DNA of 34,772 nucleotides from a virus. The notes below the pieces were generated by a model. It was not told the origin of the DNA. It did not search any database and saw only the letters and a program-made list of their open reading frames with translations. Each line of letters begins with the position of its first letter. Position 1 is the first letter of the stretch. The stretch is from positions 1 through 34,772 of IMG/VR virus record IMGVR_UViG_3300029263_001075; one strand, written 5' to 3'. The translations under genes were made by a program, and so were the position numbers. Positions 1 to 34,772 of this stretch are shown piece after piece.

Positions 1-263
1 GATTTGTCAAATAATTTCTGTATAGGTATACTTGATCTAAATGCTCTAGTATTACCTGGGTAATCTGTTTGTTGTACTGGATCAAATGAAGGTCCTGGTA
101 AATTTAAAGACTGTATTCCATAATTCCAATAATCGATAGGTTCTTTTATTAACCCACCAGGTATTCTAGTAAGAAATGGTTTATACTTTTTTGCAATGGG
201 TTCAGGGATAAAATTCCTTGGAAAGTCAAATTTAAATTGGTTATTTCTAGCGCTTAGTATCAT
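1..263 (-). CDS. Structural-type protein, N-terminal 87 residues only (cut by window edge)
   Basis: The reading frame opens with ATG at 263-261 and stays open to the window edge, giving 87 residues with no stop. It begins MILSARNNQFKFDFPRNFIP and is rich in Pro, Phe and Tyr. It contains phrases such as PGGLIKEPIDYWNYGIQSLN, which look like a compact beta-rich virion protein rather than an enzyme. The start lies 30 nt after the stop of the 301-aa gene, on the same strand and with the same leader style (AAGATAATTATAAGATATG). I do not recognise the family with confidence. Its position at the end of a tail operon suggests a virion or tail-completion component, which is inference only. Confidence 0.7.
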   Translation of the reverse strand, partial: MILSARNNQFKFDFPRNFIPEPIAKKYKPFLTRIPGGLIKEPIDYWNYGIQSLNLPGPSFDPVQQTDYPGNTRAFRSSIPIQKLFDK

Positions 264-293
264 ATCTTATAATTATCTTCTATTCGGATTAAA

Positions 294-1199
294 TTAATTA
301 CCAGGTCTACCATTATTCAAATCGTTTTTTATGTCATTTAGAGATGATACTGAATTTCTCCCTGTTGTAAAACTCTGTAAGTTCCTAGCAGCTTGTCTAA
401 AAAATGTTTTCTTTTTAGATTGAGTTTGAGCAGCTGATGCTCTTTTTTTAATCGAGTCAATCTGTTGCTTCTTTTTAATTTGTCTTCTACTAAATGCTAA
501 TGCTTCCTTTGCTCTTCTGTTTATTAAAGCAACCTTTGCAGAACTTAAGTCTTGTGTTAACTCGGCTATCTCGTTTGTCTGTTCTTCATTACTATTTTGC
601 AATGCTTGAATTGATAAAGTATCTTCTTCAGCTGATTCAACCAACTCTCTGTTGATTTTTTCAAGTGAAATATTATTAGATTTAAGTTTTCCTAACTCTA
701 TACTGTATTGTAATCTTTGTTCTTCGATCTGCGATGTAAGTGTAGTTCTATTGGCAGCATCAACTGCTAACCAAATACCTTGGTATAAAACTGATTCATC
801 AGAAGTAGATCCATCAATAGGATCTATCATTTTTGTAGAAATATAAAAGTTATTATTTTCTAATGCTAATATCTTTTTACTATCAGATCGTGTTATTCTA
901 AATAATACTTCACCTTGTGATAAATCAACTTCTTCTACTTGTGTATGATTTTTTATTTCTATATCATCAGTATCTCCTATAAAGTTTAAATATAAAGTTC
1001 CTACATTACTTAAATCAATTGGAGTATCTTCACTGTCTATTTCATCATATAATGTAAAAAGGAAATAATCATCAAAAGGGGATATCCTTATCATGCCATC
1101 ACCTTGAGGTAATGGAGTTTCATTAACTGATAAGTTAACAAACCTCTGAAAATATTCTTTTGCAGGTGCCGTTAAAGATATGTTAGTTTGTATTGCCAT
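294..1199 (-). CDS. Beta-domain plus coiled-coil protein with basic tail, probable virion component
   Basis: This is a 301-aa protein in three visible parts. Residues 1-150 are beta-rich and acidic (for example GTLYLNFIGD, GEVLFRITRS). Residues about 155-222 are helical with heptad-like spacing of Leu and Ile (EEQRLQYSIELGKLK, then EQTNEIAELTQDLSSAKVAL). Residues 223-301 are strongly basic, with clusters such as RRQIKKKQQIDSIKKR and SKKKTFFRQAARN. The gene overlaps the end of the 459-aa gene by 17 nt, so the two are probably translationally coupled. I do not recognise the family. The make-up, an exposed beta domain on a coiled-coil stalk, suits an adaptor or fibre-like part, but the Lys/Arg tail could also bind nucleic acid or a membrane. 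Confidence 0.75.
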   Translation of the reverse strand: MAIQTNISLTAPAKEYFQRFVNLSVNETPLPQGDGMIRISPFDDYFLFTLYDEIDSEDTPIDLSNVGTLYLNFIGDTDDIEIKNHTQVEEVDLSQGEVLFRITRSDSKKILALENNNFYISTKMIDPIDGSTSDESVLYQGIWLAVDAANRTTLTSQIEEQRLQYSIELGKLKSNNISLEKINRELVESAEEDTLSIQALQNSNEEQTNEIAELTQDLSSAKVALINRRAKEALAFSRRQIKKKQQIDSIKKRASAAQTQSKKKTFFRQAARNLQSFTTGRNSVSSLNDIKNDLNNGRPGN

Positions 1200-2562
1200 C
1201 GGTTTCTGTTATTGTTTGTATTTTAACTGGTGAAATTGCAGCTTTTACTTTTATCCTATCTCTAAATGTTGTTACATAGCTAGTTTTCACAACTAATTTT
1301 TCTGCTATTTGTTCAGATGTGTTTGCACTACTATCAGCAGCACTATTACCAGTTCCTACTACTATTTGTTTTCCAGTATCATTATTAATTTGATTATAAA
1401 CATTAGCTACAGTTGGAACTACTCCTAAATTAATCTGTATCATTTGAGCCCCATATTTTTGCGGATCAAATGATGTTAATCTTGCATTCTTAATTATTTG
1501 TGTAGCATCAGCTTTATTATATAATCGTAATATGTAATTAATAGAAAATGAAACAGCTGTATTAGAATTTTTAATAATAGGCCTAAACAGAACAGGATTA
1601 TCAAAGTCAGTATCCTGTGTTATAACCTGAAAACTTGTTTGTGCAGAAACTAAACCAACTTGCTCAGTTACACTAATTTCATGAAATACTACATACTGCC
1701 CACCTGAAGAATTTAATTGAGCAATAAAATTACTGAATGTTGATCCTAAAACTTGTCCTGATAATTCAAAATAATCTCCGTTATCTGATTGTTTTACTTC
1801 TGCATATAAATTATCATAAATATCTCTATTTAATATAGAAACAGAATTAATTTCTTGCATTTCATAAAAACTGTATGCATTCTCAATAATAGTTTTAAAT
1901 ATACCAGTAGCCCTCAGTGTAATAGCAGGTGTTCCAAGAAACCCTTGACTATCAGTAACTTTATAACCAACACCGTTTGGTTGTGTAGCATTAAATAAAT
2001 TATCCATAAAATATAAAGAAGGAACTCTCCATTCAATATATGTAGCATAAAGTTTGTCAGCAATTAATAGTGGATCAGGATTAAGCGTCGGTGTATCGCC
2101 TTTTAAGTAATTAATAGACGAAAGATTTAGCATTACACCATCTCTTCTAGGGGCTAATACTTCAAATACAATACCATCAAAGCCTTCAAAAGTAAACCCT
2201 GCAACAAAATGTATCCTAACTTTATCATAAGCAACATTTAACTGTGGGCTAAACGTTTGTAAAAGATTAGCAGAATCAGTTAGTGCTGGACTAAAATCAT
2301 TATAAGGAACCCCTATACTCGTATCTAATGAAACATATTGTGTTCGCGTTGTATTATTAGATACTGCTGAAATGTCTCTGTAGTTACCCATCACAGCAGA
2401 AACACTATCAGTATTAAAGAAATAAGTTCCTTTAGTATTAGTGTCTCGCATGAGCTCAATTGGGTAAGATGACGTACTATACGTAGTAGGTGTAGCCTGA
2501 CTAGTATAAACATACTCTATAAGTATTTGCTCAGATATTTGTATAAACCTTGATGATTCCAT
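1183..2562 (-). CDS. Unrecognised beta-rich protein, probable virion structural component
   Basis: This 459-aa protein has no signal peptide, membrane segment or catalytic motif that I can see. It is rich in Ser, Thr, Asn and aromatic residues in beta-strand patterns (KVRIHFVAGFTFEGFDGIVF, TYIEWRVPSLYFMDNLFN), which is typical of phage tail and baseplate proteins. Its leader is A-rich (AAATAAATAGAATAGAATG) with no Shine-Dalgarno motif. The gene starts 14 nt after the lysis-type protein stop and overlaps the next gene by 17 nt. A structural role is inferred from composition and neighbours. It could instead be a head or neck protein, since nothing here fixes its place in the particle. Confidence 0.75.
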   Translation of the reverse strand: MESSRFIQISEQILIEYVYTSQATPTTYSTSSYPIELMRDTNTKGTYFFNTDSVSAVMGNYRDISAVSNNTTRTQYVSLDTSIGVPYNDFSPALTDSANLLQTFSPQLNVAYDKVRIHFVAGFTFEGFDGIVFEVLAPRRDGVMLNLSSINYLKGDTPTLNPDPLLIADKLYATYIEWRVPSLYFMDNLFNATQPNGVGYKVTDSQGFLGTPAITLRATGIFKTIIENAYSFYEMQEINSVSILNRDIYDNLYAEVKQSDNGDYFELSGQVLGSTFSNFIAQLNSSGGQYVVFHEISVTEQVGLVSAQTSFQVITQDTDFDNPVLFRPIIKNSNTAVSFSINYILRLYNKADATQIIKNARLTSFDPQKYGAQMIQINLGVVPTVANVYNQINNDTGKQIVVGTGNSAADSSANTSEQIAEKLVVKTSYVTTFRDRIKVKAAISPVKIQTITETDGNTN

Positions 2563-2576
2563 TCTATTCTATTTAT

Positions 2577-3362
2577 TTACCATTGCAAAAGCTTTGGATT
2601 CCAAGAAACCCCAATTCCAATATATGGTCCTAAACCACCATCTCCGGTAATTCCCATCCCCATATTTAAACCGAAACCAAAAGGTTTTCTGTTTTGCATT
2701 TGTATATTTTTAAACTCCGGGCTATTTTGATTAACCATAATTCCTTGAGTATTATTAAATGTTGTCCCAGGATAATCAGAGGTTAGTTTAATAAAAACCT
2801 CCTTAGAAACAAGATCCTGTGATAATGTAGCATCTAACCATATATTTTGTTTTAATTCTATGGTAGCAGATCCAAACATTAAACTATCAGTAAAAGTATA
2901 AGGTAAAGATATATCAATTAATCTTGAGCTCTTTTCCCAATTACCTTTAGAATTAAAACTTAATACTGATTTAAATTCAACACCGTCTTGTTTAACAACA
3001 GTGTCTTTTGTTTTAACTGGAACCTCTACTATTTTTTCTTTAACTATTGTTTTATATTTAACAATTGTTATTGGAGGTCTACCTTTTTCATAATCTAAAC
3101 TATCTCTTAATTGCTCTAATGATAAATTTAAACCTTTAATTTCTCCAACTGATTCACCATTCTCATTTACATAATTAAGAATAGTATCATTAGCAGCCGA
3201 AAGATTGTTTTGAAATCTAGTAACCTCACCTTTTGCTTGCTCTGTTTCATTACATTGTTTAATTAATAAAAAAAACAATACTATAATCCCACCCAATAAA
3301 AACATTCTAGTGTTCTTTGGATCTGTTAGAATACCGAGGATGTTTTTAATAATTAAAATCAT
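2577..3362 (-). CDS. Membrane-anchored protein with outer-membrane-like C-terminus (lysis/spanin-type candidate)
   Basis: This 261-aa protein has one N-terminal membrane segment at about residues 19-35 (MFLLGGIIVLFFLLI) preceded by Lys/Arg, which predicts an inner-membrane anchor with the rest in the periplasm. A heptad-like helix follows at about 40-95. Next is a Val/Lys/Pro stretch (ITIVKYKTIVKEKIVEVPVK, about 98-117) and a beta-rich part. The Gly/aromatic tail at 228-261 includes GPYIGIGVSWNP. That tail resembles the last strand of outer-membrane proteins and the ends of periplasm-spanning proteins I associate with Bacteroidota phages. Cys37 follows the membrane segment, but the context LLIKQC is not a good lipobox. 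The start overlaps the 77-aa gene stop (ATGA). A one-piece spanin bridging both membranes is my best guess, not proven. Confidence 0.6.
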   Translation of the reverse strand: MILIIKNILGILTDPKNTRMFLLGGIIVLFFLLIKQCNETEQAKGEVTRFQNNLSAANDTILNYVNENGESVGEIKGLNLSLEQLRDSLDYEKGRPPITIVKYKTIVKEKIVEVPVKTKDTVVKQDGVEFKSVLSFNSKGNWEKSSRLIDISLPYTFTDSLMFGSATIELKQNIWLDATLSQDLVSKEVFIKLTSDYPGTTFNNTQGIMVNQNSPEFKNIQMQNRKPFGFGLNMGMGITGDGGLGPYIGIGVSWNPKLLQW

Positions 3363-3592
3363 TTTATATACTTCATTAACTTATTTGGTGTTACTTCAGC
3401 CGCGCCGTACCTTTTTGCAATTTTACTAATAAACTTTGTTTCTTTTAGCTTCATACTATCAACTTCTTCAAAAAGACCATCTCGTTTCTTTGCTAAACTT
3501 TGAATACTTTTTTGCATTAAGTCTAGCGAAAGTTGAATTTCTTTATATCTGCTTACGAAACTATTTAGTTCTTTTATTTCTTTCTTTGTCAT
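3359..3592 (-). CDS. Small coiled-coil protein, function unknown
   Basis: A 77-aa protein, almost wholly helical and charged, with heptad-like hydrophobic spacing over residues 8-60 (ELNSFVSRYKEIQLSLDLMQ, then LFEEVDSM). It ends with a basic segment (ISKIAKRYGAAEVTPNKLMK). There is no signal peptide or membrane segment. Its stop overlaps the start of the membrane-anchored gene (ATGA), so the pair is probably co-translated. That could mean a shared role, such as a partner or regulator of the lysis-type protein, or simple packing. The leader is A-rich (TTTAAATTTAAATAAAATG). Small phage helical proteins of this shape are common, and I cannot assign a function. Confidence 0.7.
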   Translation of the reverse strand: MTKKEIKELNSFVSRYKEIQLSLDLMQKSIQSLAKKRDGLFEEVDSMKLKETKFISKIAKRYGAAEVTPNKLMKYIK

Positions 3593-3612
3593 TTTATTTA
3601 AATTTAAATTAA

Positions 3613-6108
3613 TTATGCTCCTATATAATCTCCATGAAGATTAATAACTGAAACCGTTTCAGGTAATCCACCAGTACTCCATCCCATTTGAACATCTACT
3701 GATTTAACACTTCCTCCTGATGTGCTAGAAGTATAGCGTGCAAATGAACTACTTCTTATTGCACCATTCCAAGTTAAGACCCCTGCTAACCTTGTAATAT
3801 ACGCAGTACCTGTATTTCCTCCAGCGTTAGCTTGTGGTGCAGTAATTTCATAATCTTGATAAACCCAATCCTTCCATGTATTAGAAGAACTTAACTTAGC
3901 TCTCATAATAGGAACTTTAAATTTTATTGTTCCCCAATAATCTTTGTATACACTACCGGCTGCATAATATGCTAATGATCTATTCTGAATGTCTATTTCA
4001 TATCTTGAACCAGCTATAGTTCCAACTGGCATTGAAAGGTCCAAAGCAAAATCTTGATTATTCGTTAAAGCAGTACCCCCACTATTAATTGCGCCATATA
4101 CACCAGGTGCAAATGTTACACCAATAAAAGGTTGTTCTAATTTAGCTATAAGCGCAGATGATGGAAAACCACCGTTTAACCTAGCAGTATCATATGCATA
4201 TATACTAGGTGTACCTGCTGTAGCACTACCTATGTTTGCATTATCATACCCTGCTTCATTACTGGCTCTTGTTGAATCTCTACTAATAATTTCAGGTACT
4301 GACCACATTACTTGCTTTTGATTAAGGTTCCACCATTCAGGTTTACCACTTGACCCTAAATAATTATCGGCACGCCCAGCTAATTCAATTGCACCAGTGT
4401 AATCATTCCCTTTTCCTATTCTTATTGAAGGTGCATCAACACCAACATCTCCTCCATTGTTCTCACTATTAATCCATTTACTATAAACTGCACCATTATC
4501 TAAATTAGTACCTCCTGATTTTTCACCCATTTGCATTAATGTTTGACCAGCACCAGAAACAGCAGGAAGTGTGGCATCATAATAATAATTTACCTTTTCA
4601 CGATTATTATTTACCGATAAAGGTTTAATACTAGAAGTTTGGCCTACAGGTGAATATGTAGTTTGCCCTACTAATCTTGTATGCTCAGGAAAAGATGTTG
4701 TTCCAAAATCTACTACAATACTAGGCGAGGCTAAAACTTCAGCCGTGGTCACTGCAGTCTGTCTTCTTACAGTAACAACACTATTTCCTATTATCTTAAT
4801 ATCACCACCAGTATTTGAATTAGTTACCGTTGATCTATTTTCAATAATAATATTTGCTCTAGCACCAACACTACTTCCTTGTTGTACAATATTAATATTA
4901 CCTAGCTGCGATGATAAATCATTTGGACTCTCTGTTCTTAATTCAATATTTCCAGTCTTTGTTGTTAGACTTATACCACCAGGATTTGCCGATAAATTTA
5001 TAGGCCCTGTACTTCTATTAATTTTTGCCTCTCCTGTACCAACTATAGAAATGTATTTTGAATCAAGTAAAATCCCACCTGCACTTGGAGGTGACTGGGC
5101 AGTATTTCCTACGGACCTTCCTGATAGTATTCTTGTACTTGCACTTGCACTACCCTTTGTAATTACTTGGAATTGACTACCTGCTGAACCTGCAGTATTA
5201 GCATTATCAACAGTAATATTAAAATTACCGTCTTCACCAACAAAACCATAACCAGCTCCTCCACCTGAAGTCATATTTACTTGGCCTCCTGCAAATATTT
5301 GCATACCTCTCCTAGGTGCTATAATATTAAAACCGACAGTGCTTAAATTCTGAGTAGGGTTTGTTGCTGGTTTAGGAACCTCTATGTTTAATGCATCATC
5401 AGCCTGTAATCTTATTTTTGAAAATTCAGTATATGGTCCTTGTGAATAATTTTCAGCAGGATCTGCATTACCACCCATAAGTAAAATAGCATCAGCTGAA
5501 TTATTTTTTTGATGAACTAGCAAAGAGACTACATCTGATGCAAGAGTAGTAGCTAAAATATCAGGGATTTGATAAGCGTCTGTTAATAAAAATCCAGATC
5601 CTGATGTGGATGTATTACTTGCAGCACCACCGATTAAGACAGTAGGTATACCTTCATTGGTTGAAGTTGCACCATTACCACCAGAACCTACTGGTGTTGC
5701 TAATACTGTATTTTGTTTATTTATGAAGTTTTGACCAAAATAAGAACTGAAACCACCAGATGCACCAGATGGACCAGGAGGTCCTTCTAAATCAATATTA
5801 GTTTGATTCCAAGATGTCCCATCATATTCCCATACATCTCCAGCAAAATCTAAATAATAATCACTCTTCCTTAAATCCGTTGATACTATTATAGTATTAG
5901 GATCTGTTGGTGATGTAGTTGATGGATCATCATACCACGTAGTTCCTTTAGGGCCTCTTCCGCCAGCAGGACCAATAGGACCAGCCGGACCAAACGGACC
6001 AGCAGGGCCACCACCATTAAGTAATAGTTGATCAAAATTAAAGTTAGTCTTATCAACTAGTTGCGAAATAGTATCCGATGCTATTATTTCTTGTATAGTA
6101 ATTGGCAT
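3613..6108 (-). CDS. Tail fibre-like protein with collagen-like repeats
   Basis: An 831-aa protein. Residues 1-28 (MPITIQEIIASDTIS, then NFNFDQ) resemble the start of the 214-aa protein at 16868-17512 and probably form the attachment end. Residues 34-54 form seven collagen-like Gly-X-Y triplets (GPAGPFGPAGPIGPAG and on), and a second short run lies at 109-120 (GPPGPSGASGG). The middle, about 260-480, is full of short strands with N/S/G turns (ISLTTKTGNIELRT, GNINIVQQG), suggesting a triple beta-helix. The last 190 residues look like a globular tip. Collagen-like segments are known in phage fibres, where they help trimerise the shaft. Role in host contact is inferred. The tip would be the receptor-binding part. 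Confidence 0.8.
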   Translation of the reverse strand: MPITIQEIIASDTISQLVDKTNFNFDQLLLNGGGPAGPFGPAGPIGPAGGRGPKGTTWYDDPSTTSPTDPNTIIVSTDLRKSDYYLDFAGDVWEYDGTSWNQTNIDLEGPPGPSGASGGFSSYFGQNFINKQNTVLATPVGSGGNGATSTNEGIPTVLIGGAASNTSTSGSGFLLTDAYQIPDILATTLASDVVSLLVHQKNNSADAILLMGGNADPAENYSQGPYTEFSKIRLQADDALNIEVPKPATNPTQNLSTVGFNIIAPRRGMQIFAGGQVNMTSGGGAGYGFVGEDGNFNITVDNANTAGSAGSQFQVITKGSASASTRILSGRSVGNTAQSPPSAGGILLDSKYISIVGTGEAKINRSTGPINLSANPGGISLTTKTGNIELRTESPNDLSSQLGNINIVQQGSSVGARANIIIENRSTVTNSNTGGDIKIIGNSVVTVRRQTAVTTAEVLASPSIVVDFGTTSFPEHTRLVGQTTYSPVGQTSSIKPLSVNNNREKVNYYYDATLPAVSGAGQTLMQMGEKSGGTNLDNGAVYSKWINSENNGGDVGVDAPSIRIGKGNDYTGAIELAGRADNYLGSSGKPEWWNLNQKQVMWSVPEIISRDSTRASNEAGYDNANIGSATAGTPSIYAYDTARLNGGFPSSALIAKLEQPFIGVTFAPGVYGAINSGGTALTNNQDFALDLSMPVGTIAGSRYEIDIQNRSLAYYAAGSVYKDYWGTIKFKVPIMRAKLSSSNTWKDWVYQDYEITAPQANAGGNTGTAYITRLAGVLTWNGAIRSSSFARYTSSTSGGSVKSVDVQMGWSTGGLPETVSVINLHGDYIGA

Positions 6109-6117
6109 TTCTTTCTG

Positions 6118-9100
6118 TTATTTTTTAACTATAGTAACACTGAAACCAAACGATTCAGAGAAACCTGTTCTTTTATTATATATTAGCCTTAAATCAAATG
6201 GGTTTGTATTTATAGTTTTTGATGATACATTATTATTAATACTTAAACCAGCTGTTATTTTTTGTAAGTTATTTAATTTAGCTGTGCTAAAATCTGATGG
6301 AACATCAGAGCGACTAGCTAATGTATAAACATCAACATTATTTACTTTATAAAGCTTTAATATATTTTCTTCTATATATCTATTTACATCATCATCTAAT
6401 GTCTCTAAATCACCCCAACCAAATAAAGGATTTACATATTTTAAAAACTCATCTTTAATAGGTTGAAATAAAAATTCCTTTAATTGCTTTTGTATTAATA
6501 AATAAAAATTAATTACAGGCGGGGATGCTTGTTTTTTAATAGCTCTTGTATTATTAATTCCAACTGTATTAATTACTGGTTTGTTTATAATAACTGACGA
6601 TATGTCTTGATGCATAAAAGTACCATTAATTAAATCAGGTTGTTTAATAGCAGCCTTAATAAATGGGTCAGGTGAAAATGTTTCTAATAATATTTCTTCA
6701 GGTACTTTTAAATATTTAGACCCAAAAAATGATTTCTTTTCTTTCATAGAACGTGTGCCGATAATAGATTCTATTAAAGTTTTGTCAATACTTTTAATAA
6801 AATAAGATGGCTCCCAGTTTGAAGAGAATACATAAAAATCTTTATAATCAATACCTATTTCTTGAATTAATGGATAGAGGCTTGAAAATGCAGAATCAGC
6901 CGATAACTCTAAAATAGTTGACGGGTCTTGTTCATTCACCTTATGATAAAAGAAATTTTGCAATTGCCCAAAATTATCGTCTGCGCTATTAAACTGTGTG
7001 TTAGACCATTTACATAACTCTAATACCTTTAATTTATAAGCCTCATCATCAACACCACCAGTAATACCACTATTAAAATCAATATTTTCATACGGATCTC
7101 TGAAAGATAATATTGACAATGCAGTCGGCTGATAATAACCAGCATGCCTAGCAATAGGTGTTATTCTTGGTTTAGTTTGTAAAGATAAATCAAAACCAAT
7201 AACATCAGTTAAGTTAAATACAGTCGGCTTGGCAGGATCAGGTAAAATTCCAATATAAACAGACTTAAGAATATCCTCTTGTGATCTTAATTCTATCCCA
7301 AAAGTTTGTGATAAACTCCCATCACTATTTAAAACTCGGTTTCCACTACTATCAATAGTTTCATATATAACGATAGGGTTACCTTGATTAACTGAATCAA
7401 ATATTTCTGCAAAGCCTATATTAGTTAATCTATTCTCGTAAGCATTATAACCACCACCCAGGGTTTTGTAGGTAGCAGCCTCAAGAAGATTACGAGAAGG
7501 GTTGTAGCTAGGTATGTTATAACCGATTGGAGGAAAACCAAAAGGTGATGCTGTTACGGCTGAGGCCAATAATTGATTTTGTGAAATTATTGAAGTAATT
7601 CCAGTTATTGTAAATGTGGTGGTTCCTACTACAAATTGAATAGGTGAATACTCCCCATTTAATCCTACCGTAATATCATCAAAGAATCGAGTAGGTATTC
7701 CGTTTGCATCAGGTATTCCGTTTATTCGGAACTCATCAACAGTAACATCATAGTATGATGAAGCAAAATTAATAGCTCCTTGCATATTCCCATCTAAATA
7801 ACCAGCCGGGATACTGGGTGATACTGGTGCACAAGAAGCGTCTACTTTGTATTTACTATTTAAAGAATATAAACTTGTTCTATCTATAATAGATTGTGCC
7901 CCAGGACCATTAATACAGGGTTCATCAAAATTTAAAGATATAAACATTACAACAGTTTTCCATTTATCATTTTTAATAAATTTAATTTCTGTCTCTGGTT
8001 TGTCAGGTGCATTTGGTACTAGTATAGCAGAAAAGCGATAATCATTAAAGTTTCCATTTTGTACATATGATAATGATCTTGCATTAAAATCTGGTTTTTC
8101 GTTTCCGATTGCTTTTGGTTTTGCAATAATCCTAACACCTCTTAAAAAGGCTTCTGCAAAATTTTGATTATTCCCACCACTAAATCTACCATATCTTAAT
8201 TGCCTATCAATTTCAGTTATTCCACCAGTTGTAAATCTCTGAACTATAAAGTAATCATTAAATAAGTCCTTGTCAGTTCGCTGAAATGTTCCTGGTACAT
8301 ACGCCTGCCCCGTTAGTGGGTTTGCTAATATGCTGTCGGTTGGTGCAGTATCAATATAACTCCATGAAGCTTTTATGCTGTTGGTAGTAAAATATTGTGG
8401 GAATTCTGATAAGTAATACCATTCATGAGTATAACCACTGGCAACTTGCCCTCTGTCATATTTAGATGGTGCAAAATTATTTAAACCAAACGCTTCTGAT
8501 AGATCTAATCTATATGGGTGATTTCTTACATCTTTACCATCATTTAACCAACTCCACTTATTAATGTAAGGAATTATTCTAGATGACGTAGCTTGTGATG
8601 TTAAAAAGTTTTCCTCTAATCTAGTATATTCAGATGAAATGTATCCCTGTGATTCATTCTCAGGATTAGAATCCTTTAATAAACCAATTAAATTAAAAAA
8701 ACCACCATTATCATAAAACCCTCTTATGTCAGGATTTGAGCTAATACCAGTATAATTTGGTGGATTACTACCGGGTACTGATTGATTGTATTCACTATCT
8801 TCACTTTGTAATTCACCTTCTTCACTATATAAGGTACTATAAAAATCAGAATCAAAGTCTCTAACATCAAAAAACGAAAACCTCCCAAACGATGGCTTAT
8901 AATCCGAATAAAGAGCAACTTGATTAGATCTCGTAACCATTAATTGATTATCATCACATGTTATAATAACATATTTGTCAACATCAGTATATCCAATTAT
9001 AACCCCAGCTGGGCTATAAATAGGTTCATCTGTATAAGGGACCCAATTACCTATAGTTGTAAAGCCACCTGTTGTTTGAACAAAATTTCCTTTTATGAAT

Positions 9101-10821
9101 CTATCTTGATCTCCTATTACTACTTTAAGTAAACTGTTAGATACATCATTTCCACCTATAAAGTTTTTAAGTGGGTTTGCCACACTCGTAACTGGATATG
9201 TTTCTATATCAACAAACATTTCTGGATAATTTATATCCATTTTAAAGTTTAATTGATTAAACCTAGATCCAGTAAAACGTGATTTAATATAAACAGTATT
9301 ATCATTATAGCTTGCTGAAAAGAATCTCTTACCTTCATCTATACCAAAATTAATTGCAGATGTAATAGCTTTTGCAACTTCCTCTAATGAACCCTCCGGG
9401 TTAAAAAATCTTTGATTTGATTTACCAGGTGTTGGTACTAATGTAGCAGAAGCAACAATATTACCAGTTAGGTTTACGCCATCATAAAAAGATATACTAG
9501 CACCATCTTGAATATTATCTAAAATCTTTAAATACATCTGTGCATATCCCTTATGCCCAAGAACGCTTGCGTTTGCAAAAGTATCAGGTGTCTTATATCC
9601 AGTTAATAAAGATATATCTATTTTTTTATCAAATAATCTTAACTGATCTGTTCCCCATAATGATCCTTTTTTAAGTGTATGAAAATTATCTAATTTATCT
9701 TTTACATAAAATATTGACTCTACCTCATCTACTCTCGTAGGTGTTGGTATTCCAGTAATTGTTGTAGTTTTCGTAGGATCTAAGAAAAGTAAAATACCTT
9801 CTTTGTTTGTTATTTCAAATGGTGTATTTAAAGATTGTGATACCTCAGTTATAGTTTTAATTTTTGGTAATTGTGATCTTTCAGTATTTTTAAAAAAACC
9901 AATTCCTGATAAATCAAAGTTACCCTCCTCGACTTCATTAACATACATACCAAAGTAACGATTAATTGAATAATCCTTTGCATTAGGATCATCAAACAAA
10001 AATTCCATATTTAATAAGTTAGCTAATAAAATACCGTTATTTTGAAAACCTTGAGTAAATACATACTCATTTTGCATAATGGTAGCATCTTTCGTAACTA
10101 AATCATTGTATGCATAACTACCGCTACTAGTAAAGCCTCCATTTTTATAAGATATACCATTCCATAAAATAGGCTCATCCTTTCTCCATGTTATATTTAA
10201 TGGAACCTCTGGAAATTCTTCTTGATTTCTATAATTTCTAATGTATGAACCTAATGCAGTACCTTCAGTTAAATCAAACGTTTTAATTGCAGTACAATTT
10301 TCTAATACTTGTTTTGAAAATTTACTTGCAGTTTGTGCATCAATTGTGCTATTAGGTGTATTTTCAATAATAGCATTTACCTTATTTACAGCAGAAGGAT
10401 CGTCTAACCTAAAAATTACAAATGAATTCGGTATTTGTTCATTTAACCACAGGGGTGCTAGCATCCCTAAGCTTTGTGAATAAGATTCAGATGCAATTGA
10501 CCTAGTCCCAGCACAATAAAACATTTCATATTGATTACCATACTCAGATAACACAGAAGTATCTTCATATTCTTGAAATACTTCGTATGCTGATTCAATA
10601 GGAAACTTTCCACTGTTAAAAAACCGATACACATCTCTATCATATGTATCCGATCCATCAACCTTAAATGCTTTATATCGTTGAGCAGATAGCGCAGTGT
10701 TAGCACTAAATGAATCTAAATAAATATCTGTTCCATCAGATACTAATTTAACATTACCAGTTAATTTAGGGTTAGTTCTAATTACACTATATGATGCTTT
10801 ATCTAATAGTTTTTCAGCCAT
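6118..10821 (-). CDS. Very large baseplate or tail-fibre structural protein (1567 aa)
   Basis: This is the longest gene in the window. The N-terminus (RTNPKLTGNVKLVSDGTDIY) has a pattern I associate with giant virion proteins of large myophages, but I cannot give a firm family name. The body is beta-rich with many Asn/Gly/Tyr turns and no enzyme motif. Near the C-terminus, residues 1516-1526 (LNNLQKITAGL) match a motif at the end of the 1277-aa neighbour (LNDLEKVIAGL). The gene has its own promoter-like box and a 10-bp hairpin directly before the start (10823-10862), unlike most genes here. Position after the wedge genes and before the collagen-like fibre suggests an outer baseplate or fibre-base part, by analogy with T4 gp9-gp12 placement. 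Confidence 0.75.
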   Translation of the reverse strand: MAEKLLDKASYSVIRTNPKLTGNVKLVSDGTDIYLDSFSANTALSAQRYKAFKVDGSDTYDRDVYRFFNSGKFPIESAYEVFQEYEDTSVLSEYGNQYEMFYCAGTRSIASESYSQSLGMLAPLWLNEQIPNSFVIFRLDDPSAVNKVNAIIENTPNSTIDAQTASKFSKQVLENCTAIKTFDLTEGTALGSYIRNYRNQEEFPEVPLNITWRKDEPILWNGISYKNGGFTSSGSYAYNDLVTKDATIMQNEYVFTQGFQNNGILLANLLNMEFLFDDPNAKDYSINRYFGMYVNEVEEGNFDLSGIGFFKNTERSQLPKIKTITEVSQSLNTPFEITNKEGILLFLDPTKTTTITGIPTPTRVDEVESIFYVKDKLDNFHTLKKGSLWGTDQLRLFDKKIDISLLTGYKTPDTFANASVLGHKGYAQMYLKILDNIQDGASISFYDGVNLTGNIVASATLVPTPGKSNQRFFNPEGSLEEVAKAITSAINFGIDEGKRFFSASYNDNTVYIKSRFTGSRFNQLNFKMDINYPEMFVDIETYPVTSVANPLKNFIGGNDVSNSLLKVVIGDQDRFIKGNFVQTTGGFTTIGNWVPYTDEPIYSPAGVIIGYTDVDKYVIITCDDNQLMVTRSNQVALYSDYKPSFGRFSFFDVRDFDSDFYSTLYSEEGELQSEDSEYNQSVPGSNPPNYTGISSNPDIRGFYDNGGFFNLIGLLKDSNPENESQGYISSEYTRLEENFLTSQATSSRIIPYINKWSWLNDGKDVRNHPYRLDLSEAFGLNNFAPSKYDRGQVASGYTHEWYYLSEFPQYFTTNSIKASWSYIDTAPTDSILANPLTGQAYVPGTFQRTDKDLFNDYFIVQRFTTGGITEIDRQLRYGRFSGGNNQNFAEAFLRGVRIIAKPKAIGNEKPDFNARSLSYVQNGNFNDYRFSAILVPNAPDKPETEIKFIKNDKWKTVVMFISLNFDEPCINGPGAQSIIDRTSLYSLNSKYKVDASCAPVSPSIPAGYLDGNMQGAINFASSYYDVTVDEFRINGIPDANGIPTRFFDDITVGLNGEYSPIQFVVGTTTFTITGITSIISQNQLLASAVTASPFGFPPIGYNIPSYNPSRNLLEAATYKTLGGGYNAYENRLTNIGFAEIFDSVNQGNPIVIYETIDSSGNRVLNSDGSLSQTFGIELRSQEDILKSVYIGILPDPAKPTVFNLTDVIGFDLSLQTKPRITPIARHAGYYQPTALSILSFRDPYENIDFNSGITGGVDDEAYKLKVLELCKWSNTQFNSADDNFGQLQNFFYHKVNEQDPSTILELSADSAFSSLYPLIQEIGIDYKDFYVFSSNWEPSYFIKSIDKTLIESIIGTRSMKEKKSFFGSKYLKVPEEILLETFSPDPFIKAAIKQPDLINGTFMHQDISSVIINKPVINTVGINNTRAIKKQASPPVINFYLLIQKQLKEFLFQPIKDEFLKYVNPLFGWGDLETLDDDVNRYIEENILKLYKVNNVDVYTLASRSDVPSDFSTAKLNNLQKITAGLSINNNVSSKTINTNPFDLRLIYNKRTGFSESFGFSVTIVKK

Positions 10822-10822
10822 A

Positions 10823-10862
10823 TTTATCTTTTACTTTTTTTATATATTCACCAAAAGATAAA
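10823..10862 (-). promoter_or_regulatory. Hairpin with promoter-like box in its loop, before the 1567-aa gene
   Basis: On the transcribed strand, TTTATCTTTT (10862-10853) and AAAAGATAAA (10832-10823) are perfect 10-bp reverse complements, extended by one G-U pair. The loop holds AATATATAAA (10848-10839). The 3' arm ends 1 nt before the ATG at 10821. RNA read through from the 1277-aa gene could fold and hide the start. RNA begun about 6 nt past the box would lack the 5' arm. No U-tract follows, so it does not look like a terminator. Confidence 0.65.
10839..10848 (-). promoter_or_regulatory. T4-late-like promoter box AATATATAAA
   Basis: This is an exact copy of the recurring 10-mer, preceded by G as at the amidoligase and gp25 genes. 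It lies 18 nt before the ATG of the 1567-aa gene. If it is used like a T4 late promoter, RNA would start near 10833 and give a leader of about 12 nt. Confidence 0.55.
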
Positions 10863-10873
10863 GTTAAAATGTA

Positions 10874-13800
10874 CTAGGCGTTAATTCCGTTAAAGTTTAA
10901 TGTGCTTCTTCCGCCTACTGCTGTTTGGTTTATTGAAGGTCTTAATCCTGCTATTACTTTTTCCAAATCATTTAAGCCTTTAGTAACGGTTGCTTTAGGG
11001 AATATATCAATACTTAATCTATCAGATCTATATTTAGCAAATACCTCAATGTCAAATTGATATACATCCGAATTATTAGGGTAGATATCAAATCCTATTT
11101 TTTTAGAATAGGTTAGGTTAACAGTAGCTCCTGATGTATCACCAGAAACATTACCTAAACCAGTACTTGAAACTGTACCAAAATAATCAGTCATTCTATA
11201 TTGGAAAACTAGTGGAATATTTAATGAATTCTGTTGACCAAATTGAACTAATTCTTTAGACTGAATAGAATCACCGTCTACTTGAATATTTTCATGCTGG
11301 TCAGCTGAAATAAACAAATATGAACCACATGATTTTTTACCTAATGTAAATTGATCAAAGCCTTCAAATGAATTTTTTGCATTCCTACTAAAATTAACAA
11401 AATTAGGATCGGTTGATAACCATAATGGATTTAGTGCCGCTGATGTCATAGATGGGCTAGCCTCCCAAGGTTGTGTAGTGTTAAATGATATTGCTGGTGT
11501 TGCAGCCACTAGTGCTGTAAGATCTGCTAAGTTTTCATTTAAATATATTGCTTGTTCTTTTCCACTAGGATCATCTATTTTTAGTGGGGCAAATTTAGAT
11601 TGTCTAAATAATACCGCAGCCGTACCATTACCTGTAGAAGTTGTCATATCAATACCACCTACTGGAAGTGCTGCTGATAGAGTAGTAATATCTCCAGTTA
11701 AAGATTCATATGCAGTTTTATATGCATCATAATTAGTTAAAAAAGGATGGGCAATGCTTATGCCTAATACATCATCACTAACTGGGTAAGCTGCTACTGT
11801 TGTTGGTAAACCAAGACCTGTAAAACCACCAGCCCAAATAAATTGTGTTGACGGCGATCCTGTTGGGCTATAAAATGTATCATTAAAATTTTCTATTGTA
11901 TCTAAATTAATAGTATACTCTTTATCTATTGGGTTTATATAATTATAAAAATTCTCATCAGCAGATACATCACTATACCTACCATAAATAAACTGATTTT
12001 TATTTTGTGTTGATTGATATGGTGCAATAGAAACAGTTTGCCCATACCTTGTGGTTGCCGTAACTGTTGGGTTTGTTAATAGTAAAGGAGTAATATCATA
12101 TTTTCTAATAGTATTATAATCCTGATCATCAGCCCTGTATGTAGCCCTACCATCCTTTTGATTAATTGAACTATTATTTAACCATGAGTAAGTAGCTGGC
12201 AAAATTGTTGAACCATTGTTGATATCATTAGTAGAATACCCTGGGTTTTCGGACTGCTTTACCATTCTATTCCTATTACCAGTAATTCTTGCTATTAATT
12301 GAAGTACCGTTTGATCTTTGTTTGCAATATTAATAAAATAAGTTTTTGAAATCACAGCGCCTCTTGGATCATCCAAGCTGCTAACTTCTTGAGAATAAAA
12401 TCCTGCAAAAACCTTAGTTACTGAATTCCTTCTTAAGCTTATAGTATTTCCTTGATCATCTACTAGTGTAGTGTTTAATTCACCTTGTGCATTACTTAAT
12501 ATTTCTGCAAATAAATCTAATTGATTTTGCATTTCATTTAACTTAGTAAATAAATCAATAGGTGTTTGGTTTTCAGATAAAAAACCAGAAGCAATTACTG
12601 GTGATGAATGTGCATAATAAGTTTCGTTTGCAGTAAATGAACTACTTAAGTGAGTATTTAATCCTCTTGCCTCTAAGTCTTCTTCTAAAGAAACTTTTGC
12701 AAGATCTTCTTGGTTTTGTTCAAGTATAGATTCAATAGCATTATCAGAACTTAAATCTGTTGGAAATTCAACCCTCACTGATAAACTCCATTCACTTTCC
12801 AGTGGATTAGCTGGCCAACCTGCCTCAGAAATAGACTTAACTTGTATTTCTACTTGCTCGCCTTTTCTAATAGGAATATCTAATTGATTAATGTTTACAG
12901 AATCAGCATTATCATCATCAATAGGAGTCCATTCATATAAACCAGTTATGGTATTTTTTGTCCTAGGTCTTAGTACACTATCTATTATTACATAATTAGA
13001 AAATGCGCCTTGGCTTGCACCACTCCCATCAGTAAATGTAAACTGATCAACTGGATTAGCTGCGCCATCAGCTGAAAGATATCTATATCTATATCTAAAT
13101 TTTACAATATCTTGTACACCTGTAGATGGAGAAGACTTTTCTTCAGGCATTGCCCAGAATCCTCTAACTCTATATTTAGGAGTTATGCTATTTACAGAAT
13201 TATCCTTTGCAGATGCATCTATCTCAGTTACTACCGAAGCATATAAGCTAGCCTGTGAAGATCTTTCTATAATAAGCCCTTGTAATGCATTTTTATCTGC
13301 ATCCCTCTCAACTTCAGTTGAATAATTTGTTGTTTGTATTCTTGTTCTACTTTGTGAAATTGCAACATCTAATTCAGATAAGGTTGCTTGGACTGTATTT
13401 TTTTGATTATTTAAATCTTGTAATTGAACAACAGAATCTGAATTACTAACTTGACCATTTACTAATGATACACTAAAATCACCAGCTGCTATAGCTGGAG
13501 CATTTGGGGTTAACCCTTCTCTACTTGTAGGTATTTTATCTTGTGCAAAAGATAAAAGATATCTACCAAAATCAACAGCGTTTTGTTGATAGTAATCTGC
13601 AAGGGACTGTTGATTGCCACTTGTATCTATTGTTGTTAAATCGTTTGTATAAAAACCACTACCAGGTGACCAATTAACAGCAGGTATTTTAGAATCTGGA
13701 TCAATCGGTTTTATAAAAGTAACACATCTTTCATTAAAGCCTACTGTAACATCTACTGCTAAAGTATCATTTAATAAAGATCCTATTTTTAAAACATCTG

Positions 13801-14707
13801 CGCCAATACTTATAGTTCTTGACCCTTCCTGTAATCTTACAATAACAGAATTTGTACTAGTGTCAATTTGTGTTACTGTGTACCTAGTATCAATTGGCGT
13901 GGATATTACCTCTAGGCTATCACCAACTTTAAGTTGTATAGTATCAGTAAAATCAGCCTCTGAATCGGTATAAAATATTTTATTTAACTTATATAATTTC
14001 TGTGCTACTGTTTGCGCAATACCATTAACAGTCTCTGTTACACTTTCTTCTCCTATTCTTACTACACTAAACTTACCAGAATATCTTTTGTCTCTTGGAG
14101 GTAAATCTACAACAGCCTCGTCTAATACATATGATATATTCTTTTCTACAATTTCTTGTAAGAATGTATCATTACTAATTGCTGCATTTCCATTATAAGT
14201 TGAATCAAAGAAATTAATTTTACTCTGTGAATTAACATCTAAAATATATCTTTGTACAATGGCTCTTTCGGTATCAATAGGTGCCTGTCCTGTAATATCA
14301 AAAGCAACATAAAGTAAAGGGTTTATTAATTCTTCAAAAAACCAATTAGGTTTAATATCAAATTCATTAATTGAATTTAGTGAAGTTAAATCTTGTGCTT
14401 CTGTTGGTAACTTTGCTAAAACTAATTTCCTAAAAGTGCCATCAGGTAATCTTATAGAACTATTACTATCATTAAAATTAGTAAGAGTATTAATGTTTGT
14501 ATTTAATCTATCAACTGAATTTTTAAGAAAGCCAAAACTTGGAATAGTAAGCCTAGCATTTGTACCATCTTGATTTTGAATATTAACAGTTACAGAATCC
14601 CTGCTTGATGTAATCGCTTGGTTAACTTTCTCAAAGCTCTCCAGTGAATTGTTAAAGAGTCTTAACAATTCTGGTAGCATTGTCTGTATTGAATTATTTT
14701 CAGCCAT
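10874..14707 (-). CDS. Large baseplate/tail structural protein with coiled coil and fibronectin III-like segment (1277 aa)
   Basis: The N-terminus (about 1-80) is helical. Residues about 425-495 are coiled-coil-like (LQDLNNQKNTVQATLSEL). Residues about 508-648 have a fibronectin type III-like strand pattern (KYRVRGFWAMPE, then VEIQVKSISEAGWPANPLES), the kind of module found in phage central and side fibres. A second helical stretch at about 725-750 precedes a long beta-rich C-terminal half. The last 33 residues contain LNDLEKVIAGL, shared with the 1567-aa neighbour. There is no catalytic motif. The start has the leader CCTAGATAATG and lies 23 nt after the 704-aa gene. A role in the outer baseplate or fibre network is inferred from size, modules and neighbours. 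Confidence 0.75.
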   Translation of the reverse strand: MAENNSIQTMLPELLRLFNNSLESFEKVNQAITSSRDSVTVNIQNQDGTNARLTIPSFGFLKNSVDRLNTNINTLTNFNDSNSSIRLPDGTFRKLVLAKLPTEAQDLTSLNSINEFDIKPNWFFEELINPLLYVAFDITGQAPIDTERAIVQRYILDVNSQSKINFFDSTYNGNAAISNDTFLQEIVEKNISYVLDEAVVDLPPRDKRYSGKFSVVRIGEESVTETVNGIAQTVAQKLYKLNKIFYTDSEADFTDTIQLKVGDSLEVISTPIDTRYTVTQIDTSTNSVIVRLQEGSRTISIGADVLKIGSLLNDTLAVDVTVGFNERCVTFIKPIDPDSKIPAVNWSPGSGFYTNDLTTIDTSGNQQSLADYYQQNAVDFGRYLLSFAQDKIPTSREGLTPNAPAIAAGDFSVSLVNGQVSNSDSVVQLQDLNNQKNTVQATLSELDVAISQSRTRIQTTNYSTEVERDADKNALQGLIIERSSQASLYASVVTEIDASAKDNSVNSITPKYRVRGFWAMPEEKSSPSTGVQDIVKFRYRYRYLSADGAANPVDQFTFTDGSGASQGAFSNYVIIDSVLRPRTKNTITGLYEWTPIDDDNADSVNINQLDIPIRKGEQVEIQVKSISEAGWPANPLESEWSLSVRVEFPTDLSSDNAIESILEQNQEDLAKVSLEEDLEARGLNTHLSSSFTANETYYAHSSPVIASGFLSENQTPIDLFTKLNEMQNQLDLFAEILSNAQGELNTTLVDDQGNTISLRRNSVTKVFAGFYSQEVSSLDDPRGAVISKTYFINIANKDQTVLQLIARITGNRNRMVKQSENPGYSTNDINNGSTILPATYSWLNNSSINQKDGRATYRADDQDYNTIRKYDITPLLLTNPTVTATTRYGQTVSIAPYQSTQNKNQFIYGRYSDVSADENFYNYINPIDKEYTINLDTIENFNDTFYSPTGSPSTQFIWAGGFTGLGLPTTVAAYPVSDDVLGISIAHPFLTNYDAYKTAYESLTGDITTLSAALPVGGIDMTTSTGNGTAAVLFRQSKFAPLKIDDPSGKEQAIYLNENLADLTALVAATPAISFNTTQPWEASPSMTSAALNPLWLSTDPNFVNFSRNAKNSFEGFDQFTLGKKSCGSYLFISADQHENIQVDGDSIQSKELVQFGQQNSLNIPLVFQYRMTDYFGTVSSTGLGNVSGDTSGATVNLTYSKKIGFDIYPNNSDVYQFDIEVFAKYRSDRLSIDIFPKATVTKGLNDLEKVIAGLRPSINQTAVGGRSTLNFNGINA

Positions 14708-14730
14708 TATCTAGGTTTCAATTTTATTAT

Positions 14731-16845
14731 TTATTTAACTATATCATATACGAAAGTTAATACTCCTTGCTCTGTACAAATCAGATCAATAATTGGAATA
14801 TTACTTAAGTCCGTGTTCGGTATAGTTGCAGCTAATTTACCAAATGAACCATTATTTAGTCTACTTGGTGCATCAGTGTATATTAGTATGTTTCTTGATC
14901 CTATTAAAGGAACATTATTAAATGTTAATCTTAATGTTTGCCCAGTTCTCCATTGAACATCAGTATCATTAATATAAATAGCTAAATTACCAGCAGCAGT
15001 ATTAATAGTATCTAATCGCAGCATATTTGTATATGTTGCTAAATCTGCAAACACTGATGGGTTAACTACATTTAAATTTAATGGTGCAGTTGCTGTAATT
15101 TGAATATCACTATTATCTAAAGGTACTATTAAATTATATGCTTGCACGTTATTTGATATTTGTATTTGATTAGGGGTATTAGTATTAACTGTAATACCAG
15201 TTCCTTGTCTAACCACATCTGTATTATATTGTAGTGTTGTAGCAACCTCACCATTTGCCAAAGACTGAATCTCATCAGAGTTTTTAGCAATTAAATCTAA
15301 TAATGTAGTACTACTTGCAAATGCTAATGATGCATTATCAATTTGAGTTTGTAAACTATTAATTTGAGATTGTAAAAATGCAGACGTACTAACAGAGTTG
15401 AGTGTATTTTCAACAGCGGCTAATCTAAGTTCTATATCAGTAATTTCTAATTGCTGTCTTTGGAATATTTGTGCTGATGCTTGTAATTGAGCAGTTGCAT
15501 CTGAAAATAATCCCATTGAAAAAGTATTATAATCATTTACAATAGTATCAATTCCAGCTGATCCAGGAGAAGCATCAAATCTTAAATTAATTTTAAAACC
15601 ATAACTGTTACCATTTTGCCCAGTTGTACGATTAGGTTTAAATTTTGGGTACCTTTGTATAAATCCACCATCAGTGGTAGGTGTTACATTATCCAATAAC
15701 AAAATACCATATAAATTAGTTTTTGTTTTATTTGAATCACTTAAGTCTACCATATCATAATAAACCAGCACTGCGTTAAATTCAAACGATTCGGCTAAAT
15801 CAGTTCCATTAAATTGTGGTATTGTACTTATAGTAGCATCTTGTACAATTTGTTGATAATCATTAGGATTAAAATCTACACTAATACCGTCCAGTTCACT
15901 TCTTACATATGCAGAACCGCTATAACCTGACGGGTTATTATAATCAGCAGGGTATTTTCTAATATTAACATTTAGTGGGCTTGTAAATGTATTAGGTTCT
16001 GTAAAATAAGAATCTACAGTATTAGGTGGTGTTGTTTCATCCATCCAGTTTGCATTAGGATCTGTATAACCAGCAGGCCCTGTACCTTGTAATGCCTCAT
16101 CATAATCATAAAATGCAAACATATCCAAACCTTGTGGGTGAACACTTGCAGAATTCCTACCAGCAATAAATTCATTACTACCTTGTATTTTTAATGAAGG
16201 TTGATAATTCGTATCAGATATAGAATCAAAGAGGACTGTAGGTGTTCTACCTACCTCTGTCGGTACATTAATATACAACTCAGTATACGCCTCTCCGGCC
16301 TTGTCTACATTATTTACAATATCAATTTCACCAATATATCTAACTACTCTGTTATAAATCCTAGTCCCAGCTGTAACCTGGTCTTCTTCAACAAACCTAG
16401 GGGTTGTTATACCACCAGCTTTTTCCAGAACAGTAGCTTCACGGAATCTCATTGCTCCGCACTCTTTAAGCCATTTAAAAAATACTCTCTCTGTTACAGT
16501 TAAGTTTGTTGTGTTGTCATACCCTGCATCACTAATTATAAGCTCCTCTAAATTAAGTGCGTAATTTTGAAGACTTTGTGTAAAATTAACATTAGGATCT
16601 GCCTTCAGTCCCCCATTCCAAATAGATCCGTCAATTGTATCAAACTGCATATAGTTTTCAAAATTACTAAATGTAGTTGGATCTAATTTATCAAAATCTG
16701 GTAAATTAAGAAGCACAAACTTAGAAAAGACTAATTTAAGATCATCATTATTGAGAGTCCTAGACAAGTCTCTAGCGGATGAAGAGAACGTGTAAAATGT
16801 TCCACCATCTGCTTGTGGGGTTCTGATTAAGGGCGTTGTTGCCAT
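14731..16845 (-). CDS. Baseplate/tail structural protein with central coiled coil (704 aa)
   Basis: Residues 1-430 form a large mixed domain (VFFKWLKECGAMRF at 121-134; LYGILLLDNV at 378-387). Residues about 450-510 are a clear coiled coil with regular Leu/Ile spacing (QQLEITDIELRLAAVENTL). The last 190 residues are beta-rich and resemble a fibre tip or carbohydrate-binding-type sandwich. This is consistent with a trimer held by the coiled coil. In T4 the genes after gp7 encode gp8-gp12, the outer wedge and short-fibre proteins, so an analogous role is plausible. The length and sequence do not let me equate it with gp8. The leader is TTAAAGATAAAAACTATAC before ATG. Confidence 0.75.
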   Translation of the reverse strand: MATTPLIRTPQADGGTFYTFSSSARDLSRTLNNDDLKLVFSKFVLLNLPDFDKLDPTTFSNFENYMQFDTIDGSIWNGGLKADPNVNFTQSLQNYALNLEELIISDAGYDNTTNLTVTERVFFKWLKECGAMRFREATVLEKAGGITTPRFVEEDQVTAGTRIYNRVVRYIGEIDIVNNVDKAGEAYTELYINVPTEVGRTPTVLFDSISDTNYQPSLKIQGSNEFIAGRNSASVHPQGLDMFAFYDYDEALQGTGPAGYTDPNANWMDETTPPNTVDSYFTEPNTFTSPLNVNIRKYPADYNNPSGYSGSAYVRSELDGISVDFNPNDYQQIVQDATISTIPQFNGTDLAESFEFNAVLVYYDMVDLSDSNKTKTNLYGILLLDNVTPTTDGGFIQRYPKFKPNRTTGQNGNSYGFKINLRFDASPGSAGIDTIVNDYNTFSMGLFSDATAQLQASAQIFQRQQLEITDIELRLAAVENTLNSVSTSAFLQSQINSLQTQIDNASLAFASSTTLLDLIAKNSDEIQSLANGEVATTLQYNTDVVRQGTGITVNTNTPNQIQISNNVQAYNLIVPLDNSDIQITATAPLNLNVVNPSVFADLATYTNMLRLDTINTAAGNLAIYINDTDVQWRTGQTLRLTFNNVPLIGSRNILIYTDAPSRLNNGSFGKLAATIPNTDLSNIPIIDLICTEQGVLTFVYDIVK

Positions 16846-16867
16846 GTATAGTTTTTATCTTTAATTA

Positions 16868-17512
16868 TTAATTGATCACGTATCCTTGTCCACCAACTAT
16901 AAACCAAACAGCGACGCCTGATCCATTATCGATTGCTAAAAGATGTACACTTTCTCCTAATGCATTTAATGTAATTTTATCCGTTGCTCCTGTTGTTACT
17001 AAGTTACTACTTACACCTTGTATTACAACACTACCAGTTCCTCCAACATTCATAAAGAATATTTCTTGTCCTATACTTCCACTATATAGTACTAAATTTA
17101 AATCTTGACCAGTAACTGTATTTCCACACCTATTCATCGTATATGCAGGGATTGCAGTACTAGTTCCAACATTAAGAGACATACCACCTCCCGCTAAAGT
17201 ATCATTAAGAGTAGATGGATTTGTATCATTTCTAAATATTCCACCACCTGTCATATTTAAATTACCAGTCATTTTAACATTTGTTAAAATATCAAAAGTA
17301 CTAGCATTAATATCAAGTAATATTGTACTTAAACCAACCCTCAGTGCTTCAGTTGAAAGATTGTTTAAATTTGTAATCGTACCAGCAGATGGAGCAAAGT
17401 ATGTTTCCATTGCATTAATCTCACTAGCTAGAACATTAAAGTTATCATTAATAACTAACCTCGATCCAGATAAGGAATCGGTTCCTAAAATTTCTGTTAT
17501 GCTAATTGCCAT
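16868..17512 (-). CDS. Short fibre-like protein sharing an N-terminal anchor with the collagen-like fibre
   Basis: A 214-aa protein. Residues 1-28 (MAISITEILGTDSLSGSRLV, then INDNFNVL) match the start of the 831-aa collagen-like protein at nearly every position of the first 15 residues, and both carry an NFN motif soon after. The rest is strand-rich with Gly/Asn turns (NVKMTGNLNMTGGGIFRN), like a short beta-helix, and ends in a small beta domain (VHLLAIDNGSGVAVWFIVGG). It starts 1 nt after the stop of the 1385-aa gene and has an upstream TAAATATAAA box. It is probably a small fibre, spike or capping protein docked at the same kind of site as the 831-aa fibre. Confidence 0.7.
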   Translation of the reverse strand: MAISITEILGTDSLSGSRLVINDNFNVLASEINAMETYFAPSAGTITNLNNLSTEALRVGLSTILLDINASTFDILTNVKMTGNLNMTGGGIFRNDTNPSTLNDTLAGGGMSLNVGTSTAIPAYTMNRCGNTVTGQDLNLVLYSGSIGQEIFFMNVGGTGSVVIQGVSSNLVTTGATDKITLNALGESVHLLAIDNGSGVAVWFIVGGQGYVIN

Positions 17513-17513
17513 T

Positions 17514-20500
17514 TTATTTCGTTTGTTTTATATTTAAGATATTTCTACCTTTTTTATATTTATTCCCATTAGTATCAGTAAGTTCTAATGATATCATATA
17601 CTTTCCTGGGTCTTTAAAAAGGTATGTTAGATACTTGCTTTCAAAATATATATCAGCCACTGATGAATTAGTAGTATTGGAGATAGTCCATCTAGGAGAA
17701 TCTTTACCAACTATTCTACATTTATCATAGACAAACATAGCCCATGTCATCGGCGGTAATACTTTTCCGTCATTAATAAATTTAGCATTTCCCCATGTAG
17801 GATTACTTGTTATACTTTGGCTTGATTTATAAATCCTACTTAAACAGTCTATATTTCCACCTGATGGTAATGTTTCAAAAGGAACATAACCAGACGGTGT
17901 AGCTGAAGAAGCAAAAATAGTATTTAATATAGTAGTACTAGGTATTGCTAATAGCTTACTAATATAAGTTGTATATAGTGCATGTCCTTGTGGATTATTA
18001 ACCTCGACACTGATATCACCAACAACACCAGTATCTAAACCTGTATCTGCTGTCCATTCAGGTGATAGACTCCCACCGCTTATGTAAGTAGTAATAAAAT
18101 TCCATTCAGCATATATTAATAGGTATAAATACTCTCTCATTAATAATGCATTAAATTCATCTAAAGATTGACCAGGCTGCTGTGTGTATGCTGATGTATC
18201 ATATACGCCATTTGCAATTGCCTCAGCCATTGCATTATATGTTGGACCAAATGCGGATGTTTGATTAAAAACATTAGGGTATGCTCCAGGCAAACCTATA
18301 GTTGTTATAGTATGTAAAATATGTTCTAAAACTTCTGTTATCTGTGCATCTCTGCTAAAAGCTAAATTCTCCCAAATAAAATCAACATTTGCATTATCAT
18401 CATTAGTATCATCCCAACCTGGTAAAGTTTCTAAAGCTGGAGTATAACTACCCATTCCAACATAACCTATTCTCTGAATTGTTTTTAAAGATTGCATTTT
18501 TTGCAATACCGCAGCTTGCTTATTGTAAACTATTCCAGTTGCAGTAGGATCTAGTATTAATTCAACGCATCTTCCAACTTTCTCTACAAAATTATCAGTA
18601 ACTGCAGGTGCACCGCTAATCGCTCCTACTGAAAGTAATGTCATTCCATTAATAGGTAATGCGTTAGCAAAGGGTGGGTATAATATAGTTGCTTGTAAAG
18701 GTCCGCCAAAATAATCAGTACCGTTTCCTGTTCCTACTGCACAAATTCGTAATCCATTTGTATCTACTATATCTACAGATTTAAAATTACCATATTGGCC
18801 ATAATATCTAGATACGGCTTGAACAAACATTTCGCTATTTGCAGAATTTAAAACCAAATTATAAACATATTTATTAATAACAGGATCAGTGCTTACATTT
18901 AATAATGAAACAGCATCTCCTAATGTAGTAACACTAGCATCAAAGTATTGAGTACCTATAATTCCTTTTGCATCTACAATTTTTAAATAACTAGTAGGTA
19001 TCATTTCGCTAAATTGAAAAAATGCAGGTGTGTCACCGGTCGTTGCTGTCATATCCCACCATAAATGATAAGCATTATTCCAAGTACATAATTTTTTATT
19101 TAAATTTTTCCATTGATATGGTCCACTAAAACTAGCCTTACCACTATCCTGATAATTTAATAATTGAAAGTCCGTTGATGTCCCAATACCAAATGTATTT
19201 AATATTGCATTAACTCTGTCAAGCGAATCATATAAGCTAGGAGTTTCTTCATCCCAAGTTACTGATGGTGTAATAGGCAAATTCCATAAAGACCCATAAT
19301 CTTTCCATGTATATTTTCCTTCACTACCCCAGGTATATGTTGCTTTCCTTGATTGATACCATCCTGAATACTCTACCTGTCTTTCTTCAATACATATTGC
19401 ATCATGTTTAACAGAAGAAGATATATTGTTGTATAAATCAAATAATTTCATTTCAACATTATATAATCCCACATAAGGTAATGTAATAGGCAAAGTTCCA
19501 TATTTGCCTACAGTTCCTCTTATTTGAAAATAATATGCTGGTGAAACATCAGATGCATCTTTATAAATTGTCCATTCAATTTCTGAAAAGTTTCCTGACT
19601 CTATACCATCCCAAGTAAATAATGTTTCGCCTGGTAATTGTATATCGGTAAACTGTCCACCGCTTGCACTATTTGCTAAAACAACATTTGTAACAAATCT
19701 ATTAACATCATTACCAAAAACTCTAACACATGGCCCTATACTACTCGTAACTTGCGACCAATCAAAAAATAACCATGGATCGGTTTGTGCTGTGATTAAT
19801 ATTAATATTTGATTATATAATGATGTTGTGATTGTTTGTATAGTATCTCCTATAACAACTGTATGTGAAACTGATGTAGCTGTATTAGGATCACTTATAG
19901 AATAAATATCCCCAACAGACGCGCCCTGTACATTAAAATCAAAAGTAAAGAAATCATTAGCATTTGTTAACTGATCCCATGTACTATCAACATTGTTCCA
20001 AGTTAAATTATTAAAGCTATCATTAGTTAACGTAATTAATGCTCCAGTTTTAACACCAGGTTGATCTGGTAGATATTCAGAAGAATATCCTTCCTTATAA
20101 TCTAAACCTGCTACTTTATTTAAATTAGGCGCATACCTAGAAAAATACGCAGCATAAACCCCAGCAACATCTTTTATTTGTACATTACCACCATTTTCTA
20201 AAGCTCCTAATACACTATTAGGATCAGGCCCGATTGGTGAAGGTGGTAGTATTTGCCCTGGTGTATACGGTCCTACAATCATATTTTGGCTTACGGCTGC
20301 CTTACCGCCTGACCCACTAAGAGGAGCAATAAAGGCATTACAATAATTAATTATAGCCTGGTTAACAATAGCAGCCTCATCCAAACAAAAAGAATCAAAT
20401 GTTCTAAGATCTTCTAAATAAGTACATGCGCTAGGTGCTATTTTAAAATCAGTATTAACACCAGCCCTGATTGTATTTGTATCATTCCTACTAATAGTAT

Positions 20501-21671
20501 TTGTAACTTCTAATAAACCAAAAAAGTCAGCCTCTGCTGTGATACCTTGTATGTGAGCATTTAGTGGAAGATATTCATTTTCTAATTTTCTCTTTAAACC
20601 AAATAGCTTAATTAAAATTTCTTCAATTGTAAAATCTTGTAATTCCTCAGTTATTGGTAAATCTTCATCGGTGAATTTTCCAGGTACTATTTTATTAATT
20701 CTATAAATAAGACTAAACATACTAGTCTTTCTAAAGTTTTTATTTGGTAATGTTATACTTTTATCATCAAATTGAACAGTAGGTGAAAACAAGTCTACTG
20801 TATTACTTTGGATATACTTACCAAACTGTGGCGAGTTAGCATTTACATTTTTCCAAAACTCTTTAAGCTTAAGATTGTTATAACCAAAAAACTTAATAGC
20901 ATTTATTAAACCTTTATAAGAACCGATAAAAGGATATATGTTGCTCCCCTCTAGCATAATCTCCTTACGCTTAAGATTAATCTCTACATAATCAGGTAAT
21001 GCTTCTTTTAGATTAGTATCTCTAAAAACTGTACTATCTGATGCTATAACATTATAACCCATATTCTGAGTCATAACCCTTAATCTTTCATCTTCTTCAA
21101 TACTTTCAGCATATACAGTAAACTCAGCAACAATAGTATTAGTACATTCATCAGTAATTACTAATGTTCTTTTATAAGTATTTTCTTCACCAGAAGAAAA
21201 AGCAATATTTACTTGTAAAGCTTCGGAGTTTATTTTATCCGTAACAATATAACCATCTGCATCTGTTGTTTGGCTATTGTCATACTCTAATGGTGCAGTA
21301 AGTTTATCTATTTTTACTAAGGGTGGGCCATCAGGTTCTTGTACTAATGCAGATTGTGTACCAGTATTAAAATTCTTATCAAATTGAAAAAGAAATATTT
21401 TGTCAGGTTGAGTAGTGACCCAACTAAAGTCCCAATCACAATCATTACCTGTATCTTGTCCAATGTATCCATGAGGATATCCAAACATGAATGTATTAGA
21501 TGTAGTATTAATCATTTTTTGTAAAATAAATAATTGACCTACTTCAAATAAATCCGTGGAAACTTGCGGCAAGAAAATATCACCAGTCCACTTGTCAGCA
21601 GTACTGTCATATTTCATATTGTAATTCTTCCCTTCTTTATCGAAGAAAAATAGATGTTTCCAATTACCCAC
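17514..21671 (-). CDS. Baseplate wedge protein, gp7-like candidate, with PKD/Ig-like segments (1385 aa, GTG start)
   Basis: The frame begins at GTG (21671-21669), 6 nt after the 89-aa gene. The next in-frame Met is residue 19, so GTG is preferred. Residues about 200-280 (LPDYVEINLKRKEIM, IYPFIGSYKGLINAIKFFGY) have the helical pattern of the tail protein I/gp7 group, which pairs with gp6/gpJ in baseplate wedges. Later segments look like PKD or Ig-like strands (PYVGLYNVEMKLFDLYNNIS; the C-terminal DPGKYMISLELTDTNG). It lies just after gp6, as gp7 does in T4. T4 gp7 is about 1030 aa, so this version is larger, probably from the inserted Ig-like domains. The gp7 call rests on that helical pattern and on gene order. 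Confidence 0.6.
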   Translation of the reverse strand: MGNWKHLFFFDKEGKNYNMKYDSTADKWTGDIFLPQVSTDLFEVGQLFILQKMINTTSNTFMFGYPHGYIGQDTGNDCDWDFSWVTTQPDKIFLFQFDKNFNTGTQSALVQEPDGPPLVKIDKLTAPLEYDNSQTTDADGYIVTDKINSEALQVNIAFSSGEENTYKRTLVITDECTNTIVAEFTVYAESIEEDERLRVMTQNMGYNVIASDSTVFRDTNLKEALPDYVEINLKRKEIMLEGSNIYPFIGSYKGLINAIKFFGYNNLKLKEFWKNVNANSPQFGKYIQSNTVDLFSPTVQFDDKSITLPNKNFRKTSMFSLIYRINKIVPGKFTDEDLPITEELQDFTIEEILIKLFGLKRKLENEYLPLNAHIQGITAEADFFGLLEVTNTISRNDTNTIRAGVNTDFKIAPSACTYLEDLRTFDSFCLDEAAIVNQAIINYCNAFIAPLSGSGGKAAVSQNMIVGPYTPGQILPPSPIGPDPNSVLGALENGGNVQIKDVAGVYAAYFSRYAPNLNKVAGLDYKEGYSSEYLPDQPGVKTGALITLTNDSFNNLTWNNVDSTWDQLTNANDFFTFDFNVQGASVGDIYSISDPNTATSVSHTVVIGDTIQTITTSLYNQILILITAQTDPWLFFDWSQVTSSIGPCVRVFGNDVNRFVTNVVLANSASGGQFTDIQLPGETLFTWDGIESGNFSEIEWTIYKDASDVSPAYYFQIRGTVGKYGTLPITLPYVGLYNVEMKLFDLYNNISSSVKHDAICIEERQVEYSGWYQSRKATYTWGSEGKYTWKDYGSLWNLPITPSVTWDEETPSLYDSLDRVNAILNTFGIGTSTDFQLLNYQDSGKASFSGPYQWKNLNKKLCTWNNAYHLWWDMTATTGDTPAFFQFSEMIPTSYLKIVDAKGIIGTQYFDASVTTLGDAVSLLNVSTDPVINKYVYNLVLNSANSEMFVQAVSRYYGQYGNFKSVDIVDTNGLRICAVGTGNGTDYFGGPLQATILYPPFANALPINGMTLLSVGAISGAPAVTDNFVEKVGRCVELILDPTATGIVYNKQAAVLQKMQSLKTIQRIGYVGMGSYTPALETLPGWDDTNDDNANVDFIWENLAFSRDAQITEVLEHILHTITTIGLPGAYPNVFNQTSAFGPTYNAMAEAIANGVYDTSAYTQQPGQSLDEFNALLMREYLYLLIYAEWNFITTYISGGSLSPEWTADTGLDTGVVGDISVEVNNPQGHALYTTYISKLLAIPSTTILNTIFASSATPSGYVPFETLPSGGNIDCLSRIYKSSQSITSNPTWGNAKFINDGKVLPPMTWAMFVYDKCRIVGKDSPRWTISNTTNSSVADIYFESKYLTYLFKDPGKYMISLELTDTNGNKYKKGRNILNIKQTK
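17527..17536 (-). promoter_or_regulatory. Variant promoter-like box TAAATATAAA before the 214-aa gene
   Basis: TAAATATAAA lies 15 nt before the ATG at 17512, the same sequence and distance as at the 451-aa gene. It lies inside the 3' end of the 1385-aa gene. It differs from AATATATAAA at two positions, so it is a weaker call. Confidence 0.3.
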
Positions 21672-21677
21672 TATACT

Positions 21678-21947
21678 TTAGTTTATTTTTTGATACCATT
21701 TAGGAACTGCAAAATTATAAAAAATTCTTAAATATTTAACTCTATTAATATAAAACACCATGATAGGATTTAGATAATCTTCCAGGAATTTTTTAATATG
21801 TCTATTCCTAAACATATAGTTAGACATGGTGCCTTTTAATAAATTAGTAGAATAATCATGACCTGTATTTTTTAATTGCCACCCCTCTTCGTATGTAGCC
21901 CTATATAAACTAGGAAAGCCTGTTCTATTATCTTTTACTGTTGCCAT
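21678..21947 (-). CDS. Small basic protein between gp6 and gp7-like genes
   Basis: An 89-aa protein, basic and rich in aromatic residues (FPSLYRATYEEGWQLKNTGH; FYINRVKYLRIFYNFAVPKW). There is no clear membrane segment or signal. It starts 1 nt after the gp6 stop and ends 6 nt before the gp7-like start, so all three are probably translated together. AAGGA lies about 9 nt before the ATG but is also the end of the gp6 reading frame. I do not recognise a family. The tight placement suggests a wedge accessory or an assembly factor for gp6-gp7 joining, but this is inference from position alone. Confidence 0.7.
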   Translation of the reverse strand: MATVKDNRTGFPSLYRATYEEGWQLKNTGHDYSTNLLKGTMSNYMFRNRHIKKFLEDYLNPIMVFYINRVKYLRIFYNFAVPKWYQKIN

Positions 21948-21948
21948 A

Positions 21949-23805
21949 TTAATTTCCTTTTAATGCTTCGAGTGTTGGGTTATTCTGTAGCCTTCCTGTA
22001 TTTAAACCTGCAGAGTTAACACCAGTTGCAATAGTTGTTCCTCTGTTTCTTTTTGTGCTATTATATTTTTCTTGCTGAATATTATTATAAAGATTATTTT
22101 GAATACCTTCTTTATAAAATACATTTAAAGAACTAATTTTATTAGCTTCTGGAATTGGTTCATAATAAGTACCATTTCTATCTTTCCATCCACCTCTAAT
22201 AATTGCTATGTCATTATTTTCGATAATTACATCACCAAAGCTATCTAAACCTAATTGCGGATCTTCACCTTTTTTCAATACAATTTTTTTGTTTTCTATT
22301 AAAACCCTTTGGTCAGTTAAAGGATCTGTTCCATAAACAGGCACAAAGTAAAAACCATCTCTAATAGCACTTTCATTTTTTTCTGAAATAAAGAATACAT
22401 TTACAGAATCAATACCTTCTACGTTTTCAATAATTGAAATAATATCAGATCTTGGAATTCTATCTCTTCTGTTTACATTTAAAAAATACTCGTCTAAGTT
22501 TTTTCTTATTTCAATTCTTATTTCATCCTTATCAAAATTTTCAAACCATCTTACTACAATATTAAGAGCATACTTAGTAACAATAGGATCAACTATTCTA
22601 GTTTCAGCAGTAACTACCTGTCTACCACTCTTATTTAAAATTTCATAAGTCATCTCCTTTTCCTGCGGAGTCATTGTAAATTCTACTTCTGGTATACTAA
22701 AATAATCCAAGTCACTTGTTAATTTCTTTTTAACATCTGGTATTAAAAACAAGTAAATAATATTATCGTCATTTAAATATTCATCATTCTTAGTATTATA
22801 TGCATCTATGAAAGACCAAAAATCATACTTACTTAAATAGTAAATATAATTATTAGGATTTGCTAATACGAATGAATTACTTTGGTATGGCGCAATTAAT
22901 CTAGTGAAAGTAGGATCTTCAGAATCAGAACCAAACATAGGTGTTCTTGTAATATTCATAGATAAGATTAAATTTAAATCTACTTGCTCACCTGACGAAT
23001 CTGTGCCTGGGGTTGAAAATTTCATATCTATTTGCTTACCTCCAATATTACCTGCTGCTCCTCTGGTCTTTATATATGTAACCCTGATGCGAGAACCTAA
23101 TGCAGGTGGTAATCCAAATTGATTATTACCAAAAAATATGCTTAATCCACCATTTACACTAGTTTTAACCATAACAGCCTTTGCACCATTATTCATGTCA
23201 TATAGTGAATCTTCATTTTTCCATAATTGACCATCAACAAAAACATTAACTAAATATTGATCTGTTGGTTCTTTTGTAGTTAAATTATAACTCTGTAATG
23301 GGTTACCTGAACCAGTAAATGATTGCTCATCTTTTTCACCTTGGATAACTTCTACATTAACAAACGCTTTTGTGGTTTTTTCTAATCTAATAAAGTCACT
23401 ATTAAATTTTAAAAAGTAAGTTAAATTATTTTGTGATATTTCAAAACTAGCACCATTAATTATTTGTACATAATCACCACTAAGAAGGCTAGCGGCACTT
23501 GTATTTAATCGCAATCCAATTATACCTCTTGCAGATATACCTCTTGTAGGATCATGACCAGTTAATCTAGACAAACCGTATATAGACTCGATGTTTCTAG
23601 CTCGTGAAATATTTAATTCTGTAGCAACTGCTTCTATATAGAAAAATATTAATTCTCCTAAATTTGATACTACAGTTAAGACTTGACCAAAGGGAGATGC
23701 TGGCGTGAATGTTTCCACGGCCTGGTCATAAGTTCTTTGGAGATATTCAAATGAATCCTCAAATAACTCAGTAGCTTTTAATCTTGTTTTACTAAAAAAT
23801 GACAT
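21949..23805 (-). CDS. Baseplate wedge protein, gp6/gpJ-like
   Basis: A 618-aa protein with the layout of the baseplate J/gp6 family. A helical N-terminus (about 1-85) is followed by a beta domain containing FGNNQFGLPPALGSRIRVTY (225-244) and then AAGNIGG, the pattern shared by P2 gpJ and T4 gp6. A mixed domain near 410-480 carries EIRIEIRKNLDEYFLNVNRR and IIENVEGIDSVNVFF, the typical gpJ C-terminal dimer region. About 135 further residues end in an Asn/Gly/Thr-rich tail. In T4, gp6 forms the ring that joins gp25, gp53 and gp7, and the gene order gp25-gp6 is kept here. Spacing from gp25 is 13 nt and the leader is A-rich. Confidence 0.85.
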   Translation of the reverse strand: MSFFSKTRLKATELFEDSFEYLQRTYDQAVETFTPASPFGQVLTVVSNLGELIFFYIEAVATELNISRARNIESIYGLSRLTGHDPTRGISARGIIGLRLNTSAASLLSGDYVQIINGASFEISQNNLTYFLKFNSDFIRLEKTTKAFVNVEVIQGEKDEQSFTGSGNPLQSYNLTTKEPTDQYLVNVFVDGQLWKNEDSLYDMNNGAKAVMVKTSVNGGLSIFFGNNQFGLPPALGSRIRVTYIKTRGAAGNIGGKQIDMKFSTPGTDSSGEQVDLNLILSMNITRTPMFGSDSEDPTFTRLIAPYQSNSFVLANPNNYIYYLSKYDFWSFIDAYNTKNDEYLNDDNIIYLFLIPDVKKKLTSDLDYFSIPEVEFTMTPQEKEMTYEILNKSGRQVVTAETRIVDPIVTKYALNIVVRWFENFDKDEIRIEIRKNLDEYFLNVNRRDRIPRSDIISIIENVEGIDSVNVFFISEKNESAIRDGFYFVPVYGTDPLTDQRVLIENKKIVLKKGEDPQLGLDSFGDVIIENNDIAIIRGGWKDRNGTYYEPIPEANKISSLNVFYKEGIQNNLYNNIQQEKYNSTKRNRGTTIATGVNSAGLNTGRLQNNPTLEALKGN

Positions 23806-23818
23806 TTACTTTATTATT

Positions 23819-24181
23819 TTAAAAAAGAGCCCCTATAACTCTCTGTTCATTTACAAAAATATCCACAAAGGCACCATTCCTATCCTCTGTTGTAAAAAAA
23901 CTAACTCTGGTGTCTACATCAAATCCTGCTGTTGCTGGTGTGCAGTATGCAGATATTTGACCATTAATATTATTTTGTATAGTGTTCTCATTTAATACTA
24001 ATGAAAAAATTAATTCATCTAAATTAGCACCCATATTAGGAGATCCTAACACCTCACCTTTACGTGTAAATAAACAATTTTCTATCTTAATAATTAATTG
24101 AGATAAAGTATCATTTACTTCTAAAGTAGCATCATTAAATTTAGGAGCCTTGGCATCCCTACTATACATATCTCTAATCAT
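23819..24181 (-). CDS. Baseplate wedge protein, gp25-like
   Basis: A 120-aa protein of the gp25/GPW group: helical N-terminus (LEVNDTLSQLIIKIENCLFT), then GEVLGSPNMGANLDELIFSL, which matches the family pattern GE(R)xxxPxxGxxLxxLLF, and a following helix and beta hairpin. Length fits the family (about 110-135 aa). In T4, gp25 sits at the wedge centre and starts sheath assembly. The EPR motif that touches gp6 is not intact: the matching place reads YCTPATAG. The gene precedes gp6 directly, as expected. It has its own promoter-like box and a hairpin before its ATG. Met5 is a possible alternative start. Confidence 0.85.
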   Translation of the reverse strand: MIRDMYSRDAKAPKFNDATLEVNDTLSQLIIKIENCLFTRKGEVLGSPNMGANLDELIFSLVLNENTIQNNINGQISAYCTPATAGFDVDTRVSFFTTEDRNGAFVDIFVNEQRVIGALF

Positions 24182-24183
24182 TG

Positions 24184-24213
24184 GAGAACACTAATTTTTT
24201 ATTATATATTCTC
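24184..24213 (-). promoter_or_regulatory. Hairpin overlapping promoter-like box, before gp25
   Basis: In RNA sense, GAGAAUAU (24213-24206) can pair with GUGUUCUC (24191-24184) over 8 bp including two G-U pairs. The 3' arm ends 2 nt before the gp25 ATG. The 5' arm covers the first half of the promoter-like box, so RNA begun downstream of the box could not form the stem. It is weaker than the hairpins at 10823 and 26408, but has the same geometry. Confidence 0.4.
24201..24210 (-). promoter_or_regulatory. T4-late-like promoter box AATATATAAT
   Basis: The box lies 20 nt before the gp25 ATG in a 60-nt gap, preceded by G as at the amidoligase and 1567-aa genes. A start about 6 nt past it would leave a leader of about 14 nt. 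Confidence 0.5.
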
Positions 24214-24241
24214 TTTTACTTTAATAGCTTTCAGATTATAA

Positions 24242-25105
24242 TTATCCAGTAAAAAAGTAATCAACACCCTCATCATTTTTTATTTCTTCAACTACTCTGT
24301 CTACTTCATCTCTACCTTCAGAAGAAATCATATCATAATTAATTGTAATGTTACCTGGAAGATTAAATGAAAAGGTTCCTAATATTCTAGCTAATTGTAT
24401 TTTAGCTTGACCCATAACATATCTTTGAAATGCCTCATCTTCAAATAACGCGCAATCTGGTATAGTAGAAAATATTTCAAATATAGTAGCTCTCTTTGGT
24501 AATTCACCTTGAAATCTAAACTTTTTTGTTAATCTATTATAAGTATATGATATCTGTGGTAAAAGAACTTGTCTTGCATTATCCATAAATAATGAATTTA
24601 CTACATAGTACATTAGATTTTCACTACCAATACCTGCACCATAAACATCATCATAAATAAACTTATCAATAGAAAAATCAACATCTCCTGCATTAAAGCC
24701 TAGTGAACCAAAACCACCATCTTCTCCACTAAATCCACCAATTTCAAATACTGCATTTACTGAATATACTCTAGATGGCATTTGAACTATACCTCGAGGA
24801 TTAGCAATGTTAGCTTTATTAGTTATTGTTTCTTTATCTGAACCTGCCCCATAAGGTACGCCTTGCATAAAGTCTGCTTTATTTACTGCACCTGCTGGTA
24901 AAGCAATATACATTTGCTCTACACTATCCTCATATATTTTATAAAAGTATTGTTTTGCTCTTTTTATAATATTGTTTAATTCCTTTTTAGGAACAGTGAA
25001 CGGTATTTGGCAAGCAATAGTAAGATCATCATTAATTAATTTTATTAATGCATCTAAACATGCAGCTTCATCTGGATCATTACAATAAGTATTCTTGTTA
25101 GCCAT
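24242..25105 (-). CDS. Virion structural protein, neck/baseplate type (287 aa)
   Basis: Visible parts are a helical N-terminus (ELNNIIKRAKQYFYKIYEDS, about 47-66), a Gly-rich variable middle (GGFSGEDGGFGSLGF), and a C-terminal helix-turn region (GQAKIQLARILGTFSFNLPG, then ITINYDMISSEGRDEVDRVV). The C-terminal pattern, AKxxLxRIxG followed by a Pro-Gly turn and a long acidic helix, resembles structural proteins that I associate with neck or baseplate regions of large marine myophages. I cannot fix the exact homologue. It sits 6 nt after the amidoligase gene and 60 nt before gp25. A structural role is likely. Its place, neck or wedge, is unresolved. Confidence 0.6.
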   Translation of the reverse strand: MANKNTYCNDPDEAACLDALIKLINDDLTIACQIPFTVPKKELNNIIKRAKQYFYKIYEDSVEQMYIALPAGAVNKADFMQGVPYGAGSDKETITNKANIANPRGIVQMPSRVYSVNAVFEIGGFSGEDGGFGSLGFNAGDVDFSIDKFIYDDVYGAGIGSENLMYYVVNSLFMDNARQVLLPQISYTYNRLTKKFRFQGELPKRATIFEIFSTIPDCALFEDEAFQRYVMGQAKIQLARILGTFSFNLPGNITINYDMISSEGRDEVDRVVEEIKNDEGVDYFFTG

Positions 25106-25111
25106 CTTATT

Positions 25112-26404
25112 TTATATTTTTTCTATTTCAATAATTTCTGTGTTTTCAAATTTAGCAAAATCAGTAGCTCTACCTTTTCTAAAAATACCACCTTCCATAT
25201 CTCCACTAAATACACCTCTCACACCAAATACATATGAATCTTTACACATGACATTTCTTGCTACATATGAATCTTCAATCTTAGAATCAGTAGCTTCAGT
25301 AGCACCAAACAAATTACTTTCAGTAATTGATGAGTTAACTAATTCTGTACTAAATATATCACAATTTAAAATATTACCTTGTATTTTAGAATCAACGATA
25401 TCAAATCCTTTTATTTCAAAGCATTTCATTAACTCTGCACCTTTAAGTTGCATTCTACCAGTATCTGCATCGTAATTAACCAAACCTTCTTTTAATCCAG
25501 CCTTAGTTAATAATTCGAATAAAGGTTCCCTCATTTTAGGGTAATAAGTTTCAATGATTTGATCTGCTGTTTTTAAATCAACCATTAGATTAATTTTAGG
25601 AAACTTTTTCTTAAATGCTTGGTAATCTTTATAAGACTCTACAATACCTTTATGCTTTTCTAATATAACATCTAAATTTTTAATGTCTTCTGCATTATAA
25701 ACAGGATCAGTTAAACTTTCATATAGTGATATCACGAAATGTTCTGTCATATTCATTATGGTATTATATTTCTTTTCATAATCTTTACCACCTAAATATC
25801 TAAATTCAATATAATTTTTTGGTATTTTAGAAAAGTTTACACCATAATATTTCTCAGAAACAAACATGTAATTTTGCCAGGAAACTCTACCTGGTGAAGG
25901 TTGTGTCATGCCGCTTAGTGGTAATATAAATTTTATAGATTTAGCATAAACAGAATCTTTTCTGTCTGGGAATGCTTCATATACTGCATTTTCATTAAAG
26001 TTAAGAACAAACTTACCAATATCTAAAGATGATACATTAGTAGGGGTTCCTAATTTTTTGCCATCAAAGGCAATATTAATATGTATAGAGCAACGGTCAT
26101 TAGTAGATCCATTTTCTCTTATCCATTTTAAAGTTTTTGCAATAATAAGCTTTGATTCAACAAATGGCATTGGCCCAGTTACTAATTCAATCATACCACT
26201 ACCACCAGAATTATCTGGTTCTAGTTTAAATATTTCATCACTTGGTGTAAATTCACTGTGGGCTTTTTCTTCAATTCGTATTTGCTTATTAAGAGCATTG
26301 GATAAGCTATATTTAACCTCATCCATCCCTTCGTTTGCAAAGAATTCAAATTCTAATCCAATCTTGGATGAATATATTGCATTTAGCTGTTCGTTAGTAT
26401 ACAT
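25112..26404 (-). CDS. Amidoligase-fold enzyme with C-terminal beta-helix-like repeats
   Basis: A 430-aa protein. The N-terminal 210 residues carry the spaced motifs of the amidoligase (COOH-NH2 ligase, glutamine-synthetase-like) group: IGLEFEFF (15-22, acidic E18 and E20), MIELVTGPMP (71-80, E73), DRCSIHINIA (103-112, H108) and NYIEFRYLGG (197-206, E200, R202). This group makes amide bonds using ATP and metal. The family often has HxH where this protein has H108-I-N110. A helical linker follows (210-330). Residues about 330-425 are short, pentapeptide-like repeats (GNILNCDIFSTELVNSSITE and on), suggesting a beta-helix. Substrate is unknown. Candidates are phage tail proteins or host surface peptides. 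It has its own promoter box and a strong hairpin at its start. Confidence 0.7.
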   Translation of the reverse strand: MYTNEQLNAIYSSKIGLEFEFFANEGMDEVKYSLSNALNKQIRIEEKAHSEFTPSDEIFKLEPDNSGGSGMIELVTGPMPFVESKLIIAKTLKWIRENGSTNDRCSIHINIAFDGKKLGTPTNVSSLDIGKFVLNFNENAVYEAFPDRKDSVYAKSIKFILPLSGMTQPSPGRVSWQNYMFVSEKYYGVNFSKIPKNYIEFRYLGGKDYEKKYNTIMNMTEHFVISLYESLTDPVYNAEDIKNLDVILEKHKGIVESYKDYQAFKKKFPKINLMVDLKTADQIIETYYPKMREPLFELLTKAGLKEGLVNYDADTGRMQLKGAELMKCFEIKGFDIVDSKIQGNILNCDIFSTELVNSSITESNLFGATEATDSKIEDSYVARNVMCKDSYVFGVRGVFSGDMEGGIFRKGRATDFAKFENTEIIEIEKI

Positions 26405-26407
26405 GTA

Positions 26408-26441
26408 ATTCCTGATTTGTTTATATATTCAAACCAGGAAT
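26408..26441 (-). promoter_or_regulatory. 12-bp hairpin whose loop is the promoter-like box, before the amidoligase gene
   Basis: In RNA sense, AUUCCUGGUUUG (26441-26430) pairs with CAAAUCAGGAAU (26419-26408): 12 bp with a single G-U pair. The loop is exactly the 10 nt AAUAUAUAAA. The 3' arm contains the only good Shine-Dalgarno-like AGGA here and ends 3 nt before the ATG at 26404. The element fills the 40-nt gap after the S1-like gene. Read-through RNA should fold and hide the start. RNA begun at the box would lack the 5' arm. There is no U-tract, so a terminator is less likely. Confidence 0.75.
26420..26429 (-). promoter_or_regulatory. T4-late-like promoter box AATATATAAA in hairpin loop
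   Basis: Exact copy of the recurring 10-mer, 16 nt before the amidoligase ATG. A start about 6 nt past it would begin RNA inside the 3' arm and leave a leader of about 10 nt holding AGGA. Confidence 0.6.
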
Positions 26442-26444
26442 AGG

Positions 26445-27587
26445 TTATGCTATGTTCATTGTAATCTTACGATCACTAACATTAACACTCCCGATTTTTA
26501 TATTTACTATATCACCTTTAGATAAATCAGCTCCTTTTAATTTAGACTTATGGATTAAACCACTAATACCTTTCTCTAATTCAACAAATGCACCATAGGA
26601 AGTTATTTTTGTAACCTTACCTTCAGTGATCATCATAGGTTTGTATTTTTCGTCCACCCCATCCCATAGATCAACTTTAGGACCTAGTTGGCTTAATATG
26701 ATTTTTCTATCAGATATTACTTCCTTTGCCCAGAAGTTAATTTCATCACCAGGTTTTATTGTTCTGTTATCTAATGCAATTTGGAATTCTTCGGTTAATT
26801 CAGCCCTAGGTATTAATCCTGTTAGACATTCATCAAATTCAGCAAATACACCAAATTTAGTAGTACCTGTTACGAATCCTATTCTAGGTTCTTTAATAGA
26901 TTCATTTAATTTTTCAATTGTAATTGGAATCATTGTCCTTAAATATTCACGATGTGATACAACGATAGTATCCTTTTCTCTAGAAAATGTAATTGGCATA
27001 ACAATAATATCTTTATTTACTATTGCATTAAAATCATGTAATTTATTTAGCCCTGCTAAAGATCCTGGCATAAAACATTTAATACCTGCAACGTCCACCC
27101 AATAACCTCCGTGAATTAATTCTTTAACTCTTGCAGTAAAGCCAACTGCTGAATTTCCAATAGCATCTTTTATTTCTTTTAACTTAACTTCTTTTATAGC
27201 ATCTGAGATAGAAGCAATAACATCACCGTTTTTTTTGTTAGTTTTAATCTTAACATCAATTTCCATACCAACCTGTAATTGTTCTACAATATAATCAGGT
27301 TCTTTTGCTAAAACGCAATATGCAGTATATTTAGATTCAAAATCAATAAGTGCTCTTTCCCCATCTTTACTTATAAAGGATATCTCGCCTTTAGTAATAT
27401 AACCTATGTTATCTTCTATTAATTGGGTCTTCTGTAATGTAGGGGCAGATACTGCATACATTGCTAATACGTCAGGTGCATAATGTTCATTGCACATTAA
27501 CTTTGTTCCTTCAGGGACTTGTACTTTTACTACTTTTGTGTCAAATGGATCATCACTTAATTGGATTGTGATTTCTTGTTCGGTCAT
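26445..27587 (-). CDS. Ribosomal protein S1-like protein with four S1 RNA-binding domains
   Basis: A 380-aa protein. Four S1 (OB-fold) units are visible: a degenerate one at about 62-128, a second at 146-212 (YWVDVAGIKCFMPGSLAG and TIVVSHREYL, the signature of domain 2 of bacterial S1), a third at 233-300 (GFVTGTTKFGVFAEF, LTGLIP), and a classic fourth at 319-380 (GKVTKITSYGAFVELEKGIS, GLIHKS). Cellular S1 usually has about six domains and binds both the 30S subunit and mRNA. This copy is shorter but keeps the ribosome-side pattern of domains 1-2 plus two RNA-binding units. It lies inside a baseplate operon with its own promoter-like box. It may steer ribosomes to phage leaders. It could also be a virion part, but S1 homology is clear. 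Confidence 0.85.
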   Translation of the reverse strand: MTEQEITIQLSDDPFDTKVVKVQVPEGTKLMCNEHYAPDVLAMYAVSAPTLQKTQLIEDNIGYITKGEISFISKDGERALIDFESKYTAYCVLAKEPDYIVEQLQVGMEIDVKIKTNKKNGDVIASISDAIKEVKLKEIKDAIGNSAVGFTARVKELIHGGYWVDVAGIKCFMPGSLAGLNKLHDFNAIVNKDIIVMPITFSREKDTIVVSHREYLRTMIPITIEKLNESIKEPRIGFVTGTTKFGVFAEFDECLTGLIPRAELTEEFQIALDNRTIKPGDEINFWAKEVISDRKIILSQLGPKVDLWDGVDEKYKPMMITEGKVTKITSYGAFVELEKGISGLIHKSKLKGADLSKGDIVNIKIGSVNVSDRKITMNIA

Positions 27588-27614
27588 TTTTTTATTTTTA
27601 AGAGGTTATTATAG

Positions 27615-27624
27615 ATTATATATT
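27615..27624 (-). promoter_or_regulatory. T4-late-like promoter box AATATATAAT before the S1-like gene
   Basis: The box is 28 nt before the S1-like ATG, in the longest gap of the window (89 nt, 27588-27676). A 5-bp inverted pair (TTAAG/CTTAA) flanks it, too short to rely on. Predicted leader is about 22 nt and A-rich. Confidence 0.5.
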
Positions 27625-27631
27625 ACGCTTA

Positions 27632-27655
27632 ATGTATCTAATATTAGTTATACAT
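27632..27655. repeat. Quasi-palindrome upstream of the S1-like promoter box
   Basis: ATGTAT (27632-27637) and ATACAT (27650-27655) are reverse complements and enclose the palindrome CTAATATTAG (27638-27647) plus two T. It lies just upstream of the box at 27615 in transcription order. It could be an operator-like binding site or a weak RNA stem at the end of the 82-aa transcript. AT-rich DNA makes chance palindromes fairly common. Confidence 0.4.
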
Positions 27656-27676
27656 ACAAGTTAGTTGATTGTTTCA

Positions 27677-27925
27677 TTATGTGATTGCCCCTGTTCCTGT
27701 ACCGACCTGAGCAACAGCAGATCCTGCAGTTACCACTGCAGTAGTAACCAATCCTGATTTTATATAAGCATCAATGGCTGGTCCTGCTACTGCAGCAAAT
27801 GCCGCACCACCCTTTTGTCTAATCGAAGCCTCACCTGCACCAAAACCTGCATTATTCATTGCCTCTTCACCAGCAATAAATGCATTCTTTAAACCTTCTT
27901 CAAGTACTGATTTTATTAATGGCAT
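27677..27925 (-). CDS. Small Ala/Gly-rich protein after the spike gene
   Basis: An 82-aa protein: an amphipathic N-terminal helix (MPLIKSVLEEGLKNAFIAGE), an Ala/Gly-rich middle (KGGAAFAAVAGPAIDAYIKS) and a Val/Ala/Thr-rich end (TTAVVTAGSAVAQVGTGTG). It has no Cys or His and does not look like a PAAR tip, although PAAR genes often follow spike genes. It could be a small tail-tip or baseplate accessory, as small Ala-rich proteins of this sort occur near baseplate genes of large phages. A membrane-active role is possible, but no segment is long and hydrophobic enough to claim it. It has its own promoter-like box, 28 nt after the spike gene. Confidence 0.65.
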   Translation of the reverse strand: MPLIKSVLEEGLKNAFIAGEEAMNNAGFGAGEASIRQKGGAAFAAVAGPAIDAYIKSGLVTTAVVTAGSAVAQVGTGTGAIT

Positions 27926-27944
27926 AATTTAAATAGTTTTATAG

Positions 27945-27954
27945 TTTATATATT
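27945..27954 (-). promoter_or_regulatory. T4-late-like promoter box AATATATAAA before the 82-aa gene
   Basis: In sense direction the site reads TATAAATATATAAAC, so it also contains the exact T4 late consensus TATAAATA (27958-27951) one step upstream. It overlaps the stop codon of the spike gene by 1 nt and lies 20 nt before the ATG. A 6-bp pair (TTAAAT/ATTTAA, 27967-27962 and 27934-27929) encloses it, a weak stem with the same geometry as the stronger hairpins. Confidence 0.55.
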
Positions 27955-28844
27955 TATAGAGATTTAACTTGCTTTTTACTAAGCTGTGCACCAGACATTT
28001 TTTGAACCGGTGGGGATGTACCTCCACCACGATCACCTATATGAGTATGGCTATTAAACAATGTTTTCATTAAATTTCCTAAAACCACAGGTTCAGTTGC
28101 ACCTTCTCCTAATTTTATCGAGGATGCATGATTAACAACCATATTTTTACAATTAATAATTGCATCTTCACAATTTATTTCTGTATTAGCTCCACTATTA
28201 ATTGTAAATTGAGCAGAATGAGTAAATGTTATATTTCCATCATTAAGCATTACAATAGTATCACCGTTAGCATTTATGACCTCAACAGAATTATCTGGTT
28301 TTATATTAACAGTGGTTGGTCCGACTGATGTTGTATAATCCATCATTAAACCTTTCTCTTCAGTAAAGAAAACTTTAACATGTTCACCTTCCCTATCATT
28401 TGTTACTTCAGTACCATTCTCTCCACCAGTTAAACCAAATGCAGTATCATAAATAAGTACATGTGAATTTTGGTATGAAGCTTCTATCTCTGCTTTAGTT
28501 TCATCTGAAGGATATATGTTTTCATTATATACTGGCTGATAAAAATTTCCATTATCAAATGTAAGCCTAACAATAGAGCCTAGTTTAGGAATTTCAAATT
28601 TACCACTTCCACTATTACTACCACCATACATTAACTGATGAGGTCTTGCCCAAGGCAATGCGGCGGTAGGAATCTTATATGGACTCTCAGGATCTTCAGG
28701 ATCTACACGATCATCCATTTTCCCATATACCCTAATCTTGCATCTTCCTTCGAAGATATCATCAGCAGTATCTTCAACAATACCTACCCATTGAGTAGAT
28801 CTTAAATCATCTGCATTAAAATTTGCTGGATTTACTTTTCCCAT
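27954..28844 (-). CDS. Baseplate central spike, gp5/gpV-like, without lysozyme domain
   Basis: A 296-aa protein. Residues about 17-110 form the OB-fold typical of gp5/VgrG/gpV proteins (TQWVGIVEDTADDIFEGRCK, GSIVRLTFDNGN). Residues about 175-250 are short repeated strands (SVEVINANGDTIVMLNDGNI, FTINSGANTEINCED), the triple beta-helix that makes the membrane-piercing needle. The tail has HTH at 266-268 and TSPP at 276-279, a pattern often seen near the metal-binding tip of such spikes. T4 gp5 has a lysozyme domain between OB-fold and helix. None is present here. The start overlaps the stop of the 451-aa gene (TAATG), so the two are coupled. Confidence 0.85.
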   Translation of the reverse strand: MGKVNPANFNADDLRSTQWVGIVEDTADDIFEGRCKIRVYGKMDDRVDPEDPESPYKIPTAALPWARPHQLMYGGSNSGSGKFEIPKLGSIVRLTFDNGNFYQPVYNENIYPSDETKAEIEASYQNSHVLIYDTAFGLTGGENGTEVTNDREGEHVKVFFTEEKGLMMDYTTSVGPTTVNIKPDNSVEVINANGDTIVMLNDGNITFTHSAQFTINSGANTEINCEDAIINCKNMVVNHASSIKLGEGATEPVVLGNLMKTLFNSHTHIGDRGGGTSPPVQKMSGAQLSKKQVKSL

Positions 28845-30199
28845 TAGTCAAATATATTATCTTGGTTTATAACAGAATTATTTGGTGGCCCTGATGGACC
28901 AAATGCATTTATTACATCTAAACCACCTAAGGTATTTGTTGATGGATCAAATATTTTTGTAGTTTGAAAATCAGGTGCATCATCAGAACCTCCTAGTGGA
29001 TTATCCCCTAAATTAGTAACAGCATCACTATTACCAAATGTCTCTAATTCATTACCCTGTATAGCACCGCCAATTGCTGCATTAATTAATGCTTGTGGGT
29101 TTGCTATTGCTCCTAAGATTTGATTTCTACTACCATATACATTACCTAGTGTAAGATTTTGTAAAAAACTAGAGGCTGTTCTTTCTGCTAAATTAATAGC
29201 ACCATCTACTTGATCCATCAATAAGTCCTTTCCAAACTGCTTTACTTTATCTTTAAATGAAGGGTCATTATTAGCTTGTATCCTATCAGATGGTAATGAA
29301 CTATTAAATCCAGAATATTGAGATACGCTTTCCATATTAGCATAGCTAAATTTCATTTCAGTAGTAGCAATTTCCCCACCTACATTAGTTACACCTTCAA
29401 ACACTTTACCACTTGCACCAGGAATCCATAAACACTGAGTAAATTTAAAGCCTACTTGGGATGTATTCCCATTTACATAATCATTAGTACTTGGGGTAGC
29501 ATCACTAGGGTTAAGTGCCTTTAACCAATTTCTTACTGTTTTAAATTTTCTTATTTCTTGTACATAAATATAAACATCAAACCTAAGCAGGTTTTCAGGT
29601 ACAATCATTCTCTTATGCATACTATCATATACTGCCATTTTGTATAAATTAAATAATGCAGTAATCTTCAAATCAATTGCTTCTAAACAACCTATTGTAA
29701 TTCCATCTTCCCCCTTTGTTCCAGTGAATGGGTCTACTGAAAATTCAAATGACTTTTGCCAAGATTCCAATAAACCTTGTATTGTTTGAAAATAATAAGG
29801 TCTTGTATTTTGTATTTCTAACATCCCTAAAACAAATGCTTTTAAATACTGTACTCTGTTTGCTTCACCTATCGTATTTAAATAACCTATAGCGGAAGGT
29901 GTTGAAGGATAACTGGAATCTTCAGTACCTTCTATCATTTGTACGCTACCTCTTGCGGCACCATTAAAAAGAGGAGATGATATATCAAACATTAAACTAA
30001 AACCTAAGTAAGTTGGATCATCTAATGATGTGACAGCATTATTACCGCTACCCTCTATGGCACCTGCACTACTTACAAATCTTTTTGCAAATTCATAACT
30101 GCGTGGAAAGCTTCCACCTCCTAGGTTAGACCCAAACGGTCCAGCTAATTGTGCTAAGGCATCACTACCTGCAGGGTTTGCTAAATCTATTAAAGGCAT
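28844..30199 (-). CDS. Tail tube-like or tube-initiator protein (gp48/gp54-type candidate)
   Basis: A 451-aa protein between the hub and the spike. Residues about 62-80 (DPTYLGFSLMFDISSPLF) and about 250-300 (VGFKFTQCLWIPGASGKVFE, EMKFSYANMESVSQYSGFN) have strand patterns like tail-tube-fold proteins, which stack on the hub. The C-terminal 130 residues are Asn/Gly/Asp-rich and probably flexible. In T4, gp48 and gp54 cap the hub and start the tube. Neighbours here, hub upstream and spike downstream, fit such a role, but the homology is weak. A pair of overlapping TAAATATAAA boxes lies before the start. It overlaps the spike start by 1 nt. Confidence 0.5.
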   Translation of the reverse strand: MPLIDLANPAGSDALAQLAGPFGSNLGGGSFPRSYEFAKRFVSSAGAIEGSGNNAVTSLDDPTYLGFSLMFDISSPLFNGAARGSVQMIEGTEDSSYPSTPSAIGYLNTIGEANRVQYLKAFVLGMLEIQNTRPYYFQTIQGLLESWQKSFEFSVDPFTGTKGEDGITIGCLEAIDLKITALFNLYKMAVYDSMHKRMIVPENLLRFDVYIYVQEIRKFKTVRNWLKALNPSDATPSTNDYVNGNTSQVGFKFTQCLWIPGASGKVFEGVTNVGGEIATTEMKFSYANMESVSQYSGFNSSLPSDRIQANNDPSFKDKVKQFGKDLLMDQVDGAINLAERTASSFLQNLTLGNVYGSRNQILGAIANPQALINAAIGGAIQGNELETFGNSDAVTNLGDNPLGGSDDAPDFQTTKIFDPSTNTLGGLDVINAFGPSGPPNNSVINQDNIFD

Positions 30200-30213
30200 A
30201 TCTTTATCTTGTT

Positions 30214-30229
30214 TTTATATTTATATTTA
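30214..30229 (-). promoter_or_regulatory. Two overlapping TAAATATAAA boxes before the 451-aa gene
   Basis: The sense strand reads TAAATATAAATATAAA (30229-30214), two overlapping copies of TAAATATAAA. It contains an exact TATAAATA (30225-30218), the T4 late consensus. The nearer box is 15 nt before the ATG at 30199, in a 30-nt gap. Confidence 0.45.
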
Positions 30230-31714
30230 TTAGGTCGTAGGGGTGAACTCTCGACGCTGTAATTTTAATTTCATTCTAACTGGGCCTGGTTTTGTAAATA
30301 ACCATTCAACACCACTAATAACATAAAATCCTGTTAAATATTCATTAACAATACCTTGCTCTGATGCAGGATCATTTTCATCAGTATCACCAGTTCTAGT
30401 TTGTGGAACTTCTTCTCCTTCTATTTCATCTTGTTGTGTAGCGAGTAAAGTATTTTTAATAGGACTAGCAAATTCTAATATTTGACAGTAAATTCTACTA
30501 TATCTTACTAAAGCAGGATTAACAGTATCTAATTCTATAACCATTCCCATCTTATTAATTTCAGTAATGTTTTGATAATTTAAAACTGTACTGTATTGAA
30601 ATTCAGGGTGAACATTATCACCTTGTGTTCCTAAATATTTATATTTAACTTGATCATTCCTAGGTCCTTCTACTTCTCCATCAATTATTCTACCCTTTGT
30701 TGCAGGTATCATACCAGGAGTGTCATTAGTAAGTGGGTCTACAAATTCACTAACCCATTCTTTAGCTTCTAAATCCCAATATTGAGTATATCTTTTATAA
30801 CCATTTGCTTTACTTATTTCTCCACTTTTATTTACCATTTCATATTTAGAAATATATCTTGCCCCACCCTGCAGCTGTACCATATTACTTAAATAATTAG
30901 GAATACCGGCTACTTGCCCATCAGCATCATCCGATCCCATAGTATCTCCAGCATTTGTACTAAATCCTTGACTAGCTTCTATAGCACCTTCTTGGCTAAA
31001 TAATCTATTTACATCAACCATAGTTAGATAATAGTACGGGTCAATATAAGCAGTAAAAAACGTTTCGTCATTTAAATAACTATTAGCTACTATATCCTGA
31101 ATCCAAGTTTCTGTAGTATCATTAGGATTTGTCCAAGTCATAACATCTGCTGTCTCTTCAACATTAGACGCATAACCTAATTGTAATCTTTCTGCAATAT
31201 TTAATAACGCGTCCCAGCTCGTAACTTCTTCCTCATACTCAACATTTTCAGTAAATAAATTAGGTACATACATTCTACCAGTTACCAGATATTCACTAGC
31301 AGTATCACCACCACCACCACCAACTGGTTTACAATCAACAACTGTAAAATCTATTCGTATTGGCTTAAATGTAGTTTCATCACCCTGTGATCTGATATTA
31401 ACTTGTATTAAATCACCATCCTTAGGATAAAATCTAGCAGTAAACATTCCATCTACATCTGCAAATTGAATTTTACAGGTTGGGTAAAATGTATTATTTT
31501 TTAAAGAAAATAAATTTAACCTGTCCATTTGGACCTCGTATCCATTTATTCTAATTAAAGGGACTACTTGCGAAAATTTAGACGGTTTTTGTTGTAATGC
31601 TGCCTCATCAGAATTTTCACTACCACTTTCAACATCTAATATTTCCAAAGGGTCTAGTTGAATAGCAGGCTCTACTATTGTTAATATATTTCTCTCAACT
31701 ATACTATCTGACAT
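30230..31714 (-). CDS. Baseplate hub protein, gp27/gpD-like
   Basis: A 494-aa protein. Residues about 50-130 form the first beta-barrel-like domain (VVPLIRINGYEVQMDRLNLF, GDLIQVNIRS). A helix at about 168-182 (DALLNIAERLQLGYA) and ETFFTAYIDPYYYLTMVDVN (217-236) match the hub pattern of gp27, gpD and VgrG N-terminal parts, where a helix precedes a strand holding aromatic residues. A Gly run (VGGGGG, 131-136) is a likely loop. The C-terminal strands (GFYVISGVEWLF, VRMKLKLQRREF) close the second barrel. Hubs form a trimer that holds the spike, and the spike gene is one gene downstream. It starts 3 nt after the LysM-like gene. Confidence 0.75.
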   Translation of the reverse strand: MSDSIVERNILTIVEPAIQLDPLEILDVESGSENSDEAALQQKPSKFSQVVPLIRINGYEVQMDRLNLFSLKNNTFYPTCKIQFADVDGMFTARFYPKDGDLIQVNIRSQGDETTFKPIRIDFTVVDCKPVGGGGGDTASEYLVTGRMYVPNLFTENVEYEEEVTSWDALLNIAERLQLGYASNVEETADVMTWTNPNDTTETWIQDIVANSYLNDETFFTAYIDPYYYLTMVDVNRLFSQEGAIEASQGFSTNAGDTMGSDDADGQVAGIPNYLSNMVQLQGGARYISKYEMVNKSGEISKANGYKRYTQYWDLEAKEWVSEFVDPLTNDTPGMIPATKGRIIDGEVEGPRNDQVKYKYLGTQGDNVHPEFQYSTVLNYQNITEINKMGMVIELDTVNPALVRYSRIYCQILEFASPIKNTLLATQQDEIEGEEVPQTRTGDTDENDPASEQGIVNEYLTGFYVISGVEWLFTKPGPVRMKLKLQRREFTPTT

Positions 31715-31717
31715 AAT

Positions 31718-32269
31718 TTATAATTCTTTATTATTAATCTTCTTTGTTCTTGTTGGTAAATTTGCCCCTAGTGTAATTTTTCCACCCTTAAATATTTTAG
31801 CATCTTGTCCTTGCTGTAACATGTTTGGTGGGATAGGCGACTTAACACCATTCTTTTTTGTTTTAGCCTTTTGTGTTAATCTTTGTATTCTTGATTGATC
31901 TTGTTCACTTTGAACATCAGTATTAGTATATTGTGCTAATGATGCGCTAGGCCTCGACGCAGGGTTTGGTCTTGCATAAACTAGGTTGAGATCTTTAAGT
32001 TGAGGTATAGCTAAAACGTCACCTTCTTCTACGGCAAAAGGATTAAAGATATTATTAATTATACAAATTGCATCTACATATTGAGATGTACCAAAGTATA
32101 TTTCTGATATCTTATCAATCCTACCAGCCTGGTCTTCCATAACATAATGTAATGCTTTTACACCAAGTTCTCTTTTATATTTAAATGATGGTGCAGTCAA
32201 GTCATAATATTGCTCGCCTGTTTTTTCATCAGTTAATTTATTTTTTAATGTAAGAGATTTAATATTCAT
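31718..32269 (-). CDS. Baseplate wedge protein with LysM-like domain, gp53-type
   Basis: A 183-aa protein. Residues about 40-93 have the LysM-like pattern of T4 gp53 and P2 gpX-like proteins: DKISEIYFGTSQYVDAICII (52-71), then NNIFNPFAVEEGDVLAIPQL. A basic, Ser/Gln-rich tail follows (RIQRLTQKAKTKKNG). In T4, gp53 clamps neighbouring gp25 and gp6 parts during baseplate assembly, and LysM-like domains here bind protein rather than peptidoglycan. The gene is followed 3 nt later by the hub gene. The leader GAATAAAGATAATG is the AGATAA type. Length is close to T4 gp53 (about 196 aa). Confidence rests on the LysM pattern and on its neighbours. Confidence 0.7.
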   Translation of the reverse strand: MNIKSLTLKNKLTDEKTGEQYYDLTAPSFKYKRELGVKALHYVMEDQAGRIDKISEIYFGTSQYVDAICIINNIFNPFAVEEGDVLAIPQLKDLNLVYARPNPASRPSASLAQYTNTDVQSEQDQSRIQRLTQKAKTKKNGVKSPIPPNMLQQGQDAKIFKGGKITLGANLPTRTKKINNKEL

Positions 32270-32283
32270 TATCTTTATTCTTT

Positions 32284-34092
32284 TTATGAGTCTATTAGCA
32301 TTTGAGTTAAATTACTAACATATTCAGCATTACTAACTTGAGCTAATGAAGATTCATTTGCAGGTTGAGATTTTAGGTTACTAATTTGTTGATCAGTAAA
32401 AGCACCAGTTTCTGCTTGATTAGTAGATGGTTGTAAACTACTAGTTCCTACATTAGGAATTGAGCCGTATGTAGCAACCTCAAGACCAGCTAAATTAAGA
32501 ACATCTTCTACATTTTGTGCCGATGCGTATATTCTACCTTGGCCTGCATTAAACATATTTTCAATATCTCCTTTATCTCTAGGCTTGCCATGTTTTAAAT
32601 CTACTTCAAATTTAACTTCCATAGGAAAATCATCATAACCTAAACCAGCACCTAATGTCATTGTAGAATTATCACAAATCATATTACCCATCATTACAAT
32701 AGGGTTAAGAGGATTTCCTACAGTTAGATGCCAATCACCAGTAGGTTCACCACTAATAAAGGCTTTGGTTGCCTGTGTACCAGTTTGCCCACCGACCGCA
32801 CCGCCTAAAAAGCCACCTAACATATTTCCTAGTAAATTTTTACCAACATTCTTTAATCCATCAACAACACTGTTTGCATCAAAGTTTCCATTACTATCTC
32901 CAAACAATCCTTTGAAACCGGTTTCAACATCATTAACTACACTTCCCATATATCCAGCAAAATTACCAGTTCTTAGCATACTAACATCTCCAAATTGGCT
33001 TGCAACAAAACCTGCACTTCCATAATACCTATGCCCACCTCCAAAGAATTGAGCATTATTAGTTGTCATTGTTAACATATTACTAATTACATCAATCATT
33101 GCTATTTTAGGATTAACATAACTTAAAGACTTTAGTTGATATTCAAATGTTAATTTCATATCATTTTGAAATTTTAATCCTCTATCTCTAATACTTGTTT
33201 TATCAACTACATTTATAGGACCTAATACAAAATTTGCATAAGTAGTACCTAATCTATCAGCAGTATTACTACCTGCCCCATTCTGTGCTCTAAACTTATC
33301 ACCAGAACTTACACCTTTAGCTGAATCAGTTATTGCTCTACCAATACCACCAATCTTGCTATAAAATGGCTGTTGTGTATAACCACCACCAGCAGAGCCA
33401 GTATCTACAGCTTCAAAATCGGCTGTTATTTCTTTATAATTTAAACCAAATGACATTTGGAGTAAATCATCTAATTTATTACCAGCAGTTTCTCCTAGAT
33501 ATGTTATTGCAGTTACTCCTGCTATTTGAGTACCATCTACTGATTCACCTTCAGCACCATCTTTTGGTTTAATATTATAATTATAAATGTTATCTGAAAC
33601 TGCAGTTGGGAATCTTCTTAATGTAATTAAATGATTTACTGGAATTTGTTTGTAATATTTAGAATATAAAAAATCAGAAGGTTTATAACCTATCTTAGGA
33701 TAATTATTTTCAAAATAATTTATAATCTTTGGTAAAGAAACTTGCTTAGCATCGCTTCCACCCATAAGAGGGTTGTCTCCACTATCCTTGTAATTTACTG
33801 ATTGATCAGTGGCTAAATTACCATGAAAACCTTGAAAGTTAAATAGTGCATATTTATTAGCGATAGAACCTGGTAATTGTGACGTGGCCATATCTTTAGC
33901 CACTGTCCCTGCATCTGGTGTTTTACGGTTGCCTGCATTATAAAAATTCTTGCTATATAATTCACCAACGCCTTTAGCAAAACCAACAGACTCCCCACCA
34001 AATACTCCTAGTAAACCATTGTTTACTTTATTAGGCTGAGGGTACATCGCTTTATTTAAATCATCAATTTGTGTCTGGAGATTAAATCCCAT
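32284..34092 (-). CDS. Large tail-tip/tube-associated structural protein (602 aa)
   Basis: The N-terminal third is Gly/Asn-rich. Residues about 300-345 are strand-rich (LKFQNDMKLTFEYQLKSLSY). A Gly-rich helix-like stretch (NLLGNMLGGFLGGAVGGQTG) lies near 415-435. Near 445-525 is a pattern I associate with virion proteins of large myophages: TGDWHLTVGNPLNPIVMMGN, DDFPMEVKFEVDLKHG and DKGDIENMFNAGQGRIY. The last 75 residues are Ser/Gln/Asn-rich. I cannot name the T4 equivalent. Position before the wedge and hub genes suggests a tube- or hub-associated part. It has a promoter-like box 18 nt before the ATG. The Gly-rich stretch might touch a membrane, but this is a guess. Confidence 0.6.
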   Translation of the reverse strand: MGFNLQTQIDDLNKAMYPQPNKVNNGLLGVFGGESVGFAKGVGELYSKNFYNAGNRKTPDAGTVAKDMATSQLPGSIANKYALFNFQGFHGNLATDQSVNYKDSGDNPLMGGSDAKQVSLPKIINYFENNYPKIGYKPSDFLYSKYYKQIPVNHLITLRRFPTAVSDNIYNYNIKPKDGAEGESVDGTQIAGVTAITYLGETAGNKLDDLLQMSFGLNYKEITADFEAVDTGSAGGGYTQQPFYSKIGGIGRAITDSAKGVSSGDKFRAQNGAGSNTADRLGTTYANFVLGPINVVDKTSIRDRGLKFQNDMKLTFEYQLKSLSYVNPKIAMIDVISNMLTMTTNNAQFFGGGHRYYGSAGFVASQFGDVSMLRTGNFAGYMGSVVNDVETGFKGLFGDSNGNFDANSVVDGLKNVGKNLLGNMLGGFLGGAVGGQTGTQATKAFISGEPTGDWHLTVGNPLNPIVMMGNMICDNSTMTLGAGLGYDDFPMEVKFEVDLKHGKPRDKGDIENMFNAGQGRIYASAQNVEDVLNLAGLEVATYGSIPNVGTSSLQPSTNQAETGAFTDQQISNLKSQPANESSLAQVSNAEYVSNLTQMLIDS

Positions 34093-34109
34093 AAGATAAA
34101 GATATTTTT

Positions 34110-34119
34110 ATTATATATT
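34110..34119 (-). promoter_or_regulatory. T4-late-like promoter box AATATATAAT before the 602-aa gene
   Basis: The box lies 18 nt before the ATG at 34092 and overlaps the last base of the 187-aa gene stop. No convincing hairpin surrounds it. Predicted leader is about 12 nt. Confidence 0.5.
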
Positions 34120-34682
34120 TAACCTAGGCTATTAAGATACTTATCAAGACTTAGGTTACTTTTTTCAAATTTATCAGACCATCCTTTTTTATACCTAGCA
34201 TCAAATTCTTTTGCACTATCTAAAGAAAATGGACCTTTAAAAAATGGCCGTGTGGAGATATCTCTAATTTCTTTTAAGTTTTTAGAAATAATGTAAAATT
34301 GAACCTTTTCAAATAATTCGGACAATCCAACTTTTGTTTTTGTACACATCACGGATTCAATAACTACATAGAATCTTTCTCTATCTTTTTCATTTAACCT
34401 ATTTTCTAATATCCTTGCAGTTTTAAAATCATCAGCTTTAAGAATCATTTTTCTAGCTCTATTTTCAAATAAGTGTCTAAAATTCATATCAAAAAAATGC
34501 TGTTTAAGAAATTTCATATTATCATAAAATTTAATAATGCGAATTTGGTAGAGAGGGTTTACAGGATCCCATTTAGAATCAAGTATAATACCTTTAACAG
34601 GTAAAAGAGTGTTAGGATTAGTATGAGATGCTAATAAGCAATATACAGTTTGTCCTTTATTAAATATTCTGTGGGTTTTCAT
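34119..34682 (-). CDS. Unknown basic protein with SH3/KOW-like N-terminus (187 aa)
   Basis: The first 50 residues (FNKGQTVYCLLASHTNPNTL, then LPVKGIILDSKWD and YQIRIIKFYDN) have the strand pattern of a small SH3- or KOW-like barrel. The rest is helical and basic (ENRARKMILKADDFKTARIL, KEFDARYKKGWSDKFEKS). No catalytic motif, signal peptide or membrane segment is visible. The start overlaps the stop of the preceding gene (ATGA at 34679-34682), so translation is coupled. I do not recognise the family. The composition differs from the Asn/Gly/Thr-rich structural proteins around it, so it may be a regulator or assembly factor rather than a particle component. Confidence 0.7.
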   Translation of the reverse strand: MKTHRIFNKGQTVYCLLASHTNPNTLLPVKGIILDSKWDPVNPLYQIRIIKFYDNMKFLKQHFFDMNFRHLFENRARKMILKADDFKTARILENRLNEKDRERFYVVIESVMCTKTKVGLSELFEKVQFYIISKNLKEIRDISTRPFFKGPFSLDSAKEFDARYKKGWSDKFEKSNLSLDKYLNSLG

Positions 34683-34772
34683 TCAAATTCTATTATGTCA
34701 TCGAATAGCTCAGCAGTACCGTTGACAGTAATATCAGGTGAATGATAAATTTTGTAAGTAATATCCCCTCCC
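34679..34772 (-). CDS. C-terminal end of an unknown gene (cut by window edge)
   Basis: An open frame enters from the window edge and gives 30 residues (GGDITYKIYHSPDITVNGTA, then ELFDDIIEFE) ending at TGA, which overlaps the ATG of the 187-aa gene (ATGA). The acidic end and tight overlap are typical of a real gene in this operon. Too little is present for a family call. Confidence 0.6.
   Translation of the reverse strand, partial: GGDITYKIYHSPDITVNGTAELFDDIIEFE

Follow-up and report, generated by a model that had tools for sequence, protein, structure and literature searches.

The window analysed here, i.e., a whole stretch of 34,772 nt of viral DNA (IMG/VR record IMGVR_UViG_3300029263_001075), carries on its minus strand a gene for a 380-aa S1-domain RNA-binding protein (26445-27587), which is followed co-directionally by a gene for a 430-aa protein (25112-26404). 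The gap of 40 nt from the S1-domain stop codon (26447-26445) to the ATG at 26404 reads CCT-ATTCCTGGTTTG-AATATATAAA-CAAATCAGGAAT-TAC-ATG on this strand. Its two arms, ATTCCTGGTTTG (26441-26430), beginning 3 nt after the stop codon, and CAAATCAGGAAT (26419-26408), form 12 pairs including a single G-U (G26434 with U26415) and enclose a loop of 10 nt (26429-26420), which holds the putative late-promoter motif AATATATAA at 26429-26421. The 3' arm covers the translation start region, with 3 nt (26407-26405) between the stem and the ATG, and the predicted fold energy of the hairpin is -13.3 kcal/mol. Thus, the anatomy described by an earlier note on this DNA, a 12-bp stem with one wobble around the exact loop AATATATAAA and 3 nt before the ATG, was confirmed by the sequence, as was its remark that the wobble is a G-U pair in the transcribed sense only. 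An Rfam search of the window gave no match, and terminator-like sites were found nowhere on the transcribed strand between 23000 and 34772, including the 40-nt gap.

The designation of the downstream gene as an amidoligase gene, proposed in the same note, agrees with its homologues, 12 of 18 of which match Amidoligase_2 (PF12224; best E 2.7e-5), whereas the window protein itself is unmatched. Structure prediction gave a confident beta-solenoid for the C-terminal part of the 430-aa protein (pLDDT mostly >80 from residue 290) and a poor model for the Amidoligase_2-like N-terminal part; a PDB search yielded no match below E 0.001. The gene adjoins baseplate genes. The S1-domain gene, immediately upstream of the hairpin gene, likewise belongs to the structural gene block, and homologues of its product occur in Lak phages and in the huge phages LR7565xx. 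A role of this protein in translation start is conceivable.

A 12-bp stem alone is not rare in such DNA, because a mean of 0.75 stems per strand (at least 12 bp, at most one G-U pair, loop of 4-20 nt) is expected from whole-strand dinucleotide shuffles of this AT-rich sequence (n = 12). Stem length was therefore dropped as stand-alone evidence, and the earlier assessment of the hairpin as very unlikely by chance stands only for its placement, with a promoter motif in the loop and a start codon close to the 3' arm. Among the five longest stems of the real strand, two (26441-26408 and 10862-10823) sit over gaps bearing AATATATAA, and the non-coding share of the window amounts to only 2.6%. With the 3' flank fixed and the 5' flank shuffled, an equal duplex was obtained in none of 300 trials.

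The loop motif AATATATAA is found upstream of six of the 23 window genes. Its distribution in a related 181-kb contig (G001) supports its reading as a late-type promoter spread over the whole genome: of its 31 copies, 22 are followed after 5-45 nt by a same-strand start, compared to one of 31 for the reverse complement and 0-4 of 16-25 copies for unrelated AT-rich nonamers. A similar enrichment was seen for AATAAATAA (11/17), and none for the T4 late-promoter octamer TATAAATA (6/54 near starts). As the enriched motif is AATATATAA/AATAAATAA and not TATAAATA, the promoter would act like a T4 late promoter without being one by sequence. The features shared with the T4 late promoters, which depend on gp55, gp33, and gp45, are an AT-rich -10-like element as the only element, a short leader and, in relatives, a gp55-type factor. 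Such gp55-like late sigma factors (phrog_234 matches) are encoded in G001 (15039-15404, 121 aa, E 3.8e-14) and in the 462-kb genome LR756500 (233213-233587, 124 aa, E 1.7e-12). In contrast to T4 gp55, these proteins of 121-124 aa stop before the C-terminal clamp-binding segment, with IYTI/IYSI as their common ending, and are accompanied by a different promoter motif. The gene is known from these relatives and is not inside the 34.8-kb window record.

Further copies of the motif in the window, all on the minus strand, precede the S1-domain gene (27616-27624; no start-masking hairpin), an 82-aa gene (27946-27954; no significant hairpin), a 120-aa baseplate-wedge-like gene (24202-24210; weak 7-bp pairing GAGAATA/TGTTCTC) and a 602-aa gene (34111-34119; a 6-7-bp stem in some relatives only). 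The GAGAATA/TGTTCTC stem (24182-24212) covers the start of this 120-aa gene, and part of the promoter falls within its 5' arm; the stem is variable in relatives and not above chance by shuffling. A hairpin at every late promoter was ruled out, such structures being present at two of six promoters in the window and four of 21 in G001, where the remaining 17 are without one. In the same contig, two more late promoters, ahead of an 86-aa gene (28061) and a 599-aa gene (133057), have flanks whose pairing is equalled by very few shuffles (p 0.013 and 0.027, respectively), and the stem TAGGTTA/TAACCTA at the 599-aa gene overlaps the stop codon of the gene upstream.

Besides, a second promoter-like class, whose upstream element is long, was noticed in G001 (L066-L075, e.g., at 90209, 105117, 105671, 106123, 107096, 114697, 117871, 123955, and 177315), consisting of AAATAAC, about TATAGTTCAGAATC, then ATTGATTATATTTATA(C/T)TA with near-fixed spacing before genes. 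They differ from the late motif and are probably promoters of the early or middle phase. The copy at 123955 stands ahead of the structural block holding the 430-aa gene and is co-directional with it. A third element, CTTTCAGA ... TTTTTTGTTATATTTAAATTA, precedes two genes at 78462 and 88670 of this contig. We infer the labels late and early for these promoter classes from the genes and from the gp55-like factor.

Proteins of the 430-aa type are encoded at 63 IMG/VR loci, and the leaders of 58 of these were compared together with that of the window. Wherever a locus includes an upstream region, the promoter element AATATATAAACAAATYAG is unchanged, and each of the 15 contigs searched for it has a single copy. 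Of the 59 leaders, 47 form the stem, with duplex energies between -11 and -19 kcal/mol (p ≤ 0.04 when compared to shuffled 5' flanks). In this stem-bearing clade, the 5' arm has stayed constant, but the spacer adjoining it varies. In the near clade, the G-U pair is retained in nearly all sequences. Changes from C-G to U-G were also seen. One group (L038) features a stem lengthened to 14 bp with outer pairs altered on both sides. Covariation in the stem core is weak, 88 of 500 shuffles reaching the paired percentage, because the core barely varies. The earlier note had expected that relatives would not lose the stem without compensation. This is borne out by the 47 leaders, but not by the other 12, in which gene and promoter are kept and the stem is missing without compensatory change; the stem at this gene is therefore lineage-specific. 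The compensatory changes it had anticipated were found in the outer pairs of the L038 group and at a second gene, and are weak in the core of the 430-aa stem. In the LR756500 orthologue (L065:19968, about 40% identity), the leader ends in TTTAATATATATTTAAATTATAATCTATAAT-ATG and features no AATATATAAACAAAT element.

This second gene (minus strand, 6118-10821) encodes a 1567-aa protein of unknown function (phrog_31887) and is preceded by a hairpin of the same layout (10823-10862). Its arms TTTATCTTTTG (10862-10852) and TAAAAGATAAA (10833-10823) enclose an 18-nt loop with the motif AATATATAA at 10848-10840, and the stem ends 1 nt before the ATG at 10821. From 80 loci, 42 distinct leaders were compared, 41 of which carry the motif and show a mean z of -2.2, with values down to about -5 in the distant clade. 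Near relatives retain the TTTATCTTTTG/TAAAAGATAAA stem. In distant relatives, a displaced 5' arm of the TTGATTTTCAC type pairs with GTGAAAATTAA, reaching -18.7 kcal/mol, and the AUG itself is paired. An alignment of 12 distant leaders showed 92.9% of cells paired, a count which describes the displaced-arm group because the leaders were picked from that type; slid partners reached at most 50%. Four pairs are double-changed, e.g., from A-U to G-C, and none of 500 shuffles equalled the alignment in paired percentage or in covariation score. In L185, the relative that has diverged most, the same position is occupied by an entirely different stem, and the distant leaders L182 and L184 have no good stem. 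Several contigs without the 430-aa stem, e.g., 3300042691_038096, L050, and L180, have the strongest one at the 1567-aa gene. The pairing pattern at this second gene provides the strongest evidence for selected pairing around the promoter. A comparison of sense and antisense stability was weakly supportive of RNA function at the 1567-aa gene (-2.37 vs. -1.13); at the 430-aa gene it did not discriminate between RNA and DNA function (cognate difference -2.12, mismatched flanks -2.23) and was discarded.

Folding predictions indicate what such pairing would do to the start. In read-through RNA, positions -12 to +3 of the 430-aa gene are predicted to be unpaired at 0.20 on average; of 21 window starts, this one has the lowest accessibility, and the 1567-aa start comes next. 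In RNA begun in or beside the 3' arm, the start region of the 430-aa gene is predicted to be 0.65-0.71 unpaired. The AGGA within the 3' arm, singled out by the earlier note, is probably no Shine-Dalgarno site, because the genes of these phages show none: GGAG, GAGG or AGGA stands upstream of 4/180 starts in G001 vs. 12/180 in a control stretch. This candidate was rejected on these genome-wide start contexts, and AGGA may be explained more simply by its pairing with UCCU of the 5' arm. The regions upstream of starts in these phages are A-rich. As Shine-Dalgarno sites are missing, the part hidden by the stem would be the A-rich start region.

The switch of T4 gene e, a textbook example known from T4 and its close relatives, represses translation of the long RNA about 100-fold. 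Start-masking helices in read-through RNA are known for T4 e, soc, 49, I-TevI, and segB as well as Aeh1 mobE, whose late promoters give RNA without the 5' arm (PMC3014915, PMC2988022). Gene e is the proven case, and some T4 relatives with this gene are also without the hairpin (PMC3014915). When the T4 e leader was folded as a control in the same pipeline, its loop ATAAATAC proved to be essentially the late promoter; thus, a promoter as the loop is T4 e anatomy. Both systems share a helix over the start in the read-through RNA and a late promoter inside this helix or on its 5' side, so placed that late RNA would not include the 5' arm, as any start downstream of the loop motif would drop this arm entirely; structure is also conserved in relatives, in 47/59 loci and by covariation at the second gene. 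Nevertheless, the genes concerned here are the amidoligase-like and the 1567-aa gene of a distant large-phage family, the motif is AATATATAA and not TATAAATA, there is no Shine-Dalgarno site to mask, and the closest promoter upstream belongs to the same class.

We consider it probable that the element operates as in T4 gene e, with an RNA hairpin that masks the start and holds in its loop the late promoter of the gene itself. Accordingly worded as a mechanism, polymerase arriving from upstream through the S1-domain gene would produce RNA with both arms, and the hairpin in this RNA would pair the stretch before the AUG and keep 30S subunits off. RNA begun at AATATATAA would be devoid of the whole 5' arm, so that its short A-rich leader and AUG would be free and the gene translated. 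If the spacing of T4 late promoters, with the TATA box from -13, applies here, the RNA would start at about 26412-26414. We infer promoter activity, start site, and repression of the read-through RNA from this arrangement. The earlier claim that the phage uses the same switch as T4 gene e is supported in its layout, stem conservation, predicted masking, and the gp55-like factor in a relative, but neither in Shine-Dalgarno masking nor in the split between early and late RNA, since the upstream S1-domain gene carries the same promoter motif (27624-27616). Production of the amidoligase from its own late promoter alone, as the note proposed, is to be read as a prediction. As the nearest upstream promoter is of this same late class, the switch would separate own-promoter RNA from any read-through RNA. 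For the same reason, the silenced RNA may be late read-through from upstream promoters, early RNA being the alternative. If it is late read-through, the hairpin would insulate the gene's output from its neighbors rather than time its expression.

The reading that survives best beside this switch, although we consider it unlikely, is translational coupling, according to which a ribosome finishing the S1-domain gene would cover the 5' arm and free the masked start. Both proteins would then be made jointly from one RNA, with the loop promoter as an extra entry. Such coupling is possible because 3 nt in the window, and a few nt in relatives, separate the S1-domain stop from the 5' arm, a distance inside the footprint of a terminating ribosome. 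However, the distance from stop to 5' arm at the second gene varies from about 0 to 37 nt while the promoter is always in the loop, a placement which coupling would leave as a coincidence at both genes. Improbable to a higher degree is an inverted repeat acting as DNA, the arms of which would be half-sites for a regulator of the late promoter, with RNA pairing as a by-product. The near-perfect palindrome centered on the promoter and the two strictly conserved arms of the near clade would fit such an operator. Nevertheless, the wobble pairs and the moving arm argue against it: almost every near-clade sequence retains the G-U, which would be a mismatch in DNA, changes from C-G to U-G occur as well, arm spacing and sequence at the second gene differ between clades with pairing retained, and the two genes share no half-site. 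We give very little credence to an RNA processing or stability element that protects the RNA or is cut in an RNase III-like manner and thus sets RNA ends; a 10-14-bp stem near a gene boundary would suit this function, which leaves unexplained both the promoter in the loop and the fact that at the second gene the 3' arm reaches up to the AUG or contains it. Least credible of all, and already largely refuted by the relatives, is an AT-rich promoter region that folds by chance, since, despite the 0.75 stems of such length expected per strand, the stem is conserved in 47/59 relatives with a constant 5' arm beside a variable spacer, and compensatory changes occur at the second gene.

Preferring the start-masking switch, the anatomy of T4 e seems to recur here at other genes of a distant marine large-phage family, with another motif and no Shine-Dalgarno sites. 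More tentatively, and with slightly more doubt than confidence, this family may possess a recurrent device in which, at several genes, a late promoter forms the loop of a start-masking hairpin, of an origin independent of T4 e and gained or lost gene by gene. It would restrict the synthesis of certain proteins to their own promoters even in co-transcribed late blocks. Moreover, the analysis identifies a putative late promoter motif for the family and a short gp55-like factor. The combination of a hairpin with a loop promoter also offers a sequence signature for searches among uncultured phages. If the proposal is true, a promoter within a start-masking loop would be a general way of tying translation to promoter choice.
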